A DNA stretch of 38,580 bases, from assembly GCA_001820175.1 (NCBI GenBank), contig MHOT01000016.1, positions 1-38,580 of the forward strand, in the 5' to 3' direction. The notes beneath the pieces were generated by a model that was not told the DNA's origin, did not search any database, and saw only the letters and a list, made by a program, of their open reading frames with translations. Shown piece after piece: positions 1 through 38,580 of this stretch; within the stretch, counting starts at the first letter, position 1, and the number at the start of each line of letters is the position of its first letter. The stretch comes from Candidatus Staskawiczbacteria bacterium RIFCSPHIGHO2_02_FULL_42_22. GTDB taxonomy: Bacteria; Patescibacteriota; Minisyncoccia; Minisyncoccales; Staskawiczbacteraceae. The translations under genes were made by a program, and so were the position numbers.

Positions 1-76
1 GCCACAGCAACGAAGCAATCTAAATGTGAACGGAGATTGCTTCGGTTGCTACCTCGCAATGACGATGCGGAGGATT
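1..76. repeat. partial CATTGCGAG-type inverted-repeat element, cut by window edge
   Basis: The text ends in CTCGCAATGACG and contains the arm pair AGATTGCTTCG / CGAAGCAATCT, the same vocabulary as the elements at 21797-22118 and 31221-31340. Only the right part lies in the window. Confidence 0.6.
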
Positions 77-100
77 GTTTCCGAACAGCGCCGCTTTTTA

Positions 101-129
101 TTGACATCACTTTATATTTATCATATATA
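101..129 (+). promoter_or_regulatory. sigma70-type promoter for the 53-residue membrane protein
   Basis: TTGACA at 101-106 is followed after 17 bases by TATATA at 124-129. This would start transcription about 40 bases ahead of the ATG at 179. A TATAAT at 132-137 is too far from this -35 to pair with it. Confidence 0.6.
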
Positions 130-178
130 TTTATAATCAAACAAAAAAGTTCCTTAACAAAAAAAAGGGGGTGCTTGC

Positions 179-340
179 ATGCATGAATTAATATATTTCC
201 TGTTGAAAACCGTGCCTGACATCCTTTCATGGGCGCTTTTGTTACCATTTGAATTGCTCCTAACCTTTACTAGCTGGATGCTTAAAAAAATATCCCGCAT
301 TAAAAAAGTGCATCGAAAAAAGCAAGAAATTATTACATAG
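179..340 (+). CDS. small single-span membrane protein, 53 aa, unknown function
   Basis: The ATG at 179 has a purine-rich AGGGGG site (166-171) about 7 bases upstream, a promoter at 101-129 and a strong terminator immediately after the stop, so the unit is a complete one-gene transcript. The peptide has a hydrophobic stretch at about residues 12-35 and a very basic C-terminal tail rich in Lys, Arg and His, consistent with an inner-membrane peptide with a cytoplasmic positive tail by the positive-inside rule. I do not recognise a family. A toxin-like or membrane-stress peptide is possible but unsupported. Confidence 0.6.
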   Translation: MHELIYFLLKTVPDILSWALLLPFELLLTFTSWMLKKISRIKKVHRKKQEIIT

Positions 341-350
341 TCAAAAAATC

Positions 351-386
351 AAAAAGCCCCGGCTTTGACCAGGGGCTTTTTTTATT
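351..386 (+). terminator. intrinsic terminator of the 53-aa gene
   Basis: AAAAGCCCC and GGGGCTTTT form the stem, followed by a run of seven or more T. It begins 11 bases after the stop codon of the small gene. Confidence 0.85.
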
Positions 387-391
387 ATCAT

Positions 392-669
392 TAGACCTGT
401 TGCGTATTAAGGATTTACTGCAAATTGCATATTTCGGCCACAAATTTGCTATACCTAGTATAATGTGTCGCTCGTTCGGAAAGGAATAATTGCGATTTTT
501 CCTTTCCTCTCTCGCTTAGCACATTATAATTTTTCGGTCAAGATGTGGGTAAATTTGTAGCAACAAATTTCCCCATCTCCGGGCCCTCTAGGCAAGCCGA
601 AAAATTCTATCAAATTTCTGATCCAAAATCTTCAATTTTCGCGACAATCCTTAATACGCAACAGGTCTA
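392..669. repeat. palindromic element, family A copy 1 (278 bp, TAGACC...GGTCTA)
   Basis: The ends are long inverted repeats beginning TAGACCTGTTGCGTATTAAG and closing with its complement. The outer parts are nearly identical to the copy at 33072-33232. Relative to that copy, two extra hairpin blocks are inserted in the interior: about 456-530 (arms TATAATGTG / CACATTATA) and about 538-580 (arms GATGTGGG.AAATTTG / CAAATTT.CCCCATC). The element ends directly at the htrA stop codon. No ORF is seen inside. Confidence 0.85.
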
Positions 670-1959
670 TTAACTCCTTTCTCCGAGAGTAACCTCAATA
701 TTTATTTCTTTGCCATCCCGCAACACCTTTAAAGTTACCTTATCTTCGGGTTTATACTGTTGAATGATGCTTGCTATGGAGTTATGTAGAGTAATTTTTT
801 GACCATTTATTTCCAATACTACATCCTTTTCCTTTACCCCCGCTTTTTCTGCTGCCGAGCCGGCCGACACCGCCGCTTCGCCGTTGCTTCCCTTTAATAC
901 CAAAGCACCGTAATCAACCGACAGGCCGTGTTTTTGTTTGACCTCATCATCAATTAACAGATACCTTACCCCCAAAAACGGATACACTATTTTGTTAGTT
1001 TTTACAATCTGCTCAATGTCTTTTTTGGCAATGTTAATGGGTATAGCAAACCCAATGCTTTGCGCTCCGTCAGCCATGGCGGTGTTTACCCCAATGACCT
1101 CTCCTTTTAAATTAATCAACGGCCCGCCGGAGTTTCCCGGATTAATTGCCGCATCGGTTTGGATAATTCCTTCAAGGTTTTCAGAAAATCCCTTGGCGCC
1201 AAAGGCCGATACATTCCGGCCCAGCCCGGAAACAACGCCCACCGACACCGTATTGCTAAATTCTCCGAGTGCATTTCCAATGGCAATAACCCCTTGGCCA
1301 ATTTGTATGCCATCAGAATCGCCGATTTTTATAGCCGGAAATGATTCGCTGCTGTCTATCTTTATAATCGCCAAGTCCTGAACGGGGTCCAGCGCCACCA
1401 CCTTGGCAGCATATTTTTTCCCCTCATTGGTAATGACCGTATAATCCGCCTGCTTATCTGAAACCACGTGCTTATTGGTCAGCACCAGCCCATCAGAAGA
1501 CACCAAAAATCCGGACCCCGCCCCGACCTCCTGGTGCTTGGTGCCTTTTTGCACCGGTACCGGAACCTCAAACCCGAACGGCGAACCCTCGCCAAAGGGA
1601 TTAATAAACTGCTGTTCATAGACCGGCAAGTTTTTGGAAATCACAATGCTTACCACTGAAGGAGAAGCGCTTTTTACCGAATCTATGATCGCTTGTTCAT
1701 AGGAAATTTGCGAAACGTATTCTTGGCCACCAACTTGTAACTGCAACTCTTTTGTTGTTTGCTGGCCTTCAAGCGCACCACGTTCAATTTTTTTTATCCA
1801 TGAAGCGATAGGATTTTGCAAAACCCCGGGCGCAAAAAATTCCACGTAATACAATGCGCCCATAAGCAAAACCACCAACAACAGGGCGATTTGAAATCCT
1901 TTATTTTTGGCGAACTTTAAAAATGTTTCTTTAAAATTAATGCTGGGTAATTCGTACAT
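670..1959 (-). CDS. htrA: HtrA/DegP-family serine protease, membrane-anchored, one PDZ domain
   Basis: This 429-residue protein is a typical single-PDZ HtrA. A transmembrane anchor lies at about residues 23-41, so the protease should face the outside. The trypsin-like domain (about 90-310) shows the full triad: His164 in TNKHVV, Asp195 in DPVQDLAIIKI and Ser277 in GNSGGP. A PDZ domain follows (about 330-425) with the usual GxxAGVKEKDVV pattern. Family role: degradation or refolding of misfolded envelope proteins. The stop codon abuts the palindromic element at 392-669, which sits downstream and may affect the 3' end of the transcript. There is no clear Shine-Dalgarno before the ATG. The start is the first Met, ahead of a short cytoplasmic segment. 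Confidence 0.95.
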   Translation of the reverse strand: MYELPSINFKETFLKFAKNKGFQIALLLVVLLMGALYYVEFFAPGVLQNPIASWIKKIERGALEGQQTTKELQLQVGGQEYVSQISYEQAIIDSVKSASPSVVSIVISKNLPVYEQQFINPFGEGSPFGFEVPVPVQKGTKHQEVGAGSGFLVSSDGLVLTNKHVVSDKQADYTVITNEGKKYAAKVVALDPVQDLAIIKIDSSESFPAIKIGDSDGIQIGQGVIAIGNALGEFSNTVSVGVVSGLGRNVSAFGAKGFSENLEGIIQTDAAINPGNSGGPLINLKGEVIGVNTAMADGAQSIGFAIPINIAKKDIEQIVKTNKIVYPFLGVRYLLIDDEVKQKHGLSVDYGALVLKGSNGEAAVSAGSAAEKAGVKEKDVVLEINGQKITLHNSIASIIQQYKPEDKVTLKVLRDGKEINIEVTLGERS

Positions 1960-1967
1960 AGGTTTAA

Positions 1968-2019
1968 AAACGTGAATCCTGAAACTTGCTTTTAATAAGG
2001 GATTTCAGGATTCACGTTT
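1968..2019. repeat. 17-bp-arm inverted repeat between htrA and the glycosyltransferase
   Basis: AAACGTGAATCCTGAAA and its exact complement are separated by 18 bases. The right arm overlaps the stop codon of the glycosyltransferase gene. On the minus strand the second arm ends in GTTTTTAAA, so it could act as a weak terminator. Confidence 0.65.
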
Positions 2020-3103
2020 AAAAATATTGAAAAATTTTTTCGCAGGCACTATCTTCAATAAATAATGGTTCTGGATATTTTTTGTTCTCCGATAAAAGGC
2101 CTCGTACTACCTCGGGAATTTGATTGAGATTTTTTACCCGCACCCCCAAATTATTTTTCTCTAAAAATTCTGTATTAAATTCCTCCTGTCCGGGGATGGG
2201 GTTTACTACCACCAATGGTTTTGCCAACGCTACGCATTCCGATACCGTTAAACCACCTGCTTTACTTACCACTACATCTGAAATTTTCATGTACTCTTCC
2301 ATCGTATTGGTCCATTTTTCAAAGCAAAAATGCTGGTGGCCGGAAAAATTATTTTTCATAGCATCATACAATTCCTGGCTACCATTGGCAATCCCCGCCA
2401 CATTTATTTTGGGGTCCAGAGCCAGCAAGTTCTCAATTAATGCAATTAAATCGCGGCTGGATATTTGAAAAGATGTAATTAATAGTACGACCGGCAGATT
2501 ATTTTTGATGCCATATTTTAACTTCAAATCCCCGATATTTTCCTTTACATAAAACCCGGGATTAATAGGAATGCCGGTAATTTTTATTTTCTCTTGTTTA
2601 ATACCTACATTTTTTAAATCATCGGCCACATCCTGGTGCGCGACAAAATAGTAGTCCATGCAAGAAAATTTGTAGTAGGGATGGCCATGGTAGTCCGTCA
2701 CCACAATTCCCATGACAATGTGCGGAAACTTTTTTTTGACGGCTCCGATAAACAACGGCAATATTTCCACATTGGTGAAAATAATGGCATCCGGTTTTTT
2801 TTGGTAAATGTAATTTTTTACCTTGGAGTTAAACAGTCCCCGAAAAAACACTGTCTTTTTTGCCAAGTGGTAGGCCGCAGGATAATTATACAGTATTTTC
2901 CATACGAAAGGGAATTTTTTACTTGCCGCCCCATACATGCCTTGGGCGTATTTTTTCAAGGATGGATCAATGGCGGTAATATCAACATGTTCTGCGTTCA
3001 TCTCTGGCACGTGTTCTTTGGCATAATCCAAAAGCGCCTCACCGGCCCGCACGTGCCCGAATCCCCCGGTCATAGACATAATCAGGATATGTTTTTTATT
3101 CAT
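2018..3103 (-). CDS. MGDG-synthase/MurG-like glycosyltransferase (GT28, GT-B fold)
   Basis: This 361-residue protein has the layout of the diacylglycerol glycosyltransferase group (UgtP/MGD type). The N-terminal half has the glycine-rich loop TGGFGHVRAGEAL near residues 13-25 and the HVDITAIDP stretch typical of the MGDG_synth domain. The C-terminal half has the donor-site pattern DVVVSKAGGLTVSE and an NPIPGQEEFN segment. Established family role: transfer of a sugar from a nucleotide sugar to a membrane lipid at the inner leaflet. Together with the acyltransferase and second glycosyltransferase nearby, I infer glycolipid synthesis; MurG-type peptidoglycan work is less likely. The start overlaps the next upstream gene by 8 bases, suggesting translational coupling. 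Confidence 0.85.
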   Translation of the reverse strand: MNKKHILIMSMTGGFGHVRAGEALLDYAKEHVPEMNAEHVDITAIDPSLKKYAQGMYGAASKKFPFVWKILYNYPAAYHLAKKTVFFRGLFNSKVKNYIYQKKPDAIIFTNVEILPLFIGAVKKKFPHIVMGIVVTDYHGHPYYKFSCMDYYFVAHQDVADDLKNVGIKQEKIKITGIPINPGFYVKENIGDLKLKYGIKNNLPVVLLITSFQISSRDLIALIENLLALDPKINVAGIANGSQELYDAMKNNFSGHQHFCFEKWTNTMEEYMKISDVVVSKAGGLTVSECVALAKPLVVVNPIPGQEEFNTEFLEKNNLGVRVKNLNQIPEVVRGLLSENKKYPEPLFIEDSACEKIFQYF

Positions 3104-3353
3104 GCTGACTAAACTTTAAAATAATAACATATAAAACTACAACAAAAATAGTTGCAAAAATATCATTGGTAACGCCGTTAAAAAAGTTATCGAAAAGATA
3201 TGCTAAATCTAAGATGTTAAAATAATTTATCAAAGAAAAATCCCCTGACATTAAAAAAGCATATAAAAGGATTGCTACGTGCGCTACTGCTGAAAATAAC
3301 AGCAATAATAATAGAGCATTAATGTATTTATTATTTACAATATTGATATTCAT
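3096..3353 (-). CDS. small membrane protein, two predicted spans, 85 aa
   Basis: Hydrophobic stretches lie at about residues 10-35 and 62-80, joined by a polar, Asn/Asp-rich segment that would form the outer loop. A GAGAGA purine stretch lies before the ATG. Its 3' end overlaps the start of the glycosyltransferase by 8 bases and it follows the EamA-type transporter gene by 15 bases, so it belongs to the same transcription unit. I do not recognise a family. A small partner of the transporter or of the glycosyltransferase is only an inference from position. Confidence 0.65.
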   Translation of the reverse strand: MNINIVNNKYINALLLLLLFSAVAHVAILLYAFLMSGDFSLINYFNILDLAYLFDNFFNGVTNDIFATIFVVVLYVIILKFSQHE

Positions 3354-3368
3354 ATAAAAATTCTCTCA

Positions 3369-4271
3369 TCAAAAAACTAACAGCGCCAAACCTGCCACTA
3401 TCAAGAATATGGCGGCCATTTTCTGGATAATTATTTTTTTGGAAATATCCTCTTTGAATATCTTAGGTAAAAATAAGGAAAAAAACAAGGTTATGATAAA
3501 TAAAAAAACATACTGGATGCCTCGCAACGAATTGATAGTCGCCAGATAAGAAAGCGGTACCAGTGCTATGGCAAGAGACTGCAAGACACCGGCAATACCG
3601 CCGGCAAATTGGGCGGAAACAAAAATGGTTCCGCTTTTTTTATCTAAGTTTGCTTTTTTTGTAAATAACTGCTTCCGTAATTTTTTACTAAAAAGGAGCA
3701 GTAATACCAATACAAAACATGCCAGGCGCATCCAGATAAGTCCCTGTAAAAACGGCTGATGTAAAAATACTATTTTAGAAAAGATGTAATCCAAAGAAAA
3801 CATCAGGGAGGAAAAAGATATTAAAAACACGTAGTGGAAAGTAATTTTGATTTTTTTCTCTACGGAAATAAGGATGCTTCCCGAAACTAGCAACACAAAA
3901 GCCAAAAGATTCATCCCGGAAACCACTCCCGATCCCCAAAACGCCAACGTTAGCATCAGTATTAATATCGGTTGCAAAGCCCCGATGGTAGTCATGACCC
4001 GGGATACATCAAACCTTTCCAAAGCCACAAACATGGCATACAGCCCCAGCACATACACCGTTGCTTCCAATAAAATCCATCCTAGTGAAGCGGGATCGGG
4101 AAAGCCGAATTTGGTAAAAGGTATCAAAAAAATAATCAGGATGTTTAACATCCCCACATAAAAAGTGTAGAGTTTTGCGTTCGGGACGCCCCTTAATACC
4201 AGCTTGTCCCCAAACGAGGCCAAACTAAAAAAGAGGTATGACAAAATGATAATGATTAGCCAGGAAAACAT
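3369..4271 (-). CDS. EamA/DMT-superfamily transporter
   Basis: This 300-residue, strongly hydrophobic protein has about ten predicted membrane spans in two repeats of five, the EamA (drug/metabolite transporter) pattern. Supporting motifs are the ALERFDVSRV segment near the end of the first repeat and APLSYLATINSLRG-like text (VPLSYLATINSLRG here) in the second, both at the position where EamA proteins carry their helix-4 consensus. Substrate cannot be read from sequence. It sits 3 bases after the acyltransferase stop and 15 bases before a small membrane protein, so it is inside an envelope-lipid operon. Membership could mean export of a lipid-linked or small-molecule intermediate. Confidence 0.85.
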   Translation of the reverse strand: MFSWLIIIILSYLFFSLASFGDKLVLRGVPNAKLYTFYVGMLNILIIFLIPFTKFGFPDPASLGWILLEATVYVLGLYAMFVALERFDVSRVMTTIGALQPILILMLTLAFWGSGVVSGMNLLAFVLLVSGSILISVEKKIKITFHYVFLISFSSLMFSLDYIFSKIVFLHQPFLQGLIWMRLACFVLVLLLLFSKKLRKQLFTKKANLDKKSGTIFVSAQFAGGIAGVLQSLAIALVPLSYLATINSLRGIQYVFLFIITLFFSLFLPKIFKEDISKKIIIQKMAAIFLIVAGLALLVF

Positions 4272-4274
4272 TTT

Positions 4275-5336
4275 TTATATGGTTTTTTTTGAAATACTTT
4301 GAATTTTATCCTTATAATATCCTCGTTGTTTTTCGGGTAAACGTTCAGCCACATGAGCCATTACATAATCAATACCACTAAGTTCAGTATTATTTTCATC
4401 TAAAGATAATGGTTCGCCTATGCTAAGTTTTTTCTTTCCCGAAGTCCTGTCTTCTATAAAGGCCACTGGCATAATTGGCAGCTCCTCGCCGGTTAATTTT
4501 TTGTATTGTCGTACAATCAACTCCATCATAGCAGAATATGCTTTTTTTAATTCTTGTTTTTCCCGCGGAGCCAGTGCTGACCCCTCTGGATTTAACCAAA
4601 GACCTTCCGGAAAAACGCATACAGAGTCGCCCTTCAAGAGCAATGCCACTGCGGCGCGCACAAATTCGGTATTTATTGGTAATTTACCTTGTTCTTCCAT
4701 CCGTATTATTTCTTCAAATACCGCTTGGGCATATTTATCTTTTTGAAGCCCCATTGCTTCTTTTTTATCTTTCAATGAAAGGTTCGACAAACTCTCCTCA
4801 ATCGGAATTCCCCCAATTTTTTTAAAAAACCACTGAAGCCACGGTGATCGATCCCACCAAATCTTTTTTCCGATCGCAATATGTAAATTTTTGAAAGTAC
4901 CCATCAGCGCCTCTGGTTCTCCGCCACCGGGGTGATTACAAACGACAAAGTAAGGCCCCTTTTTGGGAATGTTTTCCCGCCCCTCTGTTTCCACCCTGCC
5001 AAACATGGATACCAAACCAATAAGTGCTTTTGAAATAATATCTTTTTTCCCACGCAAGTGTTTTGGAAAATAACGCTCTTGATATTTTTTAATCTTTTCT
5101 TGTCTAAGATCGCTGTTTTCTTTTAGATTTTCCCATGGATTCTCCTGGTCAGCATCTTCTATTTCCCCCTTCAGTTCTTCGATTTTCTTTTCTACCTGTT
5201 CCACGCTTTTTTGTTCCAGCTCCCTTCTTTTTTCGTCACCCAATAATGACTCATGCTGATGTTCTTGAACCGATGGCTCATTTGCCACACGTTCTTGATT
5301 TGGCACCTTTGGCGCTATTTCTTCTTTTTCTGACAT
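4275..5336 (-). CDS. PlsC-like acyltransferase with charged N-terminal extension
   Basis: Residues about 95-345 form a PlsC-type (1-acylglycerol-3-phosphate acyltransferase) domain that would acylate a lysophospholipid at the membrane surface. The block I motif is NHPGGGE at 134-140, that is HX4E instead of the family's usual HX4D. Block III is present as FPEG (242-245), and GGIPIEES fits block II. The first about 90 residues are charged and probably coiled, and carry VQExxxxSLLG, a motif shared with the next gene upstream (5394-6257). There is no hydrophobic anchor, so membrane association would be peripheral. The Asp to Glu change could be tolerated or could mean a different acceptor; this needs enzyme data. 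Confidence 0.85.
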   Translation of the reverse strand: MSEKEEIAPKVPNQERVANEPSVQEHQHESLLGDEKRRELEQKSVEQVEKKIEELKGEIEDADQENPWENLKENSDLRQEKIKKYQERYFPKHLRGKKDIISKALIGLVSMFGRVETEGRENIPKKGPYFVVCNHPGGGEPEALMGTFKNLHIAIGKKIWWDRSPWLQWFFKKIGGIPIEESLSNLSLKDKKEAMGLQKDKYAQAVFEEIIRMEEQGKLPINTEFVRAAVALLLKGDSVCVFPEGLWLNPEGSALAPREKQELKKAYSAMMELIVRQYKKLTGEELPIMPVAFIEDRTSGKKKLSIGEPLSLDENNTELSGIDYVMAHVAERLPEKQRGYYKDKIQSISKKTI

Positions 5337-5393
5337 AGGTTTTTACTACAGTATCAATTTTTTCATTTTATACACAGACGTCTTTACTATTAT

Positions 5394-6257
5394 TTACCCA
5401 CCGAAAAACCGCTTCAACCAACTTTTTTTACCTCCTCCTTGCTCCTCTTTTTTTGATTCCGCATCACGTTCAGCGCGTTCTTTTTTTTCTTCTCTTTCTT
5501 TATCCTCTTTATATATTTTTTTTCTTGCTTGAGCATATTTCATTTCAGCATCTTTTGTTTGCTGAGCGTTATCTCTTTCCTCTTTGGTAATGAGCAATTC
5601 TTTGGTGGCACTATCGCTTTGCACGGTTTTTTCCACTTCATTGACCAGGGCTAAATATGCTTTCTGATCCTCAAATTCTTCTTCGCTGACCGGTCTTTTT
5701 AGCACCTCTTGCAGGGCACCTACAAGACGTTCCTTTGTTATAAAACTGGCGCCCCCGTCTTTAGCACCAAAAAAACCCAGCACAATTACTTTCGGATTAT
5801 CGGATTCCCACCAAGAATTTTCATATTTTTCCTTTTTTCGCTCTCTTGCCTGGTCTGACTTAACATCATTTTCTGCTTTTTGTGCTTTTGCTCTTTCCTC
5901 TTTTTCTTGGGGAGATAATTTCTGAAACTCCGCTTCTTCTGGGGTCAAAAAATATCCGTCCTTAAAAACCAATTCTCCAGCGACAACCATATCTCGCACT
6001 CGCTGCCGTTCTTGATCAGATGTCAATTTTTGCAATGCCACTTCTTCGGAATTAGAATCATTGATTTCTTCTTTTAATGCCGTGATTTCTTGGGGTGCCC
6101 TATTTGCTTTCGTCCTTTCCCAGTCGGCTTCTTCTTCCAGTGCCTTCATTTTATTAGCACCCAATAAAGAGTCACTTGAATTTTCTTGAACCGGAAGCTG
6201 ATTTTCTAAATCATTATTTTCCGGCCCCTTTTTACCTGTTTCCTGTTTTCTTGGCAT
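5394..6257 (-). CDS. charged coiled-coil protein sharing the N-terminal motif of the acyltransferase
   Basis: This 287-residue protein is dominated by Lys, Glu, Arg and Gln. The only globular-looking part is about residues 147-200 (ENSWWESDNPKVIVLGFFG and what follows). The N-terminus has VQENSSDSLLGANKMKALEE, aligned by eye to VQEHQHESLLGDEKRRELEQ in the acyltransferase encoded just downstream. The C-terminus is a long basic/acidic helix ending in KKSWLKRFFGG, an amphipathic tail that could touch the membrane. No enzyme motif is visible. The shared motif and adjacency suggest a common partner or common localisation signal. Confidence 0.65.
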   Translation of the reverse strand: MPRKQETGKKGPENNDLENQLPVQENSSDSLLGANKMKALEEEADWERTKANRAPQEITALKEEINDSNSEEVALQKLTSDQERQRVRDMVVAGELVFKDGYFLTPEEAEFQKLSPQEKEERAKAQKAENDVKSDQARERKKEKYENSWWESDNPKVIVLGFFGAKDGGASFITKERLVGALQEVLKRPVSEEEFEDQKAYLALVNEVEKTVQSDSATKELLITKEERDNAQQTKDAEMKYAQARKKIYKEDKEREEKKERAERDAESKKEEQGGGKKSWLKRFFGG

Positions 6258-6317
6258 AAGTTTTATATTTTTAATGATATTGTCTCATTTTAACTCTTCT
6301 GACCGAAAATACAATGT

Positions 6318-6345
6318 AAATAAAAAACCAGGAACCCTGTCCTGG
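6318..6345 (-). terminator. minus-strand intrinsic terminator
   Basis: On the minus strand CCAGG acagggtt CCTGG is followed by TTTTTTATTT. It is the second of two stacked hairpins downstream of the 44-aa gene. Confidence 0.7.
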
Positions 6346-6348
6346 GAA

Positions 6349-6386
6349 AATAAACGGGGGAGACGGATAAGCCAATCCGCTCCCCC
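6349..6386 (-). terminator. minus-strand hairpin directly after the 44-aa gene
   Basis: GGGGGAG.GGAT and ATCC.CTCCCCC form a long stem (with small mismatches) seven bases after the stop codon. On the minus strand it is followed by GTTTATTTT. With the hairpin at 6318-6345 it makes a tandem terminator. Confidence 0.7.
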
Positions 6387-6392
6387 AAAGAT

Positions 6393-6527
6393 TTACAGAT
6401 AGCGGCCAAAGAGCTCTTGGGCCACCTTACAGATTACCCACGCCGTGTAAACGGCATGGGCAACCACGGCGGCGACGATAAACGCCACTACCGCCAGGCA
6501 GATCAACAAAATGACCCACCAATCCAT
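6393..6527 (-). CDS. 44-aa single-span membrane peptide
   Basis: The ATG at 6527 was chosen over an upstream in-frame start (6668) because AGGGAGAA stands just before it and because the promoter at 6615-6644 would exclude the longer form. The peptide begins MDWWVILLICLA, has one long Ala/Val/Ile-rich span (about residues 4-30) and a short polar C-terminus with one Cys and one Lys. It has its own near-consensus promoter and two stacked terminators, so it is a one-gene transcript. The small gene is GC-richer than its neighbours. No family is recognised; its strong signals suggest high expression. Confidence 0.65.
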   Translation of the reverse strand: MDWWVILLICLAVVAFIVAAVVAHAVYTAWVICKVAQELFGRYL

Positions 6528-6614
6528 AGCTTCTCCCTTTAGAAAACCGCGTCTATCTCCGCACACTGCGGAAAGGGGCTCGACGCTGACGCTATTTTTT
6601 ACCCCTATGGGTTG

Positions 6615-6644
6615 ATTATAACACATAACAAGATATCTTGTCAA
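6615..6644 (-). promoter_or_regulatory. near-consensus promoter with a 14-bp palindrome in the spacer
   Basis: On the minus strand TTGACA (6639-6644) and TATAAT (6615-6620) are separated by 18 bases. The perfect palindrome ACAAGATATCTTGT (6628-6641) overlaps the -35 and fills half of the spacer, an operator-like arrangement. It would drive the 44-aa gene with a leader of about 80 bases that includes a CCGCA.TGCGG hairpin. Confidence 0.7.
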
Positions 6645-6674
6645 ACACGACCGCGCCGGCCGACTCAACCACCC

Positions 6675-7685
6675 CTACCTAAACAATTCCTTTGCAGTAT
6701 TCCAAATTTCGGGTCTTGCCTGTTTTTCTTTCAACCAAAACCACCATTCGGTTCCCCAGAAATAAAATGTATCCAAGCCCGTGGCCTTGGCGTATGCGAT
6801 ATTTTTTTTAAATTGCGCTAAATTCATGGTCTTTTCCTGCTCATCCAAAGAAACTTCTGAAAACGGCTTAGGGGCCCAGGGCTCCGCCTGCAATTCAACT
6901 CCTATTACTTTTTTACCAAAAAAATAATTAATAATTTGGGCCCTACGCCAGTAAAAAACAGGAGGTACGGGGAATTTAAAATAAAAACCAATCTTGTCAG
7001 TCACATGAAACCACGCGCTCCGGTACGTGGTAACCCCTACGATATCGCCAATGTTGGCAACCGCAAGCCACAGGGATTGTTCCCCTGAATCAGAAACCAC
7101 CACCGGCCGCGAAGGATCAAGTGATTTTATCAGAGCAATTTCTTTTTTTAAAAATGCCTTATCGTACCACGGGCATTTTCCGAAACGAAACAACGGCTCG
7201 TTTTCGGCCTGCCAGGCAATAATTGCCGGTGAATTTTTATAGCGCAACACCGTTTCTTTCACATATGCCAAAATTTCTTCTTGCTGCGCTTGTTTTGGCA
7301 TGCCGCCTGCCCACCCGGGCACATGGCATTCTGGCCATCGGCCGGTTTTCATGCCTACCACGTAAAGGATATTTACATGATAATCCTCTGCTTGGTTTAC
7401 CTGCCAGTCGGTATCGGTAAAATCAAAGACCCCTTTTTTTGGCTCAACAACATCCCAATTGGTAATTAATTTTATATTTAAAGCCCCCAAATCTTCCAGC
7501 AAAGCCAAATACAATTGCTTCCAGTCAAGGCCTAAATCTACTGCCTGCATTTGCGAAAAATTAACACCCCAGGTTATCTTTTTTTGCTTTGGGGCGCGAC
7601 CCACAAAAAAATAGCAACCAGCTATTAATCCCAATGCCACAAGGATCAATAAAAAAAATATAAGAATCTTTTTCGCGCGGGCCAT
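6675..7685 (-). CDS. membrane-anchored glycoside hydrolase, clan GH-A (GH5-like)
   Basis: This 336-residue protein has an N-terminal membrane anchor (about residues 6-28) and one TIM-barrel domain. NWDVVEPKKGVFDF matches the family's early barrel strand pattern. AENEP at 160-164 supplies the likely acid/base Glu163, and VIGVELQAEPW supplies the likely nucleophile Glu264 or Glu268. An FYFWGTEWWFW segment near the C-terminus gives the aromatic sugar platform. This is the layout of GH5/GH42-like retaining beta-glycosidases, acting outside the membrane on a polysaccharide or glycolipid; the substrate is not readable. It follows the glycosyltransferase gene by 11 bases, so a synthesis-and-trimming pair is an inference. 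Confidence 0.8.
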   Translation of the reverse strand: MARAKKILIFFLLILVALGLIAGCYFFVGRAPKQKKITWGVNFSQMQAVDLGLDWKQLYLALLEDLGALNIKLITNWDVVEPKKGVFDFTDTDWQVNQAEDYHVNILYVVGMKTGRWPECHVPGWAGGMPKQAQQEEILAYVKETVLRYKNSPAIIAWQAENEPLFRFGKCPWYDKAFLKKEIALIKSLDPSRPVVVSDSGEQSLWLAVANIGDIVGVTTYRSAWFHVTDKIGFYFKFPVPPVFYWRRAQIINYFFGKKVIGVELQAEPWAPKPFSEVSLDEQEKTMNLAQFKKNIAYAKATGLDTFYFWGTEWWFWLKEKQARPEIWNTAKELFR

Positions 7686-7696
7686 AACATTAATTT

Positions 7697-9019
7697 TTAA
7701 TTTTGATTTTTTAATTTTGATTTTTGAATTATTTGTTCTATATTATACGTTCCCCTTTTTTCTATCTCCACAAATCCTTGCATGGCCATTTCGGCAAAGT
7801 CGCCCCCCTCCAGTAAATCAAACAACCACTCTGCGGTGTATTTGGGATTTTCCTGCAACGTGCCGGCGCCAATGTGTAGCAGCCACCGCCGATTAAAGTC
7901 CTCTTGCGAGCCAATAGACGGTTCAATCACAATGGGTATTCCAAGACCAGCGTAAAAAGAAAGTTCCGATGGTTTGGTCATTAAAATATCGGTGGTGCGC
8001 AGCGCCTGGTTGAACTTATTAAAATATTCAGCCATGGTTTTTCCCGATAAAATGTGCGCCCAGCCATCCAATTTCAATCCCTCAATATGGTTTGCAAAAT
8101 ATTGCCTATGCGCCTCCCTGGTGCCCACGGAAACAATAACCCTCAACTCCTGTGCTTGTATTTTTTCTTTTAAACTATTAATAATAGCCACCGCAATTTC
8201 TTTTTGCGCCCCGGCGCCTCCGATGGAAAACATGAGGGTAAGGGGGTGGTTTGGAATGTGGGGCAGCTCGCCCAAATACGACCGTACCAGAGGGCTATAG
8301 AGTTTGCGGTATTTTCCGCTGGGGTCAAGATTGAGCAGCCGATACCCCACATCTTTTTTTACTGTTTCTAAATTCGGCCCGCCCAGATTTTCCTTAGGCA
8401 AAGGATATCCGGTGAGCATGATGTTTTCCGTCGGAACGCCATAGAGTTTCAGCCGGTCGCGGGTCCAGGTATTGGAGGCAAAATATTTTATTCTGCTTTT
8501 TTGGGGCTCCAAAGAAACCCACGCCCGGGCAATATCCGCATCGCAGATGATGCAATAAATATCGTTCGGGTAGTTGCACTCTTCTGCCATAAAGGCAGGT
8601 GTAAAAAAAGTGGTTACCAGCGGCAATGGATTTTTCTTTAACTGATTTATTAAGTCCTTGCCCCATCCCCGCCTCATGAAAGAAAAAATTATTCTGCCGC
8701 CAAAATTCGATTTTGAAAGGTCGCGCTTGGGGTAGTACCCTAAGATTTTTTGGAAACTGTCTAGAAATAAAAAAAGAAAGAGGCCAATCAAAGGAATGCT
8801 TCTTATTCTAGATAAAAACTCATAAGCAGATTTGGTAATACGCCAAAAACGCCTGTCTTTTTCAATAATACCCGGGTAATTATTGGCATTAACCACACTA
8901 CGGCCAAAAGCAAGGTCGCGCAAAGGGTAGGCCGTTCGCTGGTGGCCATACCCCATATCAACCGCCACCACCCAGGCCTTTTGGTTGGAATCTTCACTAC
9001 TCTCTGTTTTCAATAACAT
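7697..9019 (-). CDS. second GT-B glycosyltransferase, MGDG-synthase-like
   Basis: The N-terminal AVDMGYGHQRTAYPLRD loop resembles the glycine-rich loop of the glycosyltransferase at 2018-3103, and the C-terminal part has FSIGGAGAQKEI, the DILMTKPSELSFYAGLGIP donor-site pattern and GSQEDFNRRW. This fits GT28-like transfer to a lipid acceptor. Length from the chosen start is 440 residues, longer than MurG. The start is Met6 of the longest frame (9019), because a TTGATA/TATAAT promoter overlaps the first Met and would place the transcript start at this ATG. The acceptor is unknown. The hydrophobic segment near residues 72-90 may dock it to the membrane. Confidence 0.75.
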   Translation of the reverse strand: MLLKTESSEDSNQKAWVVAVDMGYGHQRTAYPLRDLAFGRSVVNANNYPGIIEKDRRFWRITKSAYEFLSRIRSIPLIGLFLFLFLDSFQKILGYYPKRDLSKSNFGGRIIFSFMRRGWGKDLINQLKKNPLPLVTTFFTPAFMAEECNYPNDIYCIICDADIARAWVSLEPQKSRIKYFASNTWTRDRLKLYGVPTENIMLTGYPLPKENLGGPNLETVKKDVGYRLLNLDPSGKYRKLYSPLVRSYLGELPHIPNHPLTLMFSIGGAGAQKEIAVAIINSLKEKIQAQELRVIVSVGTREAHRQYFANHIEGLKLDGWAHILSGKTMAEYFNKFNQALRTTDILMTKPSELSFYAGLGIPIVIEPSIGSQEDFNRRWLLHIGAGTLQENPKYTAEWLFDLLEGGDFAEMAMQGFVEIEKRGTYNIEQIIQKSKLKNQN

Positions 9020-9025
9020 GCACTC

Positions 9026-9053
9026 ATTATACAATATTTTCCAGTTTTATCAA
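9026..9053 (-). promoter_or_regulatory. promoter positioned for a leaderless transcript
   Basis: On the minus strand TTGATA (9048-9053), 16 bases, TATAAT (9026-9031), then exactly six bases to the ATG ending at 9019. Transcription would begin at or within a base or two of the start codon. Confidence 0.6.
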
Positions 9054-9195
9054 AATGGTGAAAAACCCCAAAAATTGCCCTGCGCCGCAAATATTGTAAT
9101 ATTCCAAACACAAGAGTATAGTTAATTTTGTTTGAATTTGCATCGGAGCAATTTAAACACTGCACCTTTACAATGGATGTAGAGAGGAATTGTGC

Positions 9196-9732
9196 ATGCA
9201 CCAGAGCAACAAGGAACACACGGCATCTGCTCAAAAAATGTTGTCGGGCATTGCCAAGGTGATTAATTTGTTTTTCCGGCGGCATTTGATAGGGTTTGGC
9301 ACAGCCCTTGAATGCATGGATGGCCGGGTTCAAGGCGCAACAAGAAAATGGACAAAAAGAATGTTTGGTGTCAGATACGTTGACATCATCACCCAGCCGG
9401 GAATAAATAAAGTCCTGGCAGAGAACACCGATATTCCAATTCTTGAGAATATTAAGACAATGCTATGGATTTCCATTAAAGATCATGGATCAAGAACGAT
9501 TGTCGCTGCAGCACATCATAATTGCGCCGGCAATCCCAATGAACAAGAAATACAAATAAAGCACTTAAGATTGGCAGAAAAAACGATCAGAAATATGATC
9601 GAGTCACTGCCTCTTGGCGAGCTGGGCATCACGTCCGAAGCCATAACCATTGCTCTTTTGTGGATTAATGAACGCTGGATGCCGGAAGCAATTCCTTCCA
9701 AAGCACCCATTCTTACAAGAATCGGTGCTTAA
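9196..9732 (+). CDS. beta-carbonic-anhydrase-like protein, copy 1
   Basis: The 178-residue product carries the zinc and catalytic signature of beta-carbonic anhydrases: Cys40-x-Asp42-x-Arg44 (CMDGR) and His107-x-x-Cys110 (AAHHNCAG). In the established family Cys, His and Cys bind zinc and the Asp-Arg pair gates the site. The C40 to H107 spacing is 67 residues and is the same in the next gene. A short hydrophobic patch near 18-34 is too polar for a clear anchor. The ATG at 9196 is preferred to the TTG at 9190 because AGAGAGGA ends 8 bases before it. A terminator follows, so it is transcribed separately from its paralog. CO2 hydration is likely but unproven. Confidence 0.7.
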   Translation: MHQSNKEHTASAQKMLSGIAKVINLFFRRHLIGFGTALECMDGRVQGATRKWTKRMFGVRYVDIITQPGINKVLAENTDIPILENIKTMLWISIKDHGSRTIVAAAHHNCAGNPNEQEIQIKHLRLAEKTIRNMIESLPLGELGITSEAITIALLWINERWMPEAIPSKAPILTRIGA

Positions 9733-9751
9733 AAACGCAAAACATACGCGA

Positions 9752-9780
9752 CCGCACGGGAAACCCGCGGTTATTTTTTT
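9752..9780 (+). terminator. intrinsic terminator after copy 1
   Basis: CCGCACGGG AAA CCCGCGG followed by TTATTTTTTT. Confidence 0.75.
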
Positions 9781-9901
9781 GCTTATTATGCAGAACATAT
9801 AAGAGAACTGGAAATTCTAAACGAATCACGTTACACTACTATTACTTTTGAAGGCATATTTCATGCTCTCAAAAGACAGCACCTTACATTAAGGAGAGTT
9901 T

Positions 9902-10480
9902 GTGAAAAATCCCAAAAATATTCGATTTTTCCTGATCACAATTGGGACAACGATTACTTTATCTTTTCTTATTTTTTCGCCACCCCCATTTTCAAATCCA
10001 CTGCCTCAACTAAAAGAGAAGGGCAAACAATTCTCGCCAGCGGATATTAAAAAGGATTTTAAGGAAACACCGAAAAACGTTGAAAAAACCAACGAAACAT
10101 GTGGCTGCGCCATTGCTTGCATGGATGGAAAGGCGTATCCTGCAGTCATCGCATGGCAAAAGAAAACTTACCATCTTGATAGTGTGGATTTAATTACCGA
10201 TGCCGGGCCTGATGGCATTGTGGCTCAAAATAAGAATTCGCCCATCATTGCAAATATCCAAAAAAACCTTGAACTCTCGATTCATGGCCACCAATCAAGA
10301 ATATTAGTTTTGGCAGCGCACGAAAATTGTCTGGGTGACCCAGTGTCAACAGAAGAACACTGCGAACACCTAAGAAAAGCCAAGAAAATTATTGAGGGAT
10401 TTGAGTTCAAAGAACTAGAAAAAATCGTCCTCGTACTGGTCAAAAAAGACCGAAAAACGGTCATAGAGATTTCTCCCTGA
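9902..10480 (+). CDS. beta-carbonic-anhydrase-like protein, copy 2, secreted or anchored, Arg to Lys
   Basis: The GTG at 9902 follows AAGGAGAG by five bases. An N-terminal hydrophobic segment (about residues 8-26) gives a signal anchor absent from copy 1, then a Pro/Lys linker, then the same fold: Cys73-x-Asp75-x-Lys77 (CMDGK) and His140-x-x-Cys143 (AAHENCLGD), with the same 67-residue spacing. The usual Arg of the Asp-Arg pair is Lys here. Two extra cysteines precede the site (TCGCAIAC), which could form a disulfide if the domain is outside. The pair therefore looks like one cytoplasmic and one external member. Activity with Lys is uncertain. Confidence 0.68.
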   Translation: MKNPKNIRFFLITIGTTITLSFLIFSPPPFSNPLPQLKEKGKQFSPADIKKDFKETPKNVEKTNETCGCAIACMDGKAYPAVIAWQKKTYHLDSVDLITDAGPDGIVAQNKNSPIIANIQKNLELSIHGHQSRILVLAAHENCLGDPVSTEEHCEHLRKAKKIIEGFEFKELEKIVLVLVKKDRKTVIEISP

Positions 10481-10491
10481 TAAACACTAAG

Positions 10492-10521
10492 CCGCCGGCA
10501 CCCACCCGCGGTTATTTTTTT
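10492..10521 (+). terminator. intrinsic terminator after copy 2
   Basis: CCGCCGG cacc CACCCGCGG (imperfect stem) followed by TTATTTTTTTA. It ends with the same GCGGTTATTTTTTT as the terminator of copy 1. Confidence 0.65.
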
Positions 10522-10538
10522 ACTTTAAAGCTCAAGTA

Positions 10539-12089
10539 TTAATACCCCAAAAATTCCGGTTTTTGGCGTTTTTTATAGAAAAACCTTATCAAGACAAAAA
10601 GTGCTGCATAATAGACCACTACAAAAATCCAAGAAATGTGGCCCACGTCCTTGGCCGCCCAGGGTTTTGAAAAAATATCCAATACCCAGATAAAATACGT
10701 CAAAAGCAATGAGCAGGGTAAGGTCAACATGGCGCCCATCCACCAAGCCACCGCTCCACATATTGAAAGTAGTAATCCTAAAATAGTTAACGCTTCCACT
10801 ACCGGTAAAGCCAACAAATTAGTAATTGGGGCAACTAAAGAAATTCGGCCAAAATTATATACAATAATCGGCAACGTTATTATTTGGGCGGCCAGGGTAA
10901 TGGAAAGCATATCCACCAACACGGCTGCGTGTCCCTTGGTAATGGTTTTTAATAATAAGGCCACCATGGGCTTGATATGAATAATGCCCAGCGACGCCAA
11001 GAAAGATAATTGAAACCCGATATCATAGTAAAGCAACGGCGGGTTTTGAAGCAACATCAATGCCCCGGCCAATACTAATATGCGGCTTGTGGTATTCTGC
11101 CTCCCCAATTTTTGAGCCAACAACGCAATGCACCCCATGATGGCCGCTCGCACCCCGGAAGCGGGAAACCCGATGAGCGCAATGTATACCGCAATGAAGG
11201 CGACGGCAAGGTAAAATGCCTGGCCGCGCCAAAACCCCAAAAATAGTAAAAAAGTGGTGCAAAGAGAAATCAAAACAACGATATTGCTTCCCGATACTGC
11301 CGTCACATGGCTTAATCCAGTAACGTTGAACTGGTCTTTTAAGTCCTTTGGCATTTCTTTATCGCTACCAAAAACCATCCCCTTTAAAATAAAACTGTGG
11401 GGCGGGAAAAGATATTGGTCAATAGACGCAATCAACTTTGATTTGAGCCACAGTATTTTTTCATACCCATAGGTTATGGGAGTGTAAGAATGTTTTTTGG
11501 CGAGCAATTGCACAGCGGGATAATCCATTACCGAATAAATTCCCTCTTTTAGCAAATAATTTTTATAGTTAAATTCCTCAAACGCCGGCGGGGTCTTTAA
11601 TTTCCCAACGAGTTTCACTTGATCCAAATAATGGTAATGTGCCTCAGAGAAATTTCCTACGGTAATCAGCAGTTTGCCTTGCACTGGCGCCTCCTGACCA
11701 TTGATTACCAATTTTTCCGTTGATATGAGAAGTTTTTGCAGATTATTTCTTATATCCGGCTCCCCCGCAATAAATCCAATAATGGCAACTTTTTCGGGAA
11801 AATCATTGAACATTCTTAGCGGATCATTTGCTATAGTAAATTCAAAAATTTGAAAACGCAAAACTCCCAATACTAAAAAAAGAAGGCAAAAACCAATAAT
11901 CGTAATGTAGTATTTTTTATGCAAAAAAGAAAAAATAATCGCCACAATTCCTATAACAAAAAAACCGAGCAGAAAATAGGTTACTCGGTTTTTTGCATAT
12001 TCCGGCAATGTGGCATACATGCCCGAAGCGATGCCTATCCCCGCCACAAAAGAAACGGCAAGGCAAAAGAGTGTTTTTGAAGGGGTCAT
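10539..12089 (-). CDS. comEC: ComEC/Rec2-type DNA-uptake channel without the beta-lactamase-like domain
   Basis: The 516-residue membrane protein has the N-terminal soluble DUF4131-like part (about residues 60-200) followed by the Competence domain: VTGLSHVTAVSGSNIVVL near 255-272, then GFPASGVRAAIMG and YDIGFQLSFLASLG, the classic ComEC signatures, then more spans. It stops about 30 residues after the last span. Full-length family members of about 750 residues add a metallo-beta-lactamase-like nuclease domain, which is absent here. Role: passage of single-stranded DNA across the membrane; DprA in the same window would receive the DNA. It is last in a ftsA-ftsZ-comEC minus-strand series. Confidence 0.92.
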   Translation of the reverse strand: MTPSKTLFCLAVSFVAGIGIASGMYATLPEYAKNRVTYFLLGFFVIGIVAIIFSFLHKKYYITIIGFCLLFLVLGVLRFQIFEFTIANDPLRMFNDFPEKVAIIGFIAGEPDIRNNLQKLLISTEKLVINGQEAPVQGKLLITVGNFSEAHYHYLDQVKLVGKLKTPPAFEEFNYKNYLLKEGIYSVMDYPAVQLLAKKHSYTPITYGYEKILWLKSKLIASIDQYLFPPHSFILKGMVFGSDKEMPKDLKDQFNVTGLSHVTAVSGSNIVVLISLCTTFLLFLGFWRGQAFYLAVAFIAVYIALIGFPASGVRAAIMGCIALLAQKLGRQNTTSRILVLAGALMLLQNPPLLYYDIGFQLSFLASLGIIHIKPMVALLLKTITKGHAAVLVDMLSITLAAQIITLPIIVYNFGRISLVAPITNLLALPVVEALTILGLLLSICGAVAWWMGAMLTLPCSLLLTYFIWVLDIFSKPWAAKDVGHISWIFVVVYYAALFVLIRFFYKKRQKPEFLGY

Positions 12090-12091
12090 TT

Positions 12092-12198
12092 TTTAACTCG
12101 AATCCTGAATTTAGAAGCTAGAAGTTATAATTTAGAGTTTAGAGTTTAGAATTTAGAGTTTCACCCACAATCCAGATTCCAGATACAAGATTCCAGAT
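12092..12198. repeat. AT-rich simple repeat block between comEC and ftsZ
   Basis: Degenerate tandem units TTTAGAGTTTAGAG and CCAGATTCCAGAT occupy the gap. The vocabulary resembles that of 13143-13259 and 17930-18000. No gene is seen. Confidence 0.6.
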
Positions 12199-13119
12199 TC
12201 ACAATTTGGTGGCAATGACATTAATTTTTATTTCGCCCTTACGCAAAGTGGCATCTTTGACCGCCCCAAAAATAACTTGGGCCTTGGGATCCGCTTCTTT
12301 GGTAATAATCTTGGCGGCCTCTTGGATTTCGCCAAGCGTTACATCATTACCTGAAGCGTTAAATAAAATTCCTTTGGCGCCTTTAAGAGAAAAATCCAGC
12401 AATGGTGAATTAATGGCTTTGGTGGCCGCTTCAATGGCGCGGTGCTCGCCAATGGCTCGGCCGGTGCCAAACAATGCCCTGCCGGAATTTTTCATAATAG
12501 ACGACAGGGAAGCAAAATCAATGGCAATAATCCCCGGAGACAAAATAACGTCGGTAACGCTTTGAAGCGCCTCTTTTAAAATATCGTCGCACATTAAAAA
12601 GGCCTTGGAAACCGTGGTCTTCTCATCAATGATTTTCAACAAATGATCATTGGAAATCACTAGCAACGAATCAACGTTGTCCTTTAATTGGTCTAGGGCT
12701 TTTTTAGCAACCAGGCGCCGCTCTGCTCCCTCAAAAGAAAAAGGGGTGGTAACCACCGCCACCGTTAGAATGCCTAGTGCCTTGGCGATGCCGGCAATGA
12801 CCGGACCCGCCCCGCTACCCGTGCCTCCTCCAAGACCGCAGGTAATAAACACCATGTCAGACCCTTTTAACAAATTTGATATTTCTTTGGCGTTTTCCTC
12901 TGCGGCGGTTTTGCCGAGCGCGGCATCCATACCAGCGCCCAGACCCTTGGTACTCAACTTACCAATTAATATTTTTTGGGATGCTTTGCAAAAATGCAGG
13001 GCCTGGGCATCGGTATTTACAGCAATGAGATCAAACCCTGCCCTGCCGTGCCGCGCCATATTGGAAACCGTATTACCGCCTGATCCTCCTACTCCGATGA
13101 CTTTAATTTTTGGAACCAT
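12199..13119 (-). CDS. ftsZ: cell-division GTPase FtsZ, lacking the C-terminal tail
   Basis: The GTPase domain is complete: GVGGSGGN near residue 9, NTDAQAL near 35, and the tubulin signature GGGTGSGAG at 97-105 (with a further G before it). The C-terminal subdomain ends in KINVIATKL at residue 306, exactly where the globular domain of FtsZ normally ends. The variable linker and the conserved C-terminal peptide that binds FtsA, ZipA and other anchors are missing. FtsA is encoded directly upstream, so membrane tethering must use another surface or protein. No frameshifted continuation is obvious in the downstream repeat block. Confidence 0.95.
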   Translation of the reverse strand: MVPKIKVIGVGGSGGNTVSNMARHGRAGFDLIAVNTDAQALHFCKASQKILIGKLSTKGLGAGMDAALGKTAAEENAKEISNLLKGSDMVFITCGLGGGTGSGAGPVIAGIAKALGILTVAVVTTPFSFEGAERRLVAKKALDQLKDNVDSLLVISNDHLLKIIDEKTTVSKAFLMCDDILKEALQSVTDVILSPGIIAIDFASLSSIMKNSGRALFGTGRAIGEHRAIEAATKAINSPLLDFSLKGAKGILFNASGNDVTLGEIQEAAKIITKEADPKAQVIFGAVKDATLRKGEIKINVIATKL

Positions 13120-13142
13120 AACTTTTGTTTCGCAAAAGAAAT

Positions 13143-13259
13143 TCTAAATACTAATCTCTAAATTCTAAAACGTTTTAGGATTTAGAATTTAGGATTTAGA
13201 ATTTAGGATTTAGAATTTAGGATTTAGAATTTAGGATTTAGGATTTAGGATTTAGGATT
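13143..13259. repeat. tandem TTTAGGATTTAGAA repeats between ftsZ and ftsA
   Basis: About eight degenerate units of TTTAGGA / TTTAGAA run to the ftsA stop codon, preceded by the complementary words CTAAATTCTAAA, so part of the block can fold back. The last unit supplies sequence up to the ftsA stop. Confidence 0.75.
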
Positions 13260-14507
13260 TTACGGAATAAAGACCTTAAACATTTTCGAAACCCTAAAAA
13301 TCATTTTTTTAAGGGAGGCGAGAAAACCAGAAATACCATCGCCTTCCATGTCATCGATATTGCCACCCCCTAGCACCAACCCCGCAACCGTGGCCAGCGC
13401 CGGATCTTGGTCAATCCCCAAAATGCCCTTTAATATTCCCAGTTCGCACGGAAGACGCAATTGTTCCCTGGTTAATTCCCGAATATAGGGCAGTTTTGCG
13501 CCGCCTCCGGTAAGCACGATACCTCCGGGTAGCAATTCTTGGCGGCCAATGGATTTGAGTTCCTTTTGCATAACCCCCAGAATTTCAGATACCCTTGGCT
13601 CAATAATATCTACCAATCCCTTTTTGGTAAATGAAACTGTGGCATCTTTGCTAGAAACTTCAATATTCTTTTTTTCCGAGACGGCACGATTATTTTTTTT
13701 CTCTTTTTTATTTGCCAAAATCATGCAGGCACCGTATTGATTTTTAATCTCTTCGGCCGTGGCAAAATCGGTCCTGAGCCCAATGGCAATATCTTTGGTA
13801 ATATTGGCCGAGCCCAGAGGAAATACCGCCAAATGGGTTAAGTCGCCTTCTTCAAATACCGCCAAACTGGTAGTATCACCCCCAATATCAATCAATGCCA
13901 CCCCCAATTCTTTTTGCTGGGGGGTCAGTACGGCTTCCGCGGCCGCCAGCACCGAAGGCACCACGTCGTTAATTTGCAACTTTGCATTTAGCACCGCCTG
14001 GGTCAAATTGATAAAATATGACTGGAAATAACAAAGCAATATGACTTTCGCCTGCAGACGAACCCCGGTCAATCCTAACGGCTGCTTAATACCCTTTTGA
14101 TCATCAATAATAAACTCCCGGGCAAACACATCGAGTATTTCCTCGTTGGAGGGAATATTGATAGCTCGGGTGGCCTGCAGCACCCTTTCAATATCTTCCT
14201 CTGAAATCCGCTGATCGGCCCGCGAAACAGAAATGATTCCATCCGAAGGAGTTACGTACAGGTGGCTCCCCCCAATATTTACAAACGCCGAATTAATACG
14301 TATATTATTATCTCTTTCGATCCCCGATATCAACAGTTGAATATTCTTAGCGGTTTCCTCTATATTAGTTACCGCGCCTCGGCGCAAACCAAAAGAGGGT
14401 CGCTGAGCGCAGCACACCATTTCCCAATCCCTGCCTTTTTTTTGGGCAACCAGGGCTTTTATCGTACTGGTTCCAATATCTATTCCGGTGACAAAGTGAT
14501 CCCTCAT
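13260..14507 (-). CDS. ftsA: FtsA, actin-like membrane anchor of the division ring
   Basis: The 415-residue protein shows the actin-fold nucleotide motifs: GIDIGTSTIKAL near the N-terminus, LIDIGGDTTSLAVF near 205 and IVLTGGGAKLPYI near 345. The middle has the FtsA-specific 1C region (SHLYVTPSDGIISV, then REFIIDDQKG). The C-terminus (about 393-415, KKMIFRVSKMFKVFIP) is the amphipathic membrane-targeting helix that is known in the family to bind the inner membrane. A Lys/Asn-rich stretch near 270-290 looks like a lineage-specific loop. ftsZ follows after a repeat block, ybeY precedes. Confidence 0.95.
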   Translation of the reverse strand: MRDHFVTGIDIGTSTIKALVAQKKGRDWEMVCCAQRPSFGLRRGAVTNIEETAKNIQLLISGIERDNNIRINSAFVNIGGSHLYVTPSDGIISVSRADQRISEEDIERVLQATRAINIPSNEEILDVFAREFIIDDQKGIKQPLGLTGVRLQAKVILLCYFQSYFINLTQAVLNAKLQINDVVPSVLAAAEAVLTPQQKELGVALIDIGGDTTSLAVFEEGDLTHLAVFPLGSANITKDIAIGLRTDFATAEEIKNQYGACMILANKKEKKNNRAVSEKKNIEVSSKDATVSFTKKGLVDIIEPRVSEILGVMQKELKSIGRQELLPGGIVLTGGGAKLPYIRELTREQLRLPCELGILKGILGIDQDPALATVAGLVLGGGNIDDMEGDGISGFLASLKKMIFRVSKMFKVFIP

Positions 14508-14512
14508 TGCGA

Positions 14513-14645
14513 ATTTGAAATTTGAAATTTACAATTTGAAATCAATATTTAAATTTTAAATTATTAAATTTGAAAATGCGACAGGTTTCACTCATTTCAA
14601 ATTTAAATATTTCAAATTGATTTCAAATTGTAAATTTCAAATTTT
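14513..14645. repeat. long AT-rich inverted repeat between ftsA and ybeY
   Basis: Both arms use AATTTGAAATTTACAATTTG and its complement (about 28 matching bases), with AAATTTAAATATTTC-type words nearer the centre. The outer right arm contains the ybeY stop codon (TGA inside TTTGAAA), so the repeat has become the end of that gene. Confidence 0.75.
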
Positions 14646-15047
14646 CTTAAAATAATATTTTTCTTTCTCTTCCATTCTTTCCACTTCCTTCCCCCCTCTT
14701 TCATGATCATATCCCAATACATGCAGAATACCGTGAATCAACATTTTGGCCACTTCTTTTTTTAGGGGCAGCTTAGAGGTTCTGGTATTTTCCCTGATAA
14801 CATGGGGGCAGAGTATCACTTCGGCGCATTCCCCCTTAAAATTGGTAACCCCTTCAAAGCTTAGCACATCCGTTGGTTTATCTTTTTTGCGATACTTCTT
14901 ATTTAGCAACTGTATTTCATTGGGACTGACAAAAGCAATGGATATATTTTCCATTCCCTTATTTTCGCCTTTTAACACTTTTTTTGCAACCCCCTTAAAA
15001 AAGGTCTTATCCACAGCAAAATTAGTAAGATTGTTTACCTCGATCAT
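14637..15047 (-). CDS. ybeY: YbeY endoribonuclease (16S rRNA maturation)
   Basis: The 136-residue length is normal for the family. The zinc site is complete: His105, His109 and His115 in HGILHVLGYDHE. The upstream KKDKPTDVLSFE segment is the second family signature. Role: single-strand-specific metal-dependent RNase in rRNA processing and ribosome quality control. The last residues read into an intergenic inverted repeat that supplies the stop. It precedes ftsA in the minus-strand series and follows a terminator that separates it from the formyltransferase. Confidence 0.93.
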   Translation of the reverse strand: MIEVNNLTNFAVDKTFFKGVAKKVLKGENKGMENISIAFVSPNEIQLLNKKYRKKDKPTDVLSFEGVTNFKGECAEVILCPHVIRENTRTSKLPLKKEVAKMLIHGILHVLGYDHERGGKEVERMEEKEKYYFKKI

Positions 15048-15080
15048 GGTAGTTATTTTACACTACATTGATAAATTTCA

Positions 15081-15108
15081 CAAAAAAACCGAGAATTGCT
15101 CCTCGGTT
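15081..15108 (-). terminator. intrinsic terminator after the formyltransferase
   Basis: On the minus strand AACCGAG gagcaatt CTCGGTT followed by TTTTTG. It lies 13 bases beyond the stop at 15121 and ends that one-gene transcript ahead of ybeY. Confidence 0.8.
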
Positions 15109-15120
15109 AAGTTTCTCGCT

Positions 15121-15768
15121 TTAGGGAAAATACGAATACCCCTTTGGCAAACACAAGGTATCTGGATCCTTGCCATCCCAGCATATGTAGTTATTAACCA
15201 CCAAATCGGCAATAACTGGCAAAAACTCATGCTCTACGATTCTTACCCTTTTGGCTAAATCTTCGGGAGTGTCGGTGGCAAAAACAGGCACGGACTTATA
15301 AAAAAATACTGGTCCTTGGTCATATTCTTCGGTAACAAAATGCATGCAAACTGCCGAACTGGTTACTTTCCCGGCTTTATAATCCTCTATTACCGCTCGG
15401 TGAACGTGCAATCCATATTTACCTTTGCCTCCAAAATCCGGCAATGGCCCAGGATGAATATTAAACGTGGTTTTAGGATTCAGCCCCGAAACCAACTTTA
15501 GCCATCCTGCCAGCACCGAAAAATCACTTTTAAAAGCAGTGATAATTTTCTGGTAATACTGAAAAGTATACGGCGAGGGAAAATACACAAAAGGAATTCT
15601 TAAGCGATCTGCTTTTTCTTTTACCCCGCCACTTGCATGATTGGAGACCACTGCTACAATATGCGCCCGCAAAATTCTTTCTTGGGCGGCAAACACCAAT
15701 TTTTCAAAACCAGAACCACCTCCGACGCTGGTGCCGGAAGAAAAAACGATAAGACGCGGTAAAGTCAT
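15121..15768 (-). CDS. PurN-like formyltransferase
   Basis: The 215-residue protein has the formyltransferase fold with the catalytic triad readable: Asn103 and His105 in NIHPGPLPDFGG and Asp150 in EEYDQGPV. These match GAR transformylase PurN, which transfers the formyl group of 10-formyl-THF. The N-terminal SSGTSVGGGSGFEKLV resembles PurN's phosphate loop but with an insertion. AAGGAG lies before the ATG. It is a one-gene unit with its own terminator and no purine genes nearby, so the acceptor could be GAR or another amine, such as a nucleotide sugar. The glyA gene in the same window would feed the folate pool. Confidence 0.75.
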   Translation of the reverse strand: MTLPRLIVFSSGTSVGGGSGFEKLVFAAQERILRAHIVAVVSNHASGGVKEKADRLRIPFVYFPSPYTFQYYQKIITAFKSDFSVLAGWLKLVSGLNPKTTFNIHPGPLPDFGGKGKYGLHVHRAVIEDYKAGKVTSSAVCMHFVTEEYDQGPVFFYKSVPVFATDTPEDLAKRVRIVEHEFLPVIADLVVNNYICWDGKDPDTLCLPKGYSYFP

Positions 15769-15851
15769 GCCTTCTCCTTAGCTAGTTGTAAAGGTGCCAA
15801 TACCCACGTTTATGCTACCGCACTTTGAATCATAAACAAAAAATCTCCAGC

Positions 15852-15879
15852 TTGACAATGGATATAAATAGATTAGATT
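15852..15879 (+). promoter_or_regulatory. promoter of the XRE regulator
   Basis: TTGACA (15852-15857), 16 bases, TAGATT (15874-15879). It leaves a leader of about 35 bases to the ATG. The same TTGACAAT...TAGATT wording recurs at 29843-29871. Confidence 0.55.
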
Positions 15880-15921
15880 GTAGTTAGCACAAATTCGCCA
15901 AAACCAAACCAGAGAGGATCT

Positions 15922-16314
15922 ATGAAGAAAAATGCTTATGGGAATATTTCCCAACTCTTAGAGGAGGCAAGAAATCGGCTTGGCAAAACACAGGCGGCCG
16001 TCGCCAAAGAAGTTGGCGTCAGTTGCCCTTCTTACTCTAGATGGGAATCGGGTGATAACTTTCCTAAAAAAGAATATATTCGCGGCCTTACAATCGCCCT
16101 AGGTATTTCAGAAGACGAACTTCTGGCTTGCTACTTTTCAGAGAAAGCATTGCTAACACCCGCGAGCATACTGCCGCTTTTGAAAATGATCATCGAATCC
16201 GGTTACGAGCCAGTAACCATTGATGACCTCCACTTCCTGTTTCACATGAATGAACAATTGAAACTGTCGTCGGAGCTCATTATTCACCTCCTAAAAAGCA
16301 AGAGGCCAAAATAG
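15922..16314 (+). CDS. XRE-family helix-turn-helix regulator
   Basis: The 130-residue protein has an HTH_3 domain at about residues 14-62: RLGKTQAAVAKEVGVSCPSY is the first two helices and turn, then SRWESGDNFPKKEYI, the canonical recognition-helix continuation. The rest (65-130) is helical and Leu-rich, perhaps for dimerisation. AGAGAGGAT precedes the ATG by a good distance. It has its own promoter and terminator and stands alone between two minus-strand genes. The target is unknown; its own promoter or the diverging formyltransferase gene are the closest candidates. Confidence 0.85.
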   Translation: MKKNAYGNISQLLEEARNRLGKTQAAVAKEVGVSCPSYSRWESGDNFPKKEYIRGLTIALGISEDELLACYFSEKALLTPASILPLLKMIIESGYEPVTIDDLHFLFHMNEQLKLSSELIIHLLKSKRPK

Positions 16315-16318
16315 GTTG

Positions 16319-16360
16319 TACCCCCACTCAAATTGAACTTTGACCGGGGGTATTTTTTTT
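16319..16360 (+). terminator. intrinsic terminator of the XRE gene
   Basis: TACCCCC and GGGGGTA stem followed by eight T. Confidence 0.85.
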
Positions 16361-16395
16361 AAAAACAAAAGCCGCCGCGCCCTCGGGCGCGGCGG
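16361..16395 (-). terminator. minus-strand terminator, perfect 11-bp GC stem
   Basis: CCGCCGCGCCC and GGGCGCGGCGG with a two-base centre, followed on the minus strand by CTTTTGTTTTT. It serves the membrane-protein gene ending at 16412 and is back-to-back with the plus-strand terminator. Confidence 0.85.
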
Positions 16396-16411
16396 ATAGC
16401 ACATATCAATA

Positions 16412-17107
16412 TCACCCTTTTATACTTTTTAAATCTTCATATACGTAGTACATATATGCTAAAGCAAAAGGGCCAATAAATAAGGCATTAATTAAAAATC
16501 CGATTTTTATAATCCATCCCACCAAACACATTACCAAGCCAAGAATTAATATCCTGCCGAAAATTGGCCACCAGTATCCTTTTACTAATTCTTTACTGCG
16601 CTTTAGCGCCTGCATACCTTTTTTATTTTCAAAAATAAATACATAGCACGATAAACTGAACCAAACAGAGAATATAATTCCCGGAATAATAAATAACACC
16701 AACCCCGCCATTGTTATTAATTTACCCAATATCACTACCCATGCGTAAGGGCCAATTTTGTTTTTCGCCTCTTGTAATGTATTTTTTACAGTCAGTTTTG
16801 CCTCTTTAGATTGCAGGGCGCACAATAACGCTGTTTGTATCCAAAAATGAACCACTGCTATTCCAAGCGCTGCTAATAGCAACAATAATAAAGAAAATAG
16901 ACCAAACCCTCCCTGTTTCCACACTAAAAACACGGCGGGCAGGCCAAATACCAAACCAATAACCAGGGTGACAGCCCAACTTACCAAAACCAAGTTCATC
17001 ATCAAAAAAACCTTGGTTTTATAAAACCCAAACGTCTTTTTAAATAATTCTGTTATCGGAATTAATGTCTTTTTTCCCTGTAAAAGTTGCGCTGGTTGGT
17101 TTTCCAT
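16412..17107 (-). CDS. multi-span membrane protein, unknown function
   Basis: The 231-residue protein has about six predicted spans, a polar N-terminus, and a KRSKELVKGYWWPIFGRI segment between spans 4 and 5. The KRS(K/R)ELVKG(Y/H)WW pattern recalls membrane proteins of the glycerophosphodiester-phosphodiesterase-membrane-domain / DUF975 type, but this is from memory of the pattern only. It lies 11 bases after the YqeY-like gene and ends at a strong terminator, so it closes the operon hisS-rpsU-yqeY. Confidence 0.6.
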   Translation of the reverse strand: MENQPAQLLQGKKTLIPITELFKKTFGFYKTKVFLMMNLVLVSWAVTLVIGLVFGLPAVFLVWKQGGFGLFSLLLLLLAALGIAVVHFWIQTALLCALQSKEAKLTVKNTLQEAKNKIGPYAWVVILGKLITMAGLVLFIIPGIIFSVWFSLSCYVFIFENKKGMQALKRSKELVKGYWWPIFGRILILGLVMCLVGWIIKIGFLINALFIGPFALAYMYYVYEDLKSIKG

Positions 17108-17118
17108 ACATTGTTATT

Positions 17119-17616
17119 TTACTTTGCCAATAATTCTTTTACTATTTTACTAATTTCGCCATTATCTGCCTTACCTTTCACTTGCGGCATTAAGTCCGCC
17201 ATGATGCGACCCATATCTTTTATGGTGGCGGCTCCGGTTTTTTGAATCGAGGCCTGTACTATTTTTTTTAATTCTTCTGGCGACAACTGTTCTGGCAAAT
17301 ATGTTTGCAAAATGGCAATTTCTTGCTGTTCTTTCTCTGCCAATTCCGGCCGATTGCCTTGCTGATAAAGCGCTATGGCATCTTTCCGTTTTTTTATTTC
17401 AGAAGAAAGCACTCCAATAATTTCATCATCGATTAATTGTGAGGCCTGCAGTAATTCCCCTTCTTTCATTTCCGAGTCATCTTTGGAAAGATTGTATCGC
17501 TTTTCCTTTTCTTTTGCATTAACCGAAGAAACCGCCATGCGCAAAGTATCCACAACCATTTGGTTGCCCTGCTTCATGGCGTCCTTAATATCGGTTTGAA
17601 TTTGCTGCTTAAGCAC
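17119..17616 (-). CDS. yqeY: GatB/YqeY-domain protein
   Basis: From the GTG at 17616 the protein has 165 residues, the normal YqeY size. The family reads L..I..D...AMK.....L.TLRM..S....KE, visible here as IQTDIKDAMKQGNQMVVDTL and NAKEKEKR. The C-terminal half has LPEQLSPEEL and IKDMGRIMADLMPQVKGKAD, which match the tRNA-binding-like YqeY/GatB tail. The longer frame that begins at 17667 translates a simple AT repeat (FYFLFSNF) and is rejected. Role in the family: probable tRNA or amidotransferase accessory, not settled. Next to bS21 as is common for this gene. Confidence 0.88.
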   Translation of the reverse strand: MLKQQIQTDIKDAMKQGNQMVVDTLRMAVSSVNAKEKEKRYNLSKDDSEMKEGELLQASQLIDDEIIGVLSSEIKKRKDAIALYQQGNRPELAEKEQQEIAILQTYLPEQLSPEELKKIVQASIQKTGAATIKDMGRIMADLMPQVKGKADNGEISKIVKELLAK

Positions 17617-17619
17617 AAA

Positions 17620-17706
17620 GTTAGAAAATAGAAAATAGAAAGTAGAATATGGAACCGACCACGGCACAAAATTCTATTTTCTATTTTCTAGATTCTATTT
17701 TCTTAT
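17620..17706. repeat. TAGAAAATAGAAAATAGAA-type inverted repeat
   Basis: Runs of GAAAATAGAAAATAGAA on the left are mirrored by TTCTATTTTCTATTTTC on the right, with about 35 bases of centre. It lies between yqeY and rpsU. Confidence 0.7.
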
Positions 17707-17708
17707 TT

Positions 17709-17927
17709 TTATTTCGGCTTACTCATTTTTTCGGTTCGAATCTTTTCCGCTTTTAAAATAACCCTCCGTATCGCGCTACGCTTTTTAGCCAATGCGGACT
17801 TTGGCCGTTTGCGAAATTGCTTGCCCCGCACCTGAAGCAATACACCACTTTGGCGCACTACTTTGGTAAATCGATGTACCAAATTTTGCGAACTTTCTTT
17901 GTCTTTCTTTTTTACTTCTAAAGCCAT
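17709..17927 (-). CDS. rpsU: 30S ribosomal protein bS21
   Basis: This 72-residue, very basic protein has the bS21 pattern: an N-terminal acidic/basic start, the LVHRFTKVVRQSGVL core helix, the KRPKSALAKKRSA stretch and a Lys/Arg-rich tail. bS21 sits at the platform of the small subunit near the anti-Shine-Dalgarno end of 16S rRNA. It is followed by yqeY, a common neighbour in bacteria. No Shine-Dalgarno is evident before its ATG; simple repeats separate it from hisS. Confidence 0.92.
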   Translation of the reverse strand: MALEVKKKDKESSQNLVHRFTKVVRQSGVLLQVRGKQFRKRPKSALAKKRSAIRRVILKAEKIRTEKMSKPK

Positions 17928-17929
17928 AC

Positions 17930-18002
17930 TTTGTGAAATTCTAAATTCTAATTTCTAAATTCTAAAACGGTTTAGGATTTAGAGTTTAGGGTTTAGTATT
18001 TA
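17930..18002. repeat. AT-rich TTCTAAATTCTAA / TTTAGGATTTAG block
   Basis: Same words as 13143-13259, with a fold-back centred on AAACGGTTTAGG. No gene. Confidence 0.6.
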
Positions 18003-19292
18003 CTAAGGTTTTTTAACCTTAGTCCTCATTTCCTCTACGACCTTGTCCAGCTTTATCTCCTCTTGAACGCCGGTTTCCATGTTGCGCAGGGTAATGAAAT
18101 CCTCCAACGCTTCTTTTTGCCCGAAAATCAGAACCCATTTTATTCCCATTTTATCGGCGGTCTTTAATTGGGCGCGCAGCGAGTCCTTGGAAAATGACTC
18201 GGCCACCGGAATTTTAGCGGCGCGAAACTCTTCAAACAGTTTTAGTGATTTGCGCTTTGCCGACTGACCCAGTTGAGCTAAAAAGATCTGGGAGCTTTCT
18301 TCTTTTTTATCAACTTTTATTTCTTTTTCTATCATTAAGTCCATGATGCGCGAAACCCCGATACCCACGCCACAAGCCGGCGTATCCCTGCCCCCCAACA
18401 GTTTGACCAAATTATCATACCTTCCCCCCGAAGCTAAAGCGCCATAGGCCATACCCGCATCGCTATTTTCAGTAATTTCAAAGACGGTTTTTGTATAATA
18501 GTCCAATCCGCGCACCAAATAAGGGTTTAAGGTGTAAGGTAATTCTAATTCATCTAAAAATTCCAGGGCCTGCTTAAAATGCCCATGGCAATTTTCGCAC
18601 AGGTGGTCAATAATCTGGGGAGCGCCGGCTCGTATCCGCTGGCACTTTTCTTCTTTGCAATCAAGCACCCGCAACGGGTTCTCTTTCAGGCGCCGTTGGC
18701 AATCTGAACACAGTGAAGATTTTTTTGAACGAAAATACGCCGTTAAAATCTTTTTAAAATAGGGCCGGCATTCCGCGTCTCCAATGCTATTTACCTCAAT
18801 ATTAATGTTTTTAAAACCTAGATCCTTTAACACATCAAAGCTCATTTGAATAATCTGACCGTCAATGGAGGGGCTTTTATCTCCCAAAACCTCCACACTT
18901 GCCTGCAAAAACTGGCGATATCTCCCCTTTTGGGGCCGATCATGTCTGAAACAAGGTCCCAGCGACCACAGTTTTACCGGCTGAGGCAAGTTATACATTC
19001 CGTGTTCTATGTATGCCCGCACGATGCCGGGGGTAAGTTCAGGGCGCAACGCAACCAAATCCTGGCCCTTGGTTCTAAAAGAGTACATTTCTTTTTCCAC
19101 TACGTCGGAAGTGGTGCCCGCACCCTTGGCAAATACTTCAACGAATTCAAGAATCGGAACATCTATTTTTTGGAAACCATAATAGTGGACAGTATTTTCC
19201 ACCGATTTTTGAATTTTTTTTAAATATATTTGATGATCGGGCAAAATATCCCGCATACCGGACAAGCCCTGTAATTTTATTTTCTTTTCCAT
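18003..19292 (-). CDS. hisS: histidyl-tRNA synthetase
   Basis: The 429-residue class II synthetase has motif 1 near the N-terminus (GMRDILPDH), motif 2 FRHDRPQKGRYRQF at about 115-128, the HisA signature GLDYYTKTVFEI near 264-275, then SGGRYDNL and motif 3 GVGIGVSRI near 309-317. The C-terminal anticodon-binding domain (about 330-425) is present. A four-cysteine cluster (CSDCQRRL, CKEEKC, CENCHGH) lies in the insertion domain at about 193-236, a possible zinc site seen in some bacterial HisRS. Lead gene of hisS-rpsU-yqeY. Confidence 0.96.
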   Translation of the reverse strand: MEKKIKLQGLSGMRDILPDHQIYLKKIQKSVENTVHYYGFQKIDVPILEFVEVFAKGAGTTSDVVEKEMYSFRTKGQDLVALRPELTPGIVRAYIEHGMYNLPQPVKLWSLGPCFRHDRPQKGRYRQFLQASVEVLGDKSPSIDGQIIQMSFDVLKDLGFKNINIEVNSIGDAECRPYFKKILTAYFRSKKSSLCSDCQRRLKENPLRVLDCKEEKCQRIRAGAPQIIDHLCENCHGHFKQALEFLDELELPYTLNPYLVRGLDYYTKTVFEITENSDAGMAYGALASGGRYDNLVKLLGGRDTPACGVGIGVSRIMDLMIEKEIKVDKKEESSQIFLAQLGQSAKRKSLKLFEEFRAAKIPVAESFSKDSLRAQLKTADKMGIKWVLIFGQKEALEDFITLRNMETGVQEEIKLDKVVEEMRTKVKKP

Positions 19293-19298
19293 GTGAGT

Positions 19299-19391
19299 GC
19301 GATGCCAATATACGAATGCATACTAATGATACAAATACGCGAAACGTTTTCACATTAGTATTATTAGCATGAATTAGTATATTAGCATCGC
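19299..19391. repeat. imperfect palindrome filling the hisS-lepB gap
   Basis: GCGATGC.AATATAC.AAT.CAT on the left mirrors ATG.ATT.GTATATT.GCATCGC on the right around a GCGAAACGTTTTC centre. The space between lepB and hisS holds nothing else recognisable. Confidence 0.6.
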
Positions 19392-19404
19392 ATTAATCGC
19401 ATTT

Positions 19405-20016
19405 TTAGTAACCCGGCGTGACTATATATGACATTGCGCCCAAAGGATACACCCGAAATAGAGCTCTTCCAATAATATCTTCTTTGGGCAAAACGCCCCA
19501 CCTTCGGGAATCGTAGGAAAATGGCCGGTTATCTCCCATCACAAAATATTGATCCGTCTGCAAGGTAACCGTTACGTCTCCATCGGTTCTTTTTACATCA
19601 AATAAATAATGGCTTTCATCTAGCGGTATTTCCATACCATCTTTTATAATGCGGATATTACCATTTTTAATTTCTACTGTTTCGCTCGGCAAGCCGATAA
19701 TTCTTTTAATAAAACGTTGGGTATTGTCCAGGGGATACTTAAGCACTACCACATCGCCTCGTTTGGGCTCGGAAAATCGATAAGAAATTTCATCAACAAT
19801 TAAATAATCGCCCGAATGAAAATTGGGCACCATAGAGTCCCCTTTTACAATAAATGGCTGGAACAAAAAATACCGGATGGGGAGCACAATAACGAGCGCA
19901 ATGGTTATTATTTTTACCAACTCCCAGGCCACGTGCAAAAATCGGCTTGAAGTAGCCGAGTTTTCATTTTTTTGTTCTCCTTCTGAATTTGATGTTATTT
20001 GATTAGTTTCTTCCAT
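19405..20016 (-). CDS. lepB: signal peptidase I
   Basis: The 203-residue protein has one N-terminal span (about 30-52) and an external catalytic domain. Catalytic Ser61 is in GDSMVP, Lys104 in RFIKRIIGLP, and the third conserved box MGDNRPFSYDSR follows. It would remove signal peptides of secreted proteins such as the anchored proteins here. Gram-positive-like short form. It reads toward hisS and carries a Ser/Asn/Glu-rich cytoplasmic N-terminus of about 24 residues. Confidence 0.95.
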   Translation of the reverse strand: MEETNQITSNSEGEQKNENSATSSRFLHVAWELVKIITIALVIVLPIRYFLFQPFIVKGDSMVPNFHSGDYLIVDEISYRFSEPKRGDVVVLKYPLDNTQRFIKRIIGLPSETVEIKNGNIRIIKDGMEIPLDESHYLFDVKRTDGDVTVTLQTDQYFVMGDNRPFSYDSRRWGVLPKEDIIGRALFRVYPLGAMSYIVTPGY

Positions 20017-20065
20017 GGTAATAGCAGATTTAAGATACCACGCTTTTTAAACGATTACAAGTACG

Positions 20066-20107
20066 AAAAAGGCGGGGAAATCGGTTGATTTCTCCGCCCT
20101 GCGTTTT
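20066..20107. terminator. hairpin terminator after the 30-aa basic peptide gene
   Basis: GGCGGGGAAATC and GATTTCTCCGCC pair with one G-T wobble. The minus strand continues TTTTTCG and the plus strand TTTTTTG, so it could work in both directions. Confidence 0.75.
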
Positions 20108-20117
20108 TTGGGAGGCC

Positions 20118-20210
20118 TTATCGGCCTCTCATGGAATGGCGGGGGCGCAAGCTGCGCCGGTGCTTTGGGCCGCGTTTCTGGCGCGACCGCCATTTCTTGC
20201 TGCGAGCCAC
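20118..20210 (-). CDS. 30-aa Arg/Lys-rich peptide with strong ribosome site
   Basis: GTG at 20210 follows AAGGAG by six bases, the best Shine-Dalgarno in the neighbourhood. The peptide begins MARSKKWRSRQKRGPKHRRS and ends HSMRGR: 15 of 30 residues are Lys or Arg and none is acidic. It lies between a terminator (20258-20297) of the gene upstream and its own terminator (20066-20107). Size and charge resemble tiny ribosomal proteins (bTHX, bL36, bS22 class) or a nucleic-acid-binding peptide, but no family alignment is convincing. A chance frame in GC-rich DNA is the alternative. Confidence 0.5.
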   Translation of the reverse strand: MARSKKWRSRQKRGPKHRRSLRPRHSMRGR

Positions 20211-20257
20211 AGAACTCTCCTTTCCTGGAAATTTCCCACTCCGAACGGAGCCGGGAA

Positions 20258-20297
20258 GAAAAAGAATAGAGCTGTGGCCCTGGGCATGCCACAGCTC
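20258..20297 (-). terminator. intrinsic terminator of the 77-aa gene
   Basis: Perfect stem GAGCTGTGGC / GCCACAGCTC followed on the minus strand by TATTCTTTTTCTT. It is 33 bases past the stop at 20330. Confidence 0.75.
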
Positions 20298-20329
20298 GTA
20301 GTGGAGGAACCAGCCAGTTGGCTCCTCCG

Positions 20330-20563
20330 TCACCGCCCGTGCACAGACGGCGACATGCGAGCCATACCAGGACGATGGTTGCTCGGCTTTCCCGAACTCA
20401 GGAGGCGGCGAACCGCATTGGGGTGAACGTTCACCCCATACTCCTTCTTGATGCTCCGAATGAGGGTTTTGAGCCCATCGGAGCTGAGACCGCCTTCGGC
20501 TTTTTCGAGGATGAGTTTCCTCAGATGCCGTTTGAAGTGAGGCGACCTCTGAGTTCGTGCCAT
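20330..20563 (-). CDS. 77-aa basic protein, unknown function
   Basis: ATG at 20563 was chosen because GAAGGAG stands seven bases before it, and a terminator follows the stop. The protein starts MARTQRSPHFKRHLRKLILE and has an SSDGLKTLIRSIKKEYGV helix pair and NAVRRLLSSG, all helical and basic, with a Pro/Ser-rich tail. The N-terminal MAR(T/S) and basic character echo the 30-aa gene downstream, with which it may form a pair. GC content is clearly higher than in the flanking housekeeping genes. It could be a small HTH or RNA-binding protein; no family is recognised. Confidence 0.6.
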   Translation of the reverse strand: MARTQRSPHFKRHLRKLILEKAEGGLSSDGLKTLIRSIKKEYGVNVHPNAVRRLLSSGKPSNHRPGMARMSPSVHGR

Positions 20564-20730
20564 CAAACACTCCTTCTCTCGTCTTGAGAAAAGCCCCCCT
20601 ACTGAAAAGCAACGCTGCCCTTCCTCTGCTGTTCGCCTCTTTCCGTTGAAGCCCCGCCAATCGCTACCGACTAAACCTCCTTTCCCTATGTTAAAAGGGT
20701 TAGTAAAATGAAAGAACTGCACTAACCTCC

Positions 20731-20758
20731 ACTTTATTCCTTTCCCAAAATATGTCAA
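20731..20758 (-). promoter_or_regulatory. minus-strand promoter for the small-gene pair
   Basis: TTGACA (20753-20758), 16 bases, TAAAGT (20731-20736) on the minus strand. The leader to the ATG at 20563 is about 160 bases, GC-rich and hairpin-forming (CTTTTCTC / GAGA.AAGG near the ribosome site), so regulation in the leader is possible. The -35 lies only ten bases before the divergent pth start. Confidence 0.45.
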
Positions 20759-20767
20759 TATAGAGCC

Positions 20768-21337
20768 ATGTTTATTATCGTGGGCCTGGGAAATCCCGGC
20801 GAAAAATTTAATAATACGCGACATAATGCCGGCTTTATGGTTATTGATTTTTTTGCACAAAAAAACGAATTTCCCGAATTTAAAATTTCAAAAAAATATA
20901 AATCATTGATTTCAAAAAAAGACGAAACTATTTTAGTTAAACCAGAAACGTTTATGAACGAATCCGGAAGCGCCGTAAAAAAAATCTTGTCAAATGTTAA
21001 TAGTCAAATGCTAATGGTCGTACACGACGATATCGATATGCCGTTAGGAAAAATAAAGTTTTCAAAAGACAGTGGAGCCGGTGGCCACAAAGGCGTCGAC
21101 TCAATCATCCGCCTTCTTGGCACGAAAGATTTTACGCGTTTGAAAATCGGCATTGCAAATCATGAAACATGGAACATGGAACATGGAACAAAAAAAGTTA
21201 AAGCAAAGGATATTGTGCTCAAGAAGTTTACCGGAAAAGAAAAGGAGGTTTTGGAAAATATTATTGAAAAAGCCGTAGAGGCCCTTGATTTTTTCATTGA
21301 GGAGGGGCTAGAAAAAACCATGAATGCCTATAATTAA
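20768..21337 (+). CDS. pth: peptidyl-tRNA hydrolase
   Basis: The 189-residue protein has the complete Pth signature: GLGNPGEKFNNTRHNAGF with catalytic His19 and Asn10, Asn64 in TFMNESG and Asp87/88 in VVHDDIDMPLG, then SGAGGHKGVDSI. It frees peptidyl-tRNAs dropped by ribosomes. Residues about 131-143 (NHETWNMEHGTKK) come from three copies of CATGGAA(C) in the DNA; this is the place where family members have a short loop (IGR...), so a simple repeat has been taken into the frame. No Shine-Dalgarno. The start lies ten bases from the divergent promoter. Confidence 0.95.
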   Translation: MFIIVGLGNPGEKFNNTRHNAGFMVIDFFAQKNEFPEFKISKKYKSLISKKDETILVKPETFMNESGSAVKKILSNVNSQMLMVVHDDIDMPLGKIKFSKDSGAGGHKGVDSIIRLLGTKDFTRLKIGIANHETWNMEHGTKKVKAKDIVLKKFTGKEKEVLENIIEKAVEALDFFIEEGLEKTMNAYN

Positions 21338-21352
21338 TAAAAAAACCATCTA

Positions 21353-21391
21353 TAAAATATAAAAGCTCCCTACGATTAATTCGTAGGGAGC
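21353..21391 (-). terminator. intrinsic terminator of the 88-aa gene
   Basis: Perfect 11-bp stem GCTCCCTACGA / TCGTAGGGAGC with a five-base loop, followed on the minus strand by TTTTATATTTTA. The plus strand lacks a T run, so it is oriented for the minus gene. Confidence 0.85.
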
Positions 21392-21410
21392 TGGGTTGAT
21401 CAGAGTATGA

Positions 21411-21677
21411 TCAGAGCAACCAAGAGGGTTTTTTCAATACGGAACCGTCGTCGCCCCGCAGCATCTTATAGACGTCTGGCCGCAAACGTCCGGAGCCCCT
21501 ATAGACAAGCTCCAGTTTGGCGACTTTGGCCCGAAGGGGCTCCGAAACGGGTTCTCCTCCCTCCCAGAATCCCCCAGCGGCATCCTTGAGCTCCGCCCTT
21601 TCCATTTCGGACAATTCCGAAAGGGCGCCCGCAACTGCCTGGGAACGGGCATTCGACGATGCTTCAAAATTCCTCAT
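21411..21677 (-). CDS. 88-aa protein, unknown function
   Basis: Start at 21677 was chosen because GAGG precedes it by eight bases. The sequence CATGAGGAATTTT occurs twice in tandem here, so an upstream ATG with a five-codon frame overlaps the ribosome site. The protein is Ala/Glu-rich and helical (SQAVAGALSELSEMERAEL), then a Gly/Trp turn (AAGGFWEGGEPV), then a basic stretch ending LRGDDGSVLKKPSWLL. It has its own promoter (21757-21785) and terminator. GC-richer than pth. No family is recognised. Confidence 0.6.
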   Translation of the reverse strand: MRNFEASSNARSQAVAGALSELSEMERAELKDAAGGFWEGGEPVSEPLRAKVAKLELVYRGSGRLRPDVYKMLRGDDGSVLKKPSWLL

Positions 21678-21756
21678 GAAAAATTCCTCATGAAAGTACT
21701 GTGCGCCCTGACCTGATTCCCGCACAGGAATCAACAAACAATCAAGATGCAGTTCA

Positions 21757-21785
21757 CTTATATCAAAAAATAATACTAAGGTCAA
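21757..21785 (-). promoter_or_regulatory. promoter of the 88-aa gene
   Basis: On the minus strand TTGACC (21780-21785), 17 bases, TATAAG (21757-21762). Leader of about 75 bases containing CCTGTGCGGGAATCAGG, a possible short hairpin. Confidence 0.55.
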
Positions 21786-21796
21786 CCAAATACACG

Positions 21797-21985
21797 TAAC
21801 CCCTCACACTTCTCCAATCCTACACTCGTCATTGCGAGCCCTCGCAAGGGCGCGGCAATCTCCACCGTAGTTTTCTTACTATATTGACAAAGATTGCTTC
21901 GTCGCTGTGGCTCCTGAGTCGGGAATTTCTACTGCGGTAGAAATTCTCGCGACTTGACGCAATGACGGTGGGGTGTGAGGGGTTA
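21797..21985. repeat. TA-ACCCCTCACAC bounded element with CATTGCGAG-type core
   Basis: Outer arms TAACCCCTCACAC / GTGTGAGGGGTTA enclose an inner pair CGTCATTGCGAG / CGCAATGACG and a third pair GAATTTCTACTGC / GCGGTAGAAATTC. Three levels of inverted repeat are therefore nested. No ORF. Confidence 0.8.
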
Positions 21986-21996
21986 CAAATACACTG

Positions 21997-22118
21997 TAAG
22001 CCCTCACGCCCCCACACACCCATTCACCGTCATTGCGACAAAGCAATCTCGTTTCATGTAATTGCACTAGATTGCTTCGTCGCTGCGGCTCCTCGCAATG
22101 ACGGAGTGTGAGGGGTTA
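21997..22118. repeat. second TA-A(G/C)CCCTCAC bounded element
   Basis: Outer arms TAAGCCCTCACGC / GTGTGAGGGGTTA, inner arms CCGTCATTGCGA / TCGCAATGACGG and AAGCAATCT / AGATTGCTT. It lies 11 bases after the previous element in the same orientation. Confidence 0.8.
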
Positions 22119-22134
22119 CAATACACTACCTACC

Positions 22135-22275
22135 TTATTGATTGCCAGCGTTACCCTCTATTTTTTCGCTCATTTCATTAAGAAACTTTAATAACCCTCT
22201 TTTGGGGATACATTCAAATACGGGGCTATTAAACAGTTTCTGGCGCCCTATGGACATCACATCCAGAAACCGCAT
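22135..22275 (-). pseudogene. possible C-terminal remnant of a minus-strand gene entering the element
   Basis: On the minus strand a frame ending at 22135 reads RQKLFNSPVFECIPKRGLLK then FLNEMSEKIEGNAGNQ, which has normal protein-like composition. Going upstream it runs into the palindromic element at 22249-22429, and no matching continuation is obvious beyond it. I cannot name the parent gene. A chance frame is possible. Confidence 0.25.
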
Positions 22276-22429
22276 TCCAACCCTTGCCGGTTTGCCAATC
22301 TTGGGCAGTTTTCACAAAAAATATGTTTGCCGTAGCTACGGCTACGCCAAACATATTTTTTGCTCCAAGCCGCCCAATATTGCCAAACCGCCGGCGGCTT
22401 AAATGCGGTTTCTGGATGTGATGTCCATA
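22249..22429. repeat. TATGGACATCACATCC bounded palindromic element (181 bp)
   Basis: The terminal arms begin TATGGACATCACATCCAGAA and pair over 27 bases. Inside, GCCGGTTTGCCAAT / ATTGCCAAACCGCC and AAAAAATATGTTTG / CAAACATATTTTTT give two further nested levels around GTAGCTACGGCTAC. It ends 11 bases before the first ATG of the mfd frame. Confidence 0.85.
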
Positions 22430-22439
22430 CCTCATTGGG

Positions 22440-24428
22440 ATGTTTTCCTCCACGCTTTGTAAAAATATGAGCCAAAATTATTTAGAAAACATTTTAATTG
22501 TAAGTATTGTCCCATATTTTTTAGAAAAGGAGTTTATTTGGTTCCAGGAACATTTGCAAGATATTGTGCAAAGTGTCAAAACCCAGACATTTTTTCAGGA
22601 TAACGTGGCTTTCTTACGAACAGGCGAAAGCCATAATATTTCTCAATTACTAAGAAAATTGGATGAAATGGGGTATGAAAAAGTATTTACAGTGTCCGAC
22701 CCCGGAGAATTTTCAAGCCAGGGAGGAATTATTGAAGTATTCCCTATTAATATGCTACAAGCCCTGCGCCTCGATTTTTTGGGAAACACCCTGGAAGCCA
22801 TATCTTTGCTTGATGTAAAGATTGAAAACGAAGAAAAATCCAAGGAACTATTGAAGAAAAAATTAAAGGGCCAGGCACTGTTTTCTGATGTAAAAAACTT
22901 AAAAGCAGAAGATTATTTGGTGCACTTAGACCATGGTGTGGGAAAATTTAATGGAATGAAAACCATTGAAATAGATAAGGAACTTAAAGAATATTACATT
23001 TTGAAATACGCGCAGGGCGACACCCTGTATGTGCCCGTGGAACTGGAACGGAAACTTTCTCGATACGTTGGCTTTACCAATCCCGCGGTGGCGCGCCTTG
23101 GGTCTTTGCTCTGGCAAAAAACTAAACGGAAAATAAAAGAAGAAGTAGAAAAACTGGCAAAGGAATTATTGGCTCTGTATGCCAAGAAAGAAACGGTAAC
23201 TCGCCCGCCCTATCGCAAAGACCCAGAACTTGAGCGCCAATTGCAAGAAGGGTTTTTATACCAAGAAACTCCCGATCAACTGCAAGCCATCGAAGACATC
23301 AAAAAGGACTTACAAGAAGAAAAACCCATGGACCGTATTGTCTGCGGCGATGTGGGATTTGGCAAAACAGAAATTGCCATTCGAACATCTTTTTTAGCCG
23401 CTGCCAATAATTACCAAACAGCAATTATCTGTCCCACCACCATTTTAGCCAGCCAGCACTACCAGCAATTTAAAAAACGGTTTGAGAAACTGGCCATCAA
23501 TGTTGCCATGCTAAGTCGACTTCAAACTAAGCAAGAACAGAAAAAAATACTGCAAAAAATAAAAGACGGGCAGGTGGATATTGTCATTGGCACCCATCGA
23601 CTATTGTCTAAAGACATTGAATTTAAGCGCCTGCAATTGTTAATCATTGACGATGAACAGCGCTTTGGCGTCAAACAAAAAGAAAAGTTGCGCAACCAAA
23701 ACCCCGCCATTGATTTATTAAGTTTGTCGGCAACCCCCATTCCGCGCACCATGTATCTGGCGCTTTCCAGTTTTAAAAATATTTCGCTGATGCAAACGCC
23801 GCCCAAAGGAAGAATGGCCATCCATGCCCACATCGTTCCCTATAGTAAAAAAATCATTAAGAAAGCTATTGAAAGCGAATTGGCGCGCAAGGGCCAGGTG
23901 TATTTTTTGCATAACCGCGTTGCTACCATTGAAAACATCAAACAGAATTTACAGGTCTTGGTTCCAAAAGCGCGCCTGGCCGTCATTCACGGCCGCCTCC
24001 AAGAAAAAGAACTTATGAAAACCATGAGTGATTTTTCTGAAGGAAAAACAAATGTATTGGTAGCCACCACCATCATTGAAAATGGCATTGACCTGCCCAA
24101 TGTCAATACTATTATTGTGGAAGATGCCACTCGCCTGGGATTGGCCCAGGCCTACCAAATAAAAGGGCGAGTTGGTAGATCGTTTATAAAAAGTTTTGCA
24201 TATTTGCTTTACAAGCCAAAATTTTTAACACCTATTGCCAAAGAACGACTAAAGGCCTTGCACGAAGCCAAGGAACTGGGGTCGGGGTATCGGCTGGCTC
24301 TAAAAGACCTCGAATTACGCGGCGCCGGGAACATTTTAGGCCGTGAACAATCCGGAGCCATCAATAAAATCGGACTTAATTTATACTGCCAAATACTAGC
24401 CGAATCGGTTGAAAAGTTACGAAATTAG
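22440..24428 (+). CDS. mfd: Mfd-type transcription-repair coupling factor, short at both ends
   Basis: The 662-residue frame (an alternative ATG is at 22467) starts within what is normally the UvrB-like module: the SDPGEFSSQGGIIEVFPINM block is the end of domain 1b. Then come the CarD-like RNA-polymerase-interaction domain (YLVHLDHGVGKF ... GDTLYVPVE), helicase motifs (Walker A GDVGFGKTE near 303, motif II as IIDDEQRFG), and the translocation motif GREQSG near the end. It stops at SVEKLRN, so the C-terminal D7 domain is missing, and about 350-400 N-terminal residues are absent versus the usual about 1100. A palindromic element abuts the 5' end. No good ribosome site is visible. It may be a genuine short Mfd or a damaged gene. 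Confidence 0.8.
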   Translation: MFSSTLCKNMSQNYLENILIVSIVPYFLEKEFIWFQEHLQDIVQSVKTQTFFQDNVAFLRTGESHNISQLLRKLDEMGYEKVFTVSDPGEFSSQGGIIEVFPINMLQALRLDFLGNTLEAISLLDVKIENEEKSKELLKKKLKGQALFSDVKNLKAEDYLVHLDHGVGKFNGMKTIEIDKELKEYYILKYAQGDTLYVPVELERKLSRYVGFTNPAVARLGSLLWQKTKRKIKEEVEKLAKELLALYAKKETVTRPPYRKDPELERQLQEGFLYQETPDQLQAIEDIKKDLQEEKPMDRIVCGDVGFGKTEIAIRTSFLAAANNYQTAIICPTTILASQHYQQFKKRFEKLAINVAMLSRLQTKQEQKKILQKIKDGQVDIVIGTHRLLSKDIEFKRLQLLIIDDEQRFGVKQKEKLRNQNPAIDLLSLSATPIPRTMYLALSSFKNISLMQTPPKGRMAIHAHIVPYSKKIIKKAIESELARKGQVYFLHNRVATIENIKQNLQVLVPKARLAVIHGRLQEKELMKTMSDFSEGKTNVLVATTIIENGIDLPNVNTIIVEDATRLGLAQAYQIKGRVGRSFIKSFAYLLYKPKFLTPIAKERLKALHEAKELGSGYRLALKDLELRGAGNILGREQSGAINKIGLNLYCQILAESVEKLRN

Positions 24429-24433
24429 ACCGG

Positions 24434-24469
24434 GGTTAAAAAAGGGCCAGAAGCATATGCCGCTGGCCC
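24434..24469 (-). terminator. intrinsic terminator of the 98-aa gene
   Basis: GGGCCAG / CTGGCCC stem followed on the minus strand by TTTTTTA. A second hairpin (GAGCAGGGAT / ATCCCTGCTC, about 24477-24505) overlaps the stop codon of the gene. Confidence 0.8.
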
Positions 24470-24489
24470 ATACTGTGAGCAGGGATGCG

Positions 24490-24786
24490 TCAGCTATCCC
24501 TGCTCAAAGCTTCGGCAAACCAGCGCCGAAGCTCTTGGTAGGTTTTGACCGTCCGGGGAAACGGCTGGCCAATCCTACCACATCTTTGACAACACAAAAC
24601 CTGAAAGCCGTCAGAGATGGGTTGCACGTAAACGGGGCCACGATCAGAGTCGTGACGACCGACCGTATAGGTTCCTGTGGAAGAAAATTCATCCTCTTCC
24701 GCAAAGGACCTACCACTCTCTTTCCCATTAGCGATGACACTAGAAATATCCAGTGTTTCGCCAATCTGACTGACAACAATTTTCAC
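24490..24786 (-). CDS. 98-aa protein with a CCxxC motif, unknown function
   Basis: GTG at 24786 follows GAAGAGGG by about five bases, and a good terminator follows the stop. The protein begins MKIVVSQIGETLDISSVIAN, has a Gly/Ser/Asp-rich middle, a VLCCQRCGRIGQ stretch near residues 63-74 and a helical end (TYQELRRWFAEALS). The CCxxC could bind a metal with another ligand, or be redox active. It is convergent with mfd, GC-richer, and resembles the other small minus-strand genes of 20118-21677 in layout. No family is recognised. Confidence 0.6.
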   Translation of the reverse strand: MKIVVSQIGETLDISSVIANGKESGRSFAEEDEFSSTGTYTVGRHDSDRGPVYVQPISDGFQVLCCQRCGRIGQPFPRTVKTYQELRRWFAEALSRDS

Positions 24787-24861
24787 GTTGCCCTCTTCGA
24801 AAAAATAGAGCCATTACCCGATTAATATATTACACGATATTTAAAAAATATTACAGTTTTA

Positions 24862-24870
24862 TGATATAGT
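24862..24870 (+). promoter_or_regulatory. extended -10 of dprA, leaderless position
   Basis: TGATATAGT carries the TGN extension and a TATAGT -10 (24865-24870), and the ATG begins six bases later. The -35 is poor. Same -10 wording and spacing as at the PaaX/Cas2-like gene. Confidence 0.5.
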
Positions 24871-24876
24871 AATTGC

Positions 24877-25746
24877 ATGGAAGACATTAGGGAAGTAAAA
24901 ATTACTGATAAAAATTACCCAAAACTCCTTAAAAAAATTTCTACTGCGCCCAAAGTATTGTACTATAAAGGAGTACTACCTCAAGAAAATGAAATTTGTA
25001 TTGGAGTAGTTGGCACACGACGACCATCGGTGTATGGACAGCAAGTAACCCTCCAAATTACGGGCGAATTAGCCGATGCGGGCATTACCGTTATTTCGGG
25101 CATGGCGCCCGGCATTGATACCTATGCCCATACCGCATGTGTTGAAAAAGGTGCGCGCACCATTGCGGTGCTTGGTACCGGACTTAATGAAAAAAGCATT
25201 TATCCGCAAGAAAATTTGGAACTATCACGAAATATTATTAAATACGGTGGATGCCTCATTTCAGAATTTAAGCCCGGCACTCCCGGTTACCCCAGTAATT
25301 TTGCCCAAAGAAACCGTATTATTTCAGCGTTAAGTTTAGGTGTCTTGGTAGTTGAAGCAAAAGAAAAATCCGGGTCGCTGATTACCGCCGGATACGCCAA
25401 AATCCAAAAGAAAAAATTATTTGCCATTCCGGGGCCCATTTATACCTTAAACGCCAAGGGTCCCAACAAATTAATAAAAGAAGGTGCGACATTAGTGGAA
25501 AGCGCACAGGATGTTTTGGATGTTTTAGGACTGGAGCCGCGAGGCGCGGCGCACGCGCCGCGCCTCGCGGCGGAAAACGAAACCGAAAAAGTAATTCTGC
25601 AAATATTAGAGCAAGAAGCATTATATATTGATAACATCATAGCGGCGACCAAATTAAGCCCTTCCCAAATTGCCACCACGCTTGCGTTAATGGAAATTTC
25701 GGGTAAAATACGAAACCTGGGCGGCAATGTTTACTCTTTAAACTAG
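24877..25746 (+). CDS. dprA: DprA/Smf, RecA loader for incoming DNA
   Basis: The 289-residue protein has the Rossmann-like DprA domain: GVVGTRRPSVYG near 43-54, SGMAPGIDTYAH near 74-85, FAQRNRIISALS near 142-153, and EAKEKSGSLITA near 160-171. The C-terminal winged-helix domain (about 235-289) ends in GKIRNLGGNVYSLN. Between them residues 221-232 (PRGAAHAPRLAA) are encoded by a 34-bp perfect GC palindrome, foreign in composition to the rest. The gene's stop TAG lies on the first bases of a TA-bounded element. A degenerate copy of the last coding bases recurs at 26572-26660. Function: protection of single-stranded DNA in transformation, pairing with ComEC. Confidence 0.95.
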   Translation: MEDIREVKITDKNYPKLLKKISTAPKVLYYKGVLPQENEICIGVVGTRRPSVYGQQVTLQITGELADAGITVISGMAPGIDTYAHTACVEKGARTIAVLGTGLNEKSIYPQENLELSRNIIKYGGCLISEFKPGTPGYPSNFAQRNRIISALSLGVLVVEAKEKSGSLITAGYAKIQKKKLFAIPGPIYTLNAKGPNKLIKEGATLVESAQDVLDVLGLEPRGAAHAPRLAAENETEKVILQILEQEALYIDNIIAATKLSPSQIATTLALMEISGKIRNLGGNVYSLN

Positions 25747-25914
25747 TGTCTCATTCATTTAATTTTTATGTAATGAAGCTCCCTGGGCTTACGCCACAGG
25801 GTATCTTAAAGGAGATGTTATAATCAGAAACCTAAGGTTTCCGATACCTTCCTAAAGGGTAACCCGCGCGGCAAGATAGCCGCGGGGAATTTTCTTCAAA
25901 TGAATGAAACACTA
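25744..25914. repeat. TAGTGTCTCATTCATTT bounded element with internal hairpins
   Basis: Terminal arms TAGTGTCTCATTCATTT / AAATGAATGAAACACTA pair with one mismatch. The interior holds separate stems CCCTG/CAGGG, GGTATC/GATACC enclosing GAAACC/GGTTTC, and CCGCGCGGC/GCCGCGGGG. A structured RNA is possible. It starts on the dprA stop codon. Confidence 0.7.
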
Positions 25915-25934
25915 GATTAACCAAATTACATGCA

Positions 25935-25973
25935 ATACTCTATTTTGCACGATCGTTACAAATAGAGTATAGT
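25935..25973 (+). promoter_or_regulatory. 36-bp palindrome embedding the promoter of the PaaX/Cas2-like gene
   Basis: Arms ATACTCTATTT / AAATAGAGTAT (25935-25970) flank a centre containing ACGATCGT. TTGCAC (25945-25950), 17 bases and TATAGT (25968-25973) lie within and at the edge of it, and the ATG follows six bases after the -10. An operator overlapping -35, spacer and -10 fits autoregulation. Confidence 0.65.
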
Positions 25974-25979
25974 GATACT

Positions 25980-26504
25980 ATGAAACTTACACTTACCGAT
26001 AAATTTTTATGGGACATTTACGGCATTCTCGAAAAGACAGAAGACGTTGCAGCTTTTATATTAAATCCTCGTGCAATAAAATTTATGCCGGGACCCAAAA
26101 ATCCGATTTTTGAAAAGTACCGGCATGATAAAAATAGGGCGAAATTCAGTAAATTGGTGTATTATGCCAAACGAAATAATTATATACGGGTTGAAAGTTT
26201 AAAAGGCAAACAGGCGATTATTCTTACCAAAGAAGGATTAAGCAAGGCCTTGAAGGCAAGTTTTGAAATCGAAGGACGAAAAAAAAGAAAAGATGGTAAA
26301 TGGGTAATGCTGATTTTTGACGTGCCGGAAAAACATAAAAAAGCCCGGAACTTATTAAGAAGCATCCTGCATAATTTAGGATATAAATTATTTCAAAAAA
26401 GCGTTTGGATTTCACCGTATGACATATCTGAAAAAACCGAGTATCTGCTGCAATTACATTCTCTGGACGGCTACGTTAAAATATTTTTAATAGAGGAAAT
26501 CTAA
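25980..26504 (+). CDS. PaaX-like protein: winged helix plus Cas2-like ferredoxin domain
   Basis: The 174-residue protein has an N-terminal helical, winged-helix-like part (about 1-95; YYAKRNNYIRVE then AIILTKEGLSKAL) and a C-terminal domain (about 107-174) reading WVMLIFDVPEKHKKARNLLR, then KLFQKSVWISPYD and IFLIEE. FDVPE plus the basic helix and QKSVW(I/V)(S/Y)P strand is the Cas2/PaaX-middle-domain pattern. In Cas2 the aspartate of the first strand is catalytic or structural; here it is FDVP. No cas1, repeats or spacers are present. Family members act as transcription regulators. Flanking palindromes and its promoter support autoregulation; a role in mobility is only an inference. Confidence 0.78.
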   Translation: MKLTLTDKFLWDIYGILEKTEDVAAFILNPRAIKFMPGPKNPIFEKYRHDKNRAKFSKLVYYAKRNNYIRVESLKGKQAIILTKEGLSKALKASFEIEGRKKRKDGKWVMLIFDVPEKHKKARNLLRSILHNLGYKLFQKSVWISPYDISEKTEYLLQLHSLDGYVKIFLIEEI

Positions 26505-26522
26505 TAACATCGATATTATAAT

Positions 26523-26558
26523 ATACCCTAAATTACGCGATCGTTAAATTTAGGGTAT
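26523..26558. repeat. second 36-bp palindrome, downstream of the PaaX/Cas2-like gene
   Basis: Arms ATACCCTAAATT / AATTTAGGGTAT around the same CGATCGTTA core as the copy at 25935. Where the two copies differ in the left arm (T/C at position 5, TT/AA at 9-10), the right arm differs to match. Confidence 0.75.
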
Positions 26559-26571
26559 GTGGCTATAGTGG

Positions 26572-26660
26572 CAAATTGCCCCACCATATCCCCGTTTGAA
26601 CTTATGGAAATTTCGGATAAGATATGAAACCTGGGAGGCAATACCCATTCGCTGAATTAA
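26572..26660 (+). pseudogene. remnant duplicate of the dprA 3' end
   Basis: From the ATG at 26604, 34 of 38 bases match dprA from 25690, and the conceptual translation MEISDKI-stop-NLGGNTHSLN-stop parallels MEISGKIRNLGGNVYSLN-stop. The word CAAATTGCC is also shared just upstream (26572; in dprA within the codons for QIA). It is a broken copy interrupted by a TGA. Confidence 0.75.
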
Positions 26661-26714
26661 TTTTTAATTTTCAATTTTTAAAATAATTTCCGAATTAATT
26701 AATTTCTAAAAAAT

Positions 26715-27443
26715 ATGAAAGAAATAATGCCAGTACCACAAGAAGATTTAGAGCCAGAAGCTAAACACGAAAAAAAGTATAATTTTGAAAAAATGGCAGA
26801 AATCGAACCCGCTGCGGCTTCTTTAGTTGAGCAATTAAAAGAAGCAATTGTAAATGCTGAGTATAGCGCAATATTAAGTGATGATGCTGGAGGAAGAATT
26901 CCTACATTAATTTTAGATAAAATATTTAAAGAAAAATCACCAGAAAAAATAAAAACTTATTTTTTAGCAGCTGGGATTGATCTTCACTATATTAATGAAT
27001 CATATAATAAAAATACAGAAGAATATAAGGCAATAATCAGATACCTAGAAAAGATGGATTTTGGAAAAAAGAAGACGTTAATTGTAACACAATTTTGCGG
27101 TTCAGGTAAAAGCTTGGAAAGTATAGGATTATTATTAAGGAGTATTGGGATCAACCAGTTTGATTTTGCGAGTTTATATAAATATCATATTAGCCCAAGT
27201 AAAGAACAGTTGAGACAATCATTTGATCGTAAATTCGAATCTAAGTTATTTTTTTCAAAAGAAGAAAAAGTACCTAAGTGGATTATACAAGACCATGAAG
27301 CAATATCGGGAGTAAGAAAAAAAATGGGAATAAACCCTTCGGTAGAAATTGCTGCGAGTTATGAGCATATAAAAAAATCCAGAGAAGATGTAAAACTAAT
27401 GGCCGAAAGAGTTATCGAAAAAGTTTGGCCGGAAAATAAATAA
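26715..27443 (+). CDS. phosphoribosyltransferase-fold-like protein, degenerate PRPP loop
   Basis: The 242-residue protein resembles a type I phosphoribosyltransferase fold: YSAILSDDAGGRIPTLIL near 49-66 stands where such enzymes have their first hydroxylated phosphate loop strand, and KKTLIVTQFCGSGKSLESIG near 118-137 stands where the PRPP motif (VDDxxxTGxT) lies. The acidic pair is replaced by Thr-Gln and the loop is GSGKS, so catalysis is doubtful. The C-terminus is charged and helical. Codon use is more AT-biased than topA, which follows by 6 bases. Related proteins could act as sensors or regulators; uncertain. Confidence 0.5.
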   Translation: MKEIMPVPQEDLEPEAKHEKKYNFEKMAEIEPAAASLVEQLKEAIVNAEYSAILSDDAGGRIPTLILDKIFKEKSPEKIKTYFLAAGIDLHYINESYNKNTEEYKAIIRYLEKMDFGKKKTLIVTQFCGSGKSLESIGLLLRSIGINQFDFASLYKYHISPSKEQLRQSFDRKFESKLFFSKEEKVPKWIIQDHEAISGVRKKMGINPSVEIAASYEHIKKSREDVKLMAERVIEKVWPENK

Positions 27444-27449
27444 AAAATT

Positions 27450-29507
27450 ATGGCAACGCTTCTTATAGTGGAGTCACCCACGAAGGCAAAGACCCTGGGG
27501 AAATTTTTGGGGAAAAATTACAAAATAATGGCGTCTTTTGGGCATGTGCGGGATTTGCCGAAAACAAAACTGGGGGTTGATGTTGATAAAAATTTCGAAC
27601 CTACTTATATTATTCCCGCCAAGGCAAAAAAAGTGGTGGCCCAATTAAAAAAAGATGCTAAAGCCGCCGACGAGGTGATTTTGGCAACCGACCAAGACCG
27701 CGAGGGAGAGTCAATTTCCTGGCACCTGGCCCAAGCGCTAAAATTAAAAGATCCAAAAAGAATTGTATTCCACGAAATTACCAAAACAGCCATTGAGCAT
27801 GCCTTAAAAACTCCGGGCACCATTGATATGAACTTGGTGAATGCCCAGCAAGCCCGCCGAATTTTAGACCGGATTGTGGGCTACAAGCTATCTCCCTTTT
27901 TATGGAAAAAAGTGGCTAAAGGACTTTCGGCCGGACGCGTGCAATCGGTTGCAGTGCGACTGGTAGTAGAAAAAGAGCGGGAAATTCAAAAATTCATAGC
28001 CGTTGAATACTGGACGGTCGAAGCGCTGCTTCGACCGCAAATCCTAAATCCTAAATCCGAAATCCTAAAAGAATTTTCTGCATTTTTGATTAAAAAAAAT
28101 GGCGAAGTGATTGATAAATTAGAAATTAAAAATAAAGCAGAGGCCGACCAAATACTTTCGGCTCTTGAAAACGCAACTTACCAAATAGAAAAAATTACCA
28201 AAAAAGAAACGAAGCGAAATCCCCTGCCGCCATTTACTACCTCAACTCTGCAGCAAAGTGCAGCTAATAAATTTGGCTTTAGCGCTAAAATGACGATGGC
28301 CGTTGCCCAAAAATTATATGAACAAGGGCATATCACTTACCACCGAACCGACTCGCTGAATTTGTCGGAAATGTCACTGGTGGCCGCAAAATCCTATATT
28401 ACAAAAACGTTTGGCAACAATTATTTTAAAGGCACCGCATTTAAAGCCAAGGGAAATGCCCAAGAAGCACACGAAGCCATTCGCCCCACCTTTGCAGACA
28501 AAAATCCAGAGACAGCAAAAGGTGAATTAGAAGGCGCTCAACTGAAACTGTACACCTTGATTTGGCAGCGTTTTTTGGCATCGCAAATGACACCGGCTAT
28601 TTTTGATGCAACTTCCATTGAAATCAGCGCGAATGATTTCACTTTTGGCGCCAACGGCCAAATGCTAAAATTTGATGGATTCTTAAAAGTGTATCCCATG
28701 AAGTTTTCTGAAAATGAAATGCCGACATTGCAAGAAAAAGAAATTTTGGATTTGAGGGAACTAAAATCTACGCAACACTTTACCGAACCGCCGGCCCGTT
28801 ACAACGAGGCCTCACTTATTAAGGCCCTGGAAAAACATGGCATTGGGCGTCCGTCTACCTATGCACCGACGCTTTCTACCATACAAGATAGGCATTACAT
28901 AGAAAAGAATGATCAAAAACGGTTTTTCCCTACCGAAATGGGTTTTATTGTTAATGATATCTTAGTGGCAAATTTCCCGCAAATTGTGGACATTGATTTT
29001 ACGGCCAGCATGGAAAAGGAACTGGACGAAATTGCTGAAGGCAAAGATACTTGGGAAAAAACCATTAGGGATTTTTATGGCCCATTTGCCAAAAACTTAA
29101 AAGAAAAATATGAAGATGTCCCCAAAGAAAATTTGGACATAAAAACCGATAAAGTGTGTCCAAAGTGTCAAAAGCCCATGATAGAAAAAATGGGCAGATT
29201 TGGAAGATTTTACGCCTGCACGGGTTTTCCTGAATGTAAACATACCGAATCGGTAATAAGTGGCGCATCCCCCCAGGCGATAAAAATAGATATTACGTGC
29301 CCTAAATGTAAAACCGGCCAAATCGTTGCCAAAAAAACCAGAAAGGGTAAATTATTTTACGGCTGTGATAATTATCCTACGTGCGATTTTGCCGCCTGGG
29401 ATAAACCCATTGGCGAATTTTGCCCGACCTGCAAATCCATTCTGGTAGAAACCAAAGCCGGAAAAATAAAGTGCTCAAATAAAGAGTGTGATTTTAAGAA
29501 AGAGTAA
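27450..29507 (+). CDS. topA: DNA topoisomerase I with three C-terminal zinc ribbons
   Basis: The 685-residue type IA topoisomerase has the Toprim domain (VESPTKAKTLGKFL at the N-terminus, DQDREGE near 81-87), active-site Tyr297 in HITYHRTDS, and the conserved AHEAIRPT and GIGRPSTYAPT segments. Three C4 zinc ribbons follow (CPKC/C..FPEC, CPKC/CDNYPTC, CPTC/CSNKEC) from about residue 567. It relaxes negative supercoils. Residues about 195-207 (LRPQILNPKSEIL) are encoded by AAATCCTAAATCC repeats like those of the intergenic blocks, an in-frame insertion in a surface region. The gene lies six bases after the PRTase-like gene. Confidence 0.96.
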   Translation: MATLLIVESPTKAKTLGKFLGKNYKIMASFGHVRDLPKTKLGVDVDKNFEPTYIIPAKAKKVVAQLKKDAKAADEVILATDQDREGESISWHLAQALKLKDPKRIVFHEITKTAIEHALKTPGTIDMNLVNAQQARRILDRIVGYKLSPFLWKKVAKGLSAGRVQSVAVRLVVEKEREIQKFIAVEYWTVEALLRPQILNPKSEILKEFSAFLIKKNGEVIDKLEIKNKAEADQILSALENATYQIEKITKKETKRNPLPPFTTSTLQQSAANKFGFSAKMTMAVAQKLYEQGHITYHRTDSLNLSEMSLVAAKSYITKTFGNNYFKGTAFKAKGNAQEAHEAIRPTFADKNPETAKGELEGAQLKLYTLIWQRFLASQMTPAIFDATSIEISANDFTFGANGQMLKFDGFLKVYPMKFSENEMPTLQEKEILDLRELKSTQHFTEPPARYNEASLIKALEKHGIGRPSTYAPTLSTIQDRHYIEKNDQKRFFPTEMGFIVNDILVANFPQIVDIDFTASMEKELDEIAEGKDTWEKTIRDFYGPFAKNLKEKYEDVPKENLDIKTDKVCPKCQKPMIEKMGRFGRFYACTGFPECKHTESVISGASPQAIKIDITCPKCKTGQIVAKKTRKGKLFYGCDNYPTCDFAAWDKPIGEFCPTCKSILVETKAGKIKCSNKECDFKKE

Positions 29508-29549
29508 TCTTGAAATAGGAGAAAATCTGTGATAGTTTAAGCGTATTAT

Positions 29550-29633
29550 GCCCGGGTGGCGGAATTGGCAGACGCACGGGACTCAAAATCCCGCGATAGC
29601 AATATCATGTGGGTTCAACTCCCACCCCGGGCA
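29550..29633 (+). tRNA. tRNA-Leu(CAA)
   Basis: The acceptor stem GCCCGGG pairs with CCCGGGC, discriminator A at 29633. The D-loop GGCGGAATTGGCAGAC, anticodon stem CGGGA/TCCCG with loop CTCAAAA (anticodon CAA at 29584-29586), a long class II variable arm GATA-GCAA-TATC and the T-arm GTGGGTTCAACTCCCAC are present. CCA is not encoded (GCA then CTA follows). It decodes UUG. Confidence 0.95.
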
Positions 29634-29700
29634 CTACTTTTCCAGCATGGCGTGGAATACTTGAACATTATTGTAAAATCGCTGTTGAAGCGGTTTTTTG

Positions 29701-29830
29701 TAACCCCTCGCACCCGGTTGTCATTCCCGCGCAAGCGGGAATCTAGGGTGCGTGCATTTAATTCTGGATCCCTGGCTTTGGCGGGGATGACGGTGAGATG
29801 AAGCAGGATTATTAGAGGTATGAGGGGTTA
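29701..29830. repeat. TA-ACCCCTCGCAC bounded element with a different core
   Basis: Outer arms TAACCCCTC / GAGGGGTTA are those of the elements at 21797-22118, but the inside carries GTCATTCCCGCGCAAGCGGG and GGGGATGAC-type arms, a different and widespread repeat word. The 275-base stretch between the tRNA and the next gene holds this element and the promoter at 29843, nothing else. Confidence 0.8.
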
Positions 29831-29842
29831 CGCGGTTTTTTG

Positions 29843-29871
29843 TTGACAATACGATCTTTTAGATATAGATT
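29843..29871 (+). promoter_or_regulatory. promoter of the histidine phosphatase gene
   Basis: TTGACA (29843-29848), 17 bases, TAGATT (29866-29871). It lies 12 bases past the TA-bounded element. Confidence 0.55.
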
Positions 29872-29908
29872 TATATCAGCACCTATCACCTAAACCATGG
29901 GGGGTTTC

Positions 29909-30619
29909 ATGGAAGCCATTAAACGTCCTCGTCAACTAGTAATTATCCGCCACGCAGAATCAGCTCGCAATAAAGCAAGGCAGGGCAACATCTATTTTGC
30001 AGATGACGATGCCCGCGCGACAGTAAAAGGGATCCCAGATCATAAAATCCCTATTACTCCGCACGGTCATGATCAGGCCATAACAACAGGCCAGTACCTG
30101 CACCGATATTTTGACATGCCCGACTATATTTACCACTCCGGATATGTGCGCACAATCCAAACGCTGGACTGTATTCTTGAAGCATACTCTTGGGTGGAGC
30201 GAGATCAAATAAAAATCCGCATGAATCCTTTTATCCGCGAACGTGACCCCGGATTTGCCTACGACATGACTACCCAAGAAGCGGAAATGCACTTTCCGTA
30301 TCTTAAAGAATATTGGCAAACATTTGGCGGATTTTTTGCTCGACCACCGGGTGGCGAAAGCTTAGCCGATGTCACTGAAAGGGTTTACACTTTTTTGAAT
30401 ATGCTCTTTCGCGATAGAGCAGGACAGAAGGTGTGGATCATTGTTCATGGCGGCATCATTAAAGCTCTTCGCTTCCTCCTGGAGCGTTGGACTTACGACC
30501 AGTCAATGAAATGGCTACCCGGGGAATCACCGGAAAACTGCGGAGTAACTACCTACGAATACAACGAGAGCCAGGAACGGCTTATACTCAAGGCATATAA
30601 TGCAATTTTTTGGAAATAA
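29909..30619 (+). CDS. histidine phosphatase superfamily protein
   Basis: The family's phosphohistidine motif is RHAES near the N-terminus. A second His sits in WIIVHGGIIKAL and a catalytic acid is likely in RERDPG (Glu). Between them KGIPDHKIPITPHGHDQA and HSGYVRTIQT are typical of phosphoglycerate-mutase-like phosphatases. The ATG at 29909 is preferred over 29897 because the GGGGGG run between them can act as a ribosome site; the longer form adds MGGF. It is 236 residues, close to the family size. Substrate cannot be read. The gene has its own promoter and terminator. Confidence 0.85.
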   Translation: MEAIKRPRQLVIIRHAESARNKARQGNIYFADDDARATVKGIPDHKIPITPHGHDQAITTGQYLHRYFDMPDYIYHSGYVRTIQTLDCILEAYSWVERDQIKIRMNPFIRERDPGFAYDMTTQEAEMHFPYLKEYWQTFGGFFARPPGGESLADVTERVYTFLNMLFRDRAGQKVWIIVHGGIIKALRFLLERWTYDQSMKWLPGESPENCGVTTYEYNESQERLILKAYNAIFWK

Positions 30620-30633
30620 CGATAAAAGCGCAT

Positions 30634-30671
30634 AGTCCCTACTAAAGCAATCAGTATGGGACTTTTTATTT
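30634..30671 (+). terminator. intrinsic terminator of the histidine phosphatase
   Basis: AGTCCC.TACT pairs with AGTATGGGACT (one bulge), followed by TTTTTATTTTA. Confidence 0.75.
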
Positions 30672-30692
30672 TACAAGGAAAAATAACTCTTT

Positions 30693-31208
30693 TTATATAA
30701 ATATTTGAAAAAATATTACTCCAGTTAACATTGCTAAATAAGTAAGAAATCCGACTCCGACCCCCGCCAAAACATCACTTGGCCAGTGGACGCCGCAAAA
30801 TATTCTAAAAAAACCTATCAGGCAACTGGTTATTAAAAAAAATATTGCCAAAGGGGTACTGTATAATAACAGGGAAAAAGATAAGGCAAAAAATAGCGAA
30901 GCGTGACTTGAAGGGAAAGAAGGGTGCGATGGTTTTTTTATTAATAGTATTGTGGGAATTTGATCACAGGGTCGTTTCCTTTTGTAAAAAAAGTAAATCG
31001 GCTCATTAATAAAAAACCGGGCGGCCAAGCCGGCAAAAGCGGGAATAACCAGCAAAGAAATATGACGAGTTTGATATGATGCAACCACCAAAAAAAATAC
31101 CAGAACATATTCCATATAGTCCGCAAAAAAAATGGCCAAAAAATCTAAAAATTTCCACTTGCCGGCAAACTTATTAATGAAATTGAATAACACTACATCT
31201 AAATTCAT
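30693..31208 (-). CDS. PAP2-family membrane phosphatase
   Basis: The protein from the ATG at 31208 has 171 residues and about five spans. The three PAP2 motifs are present: KRKRP, SFPSSHAS and GVHWPSDVLAG. The family removes phosphate from lipids such as phosphatidic acid or undecaprenyl pyrophosphate on the outer face. The longer frame (31226) starts inside a CATTGCGAG-type element, so the later start with GGTGA just upstream is chosen. It fits with the acyltransferase and glycosyltransferases in envelope lipid metabolism. Confidence 0.88.
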   Translation of the reverse strand: MNLDVVLFNFINKFAGKWKFLDFLAIFFADYMEYVLVFFLVVASYQTRHISLLVIPAFAGLAARFFINEPIYFFYKRKRPCDQIPTILLIKKPSHPSFPSSHASLFFALSFSLLLYSTPLAIFFLITSCLIGFFRIFCGVHWPSDVLAGVGVGFLTYLAMLTGVIFFQIFI

Positions 31209-31220
31209 AATTTTTTCACC

Positions 31221-31340
31221 CGTCATTGCGAGCCACAGCGAAGCAATCTATAAAAATAACTAGATTACTTCGTCGCCTGCGGGCTCCAGAGACGGGAGTT
31301 CGGGCATAGCCCGCAACTCTCGCGTCTTGCCGCAATGACG
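31221..31340. repeat. CATTGCGAG-type inverted-repeat element upstream of the PAP2 gene
   Basis: CGTCATTGCGAG (left) and CGCAATGACG (right) bound the element, with inner arms AAGCAATCTA / TAGATTACTT and GCGGGCT / AGCCCGC around GAGTTCGGGC. Same class as 1-76 and 21797-22118 but without the TAACCCCTC outer frame. Confidence 0.75.
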
Positions 31341-31350
31341 ATGAACGAAA

Positions 31351-32595
31351 TTATTTTGGCAATGGAAACTTTTTACACAACACCGTAACTTCTTTTTTTA
31401 TTTTTTTTACATTCCCGGGGTTTTCAATCACTTCGTTAATCCATGCGGCAATCTGTTTCATCTCTTTTTCTTTCATGCCGCGAGTGGTAATGGCCGGGGT
31501 TCCCAGGCGCAATCCTGATGGCTTGAAGGGTGGAGCTGGGTCAAATGGGATTGAATTTTTATTCGTACTAATTCCTATGCTTTCCAGTAAATTTTGTGCA
31601 TCGGCTCCAAAAATATGTTTGTTACGCAAATCAATTAACAATAAATGGTTTTCGGTGCCACCGCTTATAATATCAAAACCGTATTTTTTTAATTCTTCAG
31701 CCAACATTTTGGCGTTTTTTACAATTTGGGCCGCATATTTTTTAAATGCCGGCGCACTGGCTTCTTTTAAACACACTGCAATAGCCGCAATGGCGTTTTC
31801 GTGCGGCCCGCCCTGCAATCCCGGAAAGATCGCTTTATCAATTTTTTTTGGTAACTCAGGGTCTTTTTCAATCCCCTTTTTGGTAACCATAATAATTCCC
31901 CCACGCGGTCCGCGCAATGTTTTATGGGTGGTAGTGGTAACAATATGGACAAAGGAAACTGGACTTAGGTGCACGCCTCCGACCACCAATCCCGCAATAT
32001 GGGCAATGTCGGCAGCCAAATACGCACCGACCGAATCAGCAATTTTTCCAAGACGTGCCCAATCAAAAATCCGAGGATACGCTGTTGCTCCCACCCAAAT
32101 AAGTTTTGGCTTATGTTCGCGAGCCATTTTTTCGAGATCATCGTAGCAAATAAGATGTGTTTTTTCATCTACGCCGTACTGAATAGGCTTAAAAAATTTA
32201 CCCGTAGCACTTACCTTCCATCCATGAGTTAAGTGGCCCCCCATAGGAAGAGCCATGCCCATCGTAACATCTCCGGGATCACACACTGCAACGTACACAG
32301 CCATATTTGCGGGACTCCCGGAATACGGCTGCACATTGGCATGTTCCACCTTAAATAACTTTTTTGCCCTTTCAATACAAAGTGTTTCCACTTTATCAAT
32401 AAACTGATTGCCCCCATAATACCGTTTTCCAGGATATCCTTCGGCGTATTTGTCGGTCAACAGCGACCCCAATGCCTCGCGCACCGCCGGCGAGCAATGA
32501 TTTTCCGACGGAATCATTTGCAGAGAATTTTTTTGCCGCTCTGTTTCCAGGTTAATTAAGCTATAAATTTGAGAGTCTTGTTTTTTTAATTTCAT
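31351..32595 (-). CDS. glyA: serine hydroxymethyltransferase
   Basis: From ATG at 32595 it is 414 residues, the usual GlyA length. The PLP lysine is Lys225 in THKTLRGPRGG. Other family signatures are MIPSENHCSPAVREALGS near the start, EGYPGKRYYGG and DIAHIAGLV. It converts serine and THF to glycine and methylene-THF. The longest frame starts with GTG at 32619; ATG is preferred because it aligns with the family start. The 5' side abuts the 450-bp palindrome (32624-33073), leaving almost no room for an upstream promoter outside it. Confidence 0.95.
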   Translation of the reverse strand: MKLKKQDSQIYSLINLETERQKNSLQMIPSENHCSPAVREALGSLLTDKYAEGYPGKRYYGGNQFIDKVETLCIERAKKLFKVEHANVQPYSGSPANMAVYVAVCDPGDVTMGMALPMGGHLTHGWKVSATGKFFKPIQYGVDEKTHLICYDDLEKMAREHKPKLIWVGATAYPRIFDWARLGKIADSVGAYLAADIAHIAGLVVGGVHLSPVSFVHIVTTTTHKTLRGPRGGIIMVTKKGIEKDPELPKKIDKAIFPGLQGGPHENAIAAIAVCLKEASAPAFKKYAAQIVKNAKMLAEELKKYGFDIISGGTENHLLLIDLRNKHIFGADAQNLLESIGISTNKNSIPFDPAPPFKPSGLRLGTPAITTRGMKEKEMKQIAAWINEVIENPGNVKKIKKEVTVLCKKFPLPK

Positions 32596-32623
32596 AATAA
32601 TGTTTTTTAATTTTAACACGATT

Positions 32624-33073
32624 TACTGACCTTTCACACTTAACTTTACGCTATGATTGGTTATTTCATCCCAGCTTTGCGGTAAAAATACTGTGGTTTT
32701 TCTCTCCCTAGTGCCTCACTAACTTAATTTTGAACCCCTAGCAGCATTGCAATGGATTGTCTTCTAGGCGCGAGGAGCGGCGCGTACCCTCTGTGGTACG
32801 AGAGCGACGAGCAACAACGAAGACAATCCATTGCAATGCTGCCCTTCGGGAACCCAGAAATTACTTCATCTTCTTCTTTGCTCCTCCTCAAGGTGGCACA
32901 AGGCCACCTTTCGTCGTCGCGCATCGAAGCTAAAGCAATTTCTGGGTTCTAGGGGTTCAAAATTAAGTTAGTGAGGCACTAGCTCGCTAGGGTTCGAAAA
33001 ATCCTCGTATTTTTCCCGCAAAGCTGGGCGAAATACCTAAATCCTACATAAAGTTAAGTGTGAAAGGTCAGTA
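32624..33073. repeat. 450-bp hierarchical palindrome (outer element B)
   Basis: Outer arms begin TACTGACCTTTCACACTTAA and pair over 26 bases (right end 33073). Inside are matching arms with the words ATTTC.(T)CCCAGCTTTGCGG and AAAAATAC on both sides, then the fully bounded element C at 32709-32981. The right boundary TA is shared with the neighbouring family A element. No ORF of interest; small frames here are shadows of the palindrome. Confidence 0.85.
32709..32981. repeat. nested element C inside B, with two further palindromes
   Basis: Arms begin TAGTGCCTCACTAACTTAAT and pair over about 31 bases. Two side-by-side palindromes occupy the inside: 32741-32842 (arms GCAGCATTGCAATGGATTGT and complement) and about 32851-32949 (arms AACCCAGAAATT and complement). 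Each has its own inner hairpin: CGTAC/GTACG in the first and AAGGTGG/CCACCTT in the second. The GC content rises inward. Confidence 0.85.
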
Positions 33074-33232
33074 GACCTGTTGCGTATTAAGGATTTACTG
33101 CAAATTGCATATTTCGGCCACAAATTTGCTATAATTTTTCGGCGGGCCCTCTAGGCAAGCCGAAAAATTCTATCAAATTTCTGGCTCAAAATCTTCAATT
33201 TTCGCGACAATCCTTAATACGCAACAGGTCTA
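33072..33232. repeat. palindromic element, family A copy 2 (161 bp)
   Basis: Same ends and inner words as copy 1 at 392-669, without the two extra inserted hairpins of that copy. It shares its left TA with the right end of element B. Confidence 0.9.
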
Positions 33233-33269
33233 GTATAAAAAAAGTCCTGCATATGGTAGCAGAACTCTG

Positions 33270-33977
33270 TTAAAAAGGAAAAGACCCCGTAACGAGTTTA
33301 CCTTTGGGGCAATGAAGGACTGCGGAATAATCGTTACCAAACCACTGGGCTGCCTGCCTATTGCAGACAAAAACCCATTGGCTGCTTTGACAACAAAGGC
33401 ACAGGGTGCAACGAAACCCTTCGGGACTACGCAATACCGTGCCATCAAAAAAAATATTGGAAGTTTTTCCGTGCACCGATTTGGCCCAGGAGGCGGGAAC
33501 CGCCTCTCGGTTTTGCAGAAGGGCCATCAAAATACCTGCATCCAGTCGGATGATGTGACCCACGGCCTTAAGGCGCATCAACTTTTTCTCGCCGTCAATC
33601 GACAGCTCATTGTCTTGAAGCGTGGTTTCCAGCACGATCTTACTTAAATCCAATTGCGTGATGGCAAGCGATCGGCTATCCTGATCCTCTTGACCCACCA
33701 TTCCGTCTCCATCCGGCGGTCCTTGCCAAATAGTCCAGTCCTTTCCCAAAAAAATCGGGTTAAAGCATCGGGAACGGTCAATGCAAACCACGCTTCTTGC
33801 CATAGCAGCAATGGTTGCACTAGTAATTCCGCCAAAAAGCATCTGCCCCTGGGAAATTGCCGTTTTCGGCGCCTGGCTAATACTGCTTTCCAGTTTTTGA
33901 ACTCCTGGAAAAATACCTTTCCGAAAAACCTCCTTAAAAAAGTTAAGGATAAAGGTCATTGAAGCGATGAATGCCAT
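33270..33977 (-). CDS. orphan Cys-rich protein, 235 aa, between two family A elements
   Basis: ATG at 33977 has AAGGAG eight bases upstream. The N-terminus (MAFIASMTFILNFFKEVF) is hydrophobic and could be an anchor; the middle is mixed and the C-terminal third has a CTLCLCCQ cluster plus two later Cys (FVCNRQ and LHCPKG), a possible zinc ribbon. The last codons overlap a CCCC / GGGG hairpin followed by TCTTTTCCTTTTT, so the terminator is within the gene end. Codon use and GC are unlike glyA or tsaC. Both sides carry family A palindromic elements (33072-33232 and 34045-34206). No family is recognised. Confidence 0.6.
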   Translation of the reverse strand: MAFIASMTFILNFFKEVFRKGIFPGVQKLESSISQAPKTAISQGQMLFGGITSATIAAMARSVVCIDRSRCFNPIFLGKDWTIWQGPPDGDGMVGQEDQDSRSLAITQLDLSKIVLETTLQDNELSIDGEKKLMRLKAVGHIIRLDAGILMALLQNREAVPASWAKSVHGKTSNIFFDGTVLRSPEGFRCTLCLCCQSSQWVFVCNRQAAQWFGNDYSAVLHCPKGKLVTGSFPF

Positions 33978-34044
33978 TGCCCTTACTCCTTTATAAAGAG
34001 TGTGGCATTGCCCCTGTTCCGTTTCCTCTGTTCCACGCCCCTAT

Positions 34045-34206
34045 TAGACCAACTTAACCAATTACTTCCTACTGCAAAACCATATTTTCGGCTGCAAATT
34101 TGCCATAATTTTTAGGCGGATACGCTGTATAGGCCTGAAAATTCTATCAAATTTTCGCTCGAAAATCTGGTTTTTCGTAACGGAAGTAATTGGTTAAGTT
34201 GGTCTA
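34045..34206. repeat. palindromic element, family A copy 3 (162 bp, diverged)
   Basis: Ends TAGACCAACTTAACCAATTA and complement share TAGACC...GGTCTA with the other copies; the interior words TTCGGC.GCAAATTTGC.ATAATTTTT and GAAAATTCTATCAAATTT are also shared. Arm sequence next to TAGACC has changed on both sides together. Confidence 0.85.
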
Positions 34207-34235
34207 TTGTCAATGTGCTGCACTTGCACATATAA

Positions 34236-34808
34236 TTATCTTATCTTTTTTTGCAACTTCGAAGTTATATTAATTATTTTTGATGGAACGCCTTTTTTCA
34301 TATCACCGCCATCAATGATTGCCTTGATGCTCGTTTCTTTGGAAAATATTTTTATAATATCTTTGATATTTTGCAAAGGCGGCTGACCCGATACATTTGA
34401 AGATGTCTGGACCAATGGCCGATCAATTTTTTTTAAAAGATTGCTTAAAAAAGGGTACCTAGGAATCCTTATCGCAACCGTTCTTTCATCAAGTCCATAT
34501 AATACGATACCTGGTTTTCTTTTTAAAATAAACGTATATTCCCCCGGCCAGAACTTCTTTAACATTTTTCGTTGCTGTTTATTTATTATAGCCATTTCTT
34601 CTGCCATGGCAATATTTCTAACAAAAAGTGAAAGGGGTTTTTTGCGCGGCCTTTTTTTTATTTTATAAATAGCGTCAACGGCCCTTTCGTTGGTCGCATC
34701 TGCCAAAAATCCGTATACGGTATCCGTTGGACAAATAACCACGCTGCCTTTTTTTAGGAGCGCGGCGGCTGCAGCCGCCGCGCGCAATGATGGCTTAATT
34801 ATTTTCAT
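34236..34808 (-). CDS. tsaC: TsaC/YrdC/Sua5-type threonylcarbamoyl-AMP synthase
   Basis: The 190-residue protein has the YrdC signature: CPTDTVYGF near 26-34, IYKIKKRPRKKPLSLFV (KxR and following) and the VRIPRYPFL segment, then SSNVSGQPP. It makes threonylcarbamoyl-AMP for the t6A modification of ANN-decoding tRNAs. The residues RAAAAAAALLKKG near the N-terminus are encoded over a perfect 24-bp palindrome (34760-34783). It overlaps the upstream nucleotidyltransferase gene by four bases, so the two are probably translationally coupled. Confidence 0.93.
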   Translation of the reverse strand: MKIIKPSLRAAAAAAALLKKGSVVICPTDTVYGFLADATNERAVDAIYKIKKRPRKKPLSLFVRNIAMAEEMAIINKQQRKMLKKFWPGEYTFILKRKPGIVLYGLDERTVAIRIPRYPFLSNLLKKIDRPLVQTSSNVSGQPPLQNIKDIIKIFSKETSIKAIIDGGDMKKGVPSKIINITSKLQKKIR

Positions 34809-35533
34809 TGTTTTAAAAGACCTGAAAATTTTTCGATATCTTCAGGACGACCAAAATCCATCCAGTTATCCTTTACCATTTTAACCTTGACTTTACCGTC
34901 TTTTGCTAGCAATGAAATCACATCAGTAATTTCGTATTCTCCGCGAGGGGATTTTTCAATCAGTGGCAATTTTTCGAAAACATCAGAAGTGAATTTGTAT
35001 AAACTGGTATTGATTAAGTCCCCTACAAATTCTTTTGGTTTTTCTATAATTTCTTTTAAAAATTCTCCGTCAGTTAGCAATACTCCAAACTTTTCAGGGT
35101 GATCATTTTTTAAACCGGCAACGTAGCAATATTGATCATCAATGTTCATTAATCTTAAATCTTCAACCGAATAAAAATTATCTCCTACCAGCGATATAAA
35201 TTGATCATTGCCGACAAAATCCCTTACGCACTTTAAGGGACAAGCCGTACCATATTCTTTTTCTTTGGGACCCAGCACTTCAAACTGACTAACTATATCA
35301 ATACTACAATCATGATCTTTTTTATAACCATCCACAAATTCCTTCATTAAATCTTGCTTGTATCCTACTACCAGCATGATTTGCTGATATCCGGCATCCA
35401 AAATATTATCTAACAAATATGCCAAAAACGGCCGCTGATTTATTTCTATTAAATGCTTTGGTTTATCTTTTGAAAGTTCCTGCATGCGCGTCCCTGGCCC
35501 AGCCGCAGAAATAACCACTTTTTTAATTGGCAT
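34805..35533 (-). CDS. sugar-1-phosphate nucleotidyltransferase-like protein
   Basis: From ATG at 35533 it is 242 residues. The nucleotide site GPGTRM and the following KPKHLIEINQRP are the NTP_transferase signature, and SLVGDNFYS supplies the metal-binding Asp. IEKPKEFVGDLINTSLYKF is the usual sugar-site block. It would activate a sugar phosphate with dTTP, UTP or CTP. The longer frame (35548, GTG) only adds five residues. Overlaps tsaC by four bases. It could provide the donor for the glycosyltransferases at 2018 and 7697; that is inference. Confidence 0.85.
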   Translation of the reverse strand: MPIKKVVISAAGPGTRMQELSKDKPKHLIEINQRPFLAYLLDNILDAGYQQIMLVVGYKQDLMKEFVDGYKKDHDCSIDIVSQFEVLGPKEKEYGTACPLKCVRDFVGNDQFISLVGDNFYSVEDLRLMNIDDQYCYVAGLKNDHPEKFGVLLTDGEFLKEIIEKPKEFVGDLINTSLYKFTSDVFEKLPLIEKSPRGEYEITDVISLLAKDGKVKVKMVKDNWMDFGRPEDIEKFSGLLKQ

Positions 35534-35548
35534 AGCCCACAGCGACAC

Positions 35549-35630
35549 TAATTACTAATCGCATCCGAATGTACGAATACGTTTTCGTATTAGGGTCATT
35601 AGAGTGTTATTGGTAAATTAGGGTCGCTTA
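35549..35630. repeat. short palindromic spacer between leuS and the nucleotidyltransferase
   Basis: GAATACG/CGTATT with related words ATTAG, ATGTACG and GTCGC; similar in style to 19299-19391. Nothing else in the gap. Confidence 0.4.
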
Positions 35631-38495
35631 TTATAATACTATATTAATCAATTTATCTGGTACGAAAATGATTTTTTTTACCTCTTTCCCGGCTACCCAG
35701 GGTTTTATTTTTTCGCCCCGCAGCACCATTTCTTCGACTTCCTTTTGATCGATACCATGTACTACTTCTATTTTGTCGCGCATTTTGCCATTAATTTGTA
35801 TCACTAAAACTACGTTTTGGCTTGGCAATAATTTTTGGTTGTACACCGGCCACGGTTGCAGATGAATCGACGTTTTATTTTTCAACACGTTCCGCCAAAG
35901 TTCTTCAGTGATATGTGGAGCAAACGGAGCCAAAAGTTTAAGAAAATCTTCGTACTGCGATTTTGAAATTTCATGACCCTCAAGTTCGTTTAATAATTTC
36001 ATTAAGTCGCTTACGCCCGTGTTGAAATTCAAATCACTGATGTCAAAACCAATTCCTTTATCATTTGCCTTAATGTATTTATTGATGATGCCCGCCGCCG
36101 CGATATTTTTTTTGGTCTTGGGGCTATAGCGGCCAACAAAATTCCAAACGCGGTTTAAAAACCGATACACTCCAGTGATGCCGCCGGGGTTCCACGAGCC
36201 ACCCTGTAAATAAGGTCCCATGAAGGCCAAATACATCCTAACCGCATCAGCCCCGTATTTTTTTACTTCACTATCGGGATCAATGACATTTCCGCGCGAC
36301 TTGGACATTTTCTGGTTATCGGAACCAAGAATGATTCCCCGGTTGCGCCGGTTTAAAAATGGTTCGTCAAAATCAATATATCCGAGGCGCTTTAATGCTT
36401 TGGTAAAAAATCGGGAATACAAAAGGTGCATGGTGGTGTGTTCCGCTCCGCCAAGATAGGAAAACACCGGCAACCATTTTTTAATCTTTTCTTTTGAAGC
36501 GAATATCTTTTTATTAGTTGGATCAGTATAACGCATAAAATACCACGAAGAATCAACAAACGTGTCCATGGTATCGGTTTCCCGCTCTGCCGCGCCTTTA
36601 CATGTTGGACATGTTGTTTTGAGCCACTTTTCGGCTTTAGTCAAAGGGGACTTCCCGCCATCAGTTGGCTTAAAATCTTTAAGGGGCGGCAGCTCAACCG
36701 GCAACTCTTTTTCGTTGACTGGCTGATAGCCACAGGTTACACAATGCACCATAGGTATTGGCACACCCCAGTACCGTTGGCGCGACAGTATCCAATCACG
36801 GAGACGATAGGTTTTTTTAAAATCAGCCATTCCTTTTAATTTCAATTCTTCCACAATTTTTTTCTTGGCTATCATTGAATCCATGCCATTGAATTTCCCG
36901 GAATGAATTAAAACTCCTTCGCTCTCAAAAGCGTGGGCCTCATTAAAAAACCGATCCAGCCAGATTTCGTATTCACTGCACTTAATGTTTTTATCTTTTT
37001 GTAATTCCTGCCACGAAAGCCAAACCGGTTCGTGTTTTTCTTTTTCATCAGCAGAAATTTCTTGGCGGTCTTCATTTTCTAGTTCAAACACCAAACAGGT
37101 AAACAGAGCATTGCGATTTTCATCTTTATGGTTGGCATAAAAATGCGACTGGACCGGTCCACCCAGGGTTTTTATATATCTTACATTTTTATATCCGCTT
37201 TCTTCTAAAATTTCCCGCTTGGCAGCAAGCATACCATCTTCGCCTTCCTCAACACCGCCGGTGATAAAGGTTGTCCAGGGGAATTTTTTCCACTTCAAAC
37301 ACAATACTTTTTTATCTTTTGAATTAATCACAATAGCTTGAATGGCATTTCGTTCTATCGTTTTTTTATCGGCCCGCGGCGGATCGTGCTGGTCAACCAC
37401 TTTTGGAATAATGACCTCCTTTATCGGCAACTGGTATTTTTTGGCAAACTCAAAATCCCGTTTGTCGTGTGCGGGGACAAACATTACGGCTCCGGTCCCG
37501 TAACTTCCTAACACATAATCGCCCACCCAAACAGGAATTTTTTCGTTATTAGCGGGGTTGGCGGCAAAAATTCCGGCGTCCACACCGGTTTTTTCTTTGG
37601 CCTCCTGCCGTTCAAGTTCTCGTTTTGCCAAACTTCTCTTGATATAATCTTGCGTATGATCACCTGCCTGCCAACCGGCACTTACCCAAGTTTGCGCAAG
37701 TTCGGGAGAAACTACCAGAGCAGTAACACCAAAAACCGTATCGGATCTTGTTGTGAAAGTTTCTATATATTTTGAAAATTGAAAATTGAAAATTGAAAAT
37801 TTTATAATCGCTCCTTCCGAGCGGCCAACCCAATTTTTCTGCCCAAGTTTTGCGGACTCCTGCCAATCGAGAGCATCAAGTCCGTCAATAAGCTCGTCTT
37901 TAAATTCGGTAATTTTAAACATCCATTGGGCCAGGTCTTTTTGCATGACTTCAGATTGGCATCGGTCACATTTGCCGCCAACCACCTGCTCGTTAGCCAG
38001 GACTGTTTTGTCTTTTGGACACCAATTCACTTTTGTCGTGGCGCGATAGGCCAGGCCTGCTTGGCAGAACTTAATGAACATCCATTGGGTCCAGCGGTAA
38101 TAATCGGGGTCTATGGTACTCACCTTGCGCGACCAATCAAACATCGCCCCCATGGACTTTAATTGGCGCGTCATGTAAGCAATATTTTGCCTGGTCCACT
38201 TTTCAGGATGAATATCGTGTTTTATGGCGGCGTTTTCGGCCGGCAAACCGAAGGCATCAAAACCCGTGGGATAGAGCACATTATACCCTTTCATGCGAAG
38301 GTAGCGGGCTTTAATGTCGGGCAAGGCAAAAGCGTACCAGTGACCAATGTGAAGGTTTCCCGATGGATAGGCAAATTCGGTAAGGAGCATTACATTCTTT
38401 TTTCTGGCAACCACATTCTTGGTTGCAAAAAGTTTCTTATGCTCCCAGTATTTCTGCCACTTTTTTTCAATTTTTTGAGGGTTGTATTTTTGCAT
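35631..38495 (-). CDS. leuS: leucyl-tRNA synthetase with a Nudix domain inside the editing domain
   Basis: The 954-residue protein has HIGH at 49-52, KMSKS at 729-733, a zinc-type CPKD...CDRC pair near 159-179, the CP1 editing domain (FTTRSDT near 247, the editing Asp in FVPAHDKRDFEF near 345, VLIHSGKFNGM near 528-538) and the C-terminal anticodon and tail domains. Between VIIPK (about 365) and AHAFESEGVLI (about 521), residues about 380-515 form a full Nudix hydrolase domain with an intact box GGVEEGE...REILEESGY at 413-434. Usual bacterial LeuRS is about 860 residues. In addition residues 232-242 (KFSIFNFQFSK) come from GAAAATT repeats. The editing-site Pro of TTRPDT is Ser here. Confidence 0.96.
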   Translation of the reverse strand: MQKYNPQKIEKKWQKYWEHKKLFATKNVVARKKNVMLLTEFAYPSGNLHIGHWYAFALPDIKARYLRMKGYNVLYPTGFDAFGLPAENAAIKHDIHPEKWTRQNIAYMTRQLKSMGAMFDWSRKVSTIDPDYYRWTQWMFIKFCQAGLAYRATTKVNWCPKDKTVLANEQVVGGKCDRCQSEVMQKDLAQWMFKITEFKDELIDGLDALDWQESAKLGQKNWVGRSEGAIIKFSIFNFQFSKYIETFTTRSDTVFGVTALVVSPELAQTWVSAGWQAGDHTQDYIKRSLAKRELERQEAKEKTGVDAGIFAANPANNEKIPVWVGDYVLGSYGTGAVMFVPAHDKRDFEFAKKYQLPIKEVIIPKVVDQHDPPRADKKTIERNAIQAIVINSKDKKVLCLKWKKFPWTTFITGGVEEGEDGMLAAKREILEESGYKNVRYIKTLGGPVQSHFYANHKDENRNALFTCLVFELENEDRQEISADEKEKHEPVWLSWQELQKDKNIKCSEYEIWLDRFFNEAHAFESEGVLIHSGKFNGMDSMIAKKKIVEELKLKGMADFKKTYRLRDWILSRQRYWGVPIPMVHCVTCGYQPVNEKELPVELPPLKDFKPTDGGKSPLTKAEKWLKTTCPTCKGAAERETDTMDTFVDSSWYFMRYTDPTNKKIFASKEKIKKWLPVFSYLGGAEHTTMHLLYSRFFTKALKRLGYIDFDEPFLNRRNRGIILGSDNQKMSKSRGNVIDPDSEVKKYGADAVRMYLAFMGPYLQGGSWNPGGITGVYRFLNRVWNFVGRYSPKTKKNIAAAGIINKYIKANDKGIGFDISDLNFNTGVSDLMKLLNELEGHEISKSQYEDFLKLLAPFAPHITEELWRNVLKNKTSIHLQPWPVYNQKLLPSQNVVLVIQINGKMRDKIEVVHGIDQKEVEEMVLRGEKIKPWVAGKEVKKIIFVPDKLINIVL

Positions 38496-38526
38496 ATCTA
38501 AGTGATATTAAGTTTACCACTGAAAA

Positions 38527-38563
38527 GTGTTAAAATGAAGGTGAAATCATTTAAAATTAACAC
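38527..38563. repeat. imperfect palindrome upstream of leuS
   Basis: GTGTTAAAATGA and TCATTTAAAATTAACAC pair partly. It lies in the presumed promoter region of leuS (minus strand), close to the window end. Confidence 0.4.
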
Positions 38564-38580
38564 CTAACTTGGCGGCTTAC

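Follow-up and report, generated by a model that had tools for sequence, protein, structure and literature searches.

Two additional hairpins in a putative IS5-type miniature element of Candidatus Staskawiczbacteria

How does one copy of a palindromic repeat come to hold two hairpins that a nearly identical sister copy lacks? The question is raised by a genome of the tiny, uncultured Candidatus Staskawiczbacteria (G000; 821 kb in 30 contigs, ~95% complete), from which we analyzed one stretch of 38,580 nucleotides, contig C16, referred to below as the window. Among named genomes and records, a sequence pattern (D-type) for the hairpin family of the window matched only Candidatus Staskawiczbacteria. 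Copy numbers reported for G000 come from searches in which only some candidates were scored, and they are lower bounds.

Two copies of one palindromic element

A first-pass annotation of the window had described a long and a short copy of one palindromic element (Table 1) as agreeing almost base for base, except for two extra inverted-repeat blocks in the long copy at about 456-530 and 538-580. Both parts of this description hold, with adjusted boundaries. When positions 450-524 (block A) and 538-579 (block B) are removed, the long copy is reduced to 159 bases, 156 of which are identical to the short copy; the three mismatches are adjacent bases. Because the TATA at the junction is ambiguous, block A can equally be placed at 454-528.

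Terminal inverted repeats of 23 bp close the outer stem in both copies, in agreement with the annotation that the host hairpin stays closed despite the inserts. Compared with dinucleotide shuffles, the single-strand folds gave z scores of −11.7 for the long copy and −13.0 for the short copy. Block A forms a side branch off the left stem arm of the long copy, and block B adjoins the apex. The insertions had both been annotated at the loop, a placement that comes close for block B and is wrong for block A.

The long copy is located between the end of a plus-strand open reading frame (ORF) and the 3′ end of a minus-strand htrA-like gene. The short copy adjoins a big nested palindrome with TACTGACCTTTCACACTTAAC ends (32624-33073). 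Other features of the window include GTTTCCGAACAGCGCC at 70-96, which is like the terminal repeat that encloses a decayed transposase copy elsewhere in the genome (G000:C3:1125; L255); dispersed repeats of the ATTTAGAATTTAGG type, lying in either orientation (12093-12175, 13138-13260, 17935-18002, and 28039-28070); and a leucyl-tRNA synthetase gene (35631-38495, minus strand) with a NUDIX domain inserted beside the editing domain according to Pfam.

Table 1. Positions of the element copies, their parts, and related features in the window
Feature	Position	Strand	Remarks
Long copy, AGACCTGTTGCGTATTAAGG element	393..668	+	276 bp; ATT duplication 390-392 / 669-671
Left terminal inverted repeat, long copy	393..415	+	23-bp outer stem
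Block A	450..524	+	75 bp, equally 454-528; R1 covariance model match 449-530; stem TATAATGTG/CACATTATA; inner hairpin framed by motifs TCGCTCGTTCGG and CCTCTCTCGCTTAG
Block B	538..579	+	42-bp hairpin TCAAGATGTGGG..CCCCATCTC; ~42-nt mobile hairpin family, R2 model class
Right terminal inverted repeat, long copy	646..668	-	
B-class hairpin in CGTCATTGCG...CGACGAAGCAATCT REP-like palindrome	21917..21957	-	
B-class hairpin in CGTCATTGCG...CGACGAAGTAATCT REP-like palindrome	31290..31330	-	
Short copy, without A and B	33073..33231	+	159 bp; AGT duplication 33070-33072 / 33232-33234
Third relative with the same palindromic core	34046..34205	+	Other terminal repeat, AGACCAACTTAACCAATTACTTCC; ATT on both sides
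Nucleotidyltransferase gene	34805..35548	-	Empty ortholog of a G013 gene with an in-frame 42-bp B-class hairpin

The host element and its candidate transposase

BLAST searches of G000 located the host element in at least ~40 places, and members were found in most congeners as well. Perfect 3-bp duplications flank the AGACC...GGTCT element in 38 of 45 aligned copies, 34 being of the form ANT, against an average of 12 and a maximum of 21 in a control with mispaired flanks. In the congener G010, perfect 22-bp repeats (TAGACCTGTCCCTAAATAACTT) surround a DDE_Tnp_4, IS5-like transposase gene, with ACT on both sides of this insertion sequence (IS), and G000 contains miniature inverted-repeat elements (MITEs) in which the TAGACCTGTCCCTAAATAACTT terminus of the G010 IS is combined with the core of the window elements. 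An autonomous partner with matching ends exists for the GTCCCTAAATAA subtype of terminal repeat (L256, in a congener). The window copies carry the other subtype, with GTTGCGTATTAAGG ends (the GTTGCGTATTAAG subtype, whose ends are also given as AGACCTGTTGCG). No autonomous IS with exactly the GTTGCGTATTAAGG ends of the window copies was found in the 11 genomes searched, and the sole DDE_Tnp_1 match in G000 is decayed and has different ends.

Based on the 3-bp duplications and on the autonomous IS5-like element of a congener, which has one of the two terminal-repeat subtypes, the sequence evidence identifies the host element as a MITE, probably of IS5 type. The GTTGCG subtype carried by the window copies is probably a substrate of the same type of enzyme, given the AGACCTG start, the ANT duplication, and the core that the subtypes have in common. 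In its terminal inverted repeats, 3-bp duplications, lack of coding sequence, and ends that recur, for one subtype, on the autonomous IS of a congener, the element resembles bacterial MITEs of the IS5 family. It differs from them in that its core is common to IS5-like and IS982-like shells and carries exchangeable hairpin inserts.

The evidence for the second kind of shell is that the core of the window elements, up to 93% identical, also lies within shells ending GTGAATTACGAAA(T/C)(G/C)CC. Transposase genes with GTGAATTACGAAA ends scored best against the IS982 model, slightly under its curated cut-off. On contig C10 of G000, two copies that match exactly, as do their near flanks, lie 542 bp apart at the contig end (L005, 308-467 and 850-1009), representing either a local duplication or an assembly artifact. 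Nothing usable emerged from the literature, whether on patescibacterial MITEs or on inserts in ERIC.

Blocks A and B in other hosts

The first-pass annotation had proposed that the blocks be sought as independent elements, and A-class and B-class units indeed turned up in other species as well as in unrelated hosts. Besides the AGACC elements, A and B occur in GTGAATTACGAAA.. shells, in palindromes with ATGCGAATCTCGTTTGGCAATCG ends, and in REP-like palindromes. When 15 genomes were searched with a covariance model of the B class, ~80 places were detected, distributed over 10 of the genomes. In this class, 99.4% of cells are paired (85% after shuffling), compensatory changes are present, and the internal loop has an almost invariant GCGA. 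In the unrelated palindromic element with ATGCGAATCTCGTTTGGCAATCG ends, block B is again flanked by GG and CG close to the apex, and at one locus (L293) one B-class hairpin is nested in another. The window itself contains two REP-like palindromes (21827-22103 and 31260-31400) of the form CGTCATTGCG...GAAGCAATCT (CGTCATTGCG...AGGAGCC), with one B-class hairpin each.

B-class hairpins were also detected in the open frames of six genes of relatives. Four of these genes were assigned by Pfam (NTP_transferase, glycosyltransferase, HhH-GPD, and a CysRS-like gene with DALR_2) and two by inspection only (trigger-factor-like and HhH/lamin-tail). In both cases that were compared with an empty ortholog, the insert adds 14 residues (42 bp). 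The nucleotidyltransferase encoded in the window reads EKP-KEFVG where its G013 counterpart reads EKP-GREFWQSQKLSRPET-EFVG, a net difference of 42 bp with no duplication. In a MutY-like gene, G002 and G000 have a short palindrome at the site; in G007 a B-class hairpin sits inside this palindrome, for a net gain of 14 residues over G002. Across 35 distinct B-class sites, flank complementarity averaged 6.14, versus 5.13 with mispaired flanks, and none of 500 permutations reached as high a value. Because this excess is modest, we do not claim apex targeting as a rule; few B-class sites are clear palindrome apices.

We infer that the B class moves by site- or structure-guided insertion of a folded strand by an enzyme acting in trans. 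Two candidates for the spread of the hairpin were rejected. A Y1/RAYT transposase (PF01797), present in 12 of 17 genomes searched, was rejected as the mover in G000 for lack of any PF01797 match in this ~95% complete assembly, and viral spread was rejected given that the exact pattern has no match in IMG/VR. A GTAG tag, as in GTAG/CGTC REPs, precedes only a minority of the 64 listed B-class copies.

Several known systems bear comparison with the B class. Rickettsia palindromic elements (RPE) are palindromic units of ~150 bp that lie in frame in protein genes and are compatible with translation (PMC10969869). B-class hairpins likewise occur in frame in protein genes, but they measure ~42 nt, have a constant GCGA internal loop, and lie mostly inside other palindromic repeats; no sequence relation is implied. 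REPs are found inside longer palindromes in the GTAG-15 family of A. variabilis and the CGTC-1 dimers of H. neapolitanus (Di Nocera 2013, PMC3733652). B-class hairpins also lie regularly within longer palindromes, but as single asymmetric hairpins without a consistent GTAG/CGTC tag, and here empty host palindromes are plentiful. The GC clusters of yeast mitochondria include GC42, palindromic mobile units of ~42 nt that merge and shuffle and are associated with AG duplications (PMC4478555). The B class matches them in unit size and in merging into and shuffling with other palindromic units; in contrast, it is bacterial, shows no duplication around the 42-nt unit, and also occurs in frame in genes. 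The small dispersed repeats of cyanobacteria, as they are cited in PMC3116915, provide a further parallel. In the literature searched, we found no description of the combination seen here, with exact empty sites in one lineage.

Block A belongs to a different class. Its covariance model matched in 15 of 19 genomes of the family, including 37 places in G017. At most of the 20 G017 places fetched, an ORF of at least 50 codons starts on the same strand between −5 and +31 nt from the end of the A unit, and the start codon often falls within the conserved ...ATAATTATG end of the unit. The genes that follow A-class units in relatives include, by inspection of translations, rpmG, rplC, rpsS, thyA, folA, and tmk. 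A-class units contain a TATAAT-like box and covarying stems: 18 of 21 pairs have changed on both sides, and 93% of cells are paired (76% when shuffled), in an alignment that was fitted to the model and so favors this result. Neither the window element nor eight A-class loci gave a gathering-level match in Rfam. In other genera of the family, A-class leader hairpins precede many housekeeping genes (L166-L203, in G017, G018, and G030) and possibly represent a family-wide promoter/leader unit outside Rfam.

In two other G000 copies of the host element (L085 and L204), an A-class unit lies inside the terminal repeat, after an ATA that is repeated at the end of the unit. Taken together, the placement at gene starts, the paired changes, and the entry into these terminal repeats make block A resemble a promoter/leader hairpin that either gained mobility or was captured.

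Reshuffling of the blocks and the history of the long copy

The two copies in the window had been presented as a direct before/after pair. The pair is real; it is not isolated, having dozens of relatives, ~10 of them with both blocks. The AGACC copies of G000 include copies without inserts, with A only (n = 2), with B only (n = 2), and with A and B (~10), some with more inserts; these further inserts, C and D, occupy other fixed positions. On a core tree built without the inserts, which is approximate given a short core with recombination, carriers of A and B do not group together. This tree and the four A/B states led us to reject a single-lineage history of the blocks. The long copy need not descend from the short one by two insertions.

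Thirteen carriers with shells up to 30 nt different from the shell of the long copy have a block B that is identical or differs by 1 nt, and block A of the long copy is identical to block A of two copies with other shells. Given this identity, the sequences favor exchange, or a recent common composite, over fresh insertion as the way in which the long copy obtained its blocks. Considering that all A/B combinations exist, that A is identical in other shells, and that carriers are ungrouped on the shell tree, transfer from another copy is no less likely than fresh insertion as the origin of the blocks in this particular copy. A cleaner one-step pair is provided by G000:C13:56890 and G000:C13:17178, which differ by one terminal base and the 42-bp block B, present in 17178.

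Could recombination then explain everything, with blocks that are old, pass among sister copies by gene conversion or unequal exchange, and are not independently mobile? We judge this unlikely. It accords with the full set of A/B combinations and the scattered carriers. It also accords with the fixed core positions of A and B, which are seen again where the core lies in a second shell; indeed, the core positions of A and B coincide in most hosts, a pattern explained equally well by repeated insertion and by gene conversion. Insert C, which some copies have in the left arm and another has at the mirror-image position in the right arm, suggests template switching from arm to arm and thus fits as well. 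Evidence against recombination alone comes from B-class hairpins whose flanks are unrelated and which lie in protein genes, REP-like palindromes, and another B-class hairpin, the insertions in the nucleotidyltransferase and MutY-like genes among them, and from A-class units that stand alone before genes across the family. In the cleaner one-step pair, moreover, the converted tract would need to be very short.

It is also rather improbable that a function maintains the composite hairpins, be it termination between convergent genes, mRNA processing, or service as a mobile promoter/leader. The position of the long copy between two gene ends is compatible with such a role, as are the location of A-class units near gene starts in relatives, their TATAAT-like box, and their covarying stems. 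However, the MITE copies, spread over many unrelated sites and flanked by 3-bp duplications, behave like mobile DNA. In addition, block A of the long copy is aimed at the 3′ end of the opposite, htrA-like gene rather than at a start codon, and is therefore more likely a passenger.

The order of gain can be read from other genomes. Aligned copies of the host element from five congeners (G008, G009, G010, G011, and G012) lack A and B, and block A at high identity was absent from the nine congeners searched; the long form is therefore best regarded as derived and the blocks as gains over a shorter form, as the annotation had proposed. The reverse, an ancestral long form from which the short copy lost A and B through two precise deletions, is very improbable: although both blocks can be removed exactly and the 4-nt direct repeat TATA at the edges of A could mediate slippage, no direct repeat flanks B, A- and B-class units stand alone elsewhere, and the congener copies are empty, so that the annotation's own counter-reading, in which the blocks are found nowhere else and the short form arose by deletion, fails.

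As a whole, we consider probable an account that combines an IS5-mobilized MITE, foreign A and B hairpin units in its core, and reshuffling by recombination. An IS5-type DDE transposase, acting in trans, would mobilize the MITE, recognizing the AGACCTG... ends and generating a 3-bp, mostly ANT, duplication. The composite version seen in the long copy would have formed when the palindromic core took up two foreign hairpin units. Block B would be one of the ~42-nt hairpins that have spread in the genus, chiefly within palindromes and at times in frame within genes; block A would be one of the ~75-bp promoter/leader-like hairpins that directly precede start codons in relatives. After uptake, the composite would still transpose as a single MITE, and it is found at ~10 loci, nearly all with their own duplications. 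Recombination among copies would go on reshuffling blocks, cores, and terminal repeats.

A further proposal is held only tentatively, and we would sooner doubt than assert it: that dedicated machinery of Staskawiczbacteria inserts the ~42-nt hairpins with their constant GCGA internal loop, without target duplication, into palindromes and in frame into housekeeping genes, and that a mobile promoter/5′ leader unit both precedes housekeeping genes and rides MITEs.

Since the MITE bears two hairpins that are also found independently, small mobile hairpins appear to be in the course of being built into mobile hairpins. The resulting complex elements would be assembled from interchangeable parts, namely, the ends of different IS families, a common core, and hairpin inserts. 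Both palindromes and genes of one lineage offer empty and filled sites, exact to the base, for a mobile hairpin of very small size, and this makes the insertion and spread of tiny palindromic repeats such as RPE, REPs, and GC clusters directly testable. The A class suggests that housekeeping genes are preceded by a leader hairpin not yet described, and the B-class hairpins are a source of 14-residue protein insertions in organisms with genomes of ~0.8 Mb.

Follow-up and report, generated by a model that had tools for sequence, protein, structure and literature searches.

A nested palindrome in a Staskawiczbacteria genome, probably built by successive insertions of miniature elements that include a member of a widespread family of about 269 bp

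A 450-bp palindrome composed of palindromes, located at 32624-33073 of the window analysed here (38,580 nt, contig MHOT01000016.1, assembly GCA_001820175.1, Candidatus Staskawiczbacteria bacterium RIFCSPHIGHO2_02_FULL_42_22), was probably built by successive insertions of miniature non-coding transposons, one of which, element C, would belong to a widespread MITE-like family of about 269 bp with ends of the IS5 type around a REP-like inverted dimer. Miniature elements usually diverge quickly and remain within one lineage; here, elements from Patescibacteria to Gammaproteobacteria differ in ends and stems but have one internal architecture in common, in length as in loop motifs. The conserved dimer points to a folded nucleic acid under recognition, and the family offers a test object for the part played by hairpin DNA in the persistence of small transposons.

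Layout of the palindrome

All the nested arms described in an earlier, sequence-only reading were found where it had placed them, and the 450 nt folded to -151.0 with DNA parameters, against -47.6 +/- 3.8 for dinucleotide shuffles of the same palindrome (n=60, z = -27). We identified the following features, scored where applicable against R1, a covariance model that covers P1 and the central hairpin:

32624..33073, no strand assigned: element B, the host palindrome, with ends CTGACCTTTCACACTTAACTTTA; single copy in the genus; its hairpin is continuous without C
32711..32979, plus strand: element C, MITE-like, 269 nt, flanked by TA at 32709-32710 and TA at 32980-32981
32711..32740, plus strand: left outer arm of C, 30 nt, with TA at its end; perfect complement of 32950-32979
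32741..32842, plus strand: P1 hairpin unit, with the conserved internal loop AGGCGCGAGGAGCG...GCGACGAGCAAC; 109.5 bits to R1, of which P1 is a training sequence by construction
32842..32850, no strand assigned: central CCC-TTCG-GGG hairpin (CCCTTCGGG), located at the dyad of C, between P1 and P2
about 32850..32949, minus strand: P2 hairpin unit, P1 family, inverted; arms 88% complementary
32950..32979, plus strand: right outer arm of C, which pairs with the left arm

Element B has TA at both outer edges (32624-32625 and 33072-33073). Its outer arms (32624-32667 and 33030-33073) are 80% complementary over 44 nt, the first 25 bp being perfect, and a second arm layer (32670-32711 and 32987-33028) is 81% complementary. 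In element C the outer arms are perfectly complementary over 33 bp and those of P1 over 24 bp, and no gene is present within its 269 nt; C is thus short, non-coding and bounded by terminal inverted repeats, as MITEs are. Long palindromes can also be yielded by template switching, but an assembly or hairpin artefact is very improbable here, since C-type elements with different flanks are present in many independent assemblies, between which their arms vary yet stay complementary.

Probable insertion of C into B

Removal of C together with one TA restores B as an unbroken 179-nt hairpin with the tip CCCTAG-CTCG-CTAGGG, and the boundary between the two layers is therefore likely to be a true insertion of C in the loop of B. 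In the window, CTAG is found on both sides of C, in agreement with a YTAR/TA target. The centres of palindromes would be suitable targets for such elements, the YTAR/CTAG sites being near-palindromic and located in non-coding DNA. As for the occurrence of the layers on their own, C is found without B at many places; B, a single copy in the genus, was never found without C.

P1 and P2 as parts of element C

The sequence-only reading had proposed repeated insertion into the tips of older palindromes, which agrees with the apparent entry of C into B, with its TA on both sides and its restored hairpin, but does not extend to P1 and P2: in the complete C-type elements examined, these form a fixed inverted dimer that belongs to the conserved anatomy of C itself. 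The minus strand of 32842-32949, outside the training set, matches R1 with 54.9 bits (E 4e-12), and at nearly all complete loci P2 likewise matches R1 on the opposite strand, about 100 nt away, so that the core of C is an inverted dimer of one unit.

That each layer, P1 and P2 included, arrived in a later insertion of its own at the tip of a palindrome already present is unlikely. The outer arms of C do meet at a central TA, so that P1-P2 could occupy the TA of a 60-nt palindrome, and arms-only and one-hairpin forms exist both in the genome of the window and in Thiodiazotropha. However, in the Patescibacteria elements examined P1 and P2 occur together, inverted and with constant spacing, copies in genome G459 show internal deletions within P1 or P2, and the arms-only forms have ragged, asymmetric centres, for which reason they fit deletion derivatives better than pre-insertion forms. 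Two half copies (C21 and C9) were considered as forms lacking P1 and were discarded, being cut by contig ends.

Other nestings were observed in the same genome. In the C copy at C12:73459, an element D sits in the P1 stem with TA on both sides (CGATA, then D, then TAGCATGG), and at C18:72117 an element E lies inside C arms. The D-type palindrome, with a CAAAAAATATGTTTGSCGTAGC core, is present at 22249-22429 of the window and at G000:C12:73459-73807, the copy that interrupts a C stem. At 25746-25912 of the window, flanked by TA 25744-25745 and TA 25913-25914, lies an element that has C-type ends (GTGTCTCATTCATTT) but whose interior is unrelated.

The C-type family in Patescibacteria

We examined 62 C-type elements across Patescibacteria. 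They consist of a hairpin unit of about 105 nt and its inverted copy around a CCC..GGG centre, within arms whose length stays near 30 nt at almost every locus and whose sequences diverge widely. Searching with C, and next with R1, detected relatives in 36 of the 246 genomes of the order but in only 6 of 380 genomes drawn across the phylum, a patchy distribution. The genome of the window holds at least 10 R1 matches, the dispersed copies expected of a MITE, and a large part of the palindromic DNA between the genes of this reduced genome consists of C-type elements. TA is present on both sides of most G459 copies; a point against a MITE is that many of the Patescibacteria copies have imperfect target duplications.

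The stems vary but remain complementary, and the internal loops are conserved. In an alignment fitted to the model, which leans towards structure, 95.5% of stem cells are paired and covariation is 0.737, whereas slid controls do not exceed 0.138. Comparison of copies showed 156 stem pairs with both bases changed and 93 with a change in one base only. Mirrored changes in two 23S copies had suggested the rewriting of an arm in a single event, an idea that we abandoned: recent copy pairs (>=95% identity) show 4 mirrored and 14 one-sided changes, so that stepwise compensation fits better.

Strong covariation and conserved internal loops would also be expected if C were a structured non-coding RNA gene, with stems conserved for the folding of a transcript, and the mismatches of P1 are indeed more often G.T than A.C (39 to 17). 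This bias is absent from the outer arms (51 to 42) and from P2 (18 to 20), which argues for folding or templating at the DNA level. Moreover, C has no match in Rfam 15, one of its two hairpins lies on each strand, and the many copies at unrelated sites, the variation of the ends, the TA flanks and the patchy occurrence are consistent with a mobile element. We consider an RNA gene a poor candidate, slightly poorer than the REPIN-type origin discussed below, and suggest that the hairpin dimer is kept as folded DNA, not RNA. Its role would be at the level of the element, for example as a hairpin that binds a protein and is available on whichever of the strands becomes single-stranded.

Some insertions lie in or beside genes. 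Two C-type elements are found inside a 23S rRNA gene (G112:C64; L113 525-734 and 1013-1222), within variable hairpins; the 23S rRNA gene of G157 is without them, and its flanks are variable. In copy L031 (G000:C18:54162-54432), the right arm provides the ATG and first codons of a putative dnaG (ATGAATGAGGAACTTGAAG...). In many C-type elements of Patescibacteria (e.g. L053 1330-1640, L121 and L122), both outer arms look like the 3' portion of a tRNA, with TTCGAATCC followed by acceptor-like bases. We dismissed a tRNA origin of these arms, as no intact tRNA adjoins them, with the exception of one separate tRNA-Leu, and regard the likeness as resemblance only.

Occurrence in other phyla

A search across phyla with an exact pattern for the internal loop of P1 retrieved at least 118 matching stretches, and the motif is present in at least nine other phyla. 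Among the matches listed are records named as Alpha-, Beta- and Gammaproteobacteria, Acidobacteria, Elusimicrobia, Omnitrophota, Verrucomicrobia, Planctomycetota, Myxococcales, Troglogloeales, Eremiobacterota, Phaeodactylibacter (Bacteroidota), Peregrinibacteria and Berkelbacteria. Viral contigs and viral and phage collections gave no match to the C-type motif. The two-hairpin anatomy of about 269 bp is present in at least four phyla (Proteobacteria, Elusimicrobia, Verrucomicrobia and Omnitrophota), and the inverted P1/P2 dimer also in many of the elements sampled from other phyla. Beyond Patescibacteria, 15 of 50 TA-bounded elements are exactly 269 nt long, and a second length class of 127-166 nt has one hairpin.

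When elements outside Patescibacteria were selected with no condition on their flanks, TA was found on the left in 46, on the right in 41 and on both sides in 32 of 69. Where both flanks are TA, the context is YTAR, with C/T before the TA in 28 of 32 cases and G/A after it in 31 of 32. One Thiodiazotropha genome, with about 75 element ends, contains arms-only (57-61 nt), one-hairpin (163-164 nt) and two-hairpin (268-270 nt) forms together, and one Thiodiazotropha element carries its hairpin inverted.

Ends and transposases

An 809-bp insertion sequence on an Enterobacter cloacae plasmid, annotated as IS5 family and encoding DUF4096 and DDE_Tnp_1/DDE_Tnp_1_2 in two frames, has at both sides exactly the ends of the gammaproteobacterial elements (TAGGGCCTGTTAACACTA, Thiodiazotropha). 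ISAba31, of the IS4/5 family, was published with similar ends and a duplication of 2 bp (PMC4776018). The best reading of the gammaproteobacterial elements is that IS5-type transposases move them as non-autonomous passengers.

The ends of C in the window (GTGCCTCA...) differ from those of the IS5 type, and our searches for an autonomous partner carrying them found none, so that mobilisation of the window copy by an IS5-type enzyme is our inference; a DDE transposase acting in trans would move it. An IS630 element of the same genome was rejected as partner of C because its ends differ, a pair of ends 1.9 kb apart in Nevskia, considered as an autonomous element, turned out to be two unrelated sites, and the solo ends in Thiohalobacter had no transposase. 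In the proposed arrangement, short transposase-recognised ends of the IS5-family type, with a TA target in a YTAR context, would enclose the conserved REP-like dimer P1/P2.

One core with many different ends is not predicted by a simple MITE model with one transposase. We tentatively raise the possibility, less probable than the MITE-like reading, that P1-CCC..GGG-P2 is a module conserved in its own right. Mobile elements with unrelated ends would have it in common across many phyla, and a widely conserved factor would recognise it as folded DNA. If so, the module would be an undescribed structural engine, or passenger, of miniature transposons.

Comparison with known systems

Longer palindromes that contain REP dimers were already known, namely GTAG-15 of A. 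variabilis and CGTC-1 of H. neapolitanus (PMC3733652), and these are the closest precedent: they share with C an inverted hairpin dimer inside an outer palindrome, and the P1 loop is like that of the CGTC type. C differs in its units of about 105 nt with long stems (REPs have 20-40 bp), its IS-like ends, its TA flanks, its fixed length of about 269 bp and its presence in several phyla. The open-access text searched held no account of the 269-bp architecture, nor of its IS5-type ends, spread or loop motif, and the architecture, ends and unusually wide spread appear to be new.

REPINs, moved by RAYTs, are likewise non-autonomous and consist of two inverted palindromic units that form a larger hairpin (PMC3116915). 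P1 and P2 could accordingly be REPs that a Y1 (RAYT) transposase mobilises in the form of single-stranded hairpins: the P1 loop (GCGAGGAGC...GCGACGAGCAA) resembles a CGTC-type REP at 22072-22096 of the window, and Y1_Tnp is commoner in carriers (about 27/36 compared with 95/210). However, Y1_Tnp (PF01797) was not detected in five carriers of C, the genome of the window, G002, G010, G012 and G030, whose assemblies are 93-99% complete, and this disfavours such a mechanism. In addition, the ends of C act as terminal repeats with TA flanks, and CGTC-type REPs were reported without transposase association (PMC3733652). A REPIN-type origin thus seems improbable to us. A separate REP dimer (CGTCATTGCGAG...) lies at 21827-22103 of the window, and its hairpin loop has GCGAGGAGC...GCGACGAAGCAA in common with P1.

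To return to the MITE-like reading, IS5-family MITEs (cf. ISAba31, PMC4776018) resemble C-type elements in being non-coding, in the TA duplication seen in part of the copies and, for the gammaproteobacterial members, in the TAGGGCCTGTTAACACTA repeats, identical to those of an IS5-family insertion sequence. The interior of C, in contrast, is no deleted transposase gene: it holds a hairpin dimer that is conserved and is also present in elements with different ends. Rickettsia RPE-4 and RPE-6, equated with CGTC REPs (PMC3733652), are by their description like C in being palindromic and able to sit within genes; C is larger, with two hairpins and TA flanks. A survey of insertions in CPR rRNA genes (PMC11270868) described group I/II introns, carriers of homing endonucleases and uncharacterised short insertions; its text has no mention of 'palindrom' or 'inverted'. 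G112, with its two C-type elements, likewise has rRNA insertions.

Element A and the history of the locus

On its right side B is abutted by a further miniature element, a relative of which lies downstream:

33073..33231, plus strand: element A, a AGACCTGTTGCG... MITE with an AGT duplication (33070-33072 and 33232-33234); abuts B
34046..34205, plus strand: A-type element with different arms (AGACCAACTTAACC...) and ATT on both sides

The initial description of every boundary as TA holds for B and C, but not for the adjoining A, with its 3-bp AGT duplication; copies of A, read by eye, show an A-N-T duplication. A begins AGACC, and its left AGT consists of the last bases of B, from which it follows that A arrived after B. 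The structure probably formed in three steps: B would have entered at a TA, C at the TA in the middle of B's hairpin loop (CTAG), and A at an ANT site that overlaps the right end of B.

Element A is related to a complete 1102-bp IS5-type insertion sequence in G010 (C25), with A-related TAGACCTGTCCCTAAATAACTT ends and an ACT duplication, of the A-N-T type, as expected of an IS5-family derivative. The transposase of this insertion sequence matches DDE_Tnp_4 and DDE_Tnp_1, and its NCBIfam IS5-family match is below the cut-off of that model.

In five relatives from the genus, all without the whole block, glyA directly adjoins Sua5, so that the block of the second A-type element, an ORF, A, B and C is lineage-specific. 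The ORF (33270-33977, 235 aa) lies between the two A-type elements, is missing between Sua5 and glyA in the five relatives and has no Pfam or NCBIfam match. Upstream of glyA in two relatives, G008 and G009 (L127 and L136), a reverse-transcriptase-like frame was noticed by eye. Palindromes inside palindromes are common in the genus, as in the long forms of A (277-321 nt; 392-669 of the window, L066, L070, L036, L042 and L061), which have one to three extra small stem hairpins.

Follow-up and report, generated by a model that had tools for sequence, protein, structure and literature searches.

Additional domains of tRNA synthetases tend to be regarded as lineage-specific accessories that were acquired slowly. 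Known cases in leucyl-tRNA synthetase (LeuRS) are the CP1 insertions I1ae to I4ae of archaeal and eukaryotic enzymes, which are described as structural, with no enzyme domain named, and of which I4ae lines the editing pocket (PMC7229842). A 2026 survey of nested domains, covering 213 events, lists the LeuRS editing domain solely as an inserted module and never as a host (PMC13114784). For Nudix hydrolases, motifs of specificity are placed in the X-loop, and a tyrosine in this loop accompanies ApnA activity (PMC5389931). The leuS gene described here lies in a window of 38,580 nucleotides, the whole stretch of DNA that was analysed, and joins these themes: its product carries a Nudix domain within the CP1 editing domain, and among relatives this guest has been swapped, replaced or lost time and again, with the host LeuRS retained. 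This exchange, read from sequence comparison, surprises more than the insertion does. No published Nudix-LeuRS was found in the open-licence literature, in agreement with the earlier note on this DNA, which names no characterised example.

By sequence the leuS product is a bacterial LeuRS, scoring 921 bits against the leuS_bact family TIGR00396 (equivalog cut-off 548.4), and no other LeuRS of the 821-kb, 30-contig genome passes that cut-off. An AlphaFold2 model of the full protein, computed with 34 relatives, has a mean pLDDT of 90.3 and a pTM of 0.78 and aligns to LeuRS structures, reaching a Z of 47.7 to 1h3n, the LeuRS of T. thermophilus. In the alignment to 1h3n, residues 1-362 pair with 1-362 and residues 521-725 with 375-580, so that about 158 residues take the position of a CP1 loop of 12 residues, and the LeuRS-specific domain (T. 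thermophilus 581-636) is absent. On one side of the slot is the strand that comes next to the HDxRD helix in the sequence, on the other the GVLxxSG strand, and the PF13603 editing domain, which begins at residue 220, flanks the Nudix match (Table 1). The earlier note had placed the insert at 36920-37400, or residues 380-515, which was essentially right.

Table 1. Coordinates of the leuS gene, its signature motifs and the inserted Nudix cassette (positions in the window)
Feature	Position	Strand	Residues	Remarks
leuS (LeuRS with inserted Nudix domain)	35631-38495	minus	954 aa	single unbroken ORF
HIGH signature	38340-38351	minus	49-52	synthetic site
Threonine-rich editing motif FTTRSDTVFG	37728-37757	minus	247-256	
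Editing-site motif HDKRD	37455-37469	minus	343-347	
Cassette in the CP1 slot	about 36939-37409	minus	about 363-520	from 1h3n alignment and identity breaks
Nudix domain proper, PF00293	36990-37346	minus	384-502	Pfam
Nudix box GGVEEGEDGMLAAKREILEESGY	37191-37259	minus	413-435	complete
X-loop aromatic pair F452-Y453 and nearly invariant K457	37125-37142	minus		place of Nudix specificity motifs
KMSKS signature	36297-36311	minus	729-733	synthetic site

By sequence the insert belongs to the Nudix superfamily, matching PF00293 with E 4.9e-12 and 46.4 bits against a cut-off of 21.1. Its box satisfies the pattern GX5EX7REUXEEXGU as G[GVEEG]E[DGMLAAK]REILEESGY. NUDIX is the sole Pfam match in the insert at E<=1, where no intein or endonuclease domain was detected. 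Modelled alone by AlphaFold2 with 38 related inserts, the domain has a mean pLDDT of 94.2 and a Nudix fold, which Foldseek and VIA-align both recognise, with Nudix entries at the top of 490 Foldseek matches at E<=0.001. The best fold match is 2azw (Z 17.8, rmsd 2.4 over 146), which the profile search also ranks first (E 4e-13). Below it comes a group of matches with indistinguishable Z of 14-15, among them RppH, MutT1 and other subfamilies, and because the Nudix rows are tied apart from 2azw the structure comparison gave no function. The domain also falls outside every named Nudix equivalog tested: none of the NCBIfam models for RppH, DHNTP diphosphatase, NudE and YtkD exceeded its cut-off, the best scores being 20.8 bits against 103 and 20.1 against 116. 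The X-loop pair F452-Y453 falls at positions +17 and +18 after the box; by a count of positions after the box, phenylalanine or tyrosine occupies +17 in 102 of 120 boxes, and positions +16 to +18 show no common proline, the X-loop residue conserved in ADP-ribose pyrophosphatases, in the boxes tallied.

Both host and guest are under constraint. Among 42 full-length Nudix-LeuRS the Nudix residues G417, E432, E436 and G438 never vary, and conservation is 90% or more at R431 and E435 (these are frame numbers, 4 higher than those of the protein). The catalytic glycine, two glutamates and second glycine are all invariant in 48 diverse inserts, and REUxEExG is intact in the slot of 108 of the 115 LeuRS with a Nudix match; the box degenerate in all homologues that the earlier note had considered is not what the family contains. 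In the five closest pairs the Nudix dN/dS is 0.013-0.18, comparable to that of the LeuRS body, close-pair values as a whole spanning 0.01-0.22, and purifying selection on the domain accompanies its intact catalytic residues. On the host side, the editing residues T249, R250 and D252 are kept in 111 of 112 Nudix-LeuRS, T253 in 112 of 112, and H343, D344, R346 and D347 likewise in all 112, with HIGH and KMSKS also conserved. With catalytic and editing residues intact and dN/dS low, both the LeuRS and the Nudix domain look functional. The plausible hydrolase activity put forward in the earlier note is supported: the embedded domain is complete and probably active, to judge from its conserved catalytic residues.

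A profile of the insert and its LeuRS flanks, searched across a sample of 379 Patescibacteria genomes, matched LeuRS-sized frames from end to end in about 50 (some 13%, counted from the match list) across the phylum, while an insert-only profile, run on 383 genomes of the class, gave matches in frames of LeuRS size in about 68. Nearly all of the frames fetched were checked as LeuRS with a Nudix domain in the slot. Carriers include Berkelbacteria, Buchananbacteria, Taylorbacteria, Magasanikbacteria, Moraniibacteriota, Paceibacterota, Saccharibacteria and Gracilibacteria, the Gracilibacteria gene reading through only with TGA as glycine. In the window's own GTDB family 3 of 36 genomes have a Nudix-LeuRS, all of one genus, and beyond the phylum the carriers comprise several uncultured Bacilli, Clostridia and Erysipelotrichaceae and one MAG labelled Pacearchaeota. 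The insert is far beyond chance, as dozens of other LeuRS have it at this very site and the insert alone folds confidently. Assembly error is excluded, because some carriers (L107, L111, L116) are single-contig genomes. An assembly chimera, raised in the earlier note as a Nudix segment absent from the reads, or an insertion in decay, is accordingly refuted and keeps practically no probability: the site recurs in many independent assemblies, the boxes are intact and dN/dS is low. The insertion is real and its ordinary explanations are excluded; its function we can only infer. No conserved gene neighbourhood of Nudix-LeuRS was evident among 12 loci, and a tblastn search for a carrier gave no match in phages or plasmids and 5 weak partial matches in viral contigs.

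The distribution within the LeuRS tree is patchy. Members with and without the Nudix domain are interleaved in a tree of LeuRS bodies, and among 171 LeuRS the slot holds a Nudix domain in 112, is short in 51 and has other content in 8, in a set that was enriched for carriers and is not usable as a frequency estimate. Of 120 pairs whose bodies are at least 70% identical, many have Nudix domains far more divergent than the body: bodies 77-84% identical may bear Nudix domains just 28-42% identical, as in L092/L096 (body 0.84, Nudix 0.42), L304/L307 (0.83, 0.42), L309/L310 (0.79, 0.28) and the window LeuRS with L010 (0.78, 0.28). The borders are sharp, identity dropping near residues 345-360 in discordant pairs and returning at about 529. 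Reverse discordance is also seen, where bodies only 47-56% identical nevertheless share Nudix domains 63-80% identical (L008/L067, Nudix 0.80 and body 0.56; the window LeuRS and L070, 0.63 and 0.47), and the best Nudix partner differs from the best body partner in 90 of 112 proteins.

Approximately unbiased (AU) tests, on groups chosen after inspection of the data, bear on the same question. The body data reject the window's Nudix clade {L007, L068, L069, L070, L071}, where L007 is the window LeuRS (p 6e-6), and the Nudix clade {L008, L067, L191, L193} (p 3e-63); conversely, rejection by the Nudix data falls on the body clades f220 (p 8e-6 and 9e-4) and f74 (p 3e-4), as well as on the pair {L095, L113} (p 0.006). 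The pair {L007, L010} gave p 0.07 in one set and 0.008 in the other, and for f98 and f222 the tests did not reject one origin of the Nudix domain inside each clade, so that fast evolution is an alternative in those two clades; taken together, these mixed outcomes mean that fast evolution may account for part of the discordance. A uniformly fast Nudix evolution as its only source is incompatible with the concordant pairs (L097/L098/L100 and L079/L081/L084), the reverse discordance and the AU rejections, f98 and f222 excepted. These comparisons support the view that the Nudix domain behaves as a cassette, exchanged in several groups.

The slot itself is not reserved for Nudix domains. It is empty in close relatives of carriers (L139 against L277, body identity 0.84; L132 against the window LeuRS, 0.77), holds a methyltransferase in L162 (Pfam E 8e-11), whose body is 0.77 identical to that of L094, contains Nudix and HAD together in L115, and is occupied in L134, L145 and L161, and with less similarity in L170, L171 and L175, by an unassigned domain of about 120 residues. 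Other insert sites of LeuRS carry a second or third Nudix domain (L109, L112, L198), Ham1/ITPase (L114, L300, L304), HAD, serine hydrolase (L197, L199, L214, L311), ASCH (L151, L153), DUF559 (L134) and a nucleotidyltransferase-like domain (L114). Nudix domains are also carried by one ValRS (L117, same subfamily) and one divergent IleRS (L119), the single cases seen of each.

The same Nudix subfamily also occurs free-standing (L009, L118, L219). Three further proteins of 281-301 residues from Bacilli and Clostridia MAGs (L218, L220, L221) consist of a LeuRS editing-domain fragment and a Nudix domain, both found by Pfam, and their genomes also encode a separate, ordinary LeuRS. In the alignment of L218, HDKRD has become HIEKD, and the sequence of L220 has the same letters; the Nudix box is intact in these proteins; the ruined editing motif beside an intact box suggests that the Nudix domain is what they keep, with CP1 as scaffold. 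Several standalone relatives nest within the LeuRS-borne group, so that their independence is secondary. The neighbours of L218 encode tRNA_edit, ASCH and GNAT proteins, and L221 has a Ham1 neighbour; these families are in part those found inside LeuRS elsewhere.

The reading that we favour, with modest confidence, is that leuS encodes a full LeuRS together with an active, autonomous Nudix pyrophosphohydrolase, a passenger in one CP1 editing-domain loop that stands apart from the editing chemistry. This loop would be an exchangeable slot in an essential gene, which may be empty or filled in relatives by another Nudix domain, the methyltransferase, the domain of about 120 residues or Nudix with HAD, and the cassette would move among LeuRS genes independently of the host sequence. 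The most likely route is DNA uptake, after which conserved LeuRS sequence on either side would serve as arms for homologous recombination; homologues of ComEC and DprA are encoded on the window's own contig. LeuRS would benefit the cassette as an essential, constantly expressed chassis, and the passenger, taking no part in aminoacylation or editing, would perform nucleotide house-cleaning alone, probably the hydrolysis of nucleoside polyphosphates, although this substrate class is a guess. Against the passenger reading stands the fact that most embedded copies are in LeuRS at one site, and the Nudix domain may bring a LeuRS-linked benefit.

Such a benefit could take the form of an enzyme coupled to the synthetase, in which the Nudix domain cleaves by-products of adenylate chemistry at source, above all Ap4A and other ApnN formed from adenylate and ATP. 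We regard this as unlikely, though it has points in its favour: aminoacyl-tRNA synthetases produce ApnN and RppH and MutT1 cleave Ap4A (PMC7705103), the frequent aromatic at +17 recalls the X-loop tyrosine tied to ApnA activity (PMC5389931), an Ap4A-binding RppH and a diadenosine polyphosphatase stand among the many similar folds, and embedded Nudix domains are overwhelmingly in LeuRS. An ApnN role, drawn by analogy from the +17 aromatic and from ApnN production by synthetases, is a reasonable but weak guess. It has to be set against the free proteins of CP1 fragment and Nudix that persist away from LeuRS, the use of the same slot by unrelated domains, the failure of every named Nudix equivalog to reach its cut-off and the tied fold ranks below 2azw. 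LeuRS is not known to be a strong producer of Ap4A, which also counts against coupling. The clean-up of leucyl-AMP-like compounds proposed in the earlier note found no support, with the same subfamily in ValRS, at other LeuRS sites and in free proteins, unrelated domains in the slot and cassettes exchanged; chemically, leucyl-AMP belongs to the mixed anhydrides and not to the nucleoside-diphosphate-X compounds.

That note had also suggested the sensing of ADP-ribose-like compounds beside the editing site. In general form, a regulatory Nudix domain would bind such a nucleotide signal and tune editing or charging without catalysis, for which its position in the mobile CP1 domain and the frequent ligand binding by noncatalytic Nudix domains of multidomain proteins (PMC5389931) can be cited. 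We find this very improbable: the catalytic residues are retained almost everywhere, which a pure sensor would not need, the conserved glutamates arguing instead for an enzyme, and close relatives have empty slots or unrelated domains while the subfamily occurs elsewhere. What stands of the earlier interpretation is a complete, probably active CP1 Nudix domain without a characterised precedent in the open-licence literature, and what finds no support are its proposed jobs. The cassette could alternatively be a resistance module that detoxifies nucleotide-like LeuRS inhibitors or other small-molecule weapons, its exchange driven by an arms race. Cassette turnover and the mixture of small-molecule enzymes in LeuRS resemble diversifying selection, and natural nucleotide inhibitors of LeuRS exist, such as TM84 of agrocin 84 (PMC5059758). 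The dN/dS of close pairs speaks of constraint and not of positive selection, however, and neutral recombination in a conserved gene could yield the same pattern; we give this proposal little credence.

The passenger reading can be extended, as a tentative and rather doubtful generalisation, to the class Ia synthetases of Patescibacteria, with LeuRS foremost. These may be modular chassis with defined slots, in which cassettes (Nudix, Ham1/ITPase, HAD, serine hydrolase, ASCH, methyltransferase, nucleotidyltransferase and His-phosphatase) are swapped by recombination through the conserved host gene, the essential gene serving as a platform for the capture and exchange of enzymes of nucleotide house-cleaning or of defence. 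In the present case an essential synthetase has a working-looking enzyme in its editing domain, and close relatives swap, replace or lose this guest with the host intact. This raises the questions of the passenger's substrate and of what allows an indispensable gene to survive the exchange of a domain again and again. A further question is whether essential genes act in streamlined genomes as carriers that are stable and yet exchangeable. The finding is also a warning for annotation, as such passengers are masked by the label leucine--tRNA ligase.

Compared with bacterial LeuRS (TIGR00396; 1h3n and the E. coli enzyme), the whole body, HIGH, KMSKS and the editing residues are alike, and the differences from 1h3n are the Nudix domain in place of the short CP1 loop and the missing LeuRS-specific domain. 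The guest is closest by fold and profile to 2azw, a MutT/Nudix protein of Enterococcus faecalis, which is free-standing, shares 19% identity and has a title that names no function. With RppH, MutT1 and Ap4A hydrolases it shares the fold, the Nudix box and the X-loop aromatic, but identity is about 16-20%, scores lie far under the NCBIfam RppH cut-offs and the domain is here embedded in a synthetase. Like I1ae to I4ae, the insert is extra sequence at the CP1 surface, and I4ae too follows the conserved editing-site aspartate, at a possibly equivalent site; unlike them as described, it is an enzyme domain. As in other nested insertions (PMC13114784), a small domain sits within a larger host. These sequences contradict the survey's result that the LeuRS editing domain is never a host: here it is the host, and its guest is exchanged.

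Within the window's genus (G000 and same-genus genomes), the LeuRS bodies, meaning the synthetase outside the Nudix cassette, fall into two unrelated types, one comprising the window's own LeuRS (L007), L010 and L132, and the other L008 and L131. Because unrelated body types co-occur in one genus, the sequences indicate that the LeuRS gene itself has been transferred. The LeuRS proteins L131 (G009) and L132 (G007) are free of Nudix, and their shortened CP1 segment is without the GVLxxSG strand that normally follows the slot, as if a deletion had taken more than the cassette. The window's contig also encodes two competence-related domains, and leuS possibly forms one operon with the nucleotidyltransferase and Sua5/YrdC gene downstream (table).

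Coordinates of features on the window's contig and at other Nudix-bearing loci
Feature	Location	Strand	Remark
ComEC-type Competence domain	window:10584-11378	-	same contig as LeuRS
DprA domain	window:24883-25500	+	same contig as LeuRS
Sugar-nucleotide-type nucleotidyltransferase + Sua5/YrdC gene	window:34236-35548	-	downstream of leuS
Nudix-LeuRS	C28:559-3363		Bacillales MAG G844
Nudix-LeuRS, different gene	C36:22736-25552		Bacillales MAG G844
LeuRS-editing-domain fragment + Nudix, free-standing	L218:2689-3543	+	gut Bacilli/Clostridia MAGs
LeuRS-editing-domain fragment + Nudix, free-standing	L220:2713-3555	+	gut Bacilli/Clostridia MAGs
LeuRS-editing-domain fragment + Nudix, free-standing	L221:2623-3525	+	gut Bacilli/Clostridia MAGs

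The gene pair of G844 reflects either a duplication or a mixed bin, and a bacterial-type Nudix-LeuRS (L215) on a contig labelled Pacearchaeota reflects either transfer or a binning error.

The CP1 slot of LeuRS from six loci (L134, L145, L161, L170, L171, L175) is filled by a domain of ~120 aa, or two related ones, for which Pfam gives no match over cut-off. Other synthetases nest several enzymes: the 1795-aa LeuRS L114 (G150) holds a HAD, a Nudix and a nucleotidyltransferase-like domain along with stretches that are Ham1-like, L198 is a LeuRS with three Nudix, one serine-hydrolase-like and one HAD domain, and L119 (G423) is an IleRS containing Ser_hydrolase, Nudix and His_Phos_1. The Gracilibacteria LeuRS L226, whose reading frame is open only with TGA read as Gly, carries Nudix in the CP1 slot and a second insert that, judged by eye, is alpha/beta hydrolase-like.

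In the free-standing proteins, the Nudix domain is intact and the editing motif is ruined where aligned, and the genes nearby encode tRNA_edit, ASCH and GNAT, or Ham1.
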